Below, piece by piece: positions 1-55,694 of a stretch of 55,694 bases of DNA. Origin of the DNA: Flavobacteriales bacterium (GTDB lineage Bacteria; Bacteroidota; Bacteroidia; Flavobacteriales_D; Sanyastnellaceae); assembly GCA_016780385.1 (NCBI GenBank), contig JADHLY010000007.1, positions 1 to 55,694 of the forward strand, read 5' to 3'. Under the pieces are notes generated by a model, which made no database searches, was not told where the DNA came from, and was given only the letters and a program-made list of their open reading frames with translations. The first letter of the stretch is position 1; the number at the start of each line of letters is the position of its first letter. Both the position numbers and the translations under genes were made by a program.

Positions 1-514
1 AAACACCACCAATGCCGACGCCACCACTGAGGTGCACATCGGCGCCAATTTGGGCACACGAGCCCACGGTCGCCCAAGTATCCACCATGGTACCTGACCC
101 CACATAGGCGCCGATGTTGACATAGCTCGGCATCATGACCACCCCCTTGCCTAGGAACGCCCCATACCGTGCAATGGCATGTGGCACCACGCGCACGCCC
201 GCTTCAGCGTGGTTGCGCTTGAGGGCCATCTTATCGTGGAACTGAAAAGGGCCCACTTCTTGGACCTCCATCTTGCGCATGGGGAAATAGAGCACCACGG
301 CCTTCTTGACCCACTCATTGACCTGCCAACCATCGCCGCTCGGGGCCGCACAACGCAATGTCCCGGCGTCGAGCGCCGCAATGACGGACCCGACCGCATC
401 TTGGGTTTCTTGATGGCTGCACAAGGACCTGTCGTCCCATGCGGCCTCTACGGTGTTTCTCACCTCAGCCCAGTTTGCCGTGACGGCGCCGTCGGCTTCC
501 TTCGCTTGTTCCAT
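1..514 (-). CDS. dapD: 2,3,4,5-tetrahydropyridine-2,6-dicarboxylate N-succinyltransferase, partial
   Basis: Cytoplasmic enzyme of the succinylase branch of lysine and diaminopimelate synthesis; it transfers succinyl from succinyl-CoA to tetrahydrodipicolinate. The gene runs off the left edge, so only the first 171 codons are visible. The start is the ATG at 514 (MEQAKEADGAV). The visible part contains RKMEVQEVGPFQFHDK and then the start of the left-handed beta-helix of hexapeptide repeats (VVMMPSYVNIGAYVGSGTMV, followed by WATVGSCAQIGADVHLSG), which is characteristic of DapD. It is divergent from ruvX, with 38 bases between the two start codons. The sequence TATCTTCG just upstream of the start differs at one base from the Bacteroidota -7 consensus. 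Confidence 0.93.
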   Translation of the reverse strand, partial: MEQAKEADGAVTANWAEVRNTVEAAWDDRSLCSHQETQDAVGSVIAALDAGTLRCAAPSGDGWQVNEWVKKAVVLYFPMRKMEVQEVGPFQFHDKMALKRNHAEAGVRVVPHAIARYGAFLGKGVVMMPSYVNIGAYVGSGTMVDTWATVGSCAQIGADVHLSGGVGIGGV

Positions 515-552
515 GCCACGAAGATACCCGGTCGCCAAGGTACCTTCGCACC

Positions 553-966
553 GTGGCACGCTTCATCGCATTTGACTTTGGTACCCGGCGCATCGGCATC
601 GCCGTCACCGACAGTGGTGCCATGATTGCAGCCCCGGAAAGCACCTGCAGTCCAGCGGAGTGGCCCCAAGTGGTCGACCGCCTCACAACGGCCGAGCCAT
701 GCGCTGGCCTGGTATTGGGACAGCCCGGATTGATTTCGGGTGATGCCACCCACAGCTCATCGCACATTGAAGCCTTCGCCGCTGCACTGCGCAAGCGATA
801 CCCCGACTTGCCCCTCCACCTCGTCGACGAAGATTACAGCAGCCGAGAGGCCTCCGCTGCACTCGTCATGGGGGGCATGAAAAAATCAAAGCGGCGAGAA
901 AAAGGCAACCTCGACAAGGTGGCCGCCGCCATTATCCTGCAGCGGTTTTTGGACCAACGGTCCTAA
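553..966 (+). CDS. ruvX: RuvX/YqgF family putative pre-16S rRNA nuclease / Holliday junction resolvase
   Basis: 137-residue RNase H-fold protein of usual family length. YqgF proteins are implicated in pre-16S rRNA 5' processing and resemble Holliday junction resolvases. Visible motifs are the N-terminal FDFGTRRIGIAVTD with the first catalytic Asp, LVLGQP in the middle, LVDEDYSSREA with acidic residues, and DKVAAAIILQRFL with the last Asp. The start is GTG at 553; the FDFG motif begins seven residues later, so no earlier start is needed. It is divergent from dapD and convergent with the HAD gene, with 8 bases between the stops. Confidence 0.93.
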   Translation: MARFIAFDFGTRRIGIAVTDSGAMIAAPESTCSPAEWPQVVDRLTTAEPCAGLVLGQPGLISGDATHSSSHIEAFAAALRKRYPDLPLHLVDEDYSSREASAALVMGGMKKSKRREKGNLDKVAAAIILQRFLDQRS

Positions 967-974
967 AAAATTCC

Positions 975-1421
975 TCACTCGGACTCGTTGCCTTTGAACA
1001 CCTCGATCTCCCGGGTGGTCTTGACGAGTTGTGTAAACCGGTCTACATAGCGCGTGGCGCGCACCACATGGTTGTCAATCCAATGGTAATTGCCGCCACG
1101 CGGCTTGCCCATCAGCAACCCGTGGTACTTGAAACCGTGCTGGTCCAACCACTTCACCGTGACTTCGCGGTGGTCTTCAGTGCGGCTGGTAAAAAAAGTG
1201 ATGATGTGCCCCTCGTCGTACCAACCGTTCAAGGTCTTCAACGCATCGGGAAACGGCGCGCAAGTGGCCATGCGCTCGGGCTCTTCATTGGGCACATCTT
1301 CGGTGATGGTGCCATCAATGTCGATGAGGAAGTTTTTGACGTGCTCGGGAAGCTGCGGTGATGCGGCGCGGCCTTCGGCGTCACGGACGTCTTGGAGATT
1401 GTGGTCTTGGGGGGTATCCAT
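975..1421 (-). CDS. small HAD-superfamily phosphatase-like protein
   Basis: 148 residues. The HAD motif I, FLIDIDGTITEDV, lies near residues 31-43 with the nucleophile and acid/base Asp pair. A motif II-like ITFFTSRTEDHREVT follows, then MGKPRGGNYHWIDNHV towards the C terminus. This compact capless protein is common in Bacteroidota and is often labelled phosphoheptose isomerase-like, but no SIS fold is visible here. The substrate is unknown. A perfect TAnnTTTG element lies 60 bases upstream at the bshC stop codon, so the gene probably has its own promoter although it follows bshC in the same direction. Confidence 0.8.
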   Translation of the reverse strand: MDTPQDHNLQDVRDAEGRAASPQLPEHVKNFLIDIDGTITEDVPNEEPERMATCAPFPDALKTLNGWYDEGHIITFFTSRTEDHREVTVKWLDQHGFKYHGLLMGKPRGGNYHWIDNHVVRATRYVDRFTQLVKTTREIEVFKGNESE

Positions 1422-1481
1422 GGTCGTTTCTTGTGTTTGGCGAAAGCCAGAGAAAGGACCATTACCTCTCCACTATCCGTG

Positions 1482-1489
1482 CAAATTTA
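1482..1489 (-). promoter_or_regulatory. putative -7 promoter element (TAAATTTG)
   Basis: Exact match to the Bacteroidota sigma-A -7 consensus TAnnTTTG, overlapping the bshC stop codon and about 60 bases upstream of the HAD gene start. It is flanked by the short inverted repeat CCGT...ACGG. No clear TTG -33 box was found at the usual distance. Confidence 0.4.
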
Positions 1490-3136
1490 CGGATCAACGG
1501 CGCGAATCACATGCAGCAAAGGACACCAATCCAAAGACTTATGCCCTTGCTCGAAAGCATCCCCCACGATTTCTTCTAACGGCGCAGCAGCCCCAGCCGA
1601 CTGTACGTCCCATGCACCGGCGAGTTGAAAGATGTTGCAGACGCGCTCTTGGGGCTTCCCTTCCGGCCGCACCCAATGGTCCACTTTTTCCAAACGCGTC
1701 ACGGACTCTTCTTCTTTTCGCTTGAAAGCCCTGACCACTTGCTGATCTAAGCGGTCCAGTAGGTTTTCCATTTTGGCTGCAGCAGCCTGAACGCTGCCTT
1801 CCAGCGAGCGATCGAGCTGTCCCATTTCGGCTTGGGACGCCTTGGCTTGTGTCATGATCGATTTCCGCCACGCACTGGAATCGGGCAATTCAGCCTGGCT
1901 CACCAAGGCCTTTGTCCATTCCCGCATGGGCTGCAGCACCATTTCGTCACGCAAACCCGCTTTCTCCATCAGCTTCACCTGTCGCTTGGGCAACACCACA
2001 GCGCCGTCACGTGGCACGAGAACAGGCTGCCTCACCCCCAACCGATGATAGACATCGGGCAACTGCATCCCGTATGCGATTTCCGCAAGCCCCCCCACCA
2101 TGGCCACATCTGGAAGCAACACCGACTGATACACCGGCCGAAGCAGCGCATTGGGCGAGAACTTCTCAGGCTGAGCGGCCACATCTGCACAAAGCGCTTC
2201 AGTGCTGGGCCACTGCGCACCGTTCTCAGCATGCCATCCGCCCTTGCCATCGGCTTCGATGCGGCGGCGCTGCCCTTCGTCGAGGTGAAATAGGTTACAG
2301 GCACGCACATGTACCTGCGGCGTGAAACCCGCATCGGCCAGTGCTGCATTGCAGTTTGAAACAGCTGTATGAACAAGGCTTTCGGACACCTCACGCTGCA
2401 TGATGTTGCTGAACACCGTTTTGAACGCGGCATCATCACCGTCCAGCACCACGAGTTGATCGGGGCCAAACATCCGATGGACCCAGCGGCGCATGGCCTG
2501 TGACAGGTTACCGTCCGCATCGGCCGTGAGGCCTTTTAAGGTCTCTTCGGCCACATCCGCTGTCTCGGCCCAGCCATGCAGCACTTCGGACAGTCCTGCA
2601 GTCGACATCCGGCCCACAGCACCTCCGATGGGGCCGGCGGGATGCCATGTCTGCCAAGACTGGCCGCTCCATAAGGCGCTCACCTCTTCGAAATCGTGGT
2701 CCTCAGACGCCAGCCAGAAAACAGGAACCACAGGGGTGCCCCACCGTGACTCCAAATGACGGGCGAGTGTGATGGCCGTTTGGATCTTGTAAAAAGTAAA
2801 AGCCGGACCTCCGGCGATGCACAATTGGTGGCCTGTGGTCACCGTGCGGGCTTCCGGAGCCCCCAGCTTCTCGAGAACCGCCGGAACCGGCACGCCAGCA
2901 TCGGCATACTGCCTGCTCAGCCGCTCCAACAGCAGTGCGCCCTGGTGCTCACGGTCATCCAAGGATGTGTTCTGCGCGTCGATCTGCGACATGTCCGGCC
3001 GATGGGGCCACGACCAACTCGGGCCGGATTCAGGCAACCTTCCCTCCCACCAGACGCGGGCAAGGTGCCGCTCCGAAAGGCTGTCCATCAAGGCAAAATG
3101 ACGCATGGATGCCCCCACTTCCAATCTCTTGTCCAT
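1487..3136 (-). CDS. bshC: bacillithiol biosynthesis cysteine-adding enzyme BshC
   Basis: BshC adds cysteine to glucosaminyl-malate in the last step of bacillithiol synthesis, so it implies bacillithiol is the low-molecular-weight thiol of this organism. Family signatures seen: TVTTGHQLCIAGGPAFTFYK, then VPVFWLASEDHDFEE, PVYQSVLLPDVAMVGGLAEI and a C-terminal coiled-coil stretch around LDRSLEGSVQAAAAKMENLLDR. The start at 3136 (MDKRLEVGASMRHFALMDS) gives 549 residues, close to the family length, and leaves 17 bases after the upstream gene. A TTG/ATG further upstream would overlap that gene. The next Met, at 3106, is possible but would remove the conserved N-terminal strand. Confidence 0.92.
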   Translation of the reverse strand: MDKRLEVGASMRHFALMDSLSERHLARVWWEGRLPESGPSWSWPHRPDMSQIDAQNTSLDDREHQGALLLERLSRQYADAGVPVPAVLEKLGAPEARTVTTGHQLCIAGGPAFTFYKIQTAITLARHLESRWGTPVVPVFWLASEDHDFEEVSALWSGQSWQTWHPAGPIGGAVGRMSTAGLSEVLHGWAETADVAEETLKGLTADADGNLSQAMRRWVHRMFGPDQLVVLDGDDAAFKTVFSNIMQREVSESLVHTAVSNCNAALADAGFTPQVHVRACNLFHLDEGQRRRIEADGKGGWHAENGAQWPSTEALCADVAAQPEKFSPNALLRPVYQSVLLPDVAMVGGLAEIAYGMQLPDVYHRLGVRQPVLVPRDGAVVLPKRQVKLMEKAGLRDEMVLQPMREWTKALVSQAELPDSSAWRKSIMTQAKASQAEMGQLDRSLEGSVQAAAAKMENLLDRLDQQVVRAFKRKEEESVTRLEKVDHWVRPEGKPQERVCNIFQLAGAWDVQSAGAAAPLEEIVGDAFEQGHKSLDWCPLLHVIRAVDP

Positions 3137-3153
3137 CCGCTGACTGTGGAGCC

Positions 3154-4233
3154 TCAGTTCAGGAGCATGACGGGCCCCTGCTGGTTTCGCGAAGACTTCG
3201 GCGTGCTCCTCGGCCATTGGAGAGACCAGATGTAGACTCCGGGCTCAAGCACCTGACCATTTTGGTCCTTGCCATCCCATTGGGGCCGGCCCGGATCGAG
3301 CTCAGCAATCAGGGTGCCCCACCGCGAGAAAATCTGAAAGGAAACCGGCAATACGTCGCCTACTTTGGGCTCAAACAGGTCGTTCAAACCATCTCCATTG
3401 GGCGAAAAAGCATTGGGCACAAACATGCCAAACCCCGCATCCTCAGCGTCGTCTTGTATCGAGGGTGCCTTGACCTCATCTTCTGGCATCGGACTCGGGT
3501 CACCAGGCGGTGGAACCGGCTCGAGCTCAAACGCGTCGAAGTAGTAATACGCCATGGTCGGGTTCGTCCCGGAACTGACCTCAGCTTCGAGGGCATCATC
3601 TGGGAGGAAGACCCCGATCGTCAGGAAGCGGTGGGGTGCATCCGCGAGAAAAGTGAGCGTGACTTGGCTCCACCCCTCTTCATATCGGGCATAGGGAAAT
3701 GAAAATACAGGGGGGAGGTCCAAAACGCCATCGCCGAATTGGGTGGGTTGCTCCGGACTGAGGGCGATGCCCACTCCATTCACTGACAATCCAGACAAGG
3801 ATGTGGGAATCCGCTCTCCGTTGGTGAAATGAAAACTCAGCCGATAATGCTGTCCGACGACAAGTGGCGCTTCAAATTCCTGAACCAGGTACTCCCGAGA
3901 CAAAGGTTGGCCAGCGCCATTCCTTTTGATGACGGCCAACCCTGCCACACCCCCACCTTCGTATGGGTGCACCATGGCCACAGGGGTTTCCGGCAAATCG
4001 CCGCCCAATGTCCCATTGATGTGAAAGAAATCGGGAGAGGAAAGGCCACTCAGCGCATTGTTCCAACCTGGGAGCAAGTGCCACATGCCTGGCGCAGACG
4101 GTAGGTTGCTCGACACTTCAAACCCAGGATTCACCAGCTGGGCATGCACCTCTGATTGAACCCCACCCCACAACAACAGTGACCAAGCCAAACCGCAAAT
4201 GCAGCCTTTGATGTATTGTTGCGGTCCCTTCAT
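3154..4233 (-). CDS. secreted protein with gliding motility-associated (CHU_C) C-terminal domain
   Basis: 359 residues with an N-terminal signal peptide (hydrophobic stretch LAWSLLLWGG, cleavage near VHA-QLVNPGFE). Residues from about 33 to 245 form a beta-rich extracellular module starting NPGFEVSS, resembling carbohydrate-binding or choice-of-anchor domains. The C terminus carries FVPNAFSPNGDGLNDLFEP followed by FQIFSRWGTLI and WDGKDQNGQVLEPGVYIW, the type B sorting domain used by the type IX secretion system. This predicts export to the cell surface; the ligand is unknown. The start ATG follows TAATTTG by exactly five bases, suggesting a very short or absent leader. Confidence 0.88.
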   Translation of the reverse strand: MKGPQQYIKGCICGLAWSLLLWGGVQSEVHAQLVNPGFEVSSNLPSAPGMWHLLPGWNNALSGLSSPDFFHINGTLGGDLPETPVAMVHPYEGGGVAGLAVIKRNGAGQPLSREYLVQEFEAPLVVGQHYRLSFHFTNGERIPTSLSGLSVNGVGIALSPEQPTQFGDGVLDLPPVFSFPYARYEEGWSQVTLTFLADAPHRFLTIGVFLPDDALEAEVSSGTNPTMAYYYFDAFELEPVPPPGDPSPMPEDEVKAPSIQDDAEDAGFGMFVPNAFSPNGDGLNDLFEPKVGDVLPVSFQIFSRWGTLIAELDPGRPQWDGKDQNGQVLEPGVYIWSLQWPRSTPKSSRNQQGPVMLLN

Positions 4234-4238
4234 GTTTG

Positions 4239-4245
4239 CAAATTA
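4239..4245 (-). promoter_or_regulatory. -7-like element (TAATTTG) five bases before a start codon
   Basis: TAATTTG followed by CAAAC and the ATG of the CHU_C gene. It is one base shorter than TAnnTTTG. The same arrangement (TAATTTG, five bases, ATG) occurs in front of the M23 peptidase gene, which supports a functional promoter with transcription starting at or near the start codon. Confidence 0.35.
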
Positions 4246-4270
4246 ACCAATTGCGTCCACTATAAACGAG

Positions 4271-4296
4271 AAGGAGCCCCGCGTTCGGAGCTCCTT
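4271..4296 (-). terminator. hairpin, possible terminator of the sigma factor operon
   Basis: Seven-base perfect arms AAGGAGC/GCTCCTT with three further pairs inside after one mismatch. It lies about 130 bases downstream of the outer-membrane-like gene. The run after the hairpin on the minus strand (CTCGTTTATA) is only weakly U-rich, so termination is uncertain. Confidence 0.4.
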
Positions 4297-4427
4297 CACC
4301 TTAACCAAAACAACTTGAACCAAATCTTCGCTGTGTCTGCAGGTCGCTTGAGCCTGCATAGAATAGACGCATCCGAGGCCAAGAATGTTGTTTGAGGAGT
4401 TCCCAAAAGGTGTCAACAGGTGTGAAC

Positions 4428-5321
4428 TCACCGGTTTCCCCAGCGTTTCTGCAACCCAACAGATGCCGCCCATCGGGGTGCACTGCCCCCAGACCAGTCG
4501 CCGATCAAGAGGCATTCCCAGCCCCTTCTGCCCACAGGCACTGCCAATCCGCCGTGCAGGCCCACCGCCCAATACTGGGTGGATTCCCAATCGTTGCGGT
4601 CTGTCCCCAACACGTTTGCCGGTGAAGGCAATGCGCCCTCGGGTACGCGGTTGATTTGTTGTTCGGTGCGGGCTGAGCGCACCCATTGTCCCTTTGCGCC
4701 CAACCACCAACGTGGACCTGGACGCCGTGACCTTCTGTGAGCGTCTGACGTACCGCCCAAGCTCAAGGCAAAACCCAGTGACTGCACCGGGATTGCTGAA
4801 ACCGGCATCGGGAGGGTGTCCAACTCGATGCCCAAATCGGGATACGTAAACCTGATGCGCTGCTCCAAACCGCCCATCCCATCTGCGCCCAAGCCGTAGA
4901 TGCTGTCGTTTAATGCGCTCGCCGCGTAGGCCTGTTCCGTCCAACGCTTGGCCTCAAAGCCCAAGCGCACGAAGGGCCCCTGACCCCGCCACTCCATGGC
5001 CACAGACAAGGCCCCGCAGGCATCAGAGCCACGGCCCATAAAACGGCCGAGACCAAGGCCCACAGGACTCGCCAACTGCCCGCCCACGCCGCCGGTGAAC
5101 CCCACCAGGACATCGGGGAATTCGCCCCGCCACGTGCGTGTTTTGCTCTTTGATTTGGAAGGTGCATCCACATCGGGAACGCCAACTTCCTCTTTGCTCA
5201 ACGCCAAGTTGAGCTCCAATGGCACCCCGTCGATGGTGATGGTGTCTTGCGACAAGGACAACTGAGGGGCATTCCAGCCCAAATTGACCACCGCCAGCAA
5301 CAAAAACTCAACCCCACTCAT
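4428..5321 (-). CDS. uncharacterised outer-membrane-like protein of sigma factor operon
   Basis: 297 residues, not recognised by family. The first 20 residues (MSGVEFLLLAVVNLGWNA) are hydrophobic but lack a basic n-region, so the signal peptide is atypical. Alternating hydrophobic strands with aromatic ends (VRLGFEAKRW, WWLGAKGQWVRSA, YWAVGLHGGLAVPVG, CLLIGDWSGG) and a terminal strand ASVGLQKRWGNR suggest a beta-barrel. An in-frame stop directly precedes the ATG, fixing the start. It follows an ECF sigma factor and a membrane protein on the same strand; a sigma factor / anti-sigma / beta-barrel set is common in Bacteroidota, so a role in envelope stress signalling is an inference. Confidence 0.6.
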   Translation of the reverse strand: MSGVEFLLLAVVNLGWNAPQLSLSQDTITIDGVPLELNLALSKEEVGVPDVDAPSKSKSKTRTWRGEFPDVLVGFTGGVGGQLASPVGLGLGRFMGRGSDACGALSVAMEWRGQGPFVRLGFEAKRWTEQAYAASALNDSIYGLGADGMGGLEQRIRFTYPDLGIELDTLPMPVSAIPVQSLGFALSLGGTSDAHRRSRRPGPRWWLGAKGQWVRSARTEQQINRVPEGALPSPANVLGTDRNDWESTQYWAVGLHGGLAVPVGRRGWECLLIGDWSGGSAPRWAASVGLQKRWGNR

Positions 5322-5403
5322 TCACGCGAAGTTGGGAAAGAAGGTGGACAGGACCCACCCTGCCCTCTCCGTGATTGTGAATCGCAGCGGCTTGATCACC
5401 GCA

Positions 5404-6102
5404 TCAGTGTTGCCCACCGCCTGACGGCAGGGTGAGCGGCAGGGTCAATCGGGGCTTCGGATCGGCAGGAACGGCCTCTTCTTCGGACTTCTCCGCACCA
5501 GGCTGAGCGCCCGATGCAGCCGGTACGACCACAGGGGCGGTAACTGCTGGAGGCTCGGTGGACGTAGACGCTGCATCCGACGTGGGACTTGGCCGTCCAA
5601 TCTGAACCTCTTCTACAGCAACAGCTTCAATGTTTGGGCGTCCTTGCGTCAAAGCAGGCTCCTCGGAAGCTGTGGCAGCCACTGGTGCTTCGCGCACCAC
5701 ATTTGGCGCAGCCTCGGAGGTGGCGACCTCAGGTGCCTCCACAATTTCAGGTGTCGGCATGGCGGCCTCTTCCAATGTCACCTCGTTTTCTGTGACGGGC
5801 AAATTGGAAGGTGCAGCATCAGAAACCTCCAATACTTCGCGCAACTCCATGGTTTCCGAGGCATCAAGCCCGTCGTAGGCGGAAGCTGCTTCCTCTCCAC
5901 TGTTGCGCATCAAGGCCGCTCCCGTTGCCAGCAATAGCGCGGCCCCACCTGCCATCCCCCAGCGTTTCCACGCAGGGAAAGGTTGGGCAAACAGGCCGTC
6001 GCCAGGAGGTGGCGCGGCCACCTCTTTCTCTGCCAACAGGGCGTGACAACGCGCGTCGAAATCGGCGTCTGTCTGGGTCATATCGAAGTCGTTTTCCTTC
6101 AT
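5404..6102 (-). CDS. single-pass membrane protein, possible anti-sigma factor
   Basis: 232 residues. Order: an acidic cytoplasmic N terminus of about 45 residues (FDARCHALLAEKEVAAPPPG), one membrane segment WGMAGGAALLLATGAALM near residues 50-68, then a long low-complexity periplasmic tail rich in Glu, Ala, Val, Pro and Thr. The ATG overlaps the sigma factor stop by four bases (ATGA), indicating coupled translation. Position and topology fit an anti-sigma factor, but no zinc-binding anti-sigma motif (HxxxCxxC) is visible, so the assignment rests on context. Confidence 0.6.
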   Translation of the reverse strand: MKENDFDMTQTDADFDARCHALLAEKEVAAPPPGDGLFAQPFPAWKRWGMAGGAALLLATGAALMRNSGEEAASAYDGLDASETMELREVLEVSDAAPSNLPVTENEVTLEEAAMPTPEIVEAPEVATSEAAPNVVREAPVAATASEEPALTQGRPNIEAVAVEEVQIGRPSPTSDAASTSTEPPAVTAPVVVPAASGAQPGAEKSEEEAVPADPKPRLTLPLTLPSGGGQH

Positions 6103-6695
6103 GATGCGAAACCTGCGTTTCCGGAGGCGTTGCTTGTTGTAGACTGCGCTCGGGCCGAAAGGGTTGCAAGCACACGCTGTAAATATTTTCTCGCCCGGCT
6201 CAATTGGCTCTTGGAGGTGTTCACGTCGATGCTCAATTGCTCGGCAATTTCATGGTGCTTGTACCCTTCAATGACATACATACAGAAGACGGTGCGATAG
6301 CCCAAGGGCAACTGAGCGATGGCCAACTCAAGCTCATCGGCGGTGAATTCTGGATCCGATTGGTTTTCCAGGTCCCTGGGGGTCGCCGGGATTTCCGCAA
6401 TGTCTTGGTGGTGCTGGTGCTTGAGGTGCTTGCGGTAGTGGGTGATGGCCGTATTGACCACAATCCGCCGCATCCAACCCTCGAACGAGAAATCCTGTCG
6501 GTAGCTCTTGATGTGCTTGAAGATCTTGACGAAGCTGTCTTGTAGGACATCCTCAGCATCCTCCCTGCTGTTGGTATGACGCAGGGCTGTGGCAAAGAGT
6601 TGGCCACTGAAACGGGCATACATCTGGCGTTGCGCACCGGCTTTTTGTGCCTTGCACTCCTCGATGAGCAGTTTCAACTCTTCTGATGACGCCAT
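6099..6695 (-). CDS. ECF-type RNA polymerase sigma-70 factor
   Basis: 198 residues with region 2 at about 25-90 (FATALRHTNSREDAEDVLQD, then FSFEGWMRRIVVNTAITHYR) and region 4 at about 120-180 (LAIAQLPLGYRTVFCMYVIE, then HHEIAEQLSIDVNTSKSQLS), connected by a short linker as in ECF factors. It should direct RNA polymerase to a dedicated promoter set. First gene of a three-gene same-strand set with the membrane protein and the outer-membrane-like protein; stop/start overlap with the former. Confidence 0.9.
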   Translation of the reverse strand: MASSEELKLLIEECKAQKAGAQRQMYARFSGQLFATALRHTNSREDAEDVLQDSFVKIFKHIKSYRQDFSFEGWMRRIVVNTAITHYRKHLKHQHHQDIAEIPATPRDLENQSDPEFTADELELAIAQLPLGYRTVFCMYVIEGYKHHEIAEQLSIDVNTSKSQLSRARKYLQRVLATLSARAQSTTSNASGNAGFAS

Positions 6696-6768
6696 TCTTT
6701 GTTGAAACGCTGGAAAATGACTTGAGGTTGCTTTCTCAGTCCCGTGGACTTGGCGGGGCCGTTTGACG

Positions 6769-7779
6769 TTATTCGAACCTCGCCTTGTCCAGCCCCAACC
6801 ACTCGAGTGCAGCCCCGTGAAAAATGGCGCGGTGCTGGGCGTCAGTCAGGCTCATGTCCGTCTCGATGTACCGGCCAAACTCCAAGTCTCCGAGGGGAAA
6901 AGGATAATCGGAGCCCATGACGATGCGGTCTGCCCCTTGGAGATCGAGAACATAATCCATCAAGCGGGCATCGTGGGTGATGCTGTCCACCCAGAACTTG
7001 CCCAGGTAGCTTCGGGGGTTGTTGGGGTTGTCCACCGCGACGAGGTCAGGACGGCAACGCCAACCGTGTTCAATCCGACCAAGCGTGGCCAAAAAAGCCC
7101 CAGAGGCATGCGAGAACATCACACGCAGCGACGGGTAACGGTCAAACACACCGGCAAACACCATCGAGCAAGCCGCCCGAGACGTTTCGGCAGGCATGCC
7201 CACCAGCCAGGGCAACCAATACTTGGTCATCATTTCCTTGCCCATCATGTCCCATGGGTGGATCATGACCGCCATGCCCAGCCGTTCACAAGCCTCCCAA
7301 AGCGGATTGAACCGCGGTTCGGAGAGGTTGTAGCCATTGATGTTGGAGCCAATTTGAATGCCCGAAAAACCAAGGGCTGCGCAGCGCTCAAGTTCTTGAA
7401 TGCTCAAGTCCACATCCTGCATCGGCAAGGTGGCCAGCCCCACATAGTGTTGGGGATGGTCCTGTATCGTCCGCAACAAGTCATCGTTGAGGAACCGCGC
7501 GATGTCCGCGGTATCCTGAGGTTTGGCCCAATACGCAAACAACACAGGAATGGTGCACACCACCTGCACCTGCACACCGGACTTGGCGTACTCCTCAATC
7601 CTGATTTCGGGGTCCCAACAGTTGGCCATGACCTCCCTGAAAAACCGGTCACCTTGCATCATGCGGGCGGCGCCTTCTCTGTGATGCTCCAGGTGAATGA
7701 AGGACCCATAACCCAGTTTGGAACTCCAATCGGGGAGCTGCTTGGGCATGATGTGCGTATGGGTATCAATCTTCAGCAT
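6769..7779 (-). CDS. amidohydrolase, ACMSD-like (2-amino-3-carboxymuconate-6-semialdehyde decarboxylase)
   Basis: 336 residues, the length of ACMSD, which decarboxylates ACMS in kynurenine and tryptophan breakdown and diverts it from quinolinate. Conserved features: metal ligands in KIDTHTHIMP at residues 3-12, NCWDPEIRIEEY, VLFAYWAKPQDTADIARFLN, VGLATLPMQDVDLSIQELER, MIHPWDMMGKEMMTKYWLPW followed by LVGMPAET, SHASGAFLATLGRIEHG and the C-terminal GSDYPFPLGDLE with the catalytic Asp. The ATG at 7779 is used because the metal motif follows at once; upstream codons encode low-quality Pro/Arg-rich sequence overlapping the neighbouring gene. No other kynurenine gene is in the window. Related aminocarboxymuconate decarboxylases with other substrates cannot be excluded. 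Confidence 0.85.
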   Translation of the reverse strand: MLKIDTHTHIMPKQLPDWSSKLGYGSFIHLEHHREGAARMMQGDRFFREVMANCWDPEIRIEEYAKSGVQVQVVCTIPVLFAYWAKPQDTADIARFLNDDLLRTIQDHPQHYVGLATLPMQDVDLSIQELERCAALGFSGIQIGSNINGYNLSEPRFNPLWEACERLGMAVMIHPWDMMGKEMMTKYWLPWLVGMPAETSRAACSMVFAGVFDRYPSLRVMFSHASGAFLATLGRIEHGWRCRPDLVAVDNPNNPRSYLGKFWVDSITHDARLMDYVLDLQGADRIVMGSDYPFPLGDLEFGRYIETDMSLTDAQHRAIFHGAALEWLGLDKARFE

Positions 7780-7790
7780 GGGACGACAAG

Positions 7791-9452
7791 TTAGGGCTGG
7801 TCTCTGTGGGCCGGCCGAACGCGACGCAGGTCCAGCCGGTTGGTGGGACTCACACGCCAGCCCTTCCATTGGGTGGACACCAAGTGCACCACCTGGTCGT
7901 GCCAAAGCGGAATGACGGGCATCTCAGCCAGCACTGCGCGCTCCGTCTCGCGCATCAGGGCCTCCCTTTCCCTCCCAGGCACCATGTTGGCAGCGGCGGC
8001 CAACATCGCGGTCACCGCACTGTCGGCAAAGTGCGTGTAATTGGGGCCGTTGGGGCACCATCGGTCACGGTCAAAAAGACCGAGGAAATTCTCCGCATCC
8101 GGGTAGTCGGCCAGCCAGGACTTTCTGAACAGCGGGACCTGACTGCGCGCCACCCGGTCCGCATCGATTCCGCTCGGGGCGATGTCGATGTCCACATCGA
8201 TGCCATGGGATGCCCAGATGTGCTGCAGTGCTGCGGCCAGGTCCGCCATTTCGGGCTTCGTTCCGATCACACCGGCCCGGAGACGGCGCAACGGTGGTTC
8301 GGATCCAATGCCGCGGCTGGCGAGCATGCTGTCCACGCGAAGGGGCCTCCATTCAAGGTGAGGGTCCAACATGCGCTCTTCAGGCCCAAACCCCGGCATG
8401 CCTGGTGGGACAAAACCCGCTGCGGGAACGGCTTCGCCCGCCCTCAATTCGCGCACGAGGGTGCTGCGGTCCAACGCCATGCTCATCGCCTTGCGGAGCT
8501 CGGCACCCAGGTGAGGAAACCCTGCCTCGGCCAAGGCCGCCGAGTCCACCAAGAATCCGATGTAGTCCGTCTTGAGGTAGGGCACTTCGTGAACCTCGAA
8601 TTTGCCTTCCCAATCAGGCTTCCAGCCTCCTTGGTCATCGCGCAATGCTTGCGCCCATTCTGGATCAAGGGCGGAGACAAAAGCGTATTTGCCTTGCTTG
8701 AACCCCAAGAATTCGGCACCGGCTTCGCGGTTGAATTCAACCCGCACTCCATCGATGTACGGCAAGGGGGTGCCGGTATCATCGGACATCCAGTAACCGT
8801 CAAACCGGTGCAAGACCATCGCCGTTTCCGGCAACCATCCTCGAAGGGTAAACGGCCCACTGCCGAGGTCTTCCACGTCAGGCCTGCCCTCGCGCCCTCC
8901 CCGATACAGAATGCTCGCGTGCGGGGTGGCCAACAATCCAGGGAAGACGGGCTGCGGCCGGGACAGGACCAGATGAAAGCTATCCGGACGGATGACCTCT
9001 ACTCCATCCGCTTTCAAATCGGCCAGTACCCATCGGCCGGACAGTGCAGCCGTCCCGTCGCGCAGGCGCTCAAAACTCAAGGCGACGTCGGCTGCGCTCA
9101 CCGGGGCGCCGTTGTGAAACGAAGCTCCAGTGCGCAACCTGAATGCATAGGTCAAGCCATCCTCTGACACCTTCCACGCCTCCGCCAAGGCCGGCTGAAG
9201 TTGAAGCGCTTCGTCAAATTCAAGCAGACCTTCGTAGAGTTGATCAACGACCCACATGGACTCAAGGTCTGTGGCTTTGCCCGGATCCAAGGACCGCACC
9301 CCATCCGACGCATTGTAGGTCAGCAAAACGGGAGCGTCGAGGGACACCCCCCTCCCACAGGAAGCCATCACAAAGACAAAAGCAGCGCTGCACAAGGCAC
9401 TCCAACCGCTCAAACAAGGCCGATTCGACGGTATCAAAAAATGGATGCTCAT
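7791..9452 (-). CDS. ABC-type peptide/nickel substrate-binding lipoprotein (SBP_bac_5)
   Basis: 553 residues from ATG 9452, which is preceded by GGGAG. The N terminus is a lipoprotein signal ending FVFVMASC, lipidated Cys at residue 32. The family 5 core is clear: RSLDPGKATDLES, VVDQLYEGLLEFDE, LQPALAEAWKVSEDGLTYAF, RLRTGASFHNGAPVSAADVA, and later LRKAMSMALDRSTLV and AGFVPPGMPGF. Such proteins deliver peptides, nickel chelates or opines to an inner-membrane permease. No permease or ATPase gene is adjacent, so it is an orphan binding protein here. It ends 11 bases before the ACMSD-like gene and is divergent from a TonB receptor, suggesting linked uptake. Confidence 0.9.
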   Translation of the reverse strand: MSIHFLIPSNRPCLSGWSALCSAAFVFVMASCGRGVSLDAPVLLTYNASDGVRSLDPGKATDLESMWVVDQLYEGLLEFDEALQLQPALAEAWKVSEDGLTYAFRLRTGASFHNGAPVSAADVALSFERLRDGTAALSGRWVLADLKADGVEVIRPDSFHLVLSRPQPVFPGLLATPHASILYRGGREGRPDVEDLGSGPFTLRGWLPETAMVLHRFDGYWMSDDTGTPLPYIDGVRVEFNREAGAEFLGFKQGKYAFVSALDPEWAQALRDDQGGWKPDWEGKFEVHEVPYLKTDYIGFLVDSAALAEAGFPHLGAELRKAMSMALDRSTLVRELRAGEAVPAAGFVPPGMPGFGPEERMLDPHLEWRPLRVDSMLASRGIGSEPPLRRLRAGVIGTKPEMADLAAALQHIWASHGIDVDIDIAPSGIDADRVARSQVPLFRKSWLADYPDAENFLGLFDRDRWCPNGPNYTHFADSAVTAMLAAAANMVPGREREALMRETERAVLAEMPVIPLWHDQVVHLVSTQWKGWRVSPTNRLDLRRVRPAHRDQP

Positions 9453-9473
9453 GTCACTCCCAAAAGGATGTGG

Positions 9474-9482
9474 CAAAAGTTA
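9474..9482 (-). promoter_or_regulatory. -7-like element (TAACTTTTG)
   Basis: One base longer than TAnnTTTG, 22 bases before the binding-lipoprotein start, in the 71-base gap between divergent genes. No -33 box was identified. Confidence 0.25.
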
Positions 9483-9523
9483 AACCTCAGCGCCCTTTCG
9501 CGGTTCTAACTTCGACCTTCGGC

Positions 9524-11920
9524 ATGCATACGCTACCATTTCCGCTTCGCTGGGCCCTGTCCCTGCTGTTCCTGACCGCCTCTCTGGCCACTTATTCGCA
9601 ATCCACCACCCTGAGCGGCAGGGTGGTAGACCAAACCACGGGGGAGTACATCCTCGGGGCGACCGTCACGGTGGACGGCACCACCACCGGTACAGCGACC
9701 AACATTTATGGCTTCTACAGCCTCTCCCTGCCTCAGGGACGGTATGATTTGACGTGGTCCTTTATCGGATACACGGCCTTCAAAAAGGGGGTGGAATTGA
9801 CCGAAAACACCACGCTGGACGTGGAGCTCTCTCCTTCTGTTGTCGCGGTCGCGGCGGCCGAAGTGGAAGCTGACCGGTCTTCCAACACCGAAAGCACCGA
9901 CATGGGCAAGGCCGCGGTGGGTGTCGAGACCATCAAATCGCTGCCCGCCTTGCTCGGTGAAGTCGATGTCCTCAAGGTCATTCAGTTTTTGCCGGGCATC
10001 CAAAGTGCTGGGGAGGGCAACAGCGGGTTCTATGTGCGCGGCGGAGGGCCGGATCAGAACCTCGTACTTGTGGATGACGCCATCGTCTACAACGCCTCTC
10101 ATCTCTTCGGGTTCTTCAGTGTGTTCAATCCGGATGCCGTGAAAGACATCGAAGTCACCAAAGGCACCATGCCCGCCCGTTTCGGGGGGCGGGTCTCCTC
10201 GGTATTGGACATTGGCCTCAAAGAAGGCAATGCCCGGAACACCACCTTGAGCGGCGGACTGGGGCTCATCAGTTCACGGCTGACATTGGAAGGGCCCATC
10301 AAAGAAGATACCCTCAGCTATATCATCAGCGGACGGCGGACCTACATCGACGTATTGACCCGTCCCTTTGTCAACCCGGAAAGCGCCTTCGCGGGATCGG
10401 GTTACTATTTCTATGACCTCAATGCCAAGGTCAATTGGCGGGCGTCACGCCGGGACCAATTTTACCTGAGCGGATATTTCGGGCGCGACGTTTTTGACTT
10501 CAAGTCCAAGAGCGCCGATTTCGGAAGCCGCATCCCCTGGGGCAACGCAACCATCACGGGGCGTTGGAACCACCTGATCAATGACCGCGCCTTCATCACG
10601 ACGACAGCGACCTACAGCGACTATGAATTCGCCTTCGAAGCCCAGCAAGACAGCTTCACTTTTGGCTTCCGCAGCGGCATCGACGACCGAGGGATCAAGA
10701 GCCGATTGACCTTCTACCCCAACCCGCGGCACACGGTGCGCTCGGGGATTGAGTACACCTACCACACCTTCCTGCCCACGGAATTCTACGCCACCTCAAA
10801 TGGGGTGGACTTCGATCTCGGAGAGGCCGTTAAGACGCGGAGTCACGAATTGGCGGTTTACCTAGAAGACGAGTTTGACATCACGGATGCCCTGCGTATT
10901 CAAGGCGGCATCCGCTTCAGCAACTTCATTCAAACGGGCCCCTTCACCCGCTATGTCCCCAACGCTGATACCGACCCTTTGAGCGCCGCATCTGAAGCGG
11001 GAGAAATCCGCTACAACAAGGGCGACATTGTCTCCCGCCACGGCGGACTGGAACCCCGGTTGTCGATGCGCCTGAAGACGGGGCCACGCAGTTCATTCAA
11101 AGCGGGTGTTGGCCGCAATCTGCAGTACATCCACCTTGCCTCTCTTTCGCCCACCTCGCTCCCTGGTGACATCTGGCTGCCGAGCTCGGACGTAGTGGCG
11201 CCCCAAGAGGGGACCCAAGTTTCGGCAGGATGGTTCCGCGATTTCGGAGCAGACCGCAACATCGAAGCCTCGGTAGAGGTGTACCACAAATGGTTGTCCA
11301 ACCTGGTGGCCTATGCGGAAGGAAGCCAACCTGACGACAACATCCGCAACAACGTGGACAACAACCTGGTCTTCGGATCGGGCACGAGCTATGGCATGGA
11401 GCTTTTTGTCAAACGGCGCCGCGGCGTGTGGACCGGATGGCTGGGCTACACCTGGAGTAAGACGGACCGTCTCTTCGAAGACCTCAACAACGGCGACCCT
11501 TTCCCTGCCCGCTATGACCGGCGCCACGACCTGAGCGCCATTCTGGAGTGGACCCTGAACGACCGCTGGAAGCTGGGCGGCACCTTCATCTATGGCACCG
11601 GAAGCGCGATCACTGTGCCCTCACAGCGGTATTTCGTGGACGGCAACCTCCTCGATGTATACGGCGCGCGCAATGGATTTAGAATGCCGGCCTATCACCG
11701 TGCAGACGTCGGCGCCACCCACACCCCGCGGCCCAAGAAAGGCAAGAAACGCTACGGAGAATGGGTGTTCTCCGTCTACAATGTCTACAACCGACTTAAC
11801 CCCTACTTCATCTATTTCGGGAACGAGGGGGACATCCAAGAGGGTACGCTGGACATCCAAGCCTACCAAATCAGCCTCTTTCCGATCCTCCCATCGGTGA
11901 CCTGGAACTTCAAGTTCTAA
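9524..11920 (+). CDS. TonB-dependent outer-membrane receptor with carboxypeptidase-like N-terminal domain
   Basis: 798 residues. Order: signal peptide (ALSLLFLTASLATYSQ), a carboxypeptidase-regulatory-like domain at about 25-110 (LSGRVVDQTTGEYILGATVT, then IYGFYSLSLPQGRYDLTWSF), the plug at about 130-250 (DVLKVIQFLPGIQSAGEGNS, GFYVRGGGPDQNLVLVDDAI, NASHLFGFFSVFNPDAVKDI, then PARFGGRVSSVLDI) and a 22-strand-type barrel ending with the aromatic terminus SVTWNFKF. The plug resembles receptors that carry no SusD partner, and no susD follows. The start at 9524 puts the signal peptide first; an upstream in-frame start would overlap the divergent gene. Followed after 9 bases by an ABC exporter, probably co-transcribed. 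Confidence 0.93.
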   Translation: MHTLPFPLRWALSLLFLTASLATYSQSTTLSGRVVDQTTGEYILGATVTVDGTTTGTATNIYGFYSLSLPQGRYDLTWSFIGYTAFKKGVELTENTTLDVELSPSVVAVAAAEVEADRSSNTESTDMGKAAVGVETIKSLPALLGEVDVLKVIQFLPGIQSAGEGNSGFYVRGGGPDQNLVLVDDAIVYNASHLFGFFSVFNPDAVKDIEVTKGTMPARFGGRVSSVLDIGLKEGNARNTTLSGGLGLISSRLTLEGPIKEDTLSYIISGRRTYIDVLTRPFVNPESAFAGSGYYFYDLNAKVNWRASRRDQFYLSGYFGRDVFDFKSKSADFGSRIPWGNATITGRWNHLINDRAFITTTATYSDYEFAFEAQQDSFTFGFRSGIDDRGIKSRLTFYPNPRHTVRSGIEYTYHTFLPTEFYATSNGVDFDLGEAVKTRSHELAVYLEDEFDITDALRIQGGIRFSNFIQTGPFTRYVPNADTDPLSAASEAGEIRYNKGDIVSRHGGLEPRLSMRLKTGPRSSFKAGVGRNLQYIHLASLSPTSLPGDIWLPSSDVVAPQEGTQVSAGWFRDFGADRNIEASVEVYHKWLSNLVAYAEGSQPDDNIRNNVDNNLVFGSGTSYGMELFVKRRRGVWTGWLGYTWSKTDRLFEDLNNGDPFPARYDRRHDLSAILEWTLNDRWKLGGTFIYGTGSAITVPSQRYFVDGNLLDVYGARNGFRMPAYHRADVGATHTPRPKKGKKRYGEWVFSVYNVYNRLNPYFIYFGNEGDIQEGTLDIQAYQISLFPILPSVTWNFKF

Positions 11921-11929
11921 CTTCGCTGC

Positions 11930-13828
11930 ATGGGCGCACTCGCGGCACTGAATCCCTTCTTTTGGAAGTACCGCGGCCGGCTGGCCCTGGGCATGCTGTT
12001 TGTCTTGCTGACCAATGCCTTTTCGGTCTTTGCTCCCGTGGTCATCGGTGAAGGGATCAACCTCCTCGAATCGGCTTACACGGTTTTTCTCGCTCCGCTT
12101 GATGCCGGCCGTCCCGCAGAAGACGTGTTTTCCAATGCGCCCCTGGCTGCGCCGCCTACGCTCAGCACACTTTCGCGGTGGACGGGCCTTGGGACTGCGC
12201 CATTCGACGCCCCTCAATCGCGGGAGGAGCTGGTGCGGTTCGTCACCTTCATTGCCGGCATGCAGGCGTTGCTTTACATGCTCGCCTATCTCTTGAAAGG
12301 GGTTTTTTCTTTCATGACACGCCAAACCATCATCGTGATGAGCAGGCTGATTGAATACGACCTGAAAGAGGCGATTTACGACCAATACCAGCGGCTCCCA
12401 TCGGCATTCTACAAGCAGAACGCTACGGGCGACCTCATGAACCGGATTTCGGAAGACGTCTCCAAGGTCCGGATGTACCTCGGCCCGGCCGTCATGTATG
12501 GCATGACCCTCGCCACCATGATGGTGTTGACGGTGGGCGTCATGCTCCGAATTGACCCTGTGCTCACCCTTTGGTCGCTCGCCCCATTGCCTTTGATGAG
12601 CCTCGCCGTCTACAAGGTGAGCGCCCGCATCCACCAAAAAAGCGATGCGGTGCAATCCCAACAGAGCCTGCTCAGCGCCAAGGTGCAGCAAGACTTTTCT
12701 GGCATCCGAATCCTGGCGGCGCACCGCCGCGAAAAACGGGCCACTCAGCGCTTTGAATCTGCCGCCGACGAGTACAAATTCCGGACGCTCGACCTCGTGA
12801 AGGTGGACGCCATGTTCATGCCCATCATTGTGATGCTCGTTGGACTGAGCACCATTCTGACCATCTATGTCGGCGGGCTGCGGGTCTTCTCTGGCGACCT
12901 CCAGTTGGGCCACATTTTCCAGTTTGTATTTTATGTCAATCTGCTGACCTGGCCGTTTGCCTCAGTCGGCTGGGTGACCTCGCTGGTTCAAAAAGCCTCG
13001 GCCAGCCAGGCCCGCATCAACGCCTTTCTCGAGGTGGAACCCAGCATCGCAAACACGGCAGAGGCCCCTTCCGAAATCCAAGGCCGGATCACCTTCAAGG
13101 ACGTTGGCCTCACCTATCCGGATTCGGGCATCCGGGCTTTGGACGGCTTGAGTTTCGACCTCGAACCGGGTCAAACACTGGCCGTGATTGGCAGAACGGG
13201 CAGCGGAAAAACCACCTTGGCACAGCTCGTGGCCCGCCTCTATGATCCTACCGATGGCGTCGTGGAAGTGGACGGTCAGCCCTTGAAGTCGCTTCACTTG
13301 CCCAGCCTCAGAGGAGCCATCGGTTACGTGCCCCAGGACGTCTTCTTGTTTTCGGACACCATTGCAGAGAACATCCGCTTCGGAGTTGATCATGCCGAAC
13401 AAGCCGAGGTGGAACAGGCAGCCAAGAACGCGCATGTCCACGACAACATTACCGGCTTCTCTGAGGGGTACGACACCTTGCTCGGTGAGCGGGGCGTCAA
13501 CCTCAGCGGCGGTCAGAAGCAGAGAATCTCCATCGCTCGGGCGGTTCTGCGCAAACCGCGCATCCTGATTTTCGACGATTGCTTGAGTGCTGTCGACACC
13601 GAGACGGAGGCCATCATTCTCGGCAACCTGCGCCGCATCATGGAAGGCCGGACCGCGATCATCGTATCACACAGGGTGTCCACCGTGCGGGATGCAGATT
13701 TGATCCTGGTGCTCGATGAAGGGCGCATTGTAGAGCGTGGCACGCATGCCGAACTCTTGGAAATCCAAGGGCTCTACGCAGACCTGCATCAAAAACAAGA
13801 GCGGTCGTCTCCTGAGGGACCCGCCTAA
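11930..13828 (+). CDS. ABC exporter, fused permease and ATPase (MsbA/MdlA type)
   Basis: 632 residues: a six-helix ABC transporter membrane domain to about residue 370, then an ATPase. Walker A is GRTGSGKTT, the Q-loop region is YVPQDVFLFSDT, the signature is NLSGGQKQRISIARA, Walker B is ILIFDDCLSAVD and the H-loop is IIVSHRVST. The residue after the Walker B Asp is Asp where the catalytic Glu is expected, as in MdlA-like or BmrC-like half transporters. A long insert between the first two helices (roughly residues 45-95) contains Pro/Ala-rich sequence. The substrate could be lipid or drug. It follows the TonB receptor gene by 9 bases. Confidence 0.92.
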   Translation: MGALAALNPFFWKYRGRLALGMLFVLLTNAFSVFAPVVIGEGINLLESAYTVFLAPLDAGRPAEDVFSNAPLAAPPTLSTLSRWTGLGTAPFDAPQSREELVRFVTFIAGMQALLYMLAYLLKGVFSFMTRQTIIVMSRLIEYDLKEAIYDQYQRLPSAFYKQNATGDLMNRISEDVSKVRMYLGPAVMYGMTLATMMVLTVGVMLRIDPVLTLWSLAPLPLMSLAVYKVSARIHQKSDAVQSQQSLLSAKVQQDFSGIRILAAHRREKRATQRFESAADEYKFRTLDLVKVDAMFMPIIVMLVGLSTILTIYVGGLRVFSGDLQLGHIFQFVFYVNLLTWPFASVGWVTSLVQKASASQARINAFLEVEPSIANTAEAPSEIQGRITFKDVGLTYPDSGIRALDGLSFDLEPGQTLAVIGRTGSGKTTLAQLVARLYDPTDGVVEVDGQPLKSLHLPSLRGAIGYVPQDVFLFSDTIAENIRFGVDHAEQAEVEQAAKNAHVHDNITGFSEGYDTLLGERGVNLSGGQKQRISIARAVLRKPRILIFDDCLSAVDTETEAIILGNLRRIMEGRTAIIVSHRVSTVRDADLILVLDEGRIVERGTHAELLEIQGLYADLHQKQERSSPEGPA

Positions 13829-13834
13829 GTGGGT

Positions 13835-15880
13835 TCAACAGGTGTTGCCGAGCAGACCGAGCATCATGAGCAGGTCTGCCACCCCAACGTGCTGGTCGAA
13901 GTCCAGATCGGCCTCGAGGAATCCGTAGGAGCCGAAGAGGTTGAGGAACTCCAGCAAATCCTGGATGTTGACCAGGCCATCTCCATTGAGGTCACCGGGG
14001 CACCCCCCATCCTCTTGCTCCAGCCCGAGGATATACCCATTGCAGTCGTTGTCGACACCGGCCAATGTGGGCGGCGCTCCAGGATATATCGTGGCATCGA
14101 GGTCGTTGCAATCCGCCCCAGCTTCTGGAAACCCTGAGGGTGGCGGCGTGCACGACGAAAACCCAACATTGCCTGGGACACCATCCCCATCAAGGTCGAG
14201 GTAAAACGGAATGGACACCCCATCCTCGTCGATGCTCTGGTCGCAATCGTTGTCTATGTTGTCGCAGAGGTCGAGCAACCCGGGATGAATGTTGACATTG
14301 TTGTCATTGCAATCCCCCCCAACATGGGCGTACCCTGGGCCAGGGCTGCATCCCGACAAAGCGCCAGCATAAGTGCCGTAGCCATCGCCATCGTTGTCCG
14401 GGAAATAGGTGGCGTCTTCTGTGACGTCGACATAAATGCGGTAGGCATGGACCAGTCCACTGCCCGACATGTGCAGCGTCAGCCCTTTCATGTCGACCCA
14501 ATCATAGCCAGCCAGTTCCAAGGGCCAAATTCCAGGCCCGGGTAAGCTGTCCTGAGAAACCCAACTCACCCCATCTGGCAGGACGACCTCAACCGAACCT
14601 GCCACACATGAATCGAGCGACACCAAAATCCGCATGGTGTCCGCAGGGCAGACCGACAGCACTTCGGGCCAGGCGCGCATGAAGCTGGTCCGCAACAAGA
14701 ACAGTCCTTCCGATTGGTCGCTCACGGCGATGGTGCCCGATTCGAAAAAAGGATAGTTGCTCCAGCTGCCGTTGAATCCCACGCCATCATCTTCTGGCTG
14801 GGTGTCGAAGAAGGCCTTCTGTTGGAAGACGCTGCCGACAGCATCGGGATTGAACTCCTGCGCCCTGAAGCCATCGGCGTAATTGCTCTGAAAGACAAAG
14901 CTTCCTCGGGTGTACATATTGTGGTCGGTCCCGTGCGTTCCCAGGTTCACGGATTCCAGCAACACCGGATTCTCGAGGTCTTGAACATCCCAAACGTAGG
15001 TATGGGTATTGGCCACCAAGTCCTGCGTCTCATCTGTCTCATCGCCCAAGAAGAAGTACCGGTGATCAGGAGAGAACCACCCTTGGTGAATGTATCCGTG
15101 CGGCTCGTGCGCCACGGAAGTGATGACTTCCATGTCTTGAGCATCGGTCACATCGAGGAACTTGAGGTCTCCGGCGCAGCTCAAGGCCCCCACGAGATGG
15201 TCGGTAAATGCGGTGTCTGGCCCCGCATAGCGAATGATCTGCGCATCGTGCACATAGGCCTCGTCCCAGCTTCCCGCGATGAAAGGGTTGACCGGATCGC
15301 TGAAATCAAAAGCCAACAATCCTCCCACCCCATTGGTACCGCACACATAGGCCAAGGGCACATCAGGTGCTGTGGCCAAGTTGTGCGCCTTTGAAAACCC
15401 GAGCATGACGGTATCCGTGGAGAAGGTGATGGGTAAACCGAATTCAGTGTGATCCCGCAGCCGCGTCAGGTCGAAAGTCTGCAGCCGAGAGTTGATCACT
15501 TCGCTGACGACCACCATGTAGTCATTGACCACCTTCATGTCCCGCCATAGGCTGTTGGCCAGACCAATGGTCGGCAGCTTCCCCACCACCCTAGGGTCAT
15601 AAGGCTCCGTGACTTCAATAAACCAAGTGCCATCGCGCTTGCCGAGCAAGACATACTCCCTGCCATCCTCGGGGTCCGTCCATCCCCAGACATCGTTCGC
15701 CGACATGCCGCCTGTCGCACTGTTGGGGATGTGGGCCAACAACTCGGTTTTCTCGCAAGGCCAAGTGTCGTTGACCATTCCGCTGACACATTTGCCCTGC
15801 GCTCTGGCAGTCCCCGGTACAAGCAAGGACAGCATGAGGGTCAATCCAACCCCACGGGTGATATTCAGCACAGTGCGCAT
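13835..15880 (-). CDS. secreted choice-of-anchor B protein with MopE-like and dockerin-like repeats
   Basis: 681 residues. A signal peptide (LTLMLSLLVPGTARA-QG) is followed by a domain of LVIVD-type beta-propeller repeats to about residue 400 (GWTDPEDGREYVLLGKRDGT, AHNLATAPDVPLAYVCG, EPHGYIHQGWFSPDHRYFFL, GTDHNMYTRGSFVFQSNY), matching the choice-of-anchor B family. Then come MopE-type metal-binding repeats (GGDCNDNNVNIHPGLLDLCD, NIDNDCDQSIDEDG, GADCNDLDATIYPGA). The last 60 residues hold two EF-hand-like calcium loops (CPGDLNGDGLVNIQDLLEF and ADLDFDQHVGVADLLMM) arranged as in dockerins. No type IX sorting domain is visible at the C terminus. The function is unknown; surface location is inferred. 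Confidence 0.85.
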   Translation of the reverse strand: MRTVLNITRGVGLTLMLSLLVPGTARAQGKCVSGMVNDTWPCEKTELLAHIPNSATGGMSANDVWGWTDPEDGREYVLLGKRDGTWFIEVTEPYDPRVVGKLPTIGLANSLWRDMKVVNDYMVVVSEVINSRLQTFDLTRLRDHTEFGLPITFSTDTVMLGFSKAHNLATAPDVPLAYVCGTNGVGGLLAFDFSDPVNPFIAGSWDEAYVHDAQIIRYAGPDTAFTDHLVGALSCAGDLKFLDVTDAQDMEVITSVAHEPHGYIHQGWFSPDHRYFFLGDETDETQDLVANTHTYVWDVQDLENPVLLESVNLGTHGTDHNMYTRGSFVFQSNYADGFRAQEFNPDAVGSVFQQKAFFDTQPEDDGVGFNGSWSNYPFFESGTIAVSDQSEGLFLLRTSFMRAWPEVLSVCPADTMRILVSLDSCVAGSVEVVLPDGVSWVSQDSLPGPGIWPLELAGYDWVDMKGLTLHMSGSGLVHAYRIYVDVTEDATYFPDNDGDGYGTYAGALSGCSPGPGYAHVGGDCNDNNVNIHPGLLDLCDNIDNDCDQSIDEDGVSIPFYLDLDGDGVPGNVGFSSCTPPPSGFPEAGADCNDLDATIYPGAPPTLAGVDNDCNGYILGLEQEDGGCPGDLNGDGLVNIQDLLEFLNLFGSYGFLEADLDFDQHVGVADLLMMLGLLGNTC

Positions 15881-15897
15881 GACAATGGTCAGTATGT

Positions 15898-15905
15898 CAA
15901 AAATA
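15898..15905 (-). promoter_or_regulatory. putative -7 promoter element (TATTTTTG)
   Basis: Exact TAnnTTTG match 17 bases before the start of the choice-of-anchor B gene. A -33 box was not identified. Confidence 0.45.
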
Positions 15906-15950
15906 CGCCTTCGTCTAGTATTTTACACTATTCATTTGTTTCATTTCTTT

Positions 15951-15981
15951 TTTGGTCGCACGAATTCTCTTCTACACTTTG
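15951..15981 (+). promoter_or_regulatory. putative promoter (TTTG, 18 bases, TACACTTTG)
   Basis: TTTG at 15951-15954, an 18-base spacer, then TACACTTTG at 15973-15981, close to the Bacteroidota TTTG/TAnnTTTG promoter with one extra base in the -7 box. It would start transcription about 45 bases before the TTG start of the TIGR01777 gene. It shares the 154-base intergenic region with the opposite-strand element at 15898-15905. Confidence 0.45.
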
Positions 15982-16034
15982 AACCAAAACCGGTACCATT
16001 GGTTCCTGCTACAGCACCTTTTACTCCCTGAGTT

Positions 16035-16961
16035 TTGGCCCCAGCACCTTCCATCTTGATTACCGGCGCGACAGGTTTGGTTGGCAATGCGCTGGCCCCC
16101 CTCCTCGCCGCTGCCGACCCTTCAAGGCGCATCCATGTCCTGACCAGGAAGCCAGAAAAGGTTCAAGAAATTGCGGGAATCTCGGTGCAGGCCTTTGGTT
16201 GGTCTCCCTCCGAAGGGCAACTCGACCGGCGGGCGCTTGAGGGCATTACGCACGTCATTCACCTGGCCGGAGAACCGGTGGCGCAACGTTGGACTGCCGC
16301 CAACAAACAGCGGATCCGCGACAGCCGGACAGGCGGACTTCAAATCTTGCGCGCCGCCTGCACAGCGGAAGGCATCGCCCCAAAAGTCATCTCCGCAAGT
16401 GCGGTGGGCATCTATGCGCCTGGCCCCGAATTGCGAACAGAAGACGCCGACCCTGGCCATGGATTTTTGGCCGATGTCGTCGCCGATTGGGAGGCCGCCA
16501 CAGCCGAATTCGGGGCTATGGGCGGAGGCCACATCTCTTTCCGGATTGGACTCGTGCTCTCGGCACGTGGTGGCGTGCTTCAAAAACTGCTGCCCATCTA
16601 TCGCTTGGGTCTGGGCGCGCCCTTGGCCAGTGGCCGACAATTTCAGAGCTGGATCCACGTGTCAGATTTGGCCAGGTTGTTTGCGACCGCTGTTGACCGT
16701 CAGGACTGGGAAGGCCCGTTCAATGCCGTCGCCCCCAAGGCCGTTTCTCAGCGCATTTTCAGCGAGACCCTTGCCAAGGTGTTGCAACGCCCCCACTTCC
16801 TGCCCCCTGTCCCGGGACTTGCTTTGAGGCTGGTGTATGGCGATGCGGCCGCAGCGCTTTTGGCTTCACACAATGTCTCCCCTGACCGGCTGAAGTCCGA
16901 AGGCTTTGAATTTGAATTTGCGCATTTGGAGGCCGCTCTGCAGGATGCCATCCAACAATGA
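16035..16961 (+). CDS. TIGR01777 family NAD(P)-dependent epimerase/sugar nucleotide-like protein
   Basis: 308 residues, similar in length to YfcH/SulA-like proteins. The Rossmann motif ILITGATGLVGNALAP is at residues 7-22. Family motifs: DRRALEGITHVIHLAGEPVA, RWTAANKQRIRDSRTGG, ISASAVGIYA, DVVADWEAAT, FRIGLVLSARGGVLQKLLPI, SWIHVSDLARLF and FNAVAPKAVSQRIFSETLAK. The substrate is not known for the family. The start is TTG at 16035: an in-frame stop lies at 16029 and the Rossmann motif would be lost with any later start. A terminator follows at 17107-17141. Confidence 0.87.
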   Translation: MAPAPSILITGATGLVGNALAPLLAAADPSRRIHVLTRKPEKVQEIAGISVQAFGWSPSEGQLDRRALEGITHVIHLAGEPVAQRWTAANKQRIRDSRTGGLQILRAACTAEGIAPKVISASAVGIYAPGPELRTEDADPGHGFLADVVADWEAATAEFGAMGGGHISFRIGLVLSARGGVLQKLLPIYRLGLGAPLASGRQFQSWIHVSDLARLFATAVDRQDWEGPFNAVAPKAVSQRIFSETLAKVLQRPHFLPPVPGLALRLVYGDAAAALLASHNVSPDRLKSEGFEFEFAHLEAALQDAIQQ

Positions 16962-17086
16962 GACCCATTGAAACCCGCCTTCTCTGAAGGTCAGTTTTCC
17001 AAATTTTGGACCGCAGTGAACATCTCATCCCCCTTGGTGTTCTTTTGGTGATTCCTGTCGAGGAGTCCTTGATCAGTAAGGTGTTT

Positions 17087-17143
17087 ATGATCACGTTTGA
17101 TTTGCTGGCGGCCTGGGGATTTCCCCGGGCTGCCTCTTTTTAG
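17087..17143 (+). CDS. possible 18-residue leader peptide before the photolyase gene
   Basis: The short frame MITFDLLAAWGFPRAASF is preceded by AAGG and ends with TAG inside the T-tract of the terminator at 17107-17141. It lies 14 bases before the photolyase start. No homologue is known to me; it may be a chance frame. The only support is its overlap with the terminator, which would let translation influence hairpin formation. Confidence 0.2.
   Translation: MITFDLLAAWGFPRAASF
17107..17141 (+). terminator. intrinsic terminator between TIGR01777 gene and photolyase
   Basis: GGCGGCCTGGGGA and TCCCCGGGCTGCC form a 13-pair stem (two G-U pairs) with a two-base loop (17120-17121), followed by TCTTTTT. 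It can end the TIGR01777 transcript, but it lies only 17 bases before the photolyase ATG, so it could also attenuate transcripts entering that gene. Confidence 0.75.
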
Positions 17144-17157
17144 CCCATTTCGAATCC

Positions 17158-18495
17158 ATGTCTACAGTTTCCATCTTCTGGCACCGCAGGGACCTGCGCA
17201 TCGAAGACAACATCGGACTGGCTGCTGCGCGCAAGTCGGGGCACCCCGTCGTGGGGTTCTTCTGCTTTGATCGGCACATCCTCGAGCGCCTGTCGCCGTT
17301 GGACCGCAGGGTGGGCTTCATCCACCACCACGTCACCGAGGTACGGGCGGCGTACCGCCAAGACGGTGGTGAGCTGATGGTACGACATGGACATCCGCTC
17401 CCGGCACTGCAGGCTGCCATTAAAGAACTGGGCGAGCAAGGGTTGCGTGTCGTGTCCATTTACACCAACCGCGATTACGCCCCTTATCCGGTCAAGCGCG
17501 ATGCCGAGGTGGCCGCATGGTGCGGGGCAAACGGTGTTGAATTCCAATTGCACGAAGACCATGTGATCATGCCGCCCGAATCGGTACTCAAGGATGATGG
17601 TACGCCCTACACGGTGTTCACACCCTACAGCCGCAAATGGCACAAGGTCCGGGAAGCCATGCCCATATCACCCTTGGATTCGGCCGATACGCTTGGTAGC
17701 GGGCAATGGGCGGAGATCCCTGAATCAGCAGCGCCATCCTTGGAAGACATGGGCTTTGACGTCGCGAGCGGCAACCCCGAGGGATGGGCCGCATTTGACC
17801 GCCCACTGGACCCCCATACTGTCCGCGACTATGCCGAGAAGCGCGATACCCCTTCTGTAGTGGGCACCACCCGCATGAGCCTGCATTTGAGGTTTGGCAC
17901 TGTTTCCATCCGTCAATTGGCCCGTTTCGGGTTGCAGCACAGTGACAAATGGCTGACCGAGTTGATCTGGCGTGAATTCTATCAGGCCATCCTTCACCAC
18001 TTCCCCCACAGTGCGAGCGACGCATTCAGGGCCAAGTATGACCGCATCCCTTGGCGCCATGATGAGCAGGGCTTCGAAGCTTGGTGCGCAGGCCAAACGG
18101 GCTACCCCCTTGTCGATGCTGGCATGCGGGAGTTGAACGCCACGGGCTTCATGCACAACCGCGTGCGGATGGTGGTGGCCAGCTTTCTCTGCAAACACCT
18201 GCTGATTGACTGGCGCTGGGGCGAGCGGTATTTCGCCGAAAAACTCCTCGATTATGAGCTTGCCTCAAATGTGGGGGGCTGGCAATGGGCATCGGGAAGC
18301 GGATGCGACGCAGCGCCTTACTTCAGGGTATTCAACCCCGAAAGCCAGATGAAGAAGTTCGATCCCAAAGGCACCTACGTCAAGCGCTGGGTGCCCGAAT
18401 GGGGCACACCGGGCTACACGGCCCCTATCGTCGAGCACAAGATGGCCCGCCAACGGGCTATCGACACCTACAAAGCCGCCTTGACAGAGGCGTAA
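17158..18495 (+). CDS. phr: deoxyribodipyrimidine photolyase (class I, cryptochrome/photolyase family)
   Basis: 445 residues. The N-terminal alpha/beta antenna domain starts VSIFWHRRDLRIEDNIGLAA; a helical FAD domain follows. FAD-binding and photolyase motifs: TTRMSLHLRFGTVSIRQLAR, ELIWREFYQAILHHFP, GQTGYPLVDAGMRELNATGF, MHNRVRMVVASFLCKHLLID, WRWGERYFAEKLLDYELASN, and NVGGWQWASGSGCDAAPYFR followed by VFNPESQMKKFDPKGTYVKR. The enzyme repairs UV-induced cyclobutane dimers with blue light. Length and motifs fit CPD photolyase rather than DASH cryptochrome. The ATG is 9 residues before the first conserved Arg pair. The CoA transferase begins 9 bases after its stop. Confidence 0.95.
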   Translation: MSTVSIFWHRRDLRIEDNIGLAAARKSGHPVVGFFCFDRHILERLSPLDRRVGFIHHHVTEVRAAYRQDGGELMVRHGHPLPALQAAIKELGEQGLRVVSIYTNRDYAPYPVKRDAEVAAWCGANGVEFQLHEDHVIMPPESVLKDDGTPYTVFTPYSRKWHKVREAMPISPLDSADTLGSGQWAEIPESAAPSLEDMGFDVASGNPEGWAAFDRPLDPHTVRDYAEKRDTPSVVGTTRMSLHLRFGTVSIRQLARFGLQHSDKWLTELIWREFYQAILHHFPHSASDAFRAKYDRIPWRHDEQGFEAWCAGQTGYPLVDAGMRELNATGFMHNRVRMVVASFLCKHLLIDWRWGERYFAEKLLDYELASNVGGWQWASGSGCDAAPYFRVFNPESQMKKFDPKGTYVKRWVPEWGTPGYTAPIVEHKMARQRAIDTYKAALTEA

Positions 18496-18504
18496 CTTGT
18501 CTGC

Positions 18505-19623
18505 ATGGACAGCGCTTCAATTTCCCCTCTCGGAGACGACAGACCGCTCACCGGCCTTCGCGTGGTGGAACTGGCGTCTGTACTGGCGGGTCCCCTGGCA
18601 GGCAGCTTTTTTGCAGAACTCGGGGCGGAGGTCATCAAGGTAGAAAACCCCAAAACGGGCGGAGACGTCACGCGGCAATGGCGGGCTGCCGGAGAGTCAC
18701 GGGAGGGCCCCAGCGCTTACTATGTGGCGGCCAACGGCCCAAAAGAAGTCCAGATGCTGGACCTCCGCAGCAGCGAAGGCCAGGACCAACTCCACAACCT
18801 GCTGGCCACGGCGGACTTGCTCCTGCAAAACTTCAGGCCCGCTGGGTTGGATCAGCTCGGCCTCGAACCCCAGGCCCTCGCCAAGCAGCATCCCCACCTC
18901 ATCCATGTCCACCTCAAGGGTTTCTTTTCGGAACCCGACAGGGCAGGCTATGACATGGTCGTCCAAGCCGAAACAGGCTTCATGGCGATGAATGGCGAAC
19001 CCGACAGACTGCCGGTGCGCATGCCCGTCGCTTTGATGGATGTCCTGGCCGCACACCAAATGCGTTCCGCCGCGCTGCTGGCGTTGTGGCAACGCGAGCG
19101 GGATGGCCTCGGCAGCTACCTCGAAGTCTGGCTCGACGCCGCTGGCCTCAGCGCCTTGGCCAACCGTGCTACAGAACATTTGGTGGCCGGCAATGAACCG
19201 CAGCCCTTGGGGGCTGTTCACCCCCAAATCGCGCCCTACGGAGAGTCCTTTGTTTGCGCTTGTGGACAGCGGGTGGTCATGGCCGTCGGAAACGACCGCC
19301 AATTTGCCGCCTTGTGCACATTGCTCGGTCACCCAGAGTGGGCTTCAGATGTGCGCTTTGCCACCAATCCCAAGCGTGTGTCCCACCGCACTGCGCTGAA
19401 CGAACTGCTCGCCTCGGCGCTGTCACAGCACGACGCAAAGACCCTGCTCATGGAGGCCCGCAAAAGTGGCGTCCCACTTGGAAAACTGAACCTGGTATCT
19501 GAGGCACTCGCTGGGCCGACGGGAAGGGCCATGACCGCCTCCTTCACCTGCGATGGGCATGCCGTCCAGCACGTGCGGCAGGTCGCCTTTCGGGTTCACC
19601 GCAACGGCAAACACAGCACGTAA
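18505..19623 (+). CDS. CaiB/BaiF family CoA transferase (class III)
   Basis: 372 residues. Family motifs: PLTGLRVVELASVLAGPLAG, SFFAELGAEVIKVENPKTGG, LDLRSSEGQDQL, LLQNFRPAGLDQLGL, and HVHLKGFFSEPDRAGYDMVV, with the catalytic Asp in GYDMVVQAETGFM near residue 152. The C-terminal part has ALMDVLAAHQMRSAALLALW and GSYLEVWLDAAGLSALANRA. It probably moves CoA between carboxylic acids, or is a racemase such as alpha-methylacyl-CoA racemase; the substrate cannot be told. Slightly shorter than typical members. Its last 28 bases overlap the convergent transglycosylase gene. Confidence 0.9.
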   Translation: MDSASISPLGDDRPLTGLRVVELASVLAGPLAGSFFAELGAEVIKVENPKTGGDVTRQWRAAGESREGPSAYYVAANGPKEVQMLDLRSSEGQDQLHNLLATADLLLQNFRPAGLDQLGLEPQALAKQHPHLIHVHLKGFFSEPDRAGYDMVVQAETGFMAMNGEPDRLPVRMPVALMDVLAAHQMRSAALLALWQRERDGLGSYLEVWLDAAGLSALANRATEHLVAGNEPQPLGAVHPQIAPYGESFVCACGQRVVMAVGNDRQFAALCTLLGHPEWASDVRFATNPKRVSHRTALNELLASALSQHDAKTLLMEARKSGVPLGKLNLVSEALAGPTGRAMTASFTCDGHAVQHVRQVAFRVHRNGKHST

Positions 19624-20519
19624 TACTGGTCGTCTGCGATGGGCAGTCGGCCCGAACGCAACCAAGGGTTGAGCGTCTTCAACGCATTGTAGCTGACCCC
19701 CAATTTTTGGGCAAACGCAGCCAGGTCATCGACGGAGTCAACCAGCACTGTGTCGCGGGTTTCAAGGGGTGCATACCAATCCTCCGCACGGAGCACAAAG
19801 CCATGCGCCTCGGGGCTTTCCATGACCTGCTTGGTGGCGAACAAGCGGTACACGTAACGCGCGGTTTCATCGTTCAGCAAGAGGTCCCAATACGTGGACC
19901 CGGACTGCTCGTCCATTCGCCGGGACAAGCCTGACATGCCCATGTTGTAGCTGGCCGCAGCCAACACCCAGTCCCCGTATCGGTCGTAAGCCTTGTTGAG
20001 GTAAGCACACGCCGCGCGTGTGGCCTTTTCAACGTGGTAGCGCTCGTCCACATCTTTGTCCACGCGCAATCCAAATTCTTCGGCAGCGGGCTTCATGAAT
20101 TGCCAGAAACCACGGGCATCCGAAGGGGACACTGCATTGGCCAGACCCGACTCGATCACGCTCAAGTATTTGAAATCGGTGGGGATTCCCGAGTCAACCA
20201 GGATGGGCTCGATGATGGGGAACCAGCGTCCTGAGCGTTTCAAAGTCAACAAACTGCTGCTGTGTCGAAACGTCCCGATCAACAGCTCTCGTTCCATCCG
20301 CTCCCTGACGCCAACCCGCTCCAGAGGAAGCGCCTCTCCAGCAAAAGAAATCCCGGATTCAATGCGGGGTGGACTGACGCGCTGGAGCACACTCTCTGTT
20401 TCTTGCCCAAGGGACCCCACAGTTTGATCGGTGGCGGCTGTGCTGCTCACGAGCGCAGCAGCACACACCAACAACAACGCGCCCCACAAGGCGGGTTTGG
20501 CGGACCGGCTCGCTTTCAT
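19596..20519 (-). CDS. lytic transglycosylase (SLT domain) with C-terminal LysM-like segment
   Basis: 307 residues with an N-terminal hydrophobic signal (ALWGALLLVCAAALVSSTAA). The transglycosylase fold is shown by FKYLSVIESGLANAVSPSDA with the catalytic Glu near residue 123, GFWQFMKPAAEEFGLRVD, DERYHVEKATRAACAYLNKA and WVLAAASYNMGMSGLSR. The C terminus (VDDLAAFAQKLGVSYNALKT, then LNPWLRSGRLPI) resembles a single, short LysM repeat, as in MltD-like enzymes. It should cleave peptidoglycan to 1,6-anhydromuropeptides in the periplasm. Four bases overlap with rfbC at the start, so the gene is likely co-transcribed with the export genes upstream. Confidence 0.88.
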   Translation of the reverse strand: MKASRSAKPALWGALLLVCAAALVSSTAATDQTVGSLGQETESVLQRVSPPRIESGISFAGEALPLERVGVRERMERELLIGTFRHSSSLLTLKRSGRWFPIIEPILVDSGIPTDFKYLSVIESGLANAVSPSDARGFWQFMKPAAEEFGLRVDKDVDERYHVEKATRAACAYLNKAYDRYGDWVLAAASYNMGMSGLSRRMDEQSGSTYWDLLLNDETARYVYRLFATKQVMESPEAHGFVLRAEDWYAPLETRDTVLVDSVDDLAAFAQKLGVSYNALKTLNPWLRSGRLPIADDQYYVLCLPLR

Positions 20520-21076
20520 GAAAAGGGACTCTGGAAGTCAGCAAATGAGGGCGCGGCGGCGTCTTTTTCGGACAACAGCGGCGCCGCCGTCCCCCAATCG
20601 ATGTTGAGGTCGGGGTCGTTCCAGCGCAGCGCCCGCTCATGCTCAGGACTGTACACTTCCGTGCACTTGTAGCAAAACACGGTGTCCGGCTCCAAGGTCA
20701 GAAAGCCATGCGCAAACCCTTCGGGAACCCAGAATTGCCAGCGGTTTTCTTCCGTCAGCAAGGCGGTCTGATACTGCCCAAAGGTCGCCGAGCTTTTGCG
20801 CAGGTCCAGCGCCACATCCAAAGCGGCACCGCGCGCCACGCGCACCAGCTTGCCTTGGGCCCGATCGGGCACTTGAAAATGCAGACCGCGCAATACGCCG
20901 GCTCCGGACACGGATTCGTTGTCCTGCACAAAATGAACAGCCTGGCCCACGGCTTCCTCGAAATGGGCCTTTCGCCAGGTTTCCGAAAAATGCCCGCGGT
21001 CGTCACCGAAGCGCCGCGGACGCAACATCATTGGTCCTTGAATCGGTCCTGTCTGTATCTCCAACGGATGGGCCAT
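20516..21076 (-). CDS. rfbC: dTDP-4-dehydrorhamnose 3,5-epimerase
   Basis: 186 residues, the normal RfbC length. It makes dTDP-4-keto-L-rhamnose for surface polysaccharide. Motifs: RPRRFGDDRGHFSETWRKAH, FVQDNESVSGAGVLRGLHFQ with the catalytic His, GKLVRVARGAALDVALDLRK, RWQFWVPEGFAHGFLTLE and CYKCTEVYSPEHE with the catalytic Tyr, then LNIDWG. The ATG at 21076 leaves seven bases after the Wza-like gene; an ATG at 21097 would overlap that gene by 14 bases. The other rhamnose genes (rfbA, rfbB, rfbD) are not in the window. Confidence 0.92.
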   Translation of the reverse strand: MAHPLEIQTGPIQGPMMLRPRRFGDDRGHFSETWRKAHFEEAVGQAVHFVQDNESVSGAGVLRGLHFQVPDRAQGKLVRVARGAALDVALDLRKSSATFGQYQTALLTEENRWQFWVPEGFAHGFLTLEPDTVFCYKCTEVYSPEHERALRWNDPDLNIDWGTAAPLLSEKDAAAPSFADFQSPFS

Positions 21077-21083
21077 GCTTCGC

Positions 21084-21899
21084 TCAGTTGCTCCCATTGA
21101 GGACCGAAATCAGCGCCACAAAGCTGCTGATGGTCGTGATCAAACTCAGGACAGGCCCGATGTCGGCCAGCACTTCTTGGGCATACTGAGGCAGGGGCTC
21201 GACATAGACAATGTCGCCCGCCTGCACGGTCGTATTGGCGTACTTCAAGCCTTCGATGGTCGACAGGTCCAATTGGTGTACCGTCTGTCCTTTTGGAGAA
21301 CGGCGGATGAGTTTGACGTTGCGGGCATCGCCACGTGCCCGAATGCCCCCACTCAAGGCCAACACCTCGAGCAAACTGGTGTTGGGGTTGACCAAGGGTA
21401 CCACTGAAGCCACCCCCGCCTCACCGGGAAACACCAGCACGCGCTGGTTGGTCACCTCGATGAGGGCCAATGGGTTGACATAATTCTCACTAAAGGCCTC
21501 TTCCAGAAAAGTCTCCGCCTCGTCGATGTTCAGACCCGCGAGTTTAACCACCCCCAATTCCGGGAGGTCGACGGTGCCGTCAGGCCGAACCTCGTAGGTG
21601 AACCTGTTTTGGCCCATCATATTCTGGTTCATGCCACCTCCACCTTGGCCTTGAATGCCCGCGGCATTGGAACCCGCCGTCATGAGCAACAGCCGCTCAC
21701 CTTTGTTGGAATACAACTGAAAGCTGATCAAATCGTTGGGGGCAATCCGGTAATTCACATCCGAAATCGGATTGAACGGATCAAACGCAAAATCAGCCGG
21801 CGTGCGAAACATGATGTTTCGATTGATGGTGCATCCACCCGCCACCGACGTCAAAAGGACGAGGATGAGCAGGTGTGCGGACAACTTTGAAAGGCGCAT
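21084..21899 (-). CDS. polysaccharide export lipoprotein (Wza family)
   Basis: 271 residues. The signal peptide ends LLTSVAGGC, with lipidation at Cys23. A Poly_export domain follows (VNYRIAPNDLISFQLYSNKG, then FTYEVRPDGTVDLPELGVVK), then SLBB-like sequence (TNQRVLVFPGEAGVASVVPL, LLEVLALSGGIRARGDARNV, then VQAGDIVYVEPLP) and a C-terminal hydrophobic segment LSLITTISSFVALISVL. A Gly/Met/Asn/Gln-rich insertion (IQGQGGGGMNQNMMGQN) interrupts the first domain. Wza-like proteins form the outer-membrane pore for capsule or exopolysaccharide; no Wzc partner is visible nearby. The ATG at 21899 gives the correct signal peptide. Confidence 0.9.
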   Translation of the reverse strand: MRLSKLSAHLLILVLLTSVAGGCTINRNIMFRTPADFAFDPFNPISDVNYRIAPNDLISFQLYSNKGERLLLMTAGSNAAGIQGQGGGGMNQNMMGQNRFTYEVRPDGTVDLPELGVVKLAGLNIDEAETFLEEAFSENYVNPLALIEVTNQRVLVFPGEAGVASVVPLVNPNTSLLEVLALSGGIRARGDARNVKLIRRSPKGQTVHQLDLSTIEGLKYANTTVQAGDIVYVEPLPQYAQEVLADIGPVLSLITTISSFVALISVLNGSN

Positions 21900-21933
21900 G
21901 GTGCGAAAATACACCCACTGCGAGCCCTCAAAC

Positions 21934-22512
21934 ATGACCACAAATCAGAATGTCCAAGTATTTTCACCGTTCATGGCGTTGCCGCAGGACTTGCTTCGGA
22001 ATGGCCCCACGCGGCTGCGCACATTGGAACCCTCCCATGTAGACTGGCTCTTGCGGTGGGAAAACGCCCCCGAGCACTGGCAGGTCAGCGGCACCATCGC
22101 CCCCTTTTCGCGGGCGGCCCTCGAGGCCCTCTGCATGGGACACCAGGACATCTACTCTGCGGAACAGCTTCGCTGGGTCATAGAAGAGCGGGGCAAGCCC
22201 GTTGGTGCTGTAGACCTGTATGATTTCTCAGCCCTCCATTTGCGGTCGGGCATCGGCATTTTGGTCGACCCCGCGCACCGCGGGAAGGGCACGGCGGGAC
22301 GCGCCTTGTCCATGGCCGTCCAGCATGCCGAAAAAGTGCTCTTGCTCAAAGGTCTTCACGCCCAGGTCCACGGCGATAACGCTGCGAGCCTGAAGCTGTT
22401 TTCGTCGGAGGGCTTCGAACAAGTGGGGCGCTTCAAGGACTGGACCCGGACCCACGATGGCTGGCACGATGCGGTTCTGCTTCAGAAGCAATTTGACTGG
22501 TCGGTGGAATGA
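21934..22512 (+). CDS. GNAT family N-acetyltransferase (RimJ/SpeG-like)
   Basis: 192 residues. GNAT features: TRLRTLEPSHVDWLLRWENA at the N terminus, WVIEERGKPVGAVDLYDFSA, then IGILVDPAHRGKGTAGRALS with the acetyl-CoA loop, and GLHAQVHGDNAASLKLFSSE followed by GFEQVGRFKDW. This layout is typical of ribosomal-protein or diamine acetyltransferases; the acceptor is unknown. The start codon is 34 bases from the divergent Wza-like start. A later ATG at 21973 would also keep the domain. Its stop overlaps the mltG start by four bases. Confidence 0.88.
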   Translation: MTTNQNVQVFSPFMALPQDLLRNGPTRLRTLEPSHVDWLLRWENAPEHWQVSGTIAPFSRAALEALCMGHQDIYSAEQLRWVIEERGKPVGAVDLYDFSALHLRSGIGILVDPAHRGKGTAGRALSMAVQHAEKVLLLKGLHAQVHGDNAASLKLFSSEGFEQVGRFKDWTRTHDGWHDAVLLQKQFDWSVE

Positions 22513-23546
22513 GGCTGCAGAGGAAAGGCGTGGTGCGGGCCTCGGCCTTTGTGGCCCTGTTATGTGCGGCGGCCACCTGGTGGCTGTGGAGCACCGCTTT
22601 TCGCGCCAATGCGGTGGGGACAGATGGGCGGTTTGTCCTGGGCAAAGGCGCGGTACCGGACAGCGCCGTGGCCCAGTTGGCGTCTGAAGGCCGTTTGCGC
22701 CATCCCGAGACCTTGATGCGCTACCTCCGTTGGCGGGGATGGGACCAGCCCGGCGACCTGCGCGCCGGCCGATACGTGGTGCCGGATGGCCTCGACAACC
22801 GCGGGCTGGCCCGATTGCTGCGCTCCGGTGCCCGTGAAGCCGTGCGCATCAGGTTCAATGCAGTTCGGCTCCCCAGCGACATCGCCAACGCGGTCGCCGA
22901 ACAGACAACGCTCGATGAAGAGGACATCGTGGCTGCCATGACCGACCCATTGACCGCAGCGCGCAACGGCACCACCGTCGAAGCCTTCCGCACGCGGTTC
23001 ATTCCCAACACCTACGAAGTGTGGTACGACCTCTCCGCCACTGAGTTTGTGGACAAGATGACGGCGCAGTGGGCACTGTGGTGGACCGAGGCGCGCACCG
23101 AAAAAGCGGCATCGCTTGGACTGACACCTGAAGAAGTCGGCATCCTGGCTTCCATTGTCAAAGCAGAGACCAGCCGCATCGATGAGGCGCCTACCGTGGC
23201 GGGCCTGTATTTGAACCGGCTGGACCGCGGCATGCGCTTGCAGGCGGACCCCACTTTGATCTACGCCTTGGGCGACTTCAGTATCCGACGCGTTCTCAAT
23301 GTCCACCGGAAGATTGACAGTCCTTACAACACGTACAAGAACGCTGGACTGCCCCCCGGCCCCATCAACTTTCCGGAACCTTCTTACTTGGAGGCCGTCC
23401 TCAATGCCCAATCGCACGACTACATCTTCATGTGCGCCCGGGAGGACTTCAGTGGTTATCATGCCTTTGCGCGGACCAACCGCGAACATGAGCGCAACGC
23501 CAGGAAGTACCGTAAAGCCCTCGACAAACAGGGCGTCTACAGGTAA
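22509..23546 (+). CDS. mltG: endolytic murein transglycosylase MltG (YceG-like)
   Basis: 345 residues, one N-terminal membrane anchor (ASAFVALLCAAATWWLW), a LysM-like part near 45-110 and the YceG domain. Key motifs: FIPNTYEVWYDLSATEFVDK, TPEEVGILASIVKAETSRID with the catalytic Glu (ILASIVKAE), APTVAGLYLNRLDRGMRLQA, DPTLIYALGDFSIRRVLNVH, DSPYNTYKNAGLPPGPINFP and AFARTNREHERNARKYR. It cleaves nascent glycan strands and sets their length. ATG overlaps the acetyltransferase stop (ATGA), so translation is coupled. Confidence 0.94.
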   Translation: MRLQRKGVVRASAFVALLCAAATWWLWSTAFRANAVGTDGRFVLGKGAVPDSAVAQLASEGRLRHPETLMRYLRWRGWDQPGDLRAGRYVVPDGLDNRGLARLLRSGAREAVRIRFNAVRLPSDIANAVAEQTTLDEEDIVAAMTDPLTAARNGTTVEAFRTRFIPNTYEVWYDLSATEFVDKMTAQWALWWTEARTEKAASLGLTPEEVGILASIVKAETSRIDEAPTVAGLYLNRLDRGMRLQADPTLIYALGDFSIRRVLNVHRKIDSPYNTYKNAGLPPGPINFPEPSYLEAVLNAQSHDYIFMCAREDFSGYHAFARTNREHERNARKYRKALDKQGVYR

Positions 23547-23574
23547 TCGGAGAACAACCCGCCACGCGGAGGTG

Positions 23575-23582
23575 TACTTTTG
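23575..23582 (+). promoter_or_regulatory. putative -7 promoter element (TACTTTTG)
   Basis: Exact TAnnTTTG match 19 bases before the DUF5916 gene start, in the 55-base gap after mltG. No -33 box recognised. Confidence 0.42.
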
Positions 23583-23601
23583 CCACCGGAATTGAAACTC
23601 C

Positions 23602-26004
23602 ATGTTCGCACCTGTAAAGTCGTTCCTTCCCTTTTTGACTTTGCTCATGGTCTCCTTGCAGTGGATGCCAGCGTGCTTTGGACAAGACTGGCCGTCAGAT
23701 TTACCCCGAAAGCCCATTGCGGAAGCCATTCAAGTCCCCGAACAGTCCATCACCGTGGACGGTGACCTCAGCGATCCTGCTTGGGAACTCATCCGCCCAG
23801 AAACAGCGCTGCGGGAATTCAAGCCGGTCCCCTTTGCGCAACCCAAGCAACAAACAGAGGTCAGGTTCGCCTTCGATGACCGGGCCCTGTACATCGGAGC
23901 GCGCATGTGGGACACGGCCCCCGATAGCATTTTGCACCAGCTCATCCAGCGCGATGGTGGCGGCAACACCGATGTGTTCGGGATTTGGTTCAACTGCTTT
24001 GACGACGGGGTGAATGGCGTCCGGTTTTCTGTGACCCCCGACGGCGTTCAATCCGACGAGCTGCTCACCACCGATGGCTCCGATGGCAGCTGGAATGCCG
24101 TCTGGGAATCCGAATGCCGAATTGATGAGGACGGATGGACCGCCGAATTTGCCCTGCCCTGGTCCGTGTTTCGCTTTGCGGATAAGGGAGACGCCGAACA
24201 GCAGTGGGGCATGAATTTCTACCGCTACATCCGGCGCTACCGTTCGGACTATGTCTGGCGGGCCATGGACCCCAACCAAGAGGGGTTGATGAACCAAGGC
24301 GGCCTGCTCACCGGGATTCGCGGCATCACGCCCCCTCCCCGTTTCAGCCTGTATCCCTACGCCAGCACCTATGTCAACGCCGAGGATGGACAAACCGATG
24401 TGGCCATCAACGGCGGCTTGGACCTCAAGGTCGGCATGGGCGAGGCGTTCACTTTGGACATGACGTTGGTGCCTGACTTTGGACAGGTTGTGGCCGACAA
24501 TCTGGTGCTTAACCTGAGCCCCTATGAGGTGCGGTTCAACGAAAACCGACAGTTCTTCACCGAAGGCACAGAGCTGTTCAACAAGACCAACAACTTCTAC
24601 AGCCGGCGGGTCGGCGCCGGAGAACAGCTGCTCAATGCCTCCAAGGTGACCGGCCGCACCTCCACCGGTACGGGTTTGGGGCTGTTGAATGCCATCTCGC
24701 AAGACGGCAACGGTGAATTGACGGACTTCTCGGTCGCTGTGGTGGATCAAAACCTGCCCAACAATGGATTTGTCGCTGTCCAAAGCGGACAGGTCATCCG
24801 CGAGGGGGACCGCAGAGACGATTGGGTGGGCAGTACCGCATTCGAAATGCGGGATTCCCTCCAGAGATGGTCGCTTTCTGGACAAGCTGGGGTCAACCGA
24901 CGTTCTGACCTCACCAATGGAGAAGGCGAGGGCCACAGCTGGAGCCTCGAATTCAGCCGCATTAAGGGGCGCCTGCAATGGACCGCCGGCCACTATACCG
25001 AGACCCCTGAATATGACCCCAATGCGATCGGATTCCTTTCGGCGCCAAACGCCGCCGTGGACTACGTGAGCATTGAATACCGCATACCACGGCCCTTCGA
25101 AGTCATGGGCATGGGCTTCAACAGCATGTCTTGGGAGCTCAATACCACCAGGGAACTGTTGCACACCCCCCGCTCCTTCGTGAGCATGGAGTATGACCTG
25201 GAGTGGCGTCTTTTCCTGGCCAGCTTCGACTTCATCAAGTTTGGTGCCACCACCATGCCCTATGACGGCAGAGACTACTTCGCCCCGCGCCTCGAGAACC
25301 GGTTTTGGCAGGTCCCCAAATGGTGGTCCTGGGACGCCTTCATGAGCACGGATTACCGCAGGGAATTTGCACTGGACATCGGCACCTGGAACGCCGGAGG
25401 GCAGCTCTATCCCGATTGGAAGGAGCGCAATTTCCGCATCGAGCCCATCTGGCGTCCCAACGACCATTTCAGGGTCAGCCACGTCTACAGCCACCAAGAC
25501 AAGTTCAACGAACGCGGTTGGTCGGCGCTGGTCGACAGCTTGCCCAATGGCACAGCACTCGGCGAAACCCAAAGCCTGTGGGCGAAGCGCAACAATTACT
25601 CCCGCACCCATGTGCTCAACGCATCGTATGTGTTGGACAACCGCAAAGGCATCACTTTCAGGTTGCGCCACTATTGGAGCCGCGTGGAAAATGGGGACTT
25701 CTACTTCTTGGATGACAACGGATTACTGGAGCCTACTGACGAGATCACCTTGGACGACGAAGGCACTTCCCCTTATGACATCAGTTATAACGCGTGGTCC
25801 ATCGATTGTGTGTTCCGCTGGATTTTCGCACCGGGAAGCGAGGTGTCGGTGGTGTGGAAGAACCTCCTAGAGAGCCAAGGCGATCTGCTGCCTGACACCT
25901 ATGCGGACAACCTAGAGGACGTCTTGCGCGTGCCCCACCGCAACAGCTTTTCTGTCAAGGCCATCTACTTCCTCGATTACGCCGACCTGACCGGGCGGCG
26001 CTGA
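23602..26004 (+). CDS. DUF5916 outer-membrane-like protein with N-terminal CBM9-like domain
   Basis: 800 residues. Signal peptide (LPFLTLLMVSLQWMPACFGQ), then a CBM9/DOMON-like beta-sandwich at about 40-220 (ITVDGDLSDPAWELIRPETA, EVRFAFDDRALYIGARMWDT, FGIWFNCFDDGVNGVRFSVT, then WTAEFALPWSVFRF) and DUF5916 from about 225 to the end (LTLVPDFGQVVADNLVLNLS-like core, YEVRFNENRQFFTEGTELFN), followed by many beta strands. Family members are probably surface or outer-membrane proteins with no established function; carbohydrate binding is an inference from the N-terminal domain. Convergent with the M23 peptidase gene, three bases apart. Confidence 0.9.
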   Translation: MFAPVKSFLPFLTLLMVSLQWMPACFGQDWPSDLPRKPIAEAIQVPEQSITVDGDLSDPAWELIRPETALREFKPVPFAQPKQQTEVRFAFDDRALYIGARMWDTAPDSILHQLIQRDGGGNTDVFGIWFNCFDDGVNGVRFSVTPDGVQSDELLTTDGSDGSWNAVWESECRIDEDGWTAEFALPWSVFRFADKGDAEQQWGMNFYRYIRRYRSDYVWRAMDPNQEGLMNQGGLLTGIRGITPPPRFSLYPYASTYVNAEDGQTDVAINGGLDLKVGMGEAFTLDMTLVPDFGQVVADNLVLNLSPYEVRFNENRQFFTEGTELFNKTNNFYSRRVGAGEQLLNASKVTGRTSTGTGLGLLNAISQDGNGELTDFSVAVVDQNLPNNGFVAVQSGQVIREGDRRDDWVGSTAFEMRDSLQRWSLSGQAGVNRRSDLTNGEGEGHSWSLEFSRIKGRLQWTAGHYTETPEYDPNAIGFLSAPNAAVDYVSIEYRIPRPFEVMGMGFNSMSWELNTTRELLHTPRSFVSMEYDLEWRLFLASFDFIKFGATTMPYDGRDYFAPRLENRFWQVPKWWSWDAFMSTDYRREFALDIGTWNAGGQLYPDWKERNFRIEPIWRPNDHFRVSHVYSHQDKFNERGWSALVDSLPNGTALGETQSLWAKRNNYSRTHVLNASYVLDNRKGITFRLRHYWSRVENGDFYFLDDNGLLEPTDEITLDDEGTSPYDISYNAWSIDCVFRWIFAPGSEVSVVWKNLLESQGDLLPDTYADNLEDVLRVPHRNSFSVKAIYFLDYADLTGRR

Positions 26005-26007
26005 CGA

Positions 26008-27675
26008 TCAGCGTCTGATCGCCTCCAACGAGAATTCGCAGTGTCCGAGATTGCCTGCCGCGTCGATGGCCCAGACCTTGATTTCGTCCTGCTCCCTCCC
26101 GTCCAAGATGCCATCTGAAAGGCGGTAAGTCAGGACGCCTTTATCCAAAGACCATCGCATCCACTGATCACCGCATCGCCCTTCCCAGCGGTCGATGCCC
26201 GTCAATTCGTCTGCCATGGAGAGCGTGATTTTCCCTTCACTCAGCCGAGGCTTTCCGAATACAGGTGGTACCGAATCGCTGCGCACCTCAAAAGTGCCAA
26301 AACGGTCCAGCTTCACCTGTAATTGCCCCTGGCGCTCATCCGACACCCACGTTCCTGAGACTTCCCCCTCTGCATCCAAGCCGCAGAGCACCAGTGCGCT
26401 CCCTGACCCCACAAAGGCAGAGTCCACAGGAACCGTCAAGGTGTAGTCATGACGGGTGATGCGCGCCTCTGACCAGACGCGGAACGCCCCTTGGTCATCA
26501 CGGCCCAACTCGATGGAGGCATCACCATACAGCGCGTTGGCAGGCAGCGCTACGGTCATGCCTTCCGCCTGCAGAACATGCGCCCTGTTGTGCTCCAGCG
26601 GTATGGGATTGAGGCTATCCGACGTGGCCACCACCTGCTCGCCCCACAGCCACATTTCGGCGCGGGTCTCATTGCCCCGAATGTCCGACAACCTCGCCTC
26701 CACCCGCACAGAATCGCCCGGAGGCACAGTCCAAGGGCTTTTCCCGCAGGCCCTGCGGTATATGTCGAGGCGGTTCCCCGGCAGTCTTTGGAGCCTGTGC
26801 ACCCTGCCCTTGCGGTCCTGCCAGGCCGGAAGGTCAATGTGGGCGGAGACATCAGAATTGGTTTGAAAACTCAACGTGTCCATCCTGTGGCTGTGTACCA
26901 GGGAATCACCGAACCACACATCCAAACCATAGGGACCATGGGTGAAGCGTTCTCCATCGAGCCGATCGAAGCCTTCCACCCCCATGCTGAAGGGCCCGGC
27001 TACGCGCAGTCCCTCCGCATAGGCTGCTGTCCATCGAAAACGTTCCGGTTGGCCCTCGACCGCACTGCCAGGTTCGGGCACGACCCAAATGCCCCGAAAT
27101 TCGGGTGGCACCTGATCATCTGTCACTCCAGCACCTTTGAACGACCAGTGCAATGGATTGATGGGATACTGCGTCTGGGCGGACCGCACCTCAAAGTGCA
27201 AATGAGGACCAAAGCTGCCTCCAGAATTGCCACTCCAGCCCAAGGTGTCTCCAGCAGCAAACCTGAAGGCCGTGTCTGGAGCGGCATCGAATGCCCACCG
27301 TTCGGCCTGGTACTGACGGTGCATGAGCCACTTTTCCACCTCTGGGTGGAACCGGGACAAGTGGGCGTAAACCGTCGTCAAACCGCCGCCGTTGAGGTAC
27401 AGCGCCAAACCGTATCCACGCGAGGACACTTTGACACGTGACACCCGGCCGTCTTGGGCTGCCAAAACCGGAATCCCCTCTCTTCCTTCGGTGCGGATGT
27501 CCAATCCGGTGTGAAAATGGCCGGTTCTGATCTCGCCAAAATTGCCACTGAACTTCAACGGAATGGGCAGCGGTGAATGCAGCGTATCCTGCGCCAAGAC
27601 TGCGGTTTCGCACCACATCCCACCCAGCACAGTCGCCGCCAATCCACACAAAATTCGCTTCATTCCCGTTCGCAT
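26008..27675 (-). CDS. secreted M23 family metallopeptidase
   Basis: 555 residues with a signal peptide (RILCGLAATVLGGMW...AVLAQ). The LytM/M23 domain is at about 45-180: GHFHTGLDIRTEGREGIPV (zinc ligands His and Asp), VYAHLSRFHPEVEKWL and GGSFGPHLHFEVRSAQTQYP (the HxH pair). The remaining 370 residues are beta-rich and not recognised; they may bind the wall or the envelope. M23 enzymes cut peptidoglycan cross-bridges. ATG 27675 lies five bases after TAATTTG; a second ATG at 27663 (MKRILCG) gives a more usual signal peptide. Long compared with typical Bacteroidota M23 proteins. Confidence 0.9.
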   Translation of the reverse strand: MRTGMKRILCGLAATVLGGMWCETAVLAQDTLHSPLPIPLKFSGNFGEIRTGHFHTGLDIRTEGREGIPVLAAQDGRVSRVKVSSRGYGLALYLNGGGLTTVYAHLSRFHPEVEKWLMHRQYQAERWAFDAAPDTAFRFAAGDTLGWSGNSGGSFGPHLHFEVRSAQTQYPINPLHWSFKGAGVTDDQVPPEFRGIWVVPEPGSAVEGQPERFRWTAAYAEGLRVAGPFSMGVEGFDRLDGERFTHGPYGLDVWFGDSLVHSHRMDTLSFQTNSDVSAHIDLPAWQDRKGRVHRLQRLPGNRLDIYRRACGKSPWTVPPGDSVRVEARLSDIRGNETRAEMWLWGEQVVATSDSLNPIPLEHNRAHVLQAEGMTVALPANALYGDASIELGRDDQGAFRVWSEARITRHDYTLTVPVDSAFVGSGSALVLCGLDAEGEVSGTWVSDERQGQLQVKLDRFGTFEVRSDSVPPVFGKPRLSEGKITLSMADELTGIDRWEGRCGDQWMRWSLDKGVLTYRLSDGILDGREQDEIKVWAIDAAGNLGHCEFSLEAIRR

Positions 27676-27680
27676 GTTCG

Positions 27681-27687
27681 CAAATTA
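27681..27687 (-). promoter_or_regulatory. -7-like element (TAATTTG) five bases before a start codon
   Basis: TAATTTG, then CGAAC, then ATG of the M23 gene. The whole block TAATTTGCRAACATG is shared with the CHU_C gene at 4231-4245. Confidence 0.35.
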
Positions 27688-27720
27688 CCCCGCAGTCGTC
27701 ATCTCCTCGAAGCCAAGGTT

Positions 27721-27728
27721 TAAATTTG
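27721..27728 (+). promoter_or_regulatory. putative -7 promoter element (TAAATTTG) five bases before a GTG start
   Basis: Exact TAnnTTTG match. Five bases (AGTTC) separate it from the GTG at 27734, which would place the transcription start at or beside the start codon. Confidence 0.4.
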
Positions 27729-27733
27729 AGTTC

Positions 27734-28072
27734 GTGGAAGAGAAACGGCATCCCGATTACGCCCTATTGGGCGACGTGCTCGAAGACATCAAGAAGAGAA
27801 CGTCAGGTCTGATTGCAGAGCGCAATCGACTGACGGCGGAAAACGCCCAATTGGCAGACCGCGTCAAAGCACTGGAATCGCAACTCGCAGCGTGTGAGCA
27901 ATCCAAAGCCCAAGCAACTGCTGCCGCTCCTCCACCTCCTACTCCCCCTGCCCATTCCTCCAATCCAGTGGTCGGTGAGCGCATTCGGGCCCTCGTCGAA
28001 GAAATCGACGCGTGCATTGCCCTGATGCCCCGATCCCGAGACATGGCTTCGGCTGAAATCATGACCGCATGA
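27734..28072 (+). CDS. short coiled-coil protein upstream of zapA
   Basis: 112 residues. Not assigned to a named family. A heptad-rich coiled coil covers about residues 13-55 (DVLEDIKKRTSGLIAERNRL, then TAENAQLADRVKALESQLAA), followed by an Ala/Pro linker (APPPPTPPAHSS) and a helical end (VVGERIRALVEEIDACIALM). The GTG start at 27734 begins EEKRHPDYALLGDV; no ATG gives a sensible N terminus. The stop overlaps the zapA ATG by four bases. A coiled-coil gene just before zapA is common in Bacteroidota, so a role in division or ZapA partnering is an inference. Confidence 0.7.
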   Translation: MEEKRHPDYALLGDVLEDIKKRTSGLIAERNRLTAENAQLADRVKALESQLAACEQSKAQATAAAPPPPTPPAHSSNPVVGERIRALVEEIDACIALMPRSRDMASAEIMTA

Positions 28073-28398
28073 ACGAATCCTCCATCCAAGTCACCATTGC
28101 AGGCCGCACCTACCCCCTTACCGTGGCGGAAGGTGAGGCCAAGAGCGTACGTGATGCGGCGGGAAGGATCGATGAGATTGTCCAACGGTTCCAACGCGAC
28201 TATGGCGTTTCGGACCGCCAGGACTTGCTCGCCATGGCTGCACTTCAGTTGTTGAGCGATACCGCCGGCGCACCTCAGGAAACGTCCCCCGAAGCATCGG
28301 GGCTGCCGTCCGAAGTGTTTGACGGCTTGGAAGAAGTGCGGTCCTTGCTGGCGCAAGCCGGCATTGCGCCCGAGGACGGACAGGGGCAAACCCCCTGA
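28069..28398 (+). CDS. zapA: cell division protein ZapA
   Basis: 109 residues. The N-terminal segment [20 protein letters not shown] and the helical core [19 protein letters not shown], then [16 protein letters not shown], match ZapA, which cross-links FtsZ filaments at midcell. It overlaps the coiled-coil gene by four bases and precedes rny by four bases, forming one transcription unit with the flippase gene as well. Confidence 0.88.
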
Positions 28399-28402
28399 TT
28401 CC

Positions 28403-29944
28403 ATGGACCCATTACCCTATATCCTCGGTGCACTTGCTGGCCTCATTGTAGGCGGTAGCATCGCCTACATTCTCCTCAACCGCATCCTAGAAGGCAAAGC
28501 CGCTCAGGTCATCAAGGAAGCGGAACAGAAAGGTGAAAACATCAAGGAGAAAAAGATCCTCCAAGCCAAGGAGAAATTCTTGAAGCTCAAAGAAGAGCAC
28601 AGCAAGGAACTCAAGTCGCGCAACAGCAAAGTCCAGGCGCTCGAGGACAAACTCAAGAACCAAGAGCGCAACCTCAAAAGGGAGGAACAGCAGATCAAGG
28701 ACCAGCGCAACCGCATCAAGCGCGACGAAGAAACCCTTCAGGCCCGGCTGAAGGCCAACGAGGCGAAGCACAAGGAATTGGAGAAGACCCAATCGCAGGC
28801 GGCCAAGCTCCTGTCGGAAGCGGCTGGAATGTCGGTGGATGCCGCCAAAGAGGAACTCAAAGAACAAATCCTTGGTGATGCCCGGGCCATGGCGGCCCAA
28901 CAGGTACAGGACATCTTGGACGAAGCGCGCAGCAAGGCCAATCAAGACGCCAAGAAGGTCGTCATCCAGACCATTCAGCGCGTGGCTACGGAGCATGCCA
29001 TCGAAAACAGCGTGTCGGTCTTCAACATCGGTAGCGACGACATCAAGGGCCGCATTATCGGCCGCGAAGGGCGGAACATTCGCGCATTGGAAGCCGCTAC
29101 CGGCGTGGAATTTATTGTAGATGACACCCCTGAAGCCATCATCATCAGCTGCTTTGACCCAGTGCGACGTGAGATTGCCCGACTCAGCCTGCACCAGCTG
29201 GTTTCAGATGGGCGGATCCACCCTGCCCGCATCGAAGAAGTGGTGGCGAAGACATCAGGAAAGATTGAGGAGGAGATCCTTCAGACGGGCAAGCGGACGG
29301 TCATCGACCTCGGCATCCCCAACATGGCCAACGCCCTTGTGCGCATGGTAGGGCGCATGAAGTACCGCTCCAGCTACGGACAAAACTTGTTGCAACACAG
29401 CCGCGAAGTGGCCAACCTGTGTGCCACCATGGCCGCAGAGCTCGGACTCGACACCAAGGCCGCCAAGCGCGCCGGCTTGCTTCACGACATTGGCAAGGTC
29501 AGCGACGAAGAAAGCGAGCTGCCACACGCATTGCTGGGCATGAAGCTCGCCGAGAAGGCCGGAGAGCGCCCCGATGTCCTCAACGCCATTGGCGCCCACC
29601 ACGATGAGATTGAGATGACCTCCCTCATCTCCCCCATCGTTCAAGTCTGCGACGCCATTTCCGGAGCGCGGCCCGGTGCCCGTCGCGAAGTCGTTGAGAG
29701 CTATATCCAACGCCTCAAAGACCTCGAAAACATCGCATTGGAACAACCTGGCGTGACCCAGAGTTACGCCATTCAGGCCGGCCGCGAACTGAGGGTCATG
29801 GTCGAGAGCGACCAGGTGAACGACGAAATGGCGGAGCAGATTTCGTTCAACATCTCTCAACGGATCATGAATGAAATGACCTATCCTGGTCAGGTGAAGG
29901 TGACCGTGATCCGAGAAACCCGGGCCGTCAGTGTGGCGAAATGA
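28403..29944 (+). CDS. rny: ribonuclease Y
   Basis: 513 residues, usual length. Membrane anchor [20 protein letters not shown] at residues 5-24, a long Lys/Glu-rich coiled coil to about 190, a KH domain ([36 protein letters not shown]) and an HD domain ([20 protein letters not shown], then AGLLHDIGK and GAHHDEIE). It starts mRNA turnover at the membrane. The ATG at 28403 is four bases after zapA. The stop overlaps the flippase start (ATGA). Confidence 0.96.
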
Positions 29945-31449
29945 GCCACGCCCCTGAAGGACGGCTGGCCCGCTCCGTGAGCTGGCAAACCCTGAACGTC
30001 GGCTTTCAAGTCCTCTTTCAGCTGGCCTTCATCAAGGCGCTCTCCATCTTCCTCACCGAGGCGGAATGGGGCATCATCGGCATCGCCCTCGGCATCATCG
30101 GCATCATCGAGATTTTTGCCCAATTGGGGGTGGGCCCTTCTTTGATCCAGCGCAAGTCCCTCGATGCTGCTCAAATCAACGCGGCCTTCTGGGTCTCGCT
30201 GCTGCTGGGGGTGCTGTTCGGACTGACCACGTATGTGACGGCGCCAGCGATCGCCGGATTCTACCACCGGGCCGACCTCATTCCCCTGTTGCGCTTCATC
30301 GCCCTGAGTTTTCCGCTGGCGGGGTTGGCCCTGGTCCCTCGGGCCATGCTCATCCGCAAGATGGACTTCCGCAGTCTCTTTTGGTCGTCACTCATCGCCA
30401 TGCCCATCGGCAATGGCCTGATCGGCATTCTTGCCGCCTACAACGGATGGGGCGTTTACGCCTATGCCGGCGCATTGCTCGCCCAAAACGCATTGTTGGG
30501 TGTGAATTACTGGATCCGGGCTGGCATCCGCATTCGCAAACCAGCGCTCGCCCCTGCCACCCCCTTGTTTCGCTATGGGGCTTCGAGCACGGTATTCAAC
30601 TTCTTGAATTACGCCGCCTCACGGCTGGATGTGCTCGTGCTCGGACGGTTCATGCCAGAAAGCCGGAACGCTGAACAAGGCATCTACGACCGCTCGAATT
30701 ACATGATGACCTTGCCCATCACGTTGCTGGGCAAACTCTCAGACAGTGTGCTGTTCAGCAGCATGAGCGACGTCCAAGAAAACCAAGAGCGGCTCAAAGG
30801 CATTTTTATGGGCGGCTTGTACTTCACCGCCTGCCTCGTCTTTCCCGGGGTCGTGTTGCTTGAGTTGTTTACCGAAGAATTCGTCTTGGCCCTGCTCGAC
30901 GAAAAGCTGCTTCCCACAGTGCCCATTGTGCGCATTCTCTATGCTGCAGTCTTCCTGCGCAGCTGGATCAAAGTGTGCGATGCCACTGTGCGGGCGACAG
31001 ACATGATCGCCTCGGCTTCTGTGGTCAAGGCCCTGTTTTGCGTGGGGCTTTCCTACTCTGCCTACCTCGGTTACCAGCATGGTTTTGAGGCCTTGGCTTG
31101 GGGGGTTGTCGCCTCCACTTTCCTCCAAGCTGTGGCCATGTTGGCGCTTACCCGCTCCAAACTGGAAGTCAGCTGGGGCGGTATTCTGGCCACCGCAGGG
31201 CCTGGCCTTTTGCTCGGTGCCGTGACGCTACTCGCTGCCGCTCCGGCCGCTTTCCTGTTTGACGGGCATTGGTTGACACGGCTGACGCTGGGCATGACTT
31301 CATCCATTGCAGGTGTGCTGACGTGGTGCTGGTGTTTCCCTGGTTCCTTGCGATACGGCCCCAACAACATCCTTGCGCAGGTCGGGACGCGTCTGCCCAT
31401 TGCACCCCTCAAAAAGCGCTGGGCACCCGAAGCCGAAGACCGCCCCTGA
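29941..31449 (+). CDS. oligosaccharide flippase family protein (Wzx/MOP superfamily)
   Basis: 502 residues with about 12-14 membrane segments. The N terminus ([20 protein letters not shown], then [40 protein letters not shown] and [20 protein letters not shown]) matches the polysaccharide biosynthesis/WzxC group that flips lipid-linked sugars across the inner membrane. The C terminus is cytoplasmic and basic. It is translationally coupled to rny by ATGA; no glycosyltransferase cluster is next to it. Confidence 0.88.
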
Positions 31450-31457
31450 TCGGCACT

Positions 31458-31465
31458 TAATTTTG
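31458..31465 (+). promoter_or_regulatory. putative -7 promoter element (TAATTTTG)
   Basis: Exact TAnnTTTG match starting nine bases after the flippase stop and seven bases before the ATG of the DUF4476 gene. Confidence 0.4.
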
Positions 31466-31472
31466 CGGCCTC

Positions 31473-32159
31473 ATGAACGGCCTCTCCATTGTCCTGCTCA
31501 CCGCTTTCATGCTGGTGTGTGCTCCTGCGCTGCAAGCCAAGGGCTGGGAAGTGGCGGCGGTCAACGACAGCATTCATTTGCGCGGAACGGTGGCGGTATC
31601 GGCAGACACTGCTGCCGACCTTTTGAAGCTCCAAGTGACCCTCGGAGACGTCATCTTGTCCAAGGGGGACAGCGTAGAGATGCGCGTGCGCAGCACGGTG
31701 CGCATGGTGGGGTGGGCCAGTGGGCCCTGGGGACGGTTGCAGTTTGAAACGCCCATCAACCGGCAGCAGGACTCCGTGACGTTTGCGTTGATTCCAGATT
31801 CGCTGGGCATCCAACTCTGCTGGCCAGGTGACACCATTCGCTGGGCCTGGAAGCCCGCTGACGCGGGGTGCTTTCCTGCGATATCCGACGGTATGGTCGA
31901 GGACATCATCGAGGAGGCCATGCGCCGGCCGTTTGAGTCAGCGCGGCACGAGATGCTCGCCCATTGGATGGGGAACCAATGTCTCACGATTGAACAGCTC
32001 AAACGTTTGGTCGCGGTGTTTGACGATGAGGCCCGAAAACTCAGCATCATACAGTCCGCCAGCTGCAATGCGCCCGCCAGCATCAAGGGCTTGGCGTCTG
32101 TCTTTAGCAGCCAATACTATGCTTCGGCCTACATGGATTGGGCCCGTCAATTGCCGTAA
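31473..32159 (+). CDS. secreted DUF4476-like protein
   Basis: 228 residues with a signal peptide (LSIVLLTAFMLVCAPALQAK). The middle part is beta-rich without a recognised family. The C-terminal 90 residues (RRPFESARHEMLAHWMGNQC, LTIEQLKRLVAVFDDEARKL, ASIKGLASVFSSQYYASAYM) follow the DUF4476 pattern found in secreted Bacteroidota proteins: a Cys before a helix that ends in an Arg/Lys-Leu pair, then a final helix. Function unknown. It stands between the zapA-rny-flippase set and serC. Confidence 0.65.
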   Translation: MNGLSIVLLTAFMLVCAPALQAKGWEVAAVNDSIHLRGTVAVSADTAADLLKLQVTLGDVILSKGDSVEMRVRSTVRMVGWASGPWGRLQFETPINRQQDSVTFALIPDSLGIQLCWPGDTIRWAWKPADAGCFPAISDGMVEDIIEEAMRRPFESARHEMLAHWMGNQCLTIEQLKRLVAVFDDEARKLSIIQSASCNAPASIKGLASVFSSQYYASAYMDWARQLP

Positions 32160-32254
32160 TCAGGGACCGTGTTCAACGTGTGGGTAACTCTCTTGGGCTT
32201 CCCGATGAACGCAACCGCCGTTCCGGTTGTTTTGAACCTAGATAGAACGTGACC

Positions 32255-33337
32255 ATGTCTTCGACTTCTCCCCTCATCCACAACTTCTCAGCAGGCCCTT
32301 GCATCCTGCCTCCTTCCGTGTTGCAGCAGGCCTCCGAGGCCGTGTCCGAACTTGATGGAAGCGGCCTCAGTTTGATTGAAATCTCCCACCGCAGTGCCGC
32401 CTTTGTGGAGGTCATGGAGGAGGCGCGCGCATTGGTCCGCTCCGAACTCTCCCTGCCCGATCACTACGAAGTGCTGTTCCTCCAAGGTGGAGCGAGCCTT
32501 GGCTTCCTGACAGCCGCCATGAATTTCACCCCCGCAGGAGGGAGCATGGATTATGCCGTCACCGGCACCTGGGCCAAAAAAGCGCTCAAGGAGGCCAAGA
32601 AAATGGGCACAGCCCAAGCGCTGACTTCCAGCGAAGACACGGGGTTTGACCGCATCCCTGCGCTGCCACCGACTTCCGGCGCAGACGCAGTCCACATCAC
32701 CACCAACAATACCATCTACGGCACCCAATACGCGGGAGACCCATCGGTCGACAAGCCGCTTGTTGCCGACATGAGCTCAGACATCTTCTCTCGGCCCATC
32801 GACATCGAACGCTACGCCTGCATCTATGCTGGCGCTCAGAAAAACATGGGGCCCGCTGGCACGGTGCTGTACATCTACGACAAGCGGCGAGCCGGTCAAA
32901 CCGGTCGGGATCTGCCCAGTTATTTGGACCTCACCGTTCATGCCGACAAGGACAGCATGTTCAACACTCCGCCGGTCTTTGCCGTCTACACGAGCATGTT
33001 GACCCTCCGCTGGCTCAAAAGCGAAGGCGGCGTCGCGGCCATGCAGAAGCGCAATGCGGCCAAAGCGGCCTGTATCTATGCTGAAATCGACCGCAACCCG
33101 CTGTTTCAGGGTTACGCCCAACCTGATTCACGCAGCGTGATGAACGCCACTTTTACCGCCGCCGATGACCAGCACACCCCGCTGTTCCTTGAGGCATGCA
33201 CTGCAGCCGGCATCAACGGTCTGAAGGGCCACCGCTCCATCGGCGGATTCCGGGCCTCGATGTACAACGCCCTGCCCCTCTCCAGCGTTGAAACATTGGT
33301 CGAGGTCATGAAGGAATTCGAACGTACCCACGGCTGA
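32255..33337 (+). CDS. serC: phosphoserine transaminase
   Basis: 360 residues, typical for SerC. PLP-dependent class V aminotransferase converting 3-phosphohydroxypyruvate to phosphoserine. Motifs: IHNFSAGPCILPPSVLQQAS, SLIEISHRSAAFVEVMEEAR, LFLQGGASLGFLTAAMNF, HITTNNTIYGTQYA, and the PLP lysine in CIYAGAQKNMGPAGTVLYIY; PSYLDLTVHADKDSMFNTPP and the C-terminal GLKGHRSIGGFRASMYNALP follow. ATG 32255 is preferred to GTG 32249. It heads serC-serA-DUF1015, a common Bacteroidota order. Confidence 0.96.
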   Translation: MSSTSPLIHNFSAGPCILPPSVLQQASEAVSELDGSGLSLIEISHRSAAFVEVMEEARALVRSELSLPDHYEVLFLQGGASLGFLTAAMNFTPAGGSMDYAVTGTWAKKALKEAKKMGTAQALTSSEDTGFDRIPALPPTSGADAVHITTNNTIYGTQYAGDPSVDKPLVADMSSDIFSRPIDIERYACIYAGAQKNMGPAGTVLYIYDKRRAGQTGRDLPSYLDLTVHADKDSMFNTPPVFAVYTSMLTLRWLKSEGGVAAMQKRNAAKAACIYAEIDRNPLFQGYAQPDSRSVMNATFTAADDQHTPLFLEACTAAGINGLKGHRSIGGFRASMYNALPLSSVETLVEVMKEFERTHG

Positions 33338-33371
33338 CCCCAACACCCTACACCCAACAACCCGCACCTCT

Positions 33372-34337
33372 ATGAAAGTTCTCGCAAACGACGGCGTCTC
33401 CGCCAAGGCCAAGGCCCAGCTCGAAGCTGAAGGCATAGTGGTGTCCACGGACCACGTGGAGCAGGCGCAACTCATCGAAACCCTGAACAGCGAAGGGTAC
33501 GACGGAATCCTGGTGCGCAGCGCCACTACCGTGCGCAAAGACCTCATCGACGCCTGTCCCAAACTCCGTTTTATCGGAAGGGGTGGTGTCGGAATGGACA
33601 ACATCGACGTGGACTATGCACGCTCACAGGGCCGCGTGGTATTCAATACCCCCGCCGCCAGTTCCCAGAGTGTTGCAGAGCTCGTCATGGCCCACCTGTT
33701 TGCCATGGCCCGATCACTGCAACACAGCTACCCTGCCATGCCTGAGCGGGGTGCGGAAGAGTTCAAAGTGTTGAAGAAAGCCTATGCCAAAGGGATTGAA
33801 TTGCGCGGTAAAACACTCGGCATCGTCGGATTTGGACGCATCGGCACTGCTGTGGCCCAATACGCTCTGGGTTGCGGCATGCACGTCATTGGCGTCGACC
33901 GCGAAGGCACGTCCCGCACCGTCAATGTGCAGGTACCCCTCGGTAGCTCCAAAATTCAAGACATCCCTGTCGAGATTCCATTGATCCCAATAGAAGAGAT
34001 GCTCGCCCAGGCAGACGCCATCACCTTCCATGTGCCCGCACAGGCCGACGGCTCTCCTGTACTGAATGCCGAGGGCATTGCTTCCATGAAACCCGGCGCC
34101 ATGCTGGTGAACACCGCACGGGGCGGAACAGTCGACGAAGCTGCTGTGCGCGCTGCGGTAGAAACTGGACACCTGCGCGGTGCGGCACTCGACGTCTTCG
34201 TGGGCGAACCGAAGCCCGATGCAGATTTGCTGAAGGTGCCGGGCCTCGCGTTGACCCCGCACATTGGGGCAGCGACCCTCGAAGCCCAGGAACGAATCGG
34301 CGACGAACTCGTTGAACGCATCCTCGAATTGCGTTAA
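33372..34337 (+). CDS. serA: D-3-phosphoglycerate dehydrogenase (short form)
   Basis: 321 residues. First step of serine synthesis. NAD-binding GFGRIGTAVAQYALG near residues 152-165; catalytic Arg in NTARGGTVDEAAV, acidic residue in LDVFVGEPKP, and His in LALTPHIGAATLEAQERIGD. There is no C-terminal ACT or ASB domain, so allosteric serine inhibition of the classical kind is not expected. It follows serC by 34 bases and precedes the DUF1015 gene by 39 bases. Confidence 0.94.
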   Translation: MKVLANDGVSAKAKAQLEAEGIVVSTDHVEQAQLIETLNSEGYDGILVRSATTVRKDLIDACPKLRFIGRGGVGMDNIDVDYARSQGRVVFNTPAASSQSVAELVMAHLFAMARSLQHSYPAMPERGAEEFKVLKKAYAKGIELRGKTLGIVGFGRIGTAVAQYALGCGMHVIGVDREGTSRTVNVQVPLGSSKIQDIPVEIPLIPIEEMLAQADAITFHVPAQADGSPVLNAEGIASMKPGAMLVNTARGGTVDEAAVRAAVETGHLRGAALDVFVGEPKPDADLLKVPGLALTPHIGAATLEAQERIGDELVERILELR

Positions 34338-34376
34338 TTCGAACCCGCTACCGGTACCTTCCGGCGCGCCCGTTCA

Positions 34377-35585
34377 ATGCCAACGAAGCCGCCCCTCCTT
34401 CTGCACGCCTTTGCGGGTGTGCTGCCCGCCCGCGATAAGGCCCACCTCGTCGCGACCAGAAGTTATTTGACCTACAGCAACTATGAGCTCAAGGACAAAT
34501 TGGCCCGCAACCCTTACAGCTATCTGCACGTCATCCATCCAGAAGGTGACCTCAGATCGCGCTTCGAATGGAGCGCCATCCGGAAGGCCTATGGCCAGTT
34601 TCTCGAAAATGGCTGGCTTGAAGCGGATGCAAGCGAGCACTACTACGTCCTGCGACAATCCGGTCCGCTTGGCTCCTGTACAGGTGTGGTGGGCTTGATT
34701 CCAACTACTGAAGCCCAGCGCGGTCGCATCAAAGTACACGAAGCCACTTTGGCCGACAGAGAAGCCCTGTTTGCCCGCTACCTCTCCGAAGTGGGCCTTA
34801 ATGCGGAGCCCACCTTGCTCGGTCACGCTTCCAACGCCCAGGTGGATGAGGCGGTGGGAGCCGTTACTGCGGGCCCTGCTGACTACGACTTCACCACTGC
34901 AGATGGCGTTCGCCATACCCTGTGGCGACCCGACGCCGCGGGCAACGCAGCCATAGCAGCCGCTTTTGCCACTGTACCCGAGGCCTACATTGCCGATGGT
35001 CACCATCGGGTGGCGTCCAGTATCCGCATGTCCGAGGCCTATGCCCATCACCCCAAGAGCCACGCCTTCATGGCGTTGATGGTACCAGGAGATCAACTGA
35101 TATTCAAGGGATACCACAGGGTATTGCGCGACATTCCGCAAGATGAGATGGCCAGGGGCACCGCCGCTATCGCCGGATTGGAGGGGGCCCATTGGACGCC
35201 TGGAGACGCCGCATTGCCCGACAGCCCCACCTCCATTGGGCTCCGTGGCGCCGCCGTTGGCACCTTGGACATCGTGGACGCACTCAAGACCAGTGGCTTG
35301 ACTGCCTCCGAATGGCTGCAGCAACACATCCTCGGTCCCATTTTCGGGATTCAAGAACCGAGAACCGACCGCCGTTTGCACTACATCGCAGGAGACCTTG
35401 TTTCGGATGACATCAGCACGACGGCTACGCCCGCCGACCAGCTGTGCTTTGTGATGCCGGCCATGGACTTTCAAAGCCTGAGACAGGTGGCCGATGAAGG
35501 CCGTCACCTCCCGCCAAAGAGCACCTGGATTGCCCCCAAGTTGCGCAGTGGACTTACCCTGTTTGATTTCGGCCGCACATCCTGA
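34377..35585 (+). CDS. DUF1015 family protein
   Basis: 402 residues. Family motifs: FAGVLPARDKAHLVATRSYL, NPYSYLHVIHPE, IRKAYGQFLENGWLEADASE, HYYVLRQ, and EAYIADGHHRVASSIRMSEA, the HHR signature, and FMALMVPGDQLIFKGYHRVL near residue 225. Function is unknown; the gene recurrently follows serC and serA in Bacteroidota, suggesting a link to serine metabolism. It ends 10 bases before yggS. Confidence 0.9.
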   Translation: MPTKPPLLLHAFAGVLPARDKAHLVATRSYLTYSNYELKDKLARNPYSYLHVIHPEGDLRSRFEWSAIRKAYGQFLENGWLEADASEHYYVLRQSGPLGSCTGVVGLIPTTEAQRGRIKVHEATLADREALFARYLSEVGLNAEPTLLGHASNAQVDEAVGAVTAGPADYDFTTADGVRHTLWRPDAAGNAAIAAAFATVPEAYIADGHHRVASSIRMSEAYAHHPKSHAFMALMVPGDQLIFKGYHRVLRDIPQDEMARGTAAIAGLEGAHWTPGDAALPDSPTSIGLRGAAVGTLDIVDALKTSGLTASEWLQQHILGPIFGIQEPRTDRRLHYIAGDLVSDDISTTATPADQLCFVMPAMDFQSLRQVADEGRHLPPKSTWIAPKLRSGLTLFDFGRTS

Positions 35586-35595
35586 CCTTTGTGCC

Positions 35596-36279
35596 ATGGA
35601 TGGCATGATTGGGCAACGTTGGACCGAAGTGAGGGCCGAAGTACCGGCCGGTGTGGAGGTCGTGGCGGTGAGCAAGACCAAACCTGTAGAAGCGGTCGAA
35701 GCGGGATACGCTGCTGGTGCCCGAAGTTTTGGGGAGAACCGGGTTCAAGAATTGGTCCACAAGCACGAAACCCTCACCCACCCTGAATCCGGCCGACCCG
35801 ATGCTTTTCAAGGACTTTCCTGGCACCAGATTGGCACTCTCCAAAAGAACAAAGTCAAGTATATCGCGCCGTTTGTCGGATTGATTCACGCCGTGGATCA
35901 AGTGTCACTCTTGGACGAAATCAACAAACGCGCGCAGGCCCATGACCGGAAAATCCCCGTCTTGCTCCAACTGCACATCGCCCAAGAATCGAGCAAGTTT
36001 GGCCTGTCCAATGCTGAATTGGAGGTCATCCTGGGACAACGCGAAGCTGGCCAATGGCCCCATGTGCATGTCCAAGGATTGATGGGAATGGCCACTTTCA
36101 CGGAAGACCACTTGCAGGTCGCGCGCGAATTCAATGGCCTTCGGGCTCTGTTTGACCAATACGGTCCAGCCATGGGGTGGGACACCCTCTCCATGGGCAT
36201 GAGCGGAGATTGGCGCATTGCTGTTGACTGCGGCAGCACCATGGTCCGCATTGGAAGCGCCATTTTCGGAAAGCGATGA
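35596..36279 (+). CDS. YggS family pyridoxal phosphate homeostasis protein
   Basis: 227 residues. PLP-binding lysine in VVAVSKTKPVEAVEAGYAAG; FGENRVQELVHKHE, SWHQIGTLQKNKVKYIAPFV, LIHAVDQVSLLDEINKRAQA, LLQLHIAQESSKFGL, VQGLMGMATF and the end GWDTLSMGMSGDWRIAVDCG, STMVRIGSAIFGKR are all diagnostic. Family members buffer PLP and bear on amino-acid pools. ATG 35596 (MDGMIGQRW) begins 10 bases after the previous stop; earlier codons overlap that gene. Its stop overlaps the next ATG by four bases. Confidence 0.94.
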   Translation: MDGMIGQRWTEVRAEVPAGVEVVAVSKTKPVEAVEAGYAAGARSFGENRVQELVHKHETLTHPESGRPDAFQGLSWHQIGTLQKNKVKYIAPFVGLIHAVDQVSLLDEINKRAQAHDRKIPVLLQLHIAQESSKFGLSNAELEVILGQREAGQWPHVHVQGLMGMATFTEDHLQVAREFNGLRALFDQYGPAMGWDTLSMGMSGDWRIAVDCGSTMVRIGSAIFGKR

Positions 36280-36560
36280 ACGAAGGACAGCCGGCTGCAT
36301 GGAGTGCCTACGAGCCTTGGTTCAAGGCTTGGTTGGTCATGGCCCCTGTGGTGGCCTTGGGCAGCGAATTCATCCTTCGCAATGCCCGCCTGCGCCTCGC
36401 CCAGCTGCGGGCCGACAGCCTCGATGTACCAGAACCCGAAGGCACCTGGGCCTATGCGGCGGCTTGCACTTTTGCCTTCACCATATTGATGACGGTGATG
36501 GCTCGCCTGTGGATCCAATCTGCACGAAAGGAAGCCCGTGAGGAGGACAATCCTTCGTAA
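36276..36560 (+). CDS. small membrane protein
   Basis: 94 residues, not recognised. Two membrane segments: WFKAWLVMAPVVALGSEFIL near 15-34 and YAAACTFAFTILMTVMARLW near 59-78, with charged loops between and an acidic tail. Translation is coupled to yggS by ATGA. The gene faces the oxidase gene with 15 bases between the stops. Confidence 0.6.
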   Translation: MNEGQPAAWSAYEPWFKAWLVMAPVVALGSEFILRNARLRLAQLRADSLDVPEPEGTWAYAAACTFAFTILMTVMARLWIQSARKEAREEDNPS

Positions 36561-36567
36561 CGGTCCC

Positions 36568-36588
36568 GCTGGCCATCAGACGGCCAGC
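36568..36588. terminator. inverted repeat at convergent gene ends
   Basis: GCTGGCC/GGCCAGC, seven-base perfect arms with a seven-base spacer, placed over the end of the oxidase gene and just after the small membrane protein gene. No T-run follows in either direction, so efficiency is doubtful. Confidence 0.35.
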
Positions 36589-37718
36589 CGCTTGCGCTCA
36601 CCGCGCAAAGCTTTCCGAGACATGGAGAACCGCTTGAGGTCCACTTCAGGCGACTGGCCCAAGGCCAATTGTGCCAAGATCCGGCCGATCAACGGGGCAA
36701 ACTTGAAACCATGCCCGCTGAACCCCGCTCCGATGACAAGGCCTTCTGGCGTGCGGTCCAGGATGAAATCCCGGTCGGCGGTCCCACTGTAGAAACACAC
36801 ATACCGCCGGACCACTTCGGCATCGCCCAATTCAGGCAAATGCTGAGCAAGAAAGGCCCTTGCTCCTTGCTCGAACCCGGCCGAAACACGGCGGTCATCT
36901 CCATCGGGATGCCCTTCAACGCCGGGGTGGTGGTTGGCCACTTTGATCCGGCCGTCACGGGCGGTGGGGATGGCATAAAAACCACTTTCCATGTGGCTGA
37001 ATACCGGAAGGCGTTCAAGTCGGTCTCCCAAGGCTGTGGCATCGAAATAGACCAGCTCCTGTCGGGTCACTTCCATGGCGACATCGGCCCATCGGCGCGT
37101 CCAAGCGCCGGCCGTCAATACCACCGCATCATAGCGGTCCTCACCTTGTTGGTCGGTGACACTTTGCGGCCCCACCTCCAATGCCTCTCCGCGAAACCGC
37201 ACGCCCTTGGAAGTGAGCCATGCCTGCAGCCCCTGAAGGATGACCAAGGGTTCCAGTACGCCTCCCAATCGGTCCACAGTGGCGGCCTCCGCCCTCATGC
37301 CCGGCCATTCGGCGGCCACGGCCCCCTTGGATAGCCGGTCCGCCGGCAACCCCATTTGACGCAGGGTGCGCCAGCTTTCCAAAGCATGTCGATCTCCCGG
37401 CTCCTCCAGCAGCAACTTGCCCGTCGAATGGAGCAACGGCCGGCCCAACTTTTGCTCCCAAGCCATCCAAAGGTTCTTGCTGCGCACGGCCATCGCGATC
37501 GTCTCACGGTCCTCTCCGTAGTGCACCCGGAAGCTCCGTCCCGTATCGACAGAAGCCCCGGGACCTTCGCCCAGCACGTGCGGGTTGTACAAGGTCACCC
37601 TCGCTCCCTCTTCCAATAAATGAGCCGCGGTCATGGCGCCCATGATGCCACCGCCGACCACCGCTACGTGAGGCTCTCGGGCCGTCAGCCCTTTCCATTG
37701 AGGTGCAGTTCTCGTCAT
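36576..37718 (-). CDS. FAD-dependent oxidase, monomeric sarcosine oxidase / SolA-like
   Basis: 380 residues. Dinucleotide fold VAVVGGGIMGAMTAAHLLEE at about residues 19-38; GASVDTGRSFRVHYGE; LVLTAGAWTRR-like segment (VVLTAGAWTRRW); and RRYVCFYSGTADRDFILDRT near 305-324, which aligns with the covalent-flavin Cys segment of monomeric sarcosine oxidase (Cys308 here), then GFSGHGFKFAPLIGRILAQL. The family oxidises secondary amino acids such as sarcosine, N-methyltryptophan or pipecolate with release of hydrogen peroxide; the substrate here is unknown. ATG 37718 overlaps the ATP-grasp stop by four bases, so the two are translated together under the poly-Cys leader. Confidence 0.85.
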   Translation of the reverse strand: MTRTAPQWKGLTAREPHVAVVGGGIMGAMTAAHLLEEGARVTLYNPHVLGEGPGASVDTGRSFRVHYGEDRETIAMAVRSKNLWMAWEQKLGRPLLHSTGKLLLEEPGDRHALESWRTLRQMGLPADRLSKGAVAAEWPGMRAEAATVDRLGGVLEPLVILQGLQAWLTSKGVRFRGEALEVGPQSVTDQQGEDRYDAVVLTAGAWTRRWADVAMEVTRQELVYFDATALGDRLERLPVFSHMESGFYAIPTARDGRIKVANHHPGVEGHPDGDDRRVSAGFEQGARAFLAQHLPELGDAEVVRRYVCFYSGTADRDFILDRTPEGLVIGAGFSGHGFKFAPLIGRILAQLALGQSPEVDLKRFSMSRKALRGERKRLAV

Positions 37719-38722
37719 GACCACGTGGTATTGCGGCCAACCTGAGCGGCCTCAGATGCCTTCACAGCCGCCAGCTCTTGACCTAAAAATTCAGCAATGG
37801 CGCCCATTCCCGTCAACGGCACTCCACTTTTCTTTTCGGCCTTGGCATTGTAGTTCGTGTTGATGTTGACATCGTAAAACCGCAGCCTTCCTTCGGCATC
37901 AGGTGCAGCCTCCATGGCCGCCACTTCCATGCCGGAGGCCTTCAAGAACCGCAAGCACCGATCGAGCTCGGCAGGCCGATGGTCGGGCACAATTTCAAAC
38001 TTGGCCCTGCCATCTGCCGGGCAGTATACATTCCCTACTTGGCAGGCATCTGATGGGCACAAATCAAAGCCTCCACCTGCGTCAATGCTCACCGTGTAGA
38101 GGTGACGCCCGCCCACAAACTCCAAGCGCAGCACCCTACCGTCTGCTGGCTTAACATACTCCTGTAGGACCACTGTCCCATCCAAGGTGTACTCATCAAA
38201 AGAGGCCAAGACCTCCTCGAGTTCGGCGGCGTTTCGAATCAAGCGCACCCCTGTCCCCTTTCCACCCCGGTTGGGCTTGAGGATAAATGCATCCTGCCAA
38301 TACGTCGCCGCCTTGCGCAAGGCCCCCGCCCCTGTCGCTGCCGTGGTCCTCGGCGTCATCAAGCCCGCGGCATGAAGGGCAATGGACTGCTCCACTTTGC
38401 TCACCTCGAGCCCAGTGGCCTGTCGGTTGTTGACCACACGGCGACCATGGGCTTCGAGCCAGGCCATCAATCCTCTTGTGGCCTCCCAGGCGTAGCGGTG
38501 ATCTCGGGTATGGGAGCTCGCGCTCATCCGGTTGTAGTACACGCCTTCCGGAGGAGGTGTTCCGATGTCCAATGCAAGGTCATCGATGAACCACTCCGTA
38601 TGGGGCAGTCCCCGCTCAGCCAAGGCAGCGCGCAGTGGCGCTACCCACGTGTCGTTTTCGTGGATAATGTGGATGACAGGAGCAGACTGGTGGTCAGTAT
38701 TGAGTTCAAGTGGAGAAAACAT
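37715..38722 (-). CDS. RimK/glutathione-synthase-like ATP-grasp ligase
   Basis: 335 residues. ATP-grasp features: GVYYNRMSASSHTRDHRYAW and VVNNRQATGLEVSKVEQSIA in the N-terminal half, the nucleotide loop AFILKPNRGGKGTGVRLI near residue 150, TVVLQEYVKPADGRVLRLEF, and the metal-binding FYDVNINTNYNAKAEKKSG near 285. Such enzymes join an amino acid or peptide through an acyl-phosphate. The N-terminal pre-ATP-grasp part differs from RimK proper and the substrate is unknown. It is the first gene of a two-gene operon with a sarcosine-oxidase-like enzyme. A terminator ends only 8 bases before its ATG and a cysteine-rich mini-ORF lies further upstream, so expression is probably controlled by attenuation. 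Confidence 0.85.
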   Translation of the reverse strand: MFSPLELNTDHQSAPVIHIIHENDTWVAPLRAALAERGLPHTEWFIDDLALDIGTPPPEGVYYNRMSASSHTRDHRYAWEATRGLMAWLEAHGRRVVNNRQATGLEVSKVEQSIALHAAGLMTPRTTAATGAGALRKAATYWQDAFILKPNRGGKGTGVRLIRNAAELEEVLASFDEYTLDGTVVLQEYVKPADGRVLRLEFVGGRHLYTVSIDAGGGFDLCPSDACQVGNVYCPADGRAKFEIVPDHRPAELDRCLRFLKASGMEVAAMEAAPDAEGRLRFYDVNINTNYNAKAEKKSGVPLTGMGAIAEFLGQELAAVKASEAAQVGRNTTWS

Positions 38723-38730
38723 AGGGGCAT

Positions 38731-38754
38731 AAAAAAGCCCGGCGAAGGCCGGGC
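38731..38754 (-). terminator. intrinsic terminator in the leader of the ATP-grasp gene
   Basis: GCCCGGC, loop CTTC, GCCGGGC, then TTTTTT on the minus strand: a compact seven-pair GC stem followed by six Ts. It lies between the poly-Cys mini-ORF and the ATP-grasp ATG, so it must be bypassed for expression of the operon unless a promoter lies inside the next eight bases, which is not possible. Reads as an attenuator terminator. Confidence 0.85.
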
Positions 38755-38785
38755 GGGTTGAGTCAATGAGAAATGAGAATGTCTA

Positions 38786-38866
38786 TCAGTGCATTCTCGT
38801 GCATGACGGCAACCAACCCGGCGGGGCTGGACAACAACAACAAGGACAGTTGAGCATGCCGTTCAT
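38786..38866 (-). CDS. 26-residue cysteine-rich leader peptide or small precursor peptide
   Basis: ATG at 38866, stop TGA at 38788-38786. The start is MNGMLN, followed by CPCCCCPAPPGWLPSC and four more residues. Five of six consecutive codons from residue 7 are TGT. Cys codons are rare in bacterial proteins, so five in six by chance is improbable. It is followed by alternative RNA pairings and an intrinsic terminator before an ATP-grasp gene, which suggests a leader peptide sensing Cys-tRNA. A precursor of a modified peptide, with the adjacent ATP-grasp and flavoenzyme as tailoring enzymes, is a competing reading. Confidence 0.6.
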   Translation of the reverse strand: MNGMLNCPCCCCPAPPGWLPSCTRMH

Positions 38867-38880
38867 AGCGTCTTCAAGAT

Positions 38881-38903
38881 AGTATAATAATTGTAATTAT
38901 ACT
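38881..38903. promoter_or_regulatory. AT-rich dyad upstream of the cysteine-rich leader
   Basis: AGTATAAT and ATTATACT form a perfect eight-base inverted repeat with a seven-base spacer, 15 bases before the mini-ORF and 13 bases after the priA stop. It sits in a strongly AT-rich island within GC-rich DNA. It may be an operator, part of the leader promoter (TATCTTG lies just downstream) or a weak priA terminator. Confidence 0.35.
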
Positions 38904-38915
38904 AATCCTATTGAT

Positions 38916-41363
38916 TTAATATGGATCTACGTCTATTATGACCCGCACTGGTCGATATTGCTTGACCGTCCTCATGGCCGCCAAATCCTCCAGCATCGCC
39001 GCCTTGAATTCGGACGGGTCCACAGCGCGTTCCACTTTGAGCAAGATGTGCCGTTGGTACAAATCGTTGACGCGCGCAATGCCCGGCTCTTCTGGACCGA
39101 CCACACGCCCACCAAAACGACTGCGCAAACGGCCAGCCAAAGCGGCTGCAGCCTCCCGCGTCAACTGCGGATCTCGGTGGCGCAGCACCAATCGGATCAA
39201 GCGCACCACAGGCGGGTATGCAAACGAGTGCCGCTCTTGAAGTTCAGCAGTGGCCATGGCTTTGGCGTCATGCTGGGCCACATGCTGGAACACCCAATGT
39301 TCCGGATCGAAGGTCTGAATGAGGACCTGACCGCGCTCCCCCCTTCTTCCAGCCCGGCCTGCCACCTGTGTCAACAGCTGAAAAGTGCGCTCCAACGCCC
39401 TGAAGTCGGGATAGTGCAGCATGTTGTCGGCCTGCAGGATGCCCACAAGCCCCACGTGCTCAAAGTCCAGCCCCTTGGTCACCATCTGGGTGCCCACCAA
39501 TACCTGAATCTCTCCCCGCTCAAAGGCTTGAATGATGCGCTCATGGCCCGTTCTGCTGCGGGTGGTATCCAAATCCATGCGCTGCACGGTGACCCCCGGA
39601 AGCAGGGTGCGTACTTCCTCTTCAATGCGCTCGGTCCCCAACCCTTTGGCCTCCACCTCTTCGCTGCCACAACGGGGACAGGTGACGGGTTCTGCCTGTC
39701 GGTAGCCACAGTAATGACAATGGAGGTCCTTGAGGTATTTGTGATAGGTCAAACTCACATCACACCGCTCGCAGTCTGGCACCCAACCGCAAGTCCGACA
39801 TTGATACACCGGCGCAAATCCCCTGCGGTTCTGAAAGAGAATGGCCTGCTTTCCTGCATCCAATGTTGTCCGAAGGGCCTCCATCAACTGACGGCTGAAA
39901 TGGCCTTCCATGGCGCGCTGCTTCCGGGCTTTGCGCAAGTCGATCAGCCCCACCTCAGGGAGCGACGTGCCCCCAAAGCGCTCGCTGAGTTCGACATGTC
40001 CTGCCCTACCGGCTTCTACGGCCCAGCGCGCCTCCAAGGAGGGCGTCGCCGACCCCAGTACCACGGCGGCACCATGCAGGTGTCCGAGCATCGCCGCGGC
40101 ATCCCGCGCCTGATAACGCGGAGCGGGATCCTGCTGCTTGTAACTGGCATCGTGCTCCTCATCGACCACGATAAGGCCGAGGTCATTGAAGGGCAGGAAA
40201 ATCGCGCTGCGGGCCCCCACCATCAATCGCCCCTGCTTTTCGCGGGTGGACACCCTGCGGTAAGTCGCCGTGCGTTCCCGGGGACTAAAGCGACTGTGGT
40301 ACACCTCGAGCCGGTCACCGAAAAAGCGCCTCAGCCTGACGATCAGCTGTGTGGTCAATGCAATCTCCGGAACGAGAAACAAGGCGTCCCGGCCCGATGC
40401 CAGCACCTCGTGAATCAAGTGGGTATAGACCTCCGTCTTGCCCGACCCCGTCACCCCTTCCAACAGCACGAGGGGCGTCCTGTGAAAAGCCTCCCTGACT
40501 TCAGACACGGCGCCTTCTTGGGCTGCGCTGAGCTCCGCTAAGGGCTCGACCTCCACATCGCGCTCCAATTGCCAGGGATCTTGCTTAAACAAGAACACCA
40601 GCCCCTTTTCTGTGAGCCGCTTGAACAGTGGAACCGTCACCCCTTCTCGTTGGGTCAACGCCTTCATGGCGACCCCTTTTCTGGCGTCTGGGTGGTCGAG
40701 CAACGCCATCATGGCCCGCGACTGGGAAGGTGCCTTTGCATCCAATGCGTCCAAGGCACCGGACAACCACCGTTCGTCGGCAATGGCCTGTTCGGACAGC
40801 CTCACCATGGATATGGTCTTGCGGCGCGGCGCGGCCTTCATTTCTTCGAGAGAAAGCAGCCAGCCTCGTTCCACCAATCGGTGAATCACCGGCGCGGGAT
40901 TGACCACCCCCAGCAGTTCCCCCACCGCTTTTAATGAGAGGCCACCACGCAGTCGCAGCGCTTCGACCACTTGAAACTCCCGATCATTCAGGGCATCCTC
41001 ATCGAGTTCCTCCACGTCCGGAGACAATTCCAATTTTGTCTCACTCGCCAACCTCATGCCTGAAGGCAATGCCGCCAATGCCACTTCACCTGGTCCACAG
41101 CAATAATGTGCGGACATCCAATCCCAAAACTTGAGCGTGGGTTCGGAGAGCATCGGCTCAGCATCCAGCAACGAGAGGTAGGGTTCTGTGACGTATTTAG
41201 GCCGCTCATGGTGCACCCGTCTTACCACTGCGGTGTGGAGTCGCTTCCCCCGCAATGGCACAACGATGCGGCTCCCTTCGCGCACCGCTCCACTGTCCCC
41301 TTCAGGCACAGCGTAAGTCAGGAGCCCCGGAAGGGCGAGCGGAAGAATGACGTCCACATACAT
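38916..41363 (-). CDS. priA: primosomal replication restart helicase PriA
   Basis: 815 residues. N-terminal DNA-binding domain from MYVDVILPLALPGLLTYAVP; helicase motif I LLEGVTGSGKTEVYTHLI, motif II LIVVDEEHDASYKQQDPAPR, motif III VLGSATPSLEARW; zinc region CRTCGWVPDCERCDVSL and CHYCGYRQAEPVTCPRCG; motif V QVLVGTQMVTKGLDFEHVGL and motif VI LLTQVAGRAGRRGERGQVLI. It reloads the replisome at collapsed forks. ATG 41363 starts at the conserved N terminus, so the 24 extra upstream codons are not used. Divergent from the peroxiredoxin gene. Confidence 0.96.
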   Translation of the reverse strand: MYVDVILPLALPGLLTYAVPEGDSGAVREGSRIVVPLRGKRLHTAVVRRVHHERPKYVTEPYLSLLDAEPMLSEPTLKFWDWMSAHYCCGPGEVALAALPSGMRLASETKLELSPDVEELDEDALNDREFQVVEALRLRGGLSLKAVGELLGVVNPAPVIHRLVERGWLLSLEEMKAAPRRKTISMVRLSEQAIADERWLSGALDALDAKAPSQSRAMMALLDHPDARKGVAMKALTQREGVTVPLFKRLTEKGLVFLFKQDPWQLERDVEVEPLAELSAAQEGAVSEVREAFHRTPLVLLEGVTGSGKTEVYTHLIHEVLASGRDALFLVPEIALTTQLIVRLRRFFGDRLEVYHSRFSPRERTATYRRVSTREKQGRLMVGARSAIFLPFNDLGLIVVDEEHDASYKQQDPAPRYQARDAAAMLGHLHGAAVVLGSATPSLEARWAVEAGRAGHVELSERFGGTSLPEVGLIDLRKARKQRAMEGHFSRQLMEALRTTLDAGKQAILFQNRRGFAPVYQCRTCGWVPDCERCDVSLTYHKYLKDLHCHYCGYRQAEPVTCPRCGSEEVEAKGLGTERIEEEVRTLLPGVTVQRMDLDTTRSRTGHERIIQAFERGEIQVLVGTQMVTKGLDFEHVGLVGILQADNMLHYPDFRALERTFQLLTQVAGRAGRRGERGQVLIQTFDPEHWVFQHVAQHDAKAMATAELQERHSFAYPPVVRLIRLVLRHRDPQLTREAAAALAGRLRSRFGGRVVGPEEPGIARVNDLYQRHILLKVERAVDPSEFKAAMLEDLAAMRTVKQYRPVRVIIDVDPY

Positions 41364-41452
41364 CACGAACAGCGAAAGTACCCGAAGCGGACAGATCCCC
41401 GCCAACTTGTGCACACGCTTGAACAGCATCGACACATTTTGGTTTCAATTGC

Positions 41453-41923
41453 ATGCATCATTTGAACGAAGGCGACCAGGCCCCTGCTTTTGAAGCACTG
41501 GACCAGCAAGGCAAAACACACAAGTTGTCCGACTACGCAGGCCACAAACTTGTACTGTACTTCTACCCCAAAGACAACACCCCTGGTTGTACCAACCAAG
41601 CCTGCAGCCTGCGGGATGGCATGGGCGACCTCAAGAAGGCCGGGATCAAAGTATTGGGCGTGAGCATCAATCATGCTGCATCCCACCAAAAGTTCATCGA
41701 CAAATTTGAGTTGCCCTTCGACCTTTTGGTGGATGAGGACCACGCCCTCCAGGACCTCTATGGGGTGTGGGGATTGAAGAAATTCATGGGGCGGGAGTAC
41801 GATGGAACCCACCGTACCACCTTCTGTATCAATGAAAATGGTCAGATCGCTGCCATCATTCGCAAACCCAAGGTCAAAGCGCATGCGGAGGAAGTCCTCG
41901 CGGCTTTCAATGGCGAAAGTTGA
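41453..41923 (+). CDS. bcp: thioredoxin-dependent thiol peroxidase (peroxiredoxin, BCP type)
   Basis: 156 residues. Peroxidatic Cys in YFYPKDNTPGCTNQACSLRD near residue 46 with the resolving Cys five residues on, as in atypical two-Cys BCP. FDLLVDEDHALQDLYGVWGL and RTTFCINENGQIAAII complete the fold. Reduces hydrogen peroxide and organic peroxides with thioredoxin. Start ATG at 41453, 89 bases from the divergent priA start. Confidence 0.95.
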   Translation: MHHLNEGDQAPAFEALDQQGKTHKLSDYAGHKLVLYFYPKDNTPGCTNQACSLRDGMGDLKKAGIKVLGVSINHAASHQKFIDKFELPFDLLVDEDHALQDLYGVWGLKKFMGREYDGTHRTTFCINENGQIAAIIRKPKVKAHAEEVLAAFNGES

Positions 41924-42013
41924 ACGGGCGTTCACAAAAATGCACGGCAACGTAAATCCCTTACGGACCAGTGCCTCTACTTTGCCTACGAATCACAGGA
42001 AAACAACCACAAC

Positions 42014-43051
42014 ATGGCTGCAGACAACAAGGACAAGCTGAAAGCGCTTCAACTGACCCTCGACCGCATTGACAAAACTTACGGCAAGGGCACCGTCATG
42101 AAATTGGGCGACGAAGCCGTGGAAAAGATTGACGCCATTCCTTCTGGCTCCATCTCCCTTGACATCGCCTTGGGCGTGGGTGGATTCCCTCGCGGACGTG
42201 TCGTAGAAATCTATGGCCCCGAAAGCTCAGGTAAAACCACCCTCGCGACCCATGCCATCGCCGAAGCACAGAAAGCTGGCGGCATCTGCGCGTTCATCGA
42301 TGCGGAGCACGCCTTTGACAAGTACTACGCCGAGAAGCTCGGTGTGGACACCGAAAACTTGCTGATTTCGCAGCCTGACAATGGTGAGCAGGCCCTCGAA
42401 ATCGCTGACAATTTGATCCGTTCCGGCGCGATTGACCTCATCGTGATCGACTCAGTAGCTGCTTTGACTCCCCGCGCTGAGATTGAAGGAGAAATGGGCG
42501 ACTCGTCTGTCGGCCTTCAGGCCCGACTGATGTCCAAAGCCCTGCGGAAGTTGACCTCCACCATCAACAAGACCGGATGCTGCTGTGTCTTCATCAACCA
42601 GCTCCGTGAGAAAATCGGTGTGATGTTCGGCAACCCCGAGACCACGACGGGTGGAAATGCTTTGAAGTTCTATTCTTCGGTCCGTATCGATATACGCCGG
42701 AGCAGCCAAATCAAGGATGGCGATGTCGTCATGGGCAACCGCACCAAGGTGAAGATTGTCAAGAACAAGGTCGCGCCCCCGTTCCGTCGTGCGGAATTTG
42801 ACATCATGTACGGCAAGGGCATCTCCAAGGTGGGGGAGATCATCGACCTCGGTGTGGAACTGGGCGTCGTGAAGAAGTCAGGTTCTTGGTTCAGCTATGG
42901 CGAAACCCGTTTGGGACAAGGCCGTGACGCGGTCAAGAATCTGCTCGAGGACAACATCGAATTGATGGAGGAACTCGAAGGCAAAATCAAGGCTGAATTG
43001 AACGACGAAGCTCCTGCTGCAGAGGAGGTTCAAGCGCTCGAAGAGGCTTGA
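42014..43051 (+). CDS. recA: recombinase RecA
   Basis: 345 residues. Walker [20 protein letters not shown] near residue 65, [20 protein letters not shown], Walker [14 protein letters not shown], loop L1 [20 protein letters not shown], and loop L2 [20 protein letters not shown] followed by [17 protein letters not shown]; acidic C terminus. Strand exchange and LexA-type co-protease functions follow from the family. No SOS box is visible upstream. Its stop overlaps the TPR gene's ATG by one base (TGATG). Confidence 0.99.
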
Positions 43052-44085
43052 TGCGCTCGCGTGCCATCACCTTTGTCGGCGCACTGGCCGTCATCGGCGC
43101 TGCAGGATGTGCCTCCGGGCCTTCCTCCAGCGCCGATTTGGCTTCCCAAGCTGTCACGGACTCTTTGGCCTGGTTCAACGACCGTGTGACCGATTCACCG
43201 CGTGTCCCTGAGGTCTACATGGAGCGGGGCGCCTACCACCTGCGCCAAGGCCAGACGGGCAAGGCCATTTCCGATTTTGAGCGGGCCTTATCCATCGACT
43301 CCACCCTCGTGGACGACCGTCATGCATTGGGCACCATTCGATTTGGGGTTCAAGACTTTGAAGGGGCCGTGCGCGAGTGGGAGGGCGTCCTGAAAACAGA
43401 TCCCAATCACATTCCAGCTTTGTTGTCCATGGCGGAAGTGGATCTGCTGTTGCGTTCATATGAGGCGGCGTTGGAAAGAATCAATGACGCCCTCCGCAAC
43501 AACAGCCGCCTGGATGAGGGCTACTTTCTCAAAGGAAGACTATACCTCGAAACGGGAGACACCGCCAAAGCGGCCAGTTCCTTTCAAACTGTGGTTGAAG
43601 TCAACCCTCAGCGATACGATGCTTACATCCAACTTGGGCTCTTATACGCCTCTGCCCACGACGATTTGGCTTTGGAGTATTTCCGAACAGCCCGAGGGCT
43701 CAAGCCCAACAGTATAGAAGCGTTGTACGATGAAGCCATCTATCTGCAGGAGCACGGCACCACCTCACCAGACCGTTACGGACAGGCACTTTTTTTGTAT
43801 GACCGCATACTTGCGCTCGACGCATCCAATGCTTCAGCGGCCTTCAACAAAGGGTTTGTCCATTTGGAATACATGCTCCAGTATGACAGTGCCGCCTATT
43901 GGTTTGACGAGGCCATTGCCCGCTTGCCGTATTACCATCAAGCCCATTACAACAAGGGCTTGGCGTTGGAAAGCCTTGGACAGAACACGGCTGCACTGGA
44001 GTCTTACAATGCGGCGCTCGCATTGGAGCCAGCCTATACCCCGGCTGCATTGGCCAAAGGGCGGGTGCTGGAGGCTTTGCGCTGA
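43051..44085 (+). CDS. TPR-repeat lipoprotein
   Basis: 344 residues. Lipoprotein signal peptide FVGALAVIGAAGC, with Cys20 as lipidation site. Seven or so tetratricopeptide repeats follow, e.g. EVYMERGAYHLRQGQTGKAI, DGYFLKGRLYLETGDTAKAA-type units (EGYFLKGRLYLETGDTAKAA), QAHYNKGLALESLGQNTAAL and TPAALAKGRVLEALR. Such proteins mediate protein contacts in the envelope; the partner is unknown. ATG 43051 is preferred to TTG 43048. It is translationally coupled to recA and ends at a strong terminator. Confidence 0.82.
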   Translation: MRSRAITFVGALAVIGAAGCASGPSSSADLASQAVTDSLAWFNDRVTDSPRVPEVYMERGAYHLRQGQTGKAISDFERALSIDSTLVDDRHALGTIRFGVQDFEGAVREWEGVLKTDPNHIPALLSMAEVDLLLRSYEAALERINDALRNNSRLDEGYFLKGRLYLETGDTAKAASSFQTVVEVNPQRYDAYIQLGLLYASAHDDLALEYFRTARGLKPNSIEALYDEAIYLQEHGTTSPDRYGQALFLYDRILALDASNASAAFNKGFVHLEYMLQYDSAAYWFDEAIARLPYYHQAHYNKGLALESLGQNTAALESYNAALALEPAYTPAALAKGRVLEALR

Positions 44086-44142
44086 CCTCCTGAGACGATG
44101 CCTCGTCGGCTGACTGGGCGGCTGCCAAAAATGCGACAAACG

Positions 44143-44175
44143 AAAACGCCGGCCCCATTTGGGACCGGCGTTTTT
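44143..44175. terminator. bidirectional intrinsic terminator
   Basis: AAAACGCCGG...CCGGCGTTTTT: arms ACGCCGGcCCC and GGGaCCGGCGT with one mismatch and a short loop, with A-run on one side and T-run on the other. It serves the TPR gene on the plus strand and rplT on the minus strand. Confidence 0.88.
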
Positions 44176-44195
44176 CGCTAAAAAAAGCGGAGTGA

Positions 44196-44540
44196 TTACT
44201 TCACCTGGTCGACCACAGCCTTGAAGGCGGCCGGGTGGTTGAGCGCGAGATCCGCCAACACCTTGCGGTTGAGCTGGATGCCCGCTTTGCTGCACTTGCC
44301 CATGAACTGGGAGTAGCTCATGCCGTGCTGACGCGAACCGGCATTGATTCTTTGGATCCACAATGAGCGGAATTGGCGCTTCTTGAGCTTACGGCCTACG
44401 TAAGCGTACAAGAGGCCTTTTTCGACTGCGTTTTTGGCGACAGTCCATACGTTTTTGCGGGCACCGTAGTAGCCCTTCGCCATTTTCAGGATTTTCTTCC
44501 TGCGAGCGCGGCTCGCGACGGCATTGTTTGAACGAGGCAT
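44196..44540 (-). CDS. rplT: 50S ribosomal protein L20
   Basis: 114 residues, normal for L20: [20 protein letters not shown] start, [60 protein letters not shown] and [20 protein letters not shown]. Binds 23S rRNA domain II early in 50S assembly. It is the last gene of the thrS-infC-rpmI-rplT set and ends at the terminator at 44143-44175. Confidence 0.98.
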
Positions 44541-44615
44541 ATTGTTTCAGTTTCGGCGGACAGCGTCCCAAAAGGGAACTTGAGGAGCTGGCAACCAGTT
44601 CAACGTTATTCTTTC

Positions 44616-44810
44616 TCAGATTCCCAATTGGGTCTTGATGTTGGGCACATCTGACTTGTGCACCAAACCTGACTGGGTCAAGTTGCGCTTTTGCTTGGTG
44701 CTCTTCTTGGTCAGGATGTGCGACTTGAACGCGTGCTTACGCTTCAGCTTGCCCGTTCCGGTCACGGTGAAACGCTTCTTCGCGCTGCTCTTGGTCTTCA
44801 TCTTCGGCAT
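44616..44810 (-). CDS. rpmI: 50S ribosomal protein L35
   Basis: 64 residues: [40 protein letters not shown] and a C terminus ending in [15 protein letters not shown]. Highly basic. It lies 75 bases before rplT and 41 bases after infC. Confidence 0.98.
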
Positions 44811-44851
44811 GTCGTCCGTATGTGTCGGTTCAGGTCTCCCCTCACCAGGTT

Positions 44852-45406
44852 TTACTTCTTTGGTCTCAGCGTGATGAACATCCGCTTCCCCTCCAACTTC
44901 GGCATCAGCTCTACTGTTCCGACGTCTTCCAATTCCTGCGCGAAGCGCAACAACAGGATCTCCCCCCTCTCCTTGAAGACAATCGACCTTCCGCGGAAGA
45001 ATACGTGTGCCTTCAATTTGTTTCCTTCCTCGAGGAACTTGCGGGCGTGCTTCACCTTGAAGTTGAAATCGTGGTCGTCCGTATTGGGACCAAACCTGAT
45101 TTCCTTCTGGGTGACCTTTGATTGGTTCGCCTTGATTTCCTTCTGCTTCTTCTTCTGGTCGTACAGGAACTTCTGATAATTCAGAATCCTGCAGACCGGA
45201 GGATCTGCTTTCGGAGAAATCTCCACAAGGTCCAGTTCCTGCTCCTCAGCCATCTTGATAGCCTCCTCGACTTCGACCACGTCGGCATCGCCGATGTTGT
45301 CTCCGACCAAGCGCACTTTGGCAACCCGGATTTCACGGTTTGTCCTGTGCGGATTCTTTTTGATCACCCGGGCTGGGCCACGGGATCGACTGCGTCGAAT
45401 AGCGAT
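44852..45406 (-). CDS. infC: translation initiation factor IF-3, probable ATC start
   Basis: 184 residues from the ATC at 45406: then [133 protein letters not shown] and [13 protein letters not shown]-type end. The protein aligns with relatives that begin MAIR, so the first codon should be ATC. No ATG is available. A TTG at 45430 would overlap thrS by 17 bases, while ATC begins seven bases after the thrS stop. Rare start codons in infC support autoregulation by IF-3 in other bacteria. Confidence 0.93.
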
Positions 45407-45413
45407 GGTGCTA

Positions 45414-47375
45414 TCAGTTTGGTTGTTCAATCATTTCGTCTCCACCGAGCAAATCCGCGACTTCACTTTCGATACGGTCGGCAAATGCTGCGGTACTCAT
45501 GCCTCCAACATCCCCTTCGCCCTGCCTGCGCACTGCCACGGTTCCGTTCTCGGCCTCGTCTCCTCCCACGATGAGCATGTACGGGACTTTGTCGAGCTCC
45601 GCTTCACGGATCTTCTTCCCGACCTTTTCACTGCGGTCGTCAACGAGGGCGCGAATATCGCGCTTTTCAAGGGATTTTGAAACCTCTTGTGCATAGTCGT
45701 TGAACTTATCGCTGACAGGCAGGATTCGCGCCTGTTCTGGCGTCAACCACAATGGGAATTTTCCGGCGCAATGCTCGATCAGGATGGCCACAAAACGTTC
45801 CATAGAGCCAAAAGGCGCCCTGTGGATCATCACGGGCCGGTGTTTTTGGTTGTCGGCTCCGACGTACTCTAACTCAAAACGCTCAGGGAGGTTGTAGTCG
45901 ATTTGGACGGTGCCCAACTGCCACTTTCGACCGATGGCGTCGCGCACCATAAAGTCGAGCTTGGGACCATAAAACGCAGCTTCGCCCAACTCGGTGATGG
46001 TCTTCAGGCCTTTCTCCTCTGCCACCTCTGCGATGGCTTTTTCGGCCTTGTCCCAGTTCGCGTCGTCGCCGATATACTTGCCTGGCGTCTCGGGGTCTCG
46101 CAAGGAGACCTGCGCCACGAAGTCCACAAAGTCCAAGGTCTTGAAGATGTAGAGCACGAGGTCGATGACCTTGCCTACTTCCTCCTTCACCTGATCAACG
46201 GTACAGAAAATGTGGGCATCATCCTGGGTAAAGCCCCTCACCCGGGTCAAACCGTGCAACTCACCACTCTGCTCGTAACGGTACACGGTGCCGAACTCAG
46301 CAAAGCGGACTGGCAGATCGCGATAGCTGCGCGGGCGGCTCTTGAACACTTCGCAGTGGTGCGGGCAATTCATAGGCTTCAGCAGGTACTCCTCCCCTTC
46401 CGCCGGCGTCTTGATCGGCTGGAAGCTGTCCTCGCCATACTTCTCGTAGTGGCCGCTGCACACATAGAGCTCCTTGTTGCCAATGTGTGGGGTGATGACC
46501 GCCTGGTATCCCATTTTGCGTTGGGCCTCTTTCAAGAAAGACTCAAGGCGCATGCGCAAATCGGCACCTTTGGGCAGCCAAAGTGGCAATCCTTGCCCCA
46601 CCTTTTCGCTGAAGGTGAAGAGATCCAGCTCCTTGCCCAACTTCCGGTGGTCGCGCTGACGGGCCTGCTCGAGCAACTCGAGGTGTTCCGTCAACTGGGC
46701 CTTCTTCGGGAATGCAATGCCATAGATGCGGGTCAATTGCTTCTGGGTCTCGTCGCCCTTCCAATACGCGCCCGCCACAGCAAGCAGCTTGACCGACTTG
46801 ATGTGCCCGGTGTGCGGAAGGTGCGGACCACGGCACAGATCGGTAAATCCTCCTTGTGTGTAGAAGGTGATGGTGCCGTCCTCCAGGTTTTGCAGCAAAT
46901 CGAGCTTGTACTCGTCGCCTTTTGCTTCGAAGTAGGCGATCGCTTCAGACTTGGGCACATCCCTGCGCACATAGGCGCTCTTCTGCTTGGCCAGCTCGAG
47001 CATCTTCTTCTCGACGGCTGGAAAATCTTTGTCGCTGAACACGTGGTCTCCAAAGTCCACGTCATAGTAAAAGCCACCTTCAACCGCAGGGCCTACCCAG
47101 AACTTGACGCCGGGGTACATGGCCTCGAGGGCTTCGGCCATCAGGTGGGCCCCGCTGTGCCAGAATGTGCTCTGTGCGTTTTCGTCGCCCCAGGTCAACA
47201 ACTTCAGCGAGACGTCGCCGCCCAATGGGCGCTGGGCGTCGCGGACTTCGCCGTCGACCTCTGCGGCCAAAACATTGCGTGCAAGGCCTTCGCTGATGTC
47301 ACGGGCGACGTCCATGGCAGTAGCGCTGTCCTCGGCCTTTCGGATTGAGCCGTCGGGAAGGGTGATGTTGATCAT
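45414..47375 (-). CDS. thrS: threonyl-tRNA synthetase
   Basis: 653 residues, typical. TGS domain ([20 protein letters not shown]), editing/SAD domain ([20 protein letters not shown]), class II catalytic core with zinc ligands in [100 protein letters not shown], and an anticodon-binding domain ([38 protein letters not shown]). First gene of the thrS-infC-rpmI-rplT unit; promoter element at 47392-47399. Confidence 0.98.
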
Positions 47376-47391
47376 GTTTCCGGATTGGCCG

Positions 47392-47399
47392 CAAAGATA
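47392..47399 (-). promoter_or_regulatory. putative -7 promoter element (TATCTTTG)
   Basis: Exact TAnnTTTG match, 16 bases before the thrS start. No T-box leader or clear -33 box was seen. Confidence 0.45.
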
Positions 47400-47440
47400 G
47401 TCCTGAGTGGATCCGCCTCAGACTTACAAAAGGATGTCAA

Positions 47441-47460
47441 ATCCCCACTGGATTGGGGAT
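47441..47460. promoter_or_regulatory. inverted repeat in the thrS upstream region
   Basis: ATCCCCA and TGGGGAT, perfect seven-base arms with six bases between, in the 169-base intergenic region between thrS and the SH3-like gene. It may be an operator or a hairpin; nothing else in this gap is recognised. Confidence 0.3.
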
Positions 47461-47544
47461 AGCCTCATACCAAGCGGGGTGAACCGCGCATTGAATAGAC
47501 AAGCGGGGATGGTCTCCGCTGATTCACCCACACATCACGAACAC

Positions 47545-48237
47545 ATGCCCTCCACCTCCCGACTTGCACTTGGCGCCCTTGTGGCCGCCGCAATGGCCCT
47601 CCCCCAAACGACTTCCGCAGCGCCTCAGGACCTGCGCCATTTCGACGACTTCATCCACCACGTTCGCGCCGAAGCACAGACCGGCGACGCCGAGCGCATC
47701 ATGGATTGCTTTGCGCCATTGGTGGTGTCAGAAGTCGGTTGCTCACCGCAGCCCATCGCAGACATCCTCAGCGAAGAGGCACAGCGTTTCGGCTGGTTGG
47801 CTGCAGGACGTGACATCGCGCGGTTTGCCGATGGATTTGTCCTCATCGATGCGGACGGCACCATGACCAACCTGCATGCGCGGGCCAAAGGGCAGCAACA
47901 CCTGCTCGACATCTTGGGCAACCGGGTGAAATTCCGGCGCTCACCGGGCGCCGATGGAGAGGTCATCGCCCTCCTGGACGAAGGCACCCTGCCAGGCACC
48001 CAAGACGCGGCGCGGTGGAAGGTGAACCGGGACGGTACCGAATGGACCCCAGTCTGCATTGACCTGCCCGACTTTGGCAAAGTCAAGGGCTACATCGGCA
48101 GCGATTACGTCAGAACATCACAAGCGCATGGCGACCTCAAACTCACCGCGGCGTACAACGGAGAGCGCTGGGCCATCACAGGCTACGAAAGGGTCCGCAC
48201 GGACCTCGACGTCAGCCACGCCCACCCCAAGCCTTGA
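47545..48237 (+). CDS. secreted protein with SH3-like C-terminal segment
   Basis: 230 residues. Signal peptide (RLALGALVAAAMALPQTTSA-AP). The first half is helical (FDDFIHHVRAEAQTGDAERI, then IADILSEEAQRFGWLAAG). The second half (VKFRRSPGADGEVIALLDEG, then VKGYIGSDYVR and YNGERWAITGYERV) has the layout of a bacterial SH3 domain, often a wall-binding or protein-binding module. Function unknown. ATG 47545 puts the signal peptide first. Its last 26 bases overlap the convergent DUF4442 gene. Confidence 0.72.
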   Translation: MPSTSRLALGALVAAAMALPQTTSAAPQDLRHFDDFIHHVRAEAQTGDAERIMDCFAPLVVSEVGCSPQPIADILSEEAQRFGWLAAGRDIARFADGFVLIDADGTMTNLHARAKGQQHLLDILGNRVKFRRSPGADGEVIALLDEGTLPGTQDAARWKVNRDGTEWTPVCIDLPDFGKVKGYIGSDYVRTSQAHGDLKLTAAYNGERWAITGYERVRTDLDVSHAHPKP

Positions 48238-48718
48238 GGTGCCAATGAACGAGGGCCTGGGCGCAATGTTCGCCCCGGGCGTCGTGGAGGGCGGCCCCCA
48301 ATTGGACCCTCGCTACCCCCTCCTTTTCTAACACACCGGACAGTCCCAGGACTTCCGGTGTGTTTCTGTAAGCAGTCGCCACACACCCACCCTGGGGTTT
48401 GGCGAGGTAGTCCACCTCGATCCGGGACATGATGATGCGGTAGTCGCGCATGCCCACTTCGATCAGAATCGAAGCACCAGAAGAAAACTCCAAGGCCGTG
48501 GCAATCGCACACGCGTGCATGCCCCCCAAGTGGTTGCGGTTGGACTTGCGGTCAGGAAGGGATACGCTGACTCTTTCTGCATCAACACCCGCGATGCTGA
48601 TGCGGTGAGGCCGATTGAACGGCAATGCCAGGCGCATGAGCCTGTCCAGGGACTTGGGGTGCCCTGCCCGCGCAGCGACCAAGGCGCTGTCCGCGCGTTT
48701 GGCTACCCAAGCGTTCAT
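48212..48718 (-). CDS. DUF4442-like hotdog-fold thioesterase-like protein
   Basis: 168 residues. Motifs: LMRLALPFNRPHRISIAGVD, RKSNRNHLGGMHACAIATAL, RDYRIIMSRIEVDYLAKPQG and ATAYRNT, in the order of the DUF4442/YiiD_C hotdog family (HLGGMHACAIA is the core helix). Related proteins act on acyl-CoA or acyl-carrier thioesters, but no substrate can be given. It begins four bases before the stop of the adjacent MazG-like gene, so the two are coupled. Confidence 0.78.
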   Translation of the reverse strand: MNAWVAKRADSALVAARAGHPKSLDRLMRLALPFNRPHRISIAGVDAERVSVSLPDRKSNRNHLGGMHACAIATALEFSSGASILIEVGMRDYRIIMSRIEVDYLAKPQGGCVATAYRNTPEVLGLSGVLEKEGVARVQLGAALHDARGEHCAQALVHWHLKAWGGRG

Positions 48719-49137
48719 GGTGCTGGGGCCTCAACATCGACCCCAGCCTGACGCAGCGCACCGGCGATGTCCGGTTTGAAATAGCCCGGACCCTTCATCA
48801 CCTTGCCATCCTCTCGGTAGATGGGCTTCCCGTCGGGACCAAGCTTGGACATGTTGGACGCCTGAATGTTCCTGAACACGTCAGCCATGACGTCCTGCAT
48901 GCCATGGCTGATGATGGTACCGCACAGGATGTACAGCATGTCCCCCAATGCATCCGCCACCTCAACCAGGTCACCGTCTTTCACAGCCTCCAAGTACTCG
49001 TCGTTCTCTTCGGCCATGAGGCTATGTCGCAACACCATTTCATCCCGAGACAGGACGATGTTGGGTGATTCCTCCACGCGCAACCCGAAGGTGCTGTGGA
49101 ACTTCGCGACGGAATTGAGGCATTCATCTAAGGTCAT
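48715..49137 (-). CDS. MazG/PRA-PH-like nucleoside triphosphate pyrophosphohydrolase
   Basis: 140 residues. All-alpha NTP pyrophosphohydrolase fold with acidic motif LMAEENDEYLEAVKDGDLVE (ExxE) and VADALGDMLYILCGTII (the EVADxxGD motif) binding magnesium, then NIQASNMSKLGPDGKPIYRE. Probable house-cleaning hydrolysis of nucleotides; the size and the C-terminal extension FKPDIAGALRQAG match phosphoribosyl-ATP pyrophosphatase-like proteins. Coupled to the DUF4442 gene by a four-base overlap. Confidence 0.85.
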   Translation of the reverse strand: MTLDECLNSVAKFHSTFGLRVEESPNIVLSRDEMVLRHSLMAEENDEYLEAVKDGDLVEVADALGDMLYILCGTIISHGMQDVMADVFRNIQASNMSKLGPDGKPIYREDGKVMKGPGYFKPDIAGALRQAGVDVEAPAP

Positions 49138-49198
49138 GCCCCCAAGTTGGCCAACATCTTTTAACCGGCATCCTCGTCAGCTTGGAAAAGCACTCTGC

Positions 49199-49206
49199 TA
49201 TTTTTG
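49199..49206 (+). promoter_or_regulatory. putative -7 element of the bat operon (TATTTTTG)
   Basis: Exact TAnnTTTG match 56 bases before the moxR start. CTTG occurs 14 bases upstream, closer than the usual -33 spacing. The only strong candidate in the 125-base gap. Confidence 0.45.
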
Positions 49207-49262
49207 AACCCCATCCCTGAGGTTTTGAACCTCTGCGGTTTGGACTACACCGAACAACAGAC

Positions 49263-50300
49263 ATGGAAAGCACTCCCCCCACGCCGGAAGTCGCTGCGGC
49301 CAGCAATGGAAATCCTGACATACAGGCCCTGACCGAACGCATTCGAGCCGCCAGTGGATTCGTGGACCAGTTGAGGCACGAAGTTGGCAAGGCCGTGGTC
49401 GGCCAACGCAACATGATGGACACCCTCATCACGGGCCTCTTAGCCGATGGCCACGTGTTGCTCGAAGGGGTTCCTGGACTGGCCAAGACCTTGGCCATCC
49501 AAACGCTCAGCCGCGCGGTTGCCGTGGACTTCAGCCGCATTCAGTTCACGCCAGACTTGCTGCCCGCTGACGTTGTTGGCACCATGATCTACAACCAGAA
49601 GCAAGAAGAATTTACCGTGAGCAAAGGGCCGATTTTTGCCCACTTCGTGCTTGCAGATGAAATCAACCGTGCACCGGCCAAGGTGCAAAGCGCGTTGCTC
49701 GAAGCCATGCAGGAGCGGCAAGTCACCATCGGCTCCGAGACTTTCCCGCTGCCCCAGCCTTTTTTGGTGTTGGCCACGCAAAACCCGGTCGAGCAGGAAG
49801 GCACGTATCCCTTGCCTGAAGCACAGGTCGACCGTTTCTTGCTCAAGGCCGTCATCGATTACCCCACTTCGGACGAGGAGCAGATGATTTTGAGGAACCA
49901 AGTGTCCGCTGGTGCGCGCGCCGAAGTCCAAGCTGTGGTCACCCCTGAAGAAATCGTCGCCGCGCGCAAACTCGTGCGAGAAGTGTACATGGACGAAAAG
50001 ATCGAACGGTACATCGTCACCTTGGTGCAAGCGACGCGCAAGCCGGAAAACCACGGCATGGGCCACCTCGGCCCCCTCATCGGATTTGGCGCATCCCCCC
50101 GGGCTACAATTGGACTGGCCATGGCCGGAAAAGCCCGTGCCTTCATGGCCCACCGTGGATACGTCATCCCCGAAGACATTCGCGCGGTGGCCATGGATGT
50201 TCTGCGCCACAGGATTGGCCTGACTTTCGAAGCGGAAGCCGAGGAAATCCGCCAAGAGCAAATCGTCACAGAGATCCTCGACCAAGTACAGGTTCCCTGA
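49263..50300 (+). CDS. moxR: MoxR-type AAA ATPase of the bat operon
   Basis: 345 residues. Walker A LLEGVPGLAKTLAIQTLSRA near residue 64, Walker B FVLADEINRAPAKVQSALLE, sensor LATQNPVEQEGTYPLPEAQV, arginine finger region and DRFLLKAVIDYPTSDEE. MoxR proteins act as chaperones for VWA proteins; the next genes encode DUF58 and VWA proteins, which are the likely partners. First gene of the operon; DUF58 begins one base after its stop. Confidence 0.94.
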   Translation: MESTPPTPEVAAASNGNPDIQALTERIRAASGFVDQLRHEVGKAVVGQRNMMDTLITGLLADGHVLLEGVPGLAKTLAIQTLSRAVAVDFSRIQFTPDLLPADVVGTMIYNQKQEEFTVSKGPIFAHFVLADEINRAPAKVQSALLEAMQERQVTIGSETFPLPQPFLVLATQNPVEQEGTYPLPEAQVDRFLLKAVIDYPTSDEEQMILRNQVSAGARAEVQAVVTPEEIVAARKLVREVYMDEKIERYIVTLVQATRKPENHGMGHLGPLIGFGASPRATIGLAMAGKARAFMAHRGYVIPEDIRAVAMDVLRHRIGLTFEAEAEEIRQEQIVTEILDQVQVP

Positions 50301-50301
50301 C

Positions 50302-51168
50302 ATGGAAGCCTCGGAACTGATTCGCCGTGTCCGCCGGGTGGAATTGCGCGCCCGAGGACTCAGCAGCCAGATTTTTTCGGGTGAATACCACAGCGCCTTC
50401 AAAGGAAGGGGCATGGCGTTCAGCGAGAATCGGGCCTACCAGCATGGAGACGAAATCAGGACCATCGATTGGAATGTGACCGCCCGCATGCGGGCGCCCT
50501 ATGTCAAGGTCTTCGAGGAAGAAAGAGAATTAACGGCCATGTTGCTCATCGATGTGAGCGCATCTGGCACCCTCGGGAGCCGCGTGAAGTCCAAGCGGGA
50601 ACTGGCCGCTGAATTGGCTGCCGTATTGGCTTTTTCCGCAGGCCAGAACAACGACAAAATCGGCGCCATCCTGTTCAGTGACCGCATCGAACGGTTCATC
50701 CCACCCAAGAAGGGACGCAGCCATATCCTGCGCATCGTCCGGGAAATCATCGATTTGGAGCCAGAAGGCCAGGGCACAGATGTGACCTCGGCATTGGCGC
50801 ATTTTGGACGGGTCATGAAAAAGCGCACCATCGCATTCTTGATCAGTGACTTGCAAGACAAGGGTTTTGGAGACATCCTGAAAAGGACCGCCCGACGGCA
50901 CGATTTGGTGGCCCTTCAACTCATCGACGACGTAGAGGTGAAAGCCGCCAAGATGGGCTGGCTTGCCGCCACAGACCCGGAAACTGGTGGCACTTCCTTC
51001 GTTGACTCCTCCTCTTTGCGATGGCGCAAACGCTATGAAGCCGCTGCTCGCGCGCACCAAGCGGAGGTCCTGGATTTGATGAAGCGCTCCGGTGTCGATC
51101 ACACCGTCCTGAATACGGCCAAGCCATACGTGCAACCGCTCATGCAATTGTTTGATCGCCGTGGTTGA
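50302..51168 (+). CDS. DUF58 domain protein (VWA-like)
   Basis: 288 residues. DUF58 signature RGMAFSENRAYQHGDEIRTI, DWNVTARMRAPYVKVFEEER, and a VWA-like fold (LLIDVSASGTLGSRVKSKRE with DxSxS, FSDRIERFIPPKKG, TIAFLISDLQDKGF). Usually encoded between moxR and batA; probable MoxR substrate. Its end overlaps the next gene by about eight bases. Confidence 0.93.
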   Translation: MEASELIRRVRRVELRARGLSSQIFSGEYHSAFKGRGMAFSENRAYQHGDEIRTIDWNVTARMRAPYVKVFEEERELTAMLLIDVSASGTLGSRVKSKRELAAELAAVLAFSAGQNNDKIGAILFSDRIERFIPPKKGRSHILRIVREIIDLEPEGQGTDVTSALAHFGRVMKKRTIAFLISDLQDKGFGDILKRTARRHDLVALQLIDDVEVKAAKMGWLAATDPETGGTSFVDSSSLRWRKRYEAAARAHQAEVLDLMKRSGVDHTVLNTAKPYVQPLMQLFDRRG

Positions 51169-52159
51169 AGCACGCCTCCTTACCATCTGTCTGATCGCCC
51201 TAGCGTCCATCGCCTGGGGGCAGGATGCGCCAGCTTTGACCCTTGCCTTGGACCGGGACAGTGTGGGCGTTGGCGAACCCCTCGTGCTCAACCTCATCTC
51301 CGACGAGTCACTCGCAGGCGGACAGCGCTGGCAATGGCCAGCCTTGAGTGCTGGCGACTCGCTCCCACAGGGCTGGGAGGTCCTCTCGGTCTCCGACATA
51401 GACAGCAGCGCCTCCCCTGTATTGGATGCGGGATTGCGGCGACAACAGCAAGTCGTCGTCGTGGCTTGGGATACCGGCATGAAGGTGTTGGAGCCCCTGA
51501 GCCTGACCGATTCCGGTGCCGTGGCCGCCAGCACGGACGCCGTGTTGCTCGAGGTGGGGTTGGCGGCGCTGGAAACCAATGCAGCGCCCAAGCCCATGCA
51601 GGGCTTCAAACCCTACGGATTTACATGGTGGGAGCGGATTCGGGGACTCCTGCCCTACATCATCGGGGCCCTCTTGCTCGCACTGTTGGCGAAGAGGCTC
51701 TACAAGCGTTGGCGCAACCGTGAAGTGCATGTCGCGGAAGACATCCCCTCCCCCGCTCCCGAAGTGCCTGCCCACATTACCGCATTGGCCATGCTGCGCG
51801 CCCTGGAAACCGATCAACCTTGGAATACAGGCCGGGGCAAGGAAGCCCAAGCCACCCTTTCAGAAGCTGTGCGCTTGCACTTGCAAGGCAGCCTGGGTGT
51901 CAAAGCGCTGGAACGCACGACCGATGAATTGGCGCAAACCCTACTCAGTGCGCCGGTTCGTGGCATGGACCCCTCCGAGCGTCAATGGGTCGTGCAGGTC
52001 CTGCAGCATTCAGACCTCGTCAAGTTTGCCAAACAGGACATGGACGGCGATGCCCATCTGCGGGTCATCCGCGAGAGCATCCAATGGGTAGAGCGCACCA
52101 TCCCGCATTCTGAAGGGGACACTTCGGACACCACAGAAAATGAAGGCCACGATGGGTGA
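51161..52159 (+). CDS. membrane protein between DUF58 and batA (DUF4381/BatE-position)
   Basis: 332 residues. Signal peptide (LLTICLIALASIAWGQ), a beta-rich extracytoplasmic part (LTLALDRDSVGVGEPLVLNL, resembling the N-terminal domain of BatD), one membrane segment near residues 165-185 (LLPYIIGALLLALLAKRLYK), and a cytoplasmic helical tail (ITALAMLRALETDQPWNTGR, RLHLQGSLGVKALERTTDEL). The layout resembles proteins found at this position in Bacteroidota bat operons. Start choice: GTG 51161 is used, with TTG 51152 as an alternative; both overlap the DUF58 end. It is overlapped by batA by 20 bases. Confidence 0.7.
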   Translation: MVEARLLTICLIALASIAWGQDAPALTLALDRDSVGVGEPLVLNLISDESLAGGQRWQWPALSAGDSLPQGWEVLSVSDIDSSASPVLDAGLRRQQQVVVVAWDTGMKVLEPLSLTDSGAVAASTDAVLLEVGLAALETNAAPKPMQGFKPYGFTWWERIRGLLPYIIGALLLALLAKRLYKRWRNREVHVAEDIPSPAPEVPAHITALAMLRALETDQPWNTGRGKEAQATLSEAVRLHLQGSLGVKALERTTDELAQTLLSAPVRGMDPSERQWVVQVLQHSDLVKFAKQDMDGDAHLRVIRESIQWVERTIPHSEGDTSDTTENEGHDG

Positions 52160-53240
52160 AGCAGGCAACATGTGGTGGCTCCGGGGCCGACAGGCCCTTG
52201 CACAACTGGCGGGGTGGGCGATTTGGCTGTTGATTTTCACGGTGGCCAGCGGCCGTTATGAATGGGGCAACCCGATGGCCTGGTGGCTGCTTCTCTTCGC
52301 AGGGAGCTGGAGCCTGTGGCGCGTATTCAAGCCGGTTCAGTTGCCCACCTACAGAATCAACCTGCAGCATTTGGGGTTGAATGCCCCCCGCAGAGACCAG
52401 TGGATTCCACTGCTCCCTGATGTTCTGCGAACCGCAGCGCTCGGCACCATTGTCGCCGTGATTGCGCAACCTCAGAGCTCTTCGAGCATCGAAAACATGA
52501 CGCGGGAAGGCATCGACATCGTGATGGCCATGGACGTCTCCGCGAGCATGCTGAGCAAGGACTTTCGCCCCAACCGCCTCGAAGCGGCCAAAGAGGTCGC
52601 CCGCGAGTTTGTCGAAGACCGCCCCCATGACCGCGTGGGCGTGGTCGTGTATGAAGGTGAGAGCTTTACGAGGGTTCCCCTGACCACCGACCACCGCGTG
52701 GTCATCGATGGATTGGAAGGACTCGAAACGGGCATGGTCGAGGGCGGTACAGCCATCGGCATGGGACTGGCCACAGCCGTGAACCGATTGCGCAAAAGCG
52801 ACGCCAAGAGCAAGGTGGTCATTCTCATCACCGATGGCGAGAACAACGCCGGTCAAATTGAACCCCTCGACGCGGCGCAGCTCGCCGCCCTGGAATCGAT
52901 TCGGGTGTACACCATCGGTGTGGGGTCGGTCGGCAAGGCCAAAAGCCCGGTCAGAAAGCGGCCCGATGGCAGCTTCATTTACGACTGGGTGGAAGTCAAC
53001 ATCGACGAAGGCACCCTCAAGAAAATTGCCGAAGCGACCGGCGGCCGTTACTTCCGGGCCACGAGCGGCGCCAAACTGCGGGAGGTTTATGAGGAAATCG
53101 ACACCCTCGAGAAGACCCGCTTCAACGTCTTTCGGTACAACAAACGCACGGAAGAATTTGCCTATTTCGGTTGGTTCGCCCTCTTGCTCGTAGGGTTGGA
53201 AGCCTTTTTGCGCCACGTCATATTCAGGAGCCTGCCATGA
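52140..53240 (+). CDS. batA: VWA domain membrane protein BatA
   Basis: 366 residues. Two N-terminal membrane segments (WAIWLLIFTVASGRYEW region and MAWWLLLFAGSWSLW), then a von Willebrand factor A domain at about 120-310 with MIDAS residues in IVMAMDVSASMLSKDFRPNR (DxSxS), GGTAIGMGLATAVNRL and LITDGENNAG, and a final membrane segment FGWFALLLVGLEAFLRHVIF. Bat proteins were first linked to aerotolerance in Bacteroides; metal-dependent ligand binding is inferred. An ATG at 52152 is a possible start. The stop overlaps the fused batBC gene start by four bases. Confidence 0.92.
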   Translation: MKATMGEAGNMWWLRGRQALAQLAGWAIWLLIFTVASGRYEWGNPMAWWLLLFAGSWSLWRVFKPVQLPTYRINLQHLGLNAPRRDQWIPLLPDVLRTAALGTIVAVIAQPQSSSSIENMTREGIDIVMAMDVSASMLSKDFRPNRLEAAKEVAREFVEDRPHDRVGVVVYEGESFTRVPLTTDHRVVIDGLEGLETGMVEGGTAIGMGLATAVNRLRKSDAKSKVVILITDGENNAGQIEPLDAAQLAALESIRVYTIGVGSVGKAKSPVRKRPDGSFIYDWVEVNIDEGTLKKIAEATGGRYFRATSGAKLREVYEEIDTLEKTRFNVFRYNKRTEEFAYFGWFALLLVGLEAFLRHVIFRSLP

Positions 53241-55123
53241 CGACGGAACGGACATACAGGGTGTTTACCCACGTGACAGGACTCGCGCTGTTCGAACTCG
53301 CTTTCTGGGCAGCGGTGGGCAGCTTGTACTTCTTAATCAAGGCTGCCGCGCCGCAATTTGAACTGCACCTGCCCGATGCCTGGCCCGCCTTGATTGTACC
53401 CCCGGTCGCCTTGCTCTTCTTTGCCCGCCATTATCGCTGGAAGCAGCGCAAAACGGCAAGCTCGGTTGACCTCGCCTTGGTCAAAACCTTGTGGCCCCAT
53501 GCGCGGCCCCGCCGGTCGGTATGGAAATTCGCCCTGTGGCGAACAGCTGTGGCCTTCATGGCCATGGGGATGCTCGCCCCGAAGATGGGCACCCGCCTCA
53601 AAGAAGTGGAGGCCAAAGGCGTCGACATCATGATCGCCCTGGACGTGAGCCGCTCCATGATGACGGAAGACCTGGGCATGTCGCGGCTGGACCTGGCCAA
53701 GCGCACCATCGAAAGGATTGTGGGCCGGCTTGATGGCGACCGCGCGGGACTCGTGGTCTTCGCAGGAGATGCTTACGTTCAAGCGCCGCTGACGTTGGAC
53801 CTCGCCGCGGTCAAGCTCTTCCTAGACGCCATTGGGCCAGAAGCCATCCCCGTCCAAGGCACGGCCATCGGCGCCGCCATCGAACAGTGCGTCGCTTCTT
53901 TTGATCCTGAGAGCCAGGCGAGCAAGGTCGTCATGGTACTTACCGATGGGGAAAATCACGAAGGTGATGCCCTGGCGCGGGCTGACGAAGCAGCATCGGC
54001 TGGCATTGTGGTGCATGCAGCAGGCATGGCCAGTGAGTCGGGCGGGCCCATCCCCCAATTCGACCGCTATGGCCGTCAGACGGGATACAAGGAGGATGCC
54101 AATGGACAACCCGTCGTCTCCACATTGGATGAGCGCATGCTGGTGGCCATGGTAGAAGCCGGAGCTGGAACTTACGTGCGGGCGAGGTCTGGATTCGTTG
54201 ACTTGGATCCTTTCTTGAATAGCCTCGACGAATTGGAAACCGGTAAAACGAGCAAAGTGGCCTACACCGATTATGTCCACCAGTTCCCCTGGTTTTTCCT
54301 CGTTGCCCTGGCACTGCTCCTCATCGAAGGCATCTGGCCCACCAGCAGCTCCCGCAAGCCACAATGGGCAGGAGCCCTTTGCCTGTGCCTCATGTTGGGC
54401 GCCGCTCACATCACTTCCGCGCAGGGCGCGCTTGGCCAGCGGGGACAAAAAGCAGACGCAGTGGCCGGCACACAGGCGATGCTCGATCGAAATTTCGCAG
54501 CAGCGGACAGCTTGTTTGGGGCTGCAGAGACTTGGCAAGGCGCAGAGCCGGGACAAATGGCCCTGAACCGCGGCATGGCCCTCGCGGGAAGCGGAAACGC
54601 CGAGGAAGCGATGAAGGCTTTCCAACGGGCGGCTGCCCAGGCAGAAGACCCCGCGACGAAGGCGGATGCTTGGAACAATGTGGGCAATCTGTTGCTGGGA
54701 GGTCAGGATGTGGAAGGCGCCATTGGGGCGTACAAGGAATCACTCCGCTTGGACGCCAGTGACGAGGACACCCGTTACAATTTGAGCCTTGCCTTGTCGA
54801 TGCGCCAACAACAGGAACAACAGCAGAACCAAGACGGGGAGCAGAACCAGGACGGAGAGCAGAACCAGGACGGAGAGCAGAACCAGGACGGAGAGCAGAA
54901 CCAGGACGGGGAGCAGAATCAGGACGGGGAGCAGTCACAACCAGGCCAGCAACAGAAAGGGGAGCAACAAACGCCGCAAGAAGGCCAAATTCAACCGGCC
55001 GACGCCGAGCGTATTTTGGATATGTTGGAACGGAACGAAGCCGCACTTCGTGCCAAATTGCAGGCGCAGGAAAACGCCAAGCGCGGCAAGGGCAAGAAGA
55101 CCAAAATCGAGAAAGACTGGTGA
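53237..55123 (+). CDS. BatB-BatC fusion: VWA domain plus TPR domain
   Basis: 628 residues. The BatB part has two N-terminal membrane segments, a VWA domain with MIDAS IMIALDVSRSMMTEDLGMSR near 131-150 (DxSxS at 136-140), AGDAYVQAPLTLD, GTAIGAAIEQCVASF and MVLTDGENHEGDALARADEA, and a membrane segment PWFFLVALALLLIEGIWP near 350. A second hydrophobic stretch (GALCLCLMLGAAHITSAQG) near 377-397 resembles the BatC signal peptide, and TPR repeats follow to about 515. Six QNQDGE repeats cover residues 530-565 and a Lys-rich end follows. Bat proteins are usually separate genes, so this is a fusion; the retained signal segment would keep the TPR part periplasmic. Confidence 0.88.
   Translation: MTTERTYRVFTHVTGLALFELAFWAAVGSLYFLIKAAAPQFELHLPDAWPALIVPPVALLFFARHYRWKQRKTASSVDLALVKTLWPHARPRRSVWKFALWRTAVAFMAMGMLAPKMGTRLKEVEAKGVDIMIALDVSRSMMTEDLGMSRLDLAKRTIERIVGRLDGDRAGLVVFAGDAYVQAPLTLDLAAVKLFLDAIGPEAIPVQGTAIGAAIEQCVASFDPESQASKVVMVLTDGENHEGDALARADEAASAGIVVHAAGMASESGGPIPQFDRYGRQTGYKEDANGQPVVSTLDERMLVAMVEAGAGTYVRARSGFVDLDPFLNSLDELETGKTSKVAYTDYVHQFPWFFLVALALLLIEGIWPTSSSRKPQWAGALCLCLMLGAAHITSAQGALGQRGQKADAVAGTQAMLDRNFAAADSLFGAAETWQGAEPGQMALNRGMALAGSGNAEEAMKAFQRAAAQAEDPATKADAWNNVGNLLLGGQDVEGAIGAYKESLRLDASDEDTRYNLSLALSMRQQQEQQQNQDGEQNQDGEQNQDGEQNQDGEQNQDGEQNQDGEQSQPGQQQKGEQQTPQEGQIQPADAERILDMLERNEAALRAKLQAQENAKRGKGKKTKIEKDW
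54824..54931 (+). repeat. six tandem 18-bp units encoding QNQDGE
   Basis: Units of CAGAACCAGGACGGAGAG with third-base or single-base variants: six copies, with the first, fifth and sixth ending GGGGAG and the middle three identical. The copies are 18 bases, in frame, inside the batB-batC gene. Identical neighbouring copies suggest recent slippage, so copy number may vary between strains. Confidence 0.95.
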
Positions 55124-55694
55124 TGGCGAGGATCAAGGAACTCTGGACGGGATGGGTGCGCATTGGGTGGCTGAACGGATGGTGCTGCACCTTGGGCTTG
55201 TCATTGTTGGTGCTGTGCTTCGGATTTTCGCAAGGCCTTGTGGCGCAAGGAGAAGCCTCTGTGGTGGTCGACCGCAATCCTGTCGTCGCAGGCCAAGCCT
55301 TTCGCATCACCTTTGTTTTCAAAGGAGTGAATGCCCAATTTCAAAATCCTCCGGCCATCAATGGGCTGCGGTACATCAGCGGGCCCAGCACCTCCACGAG
55401 CACGCAAATCATCAATGGCGCGATGACTTCTGAGCGGAGTTATGGATACTCTGCGGTCATTTCTTCACCCGGCAACTTCCGCATCCCGGCCTTCACGTTT
55501 ACTTCCCGCAATGGGGATTTGCGCACCAAGCCCATCAACCTCAAAGTGGTCAAGCCTGGCAGCAATGAAAGCCAACCGCCGTCCAAGTTCGAGGCGGTGA
55601 TCGAAGTTGACAAGAGGAAGGCGCATCTCGGTGAGCCCATTCGGGTCCAATACCGCATTCTCAATAGGATGGACGCCCTCGACGTCCGCAACTA
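55123..55694 (+). CDS. batD: BatD family protein, partial
   Basis: The gene begins at ATG 55123, overlapping the BatB-C stop (TGATG), and runs off the right edge; 190 codons are visible. Signal peptide (TLGLSLLVLCFGFSQGLVAQ), then the first BatD/Oxygen_tolerance immunoglobulin-like domain: EASVVVDRNPVVAGQAFRIT, FQNPPAINGLRYISGPSTST, INGAMTSERSYGYSAVISSP and FRIPAFTFTSRNGDLRTKPI. A second repeat starts at EAVIEVDKRKAHLGEPIRVQ. Confidence 0.9.
   Translation, partial: MARIKELWTGWVRIGWLNGWCCTLGLSLLVLCFGFSQGLVAQGEASVVVDRNPVVAGQAFRITFVFKGVNAQFQNPPAINGLRYISGPSTSTSTQIINGAMTSERSYGYSAVISSPGNFRIPAFTFTSRNGDLRTKPINLKVVKPGSNESQPPSKFEAVIEVDKRKAHLGEPIRVQYRILNRMDALDVRN

Follow-up and report, generated by a model that had tools for sequence, protein, structure and literature searches.

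The leader region ahead of an ATP-grasp ligase gene in this Flavobacteriales DNA very probably encodes a transcription attenuator in which the translating ribosome monitors the supply of charged cysteine tRNA. The anatomy of the leader, its conservation, the synonymous mixing of its cysteine codons, the pairing of each leader with its own partner strand and the sharing of the device with a CysM-type gene support this reading. The region lies on the minus strand of the window (the whole 55,694-nucleotide stretch of DNA that was analyzed), and the features discussed below are collected in Table 1.

The leader open reading frame (ORF) sits on the same strand as the upstream gene priA, whose end lies 49 bases upstream of the leader ATG. 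It encodes MNGMLNCPCCCCPAPPG..., and five of the six codons from 7 to 12 are TGT. Direct reading confirmed this description of a 26-codon minus-strand frame, first given in a first-pass annotation of the DNA, and likewise placed the pairing segments of that annotation exactly: CCAGCCC (segment 1) at 38830–38824, GGGTTGG (segment 2) at 38819–38813 and CAACCCG at 38760–38754. The terminator comprises seven G-C pairs (38754–38737) and a run of six T residues to 38731, and is separated, as annotated, by 8 bases from the ATG of the ATP-grasp gene (38722). The best antiterminator in the window, GCCGGGU:GCCCGGC + GGUUG:CAACC + GUCA:UGAC, is longer than the 2:3 pairing originally proposed and so occupies the entire 5′ arm of the terminator. 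No Rfam 15 family reaches its gathering score in the window between 36000 and 42000, nor was any found on the six of 14 ATP-grasp loci, window included, that were scanned.

Table 1. Coordinates of the leader, its pairing strands and neighboring genes, and of riboswitch-associated leaders in family f20
Feature	Coordinates	Strand	Basis
ATP-grasp ligase (RimK/LysX-like), 335 aa, predicted first regulated gene	37715..38722	-	TIGR00768 4.6e-15, below cut-off; best fold LysX/ArgX
FAD-dependent oxidoreductase (DAO, sarcosine/N-methyltryptophan oxidase-like)	36576..37724	-	PF01266 7.7e-49
Leader ORF, 26 codons, MNGMLNCPCCCCPAPPGWLPSCTRMH*	38786..38866	-	read in sequence; Cys-run uORF kept in 14/14 leaders
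Putative regulatory codons 7-12: TGT CCT TGT TGT TGT TGT	38831..38848	-	direct reading; relatives mix TGT/TGC
-7-type promoter box TATCTTGA, 7 nt upstream of uORF ATG	38874..38881	-	read in sequence; TAnnTT in 14/14 leaders
Antiterminator 5′ strand (GCCGGGTTGGTTGCCGTCA), within leader ORF	38804..38822	-	duplex -26.3 kcal/mol, 0/500 shuffles
Antiterminator 3′ strand (TGACTCAACCCGCCCGGC), takes in terminator 5′ arm	38748..38765	-	duplex and swap test
Segment 1; might form a protector hairpin with 38813-38819 (weak support)	38824..38830	-	69.5% of cells paired, covariation not above shuffles
Intrinsic terminator GCCCGGC-CTTC-GCCGGGC-TTTTTT	38731..38754	-	paired in 99% of cells (14 leaders)
priA, upstream gene	38916-41435	-	leader ORF sits between priA and ATP-grasp gene
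SAM riboswitch and poly-Cys uORF before metY-like, NhaC-like and TonB-receptor-like genes (f20)	L235:2327-2584, L241:1768-2021, L247:2018-2265, L236:882-1091, L237:3049-3242, L240:1598-1809, L244:759-961		

Downstream of the terminator, the FAD oxidoreductase gene overlaps the ATP-grasp stop codon by 10 bases. The operon of ATP-grasp and flavoenzyme genes named in the first-pass annotation is thus present in the window, but its second member is not a constant neighbor and is absent from more distant ATP-grasp loci. The window ATP-grasp protein has no Pfam match at 0.001 and matches RimK/LysX models, in each case below their cut-offs; its predicted model (pLDDT 84) has LysX and ArgX as nearest folds, and the enzyme is predicted to have a LysX/ArgX/RimK-like fold. 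To our knowledge, no part in cysteine metabolism has been established for either enzyme of the operon, which we count against the attenuator reading.

A run of this kind is rare in its surroundings. Cysteine accounts for 36 of 3758 codons in ten genes of the window, a frequency at which five or six cysteines in six codons would arise by chance with a probability of ∼5e-10 per position. Short ATG- or GTG-started frames with at least three cysteines in six codons number 18 across the whole window; the leader alone has five, one other has four, and the leader is the sole one of the 18 followed by a terminator at or below −9 kcal/mol. In the genome as a whole (a 1.86 Mb assembly, 84% complete), TGYx4 occurs at 25 places, some of them overlapping, and one of these is an ATG-started short frame with a T5 run within 250 nt after it, the T5 run being the terminator criterion applied here. 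The 158-nt window leader folds better than its shuffles (z −2.9, with two of 200 as good).

The ATP-grasp gene is found in 17 of the 114 genomes of the window's family: 14 in genus g1, to which the window belongs (17 g1 genomes), one in g19 and two in g21. The leader set comprises 14 sequences, 13 from g1, window included, and one from g19; the remaining g1 genome (L013/L028), in which the terminator is present, was left out because its contig ends just upstream. Every one of the 14 leaders has an upstream ORF (uORF) with at least four cysteines in six codons together with a terminator, a combination seen on the reverse strand in 0/14, so the conservation across homologs that the first-pass annotation had put up for checking was borne out. 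Shuffled g1/g19 leaders gave a uORF with at least four cysteines in six codons in 0/140 cases, at least three in 5/140, and at least three together with a terminator in 1/140. The two g21 loci have neither a Cys uORF (0/2) nor a terminator. The cysteine cluster starts 4 to 6 codons past the uORF start, and one leader (L011/L026) has an apparent GTG start and reads CCSCC. Both TGT and TGC are present in 8/14 clusters ahead of the ATP-grasp gene and in 23/29 of the CysM leaders described below, as expected when the amino acid, rather than the RNA sequence, is under selection. In two genomes of the same genus (L007/L034 and L008/L023) the distance from the end of the leader ORF to the ATP-grasp start is ∼170–250 nt, compared with the usual ∼65, and the protein match of the ATP-grasp gene does not start until residue 8 or 17.

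A TAnnTT box, which we take to be the Bacteroidota −7 promoter element, lies upstream of the uORF start in 14/14 leaders, at 7 nt in eight and at 4 nt in six. With the box this close to the start codon, transcription probably begins at the ATG, and the ORF is probably leaderless. The same test detects a −7-type box in 15/29 CysM leaders, 2/3 Saprospiraceae/L035 leaders, 0/11 f47 leaders and 7/30 f20 leaders.

The competing RNA structures were assessed in several ways. The window antiterminator duplex, at −26.3 kcal/mol, is matched by 0/500 shuffles, and in 10 of the 14 leaders no more than 5/500 shuffles reach the native value; the duplex is weak in the other four (L021, L022, L034 and L030), where 20 to 99 of 500 do so. 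In the alignment of the 14 leaders, 99% of cells in the terminator columns are paired, with little variation, and 68% of cells in the antiterminator columns, compared with 24–44% when these are slid by 1–3 columns. Covariation in the antiterminator is modest, its score being reached by 20/500 shuffles, and the number of pairs with two-sided change falls within the shuffle range; we attribute this to the G-C cores, which barely vary. The 2:3 antiterminator of the first-pass annotation appears to be real but longer than drawn, taking the whole terminator 5′ arm, with modest column support. The hairpin between segments 1 and 2, proposed as a protector, is formable in the aligned leaders and shows no covariation beyond that of shuffles, so this part of the proposal found no backing in the alignment.

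The pairing was also examined by an alignment-free swap test. Each ORF region was paired with its own terminator arm or with those of the others over 20000 permutations, using the 52 leaders that passed the filter for uORF plus terminator (14 in the ATP-grasp group, 28 ahead of CysM and 8 in family f47). Permutations matched the native pairing in 0/20000 cases for all 52 leaders, 1/20000 for the ATP-grasp group and 9/20000 for CysM, counts whose significance is inflated by the shared ancestry of the leaders. The eight f47 leaders gave no signal (10255/20000).

We also folded the 14 leaders with a ribosome, assumed to have a 15-nt footprint, placed at successive positions. With the ribosome on the Cys codons, the antiterminator is the minimum-energy state at one or more stall positions in 10/14 leaders; in L021, L022, L034 and L030 it is favored at none of the stall positions. 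Moving the ribosome to the last Cys codon makes the terminator the minimum-energy state in 14/14, so the model favors stalls early in the run. The terminator also wins in 14/14 with the ribosome at the stop codon, an outcome nearly built into the test.

The same device precedes a cysteine synthase-type gene. A covariance model was built from the leaders and run against 399 genomes of the order. It gave 14 strong matches (E 5.7e-22 or better), which are the 14 known leaders; the next best match scored 1.4e-7. Twelve weak matches were inspected (L231, L233, L217, L218, L227, L229, L220, L215, L216, L224, L232 and L234), and five of them, L215, L216, L224, L232 and L234, are Cys leaders ahead of CysM-type genes. 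Two weak matches, L231 from the window's own genome and L233, were rejected as Cys leaders, being the ends of coding genes followed by a terminator; L217, L218, L227 and L229 were rejected because the inspected stretch contains no Cys run.

A protein search for CysM found it in 33/114 genomes of the family at E 1e-60 or better, and one of the CysM-type genes matches TIGR01136 (cysKM) at 3e-72, below the cut-off. We fetched 30 loci (L248–L277), spanning many genera of the window's family, and counted the 29 whose upstream sequence reached 100 nt or more. Within 1.1 kb upstream, 29/29 have a uORF in which four or more of six codons are Cys, against 0/29 on the reverse strand and 3/290 shuffles; this stricter threshold was adopted because three in six is reached too often by shuffles (44/290 for these long upstream regions). 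A terminator accompanies the uORF in 27/29. In the two leaders failing the terminator test, L251 and L276, a hairpin is present but its T tract is interrupted. Five of the uORFs lie far upstream, at 785–1016 nt. In the two of these five that were read, L215 and L224, the Cys leader and the CysM-type gene are separated by a gene whose translation reads as peroxiredoxin-type.

A second, CBS-like cysKM gene served for comparison: among five loci counted of eight full-length ones, from five genomes of the family (L280, L284 and L285 were excluded), 0/5 have a uORF with at least four cysteines in six codons and two have three. The window's own assembly, 84% complete, has no cysKM match. Occurrence of the device before the CysM-type gene in 29/29 supports cysteine as the signal and, with the preference of each uORF for its own terminator (1/20000), upholds the architecture of ribosome-mediated cysteine attenuation claimed for the window in the first-pass annotation.

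Related leaders extend into other Bacteroidota. In two Saprospiraceae metagenome-assembled genomes (MAGs) and one unclassified bacterium (L035), a Cys-run uORF precedes the ATP-grasp gene in 3/3, with a terminator in 2/3; the locus lacking one by our criterion, L031, shows a hairpin ending in a T3 tail, and for this small set the reverse strand also yields a Cys uORF in 1/3. In L035, an unclassified MAG, the pair of Cys uORF and ATP-grasp gene has as its neighbor, on the opposite strand, a gene for an EgtD-type histidine methyltransferase (∼3821–6392). At 16 distant ATP-grasp loci, mostly from Alphaproteobacteria and with three from Bacilli, a Cys uORF was found in 0/16. In family f47, 9/15 loci have at least three cysteines in six codons and 8/15 have both uORF and terminator. 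One f47 locus (L119:2512-5516) also carries, 2.5–5.5 kb upstream of the ATP-grasp gene, a cluster of CysM (TIGR01138), JAB-domain, ThiS-like (assigned by eye) and MoeB/MoeZ-like genes.

In family f20 the ATP-grasp protein is ∼34% identical to that of Saprospiraceae. At least three cysteines in six codons occur within 600 nt in 29/30 ATP-grasp loci and within 450 nt in 27/30, with the run mostly ending at the stop codon or a few codons before it. A terminator satisfies our criterion in 1/30, so we do not extend the transcription-attenuation mechanism to this family. Places with TGYx4 followed by TRR were numerous in eight f20 genomes; 30 such loci and 13 further stretches (L235–L247) were fetched, and those were kept, by eye, that opened with ATG, had their Cys run at the stop codon and preceded a plausible gene. 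Poly-Cys uORFs in f20 also precede metY (three loci), an NhaC-like transporter gene (three loci) and a TonB-type receptor gene (one locus); metX lies next to metY in two of the three metY loci, and the third ends too early. The names metY, metX, NhaC-like and TonB-type come from reading translations rather than from a family search.

Many of the f20 leaders also carry a SAM riboswitch. Rfam family RF00162 was detected in 20 of the 21 ATP-grasp loci scanned (of 30) and in 7/7 of the other f20 loci, those seven having been preselected for a poly-Cys run. The distance from the SAM aptamer to the start codon of the Cys uORF is 6–12 nt in 27/27, as a raw count, the uORFs having at least three cysteines in six codons, and at least four in 22.

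The gene after the ATP-grasp gene encodes an SfnG/SsuD-like flavin monooxygenase in 30/30 f20 loci and in 11/16 f47 loci; the best model for the two proteins scanned is TIGR04021, below its cut-off. Loci with an ATP-grasp gene followed by such an LLM flavin monooxygenase gene include L124:7473-9509 and L122:7486-9514, from two distant families. The recurrence of this pairing in distant families suggests a joint organosulfur chemistry.

From the window and its relatives we infer translation of the leader ORF, a ribosome stall, readthrough, the direction of regulation and the function of the operon, in the following scheme. Transcription would start at the leader ATG or a few bases from it, and a ribosome following the polymerase would translate the 26 codons of the leaderless ORF. 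With Cys-tRNA plentiful, the ribosome would pass the TGT run and reach the stop codon, the terminator would fold and transcription would end before the ATP-grasp gene. With Cys-tRNA short, the ribosome would stall on the TGT run and leave the sequence after it (GCCGGGTTGG...) free to pair with the 5′ arm of the terminator together with the stretch preceding that arm, permitting readthrough into the ATP-grasp/FAD-oxidase operon. That operon would then form part of a response to cysteine or sulfur starvation.

The sequence of events could be similar with a different trigger. Within the exit tunnel, a nascent poly-Cys chain might undergo arrest in response to redox conditions, a metal or a thiol compound, and so drive a cysteine-linked attenuator independently of Cys-tRNA shortage. 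Such a chain could be sensitive to redox state or metals, and the peroxiredoxin-type gene found after the leader in two CysM loci would suit such an input. A main target is, however, a cysteine synthase-type gene, and the variation in run length and spacing (CCC, CCSCC, CCCxCC, CCCCCCC) is easier to reconcile with codon counting than with a defined arrest motif. We regard nascent-peptide arrest as unlikely.

The preservation of Cys residues through synonymous codons would equally be expected of a functional Cys-rich peptide, for instance one binding metals or thiols, with the terminator just ending its transcript and the downstream enzymes independent of it. Against this, the peptide outside the Cys run differs widely among lineages, complementarity between uORF and terminator is maintained in the window's family, and Cys runs precede several different genes, which together make a functional peptide very improbable. 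An ordinary end-of-gene terminator for priA joined to a chance ORF, a reading to which the short same-strand distance from priA and the upstream position of priA in 12/13 relatives lend some color, is hardly credible given that a conserved TAnnTT box and a Cys uORF separate the end of priA from the terminator, that the device is present at the L012/L027 locus with no priA match, and that the CysM leaders are located elsewhere in genomes.

Read as a Cys-tRNA attenuator, the leader resembles the classical trp, his, leu and thr attenuators in its ORF rich in the regulated codon, its competing antiterminator and its intrinsic terminator, and differs from them in that the codon is cysteine, the ORF is probably leaderless and the first regulated gene is not a known biosynthetic one. 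At the time of PMC3766115, according to the portion of that paper available, Rfam held attenuators for His, Leu, Thr and Trp only. Predicted Cys leaders of Actinobacteria are described, in the accessible part of PMC1262725, as short ORFs with Cys runs near the stop codon ahead of cysteine genes, with no conserved terminator; a mycobacterial example (Canestrari 2020) is cited in the available text of PMC13236596 as translation attenuation, its ORF being leaderless by the title. The window leader differs from these, with its run at codons 7–12 of 26 and a strong intrinsic terminator; the f20 leaders, most of which have the run close to or at the stop codon and of which 1/30 has a terminator by our test, resemble them more.

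A closer parallel is the uORFC-8-2 motif of Rhodobacterales cysS, for which the accessible part of PMC8632094 gives Cys codons in a uORF, a terminator and predicted Cys-tRNA attenuation. That motif has two tandem Cys codons, usually at positions 14–15, inside the first stem, and is reported there only before Rhodobacterales cysS. The ATP-grasp and CysM leaders differ in having 4–6 Cys codons (codons 7–12 in the window), other genes and another phylum. The statement in the first-pass annotation that Cys leaders are mainly Actinobacterial thus holds in that such leaders are predicted there, without terminators (PMC1262725), and needs amending for the published Rhodobacterales uORF and terminator (PMC8632094), as far as the available parts of both papers go. 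Within Bacteroidota, the accessible text on Flavobacterium psychrophilum describes leader-peptide attenuation candidates before amino-acid biosynthesis operons and names no cysteine case (PMC9723704), and that on Bacteroides thetaiotaomicron describes short ORFs reminiscent of leader peptides (PMC7366714). A limited search of the open literature recognized no Bacteroidota cysteine leader. Ribosome-mediated amino-acid attenuation is already known; within the bounds of that search, what is new is a cysteine version with an unusual regulon in Bacteroidota.

The attenuator probably belongs to a sulfur regulon. With somewhat less than firm confidence, we favor a broader picture in which Bacteroidota possess a multi-gene cysteine attenuation regulon, taking in cysteine synthase, metY/metX, transporters and a family of ATP-grasp ligases linked with organosulfur-type oxygenases, with a two-input SAM/cysteine switch in one lineage and the ATP-grasp protein as a new sulfur-acquisition enzyme. 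The leader would give Bacteroidota a directly testable cysteine-sensing mechanism, placed ahead of a cysteine-making gene and, probably, of genes for organic-sulfur scavenging. For the ATP-grasp family, it is the regulation, rather than the sequence, that suggests a physiological role, in cysteine or sulfur shortage. In those relatives where a SAM riboswitch is paired with a poly-Cys uORF, one leader may read two sulfur amino acid signals.
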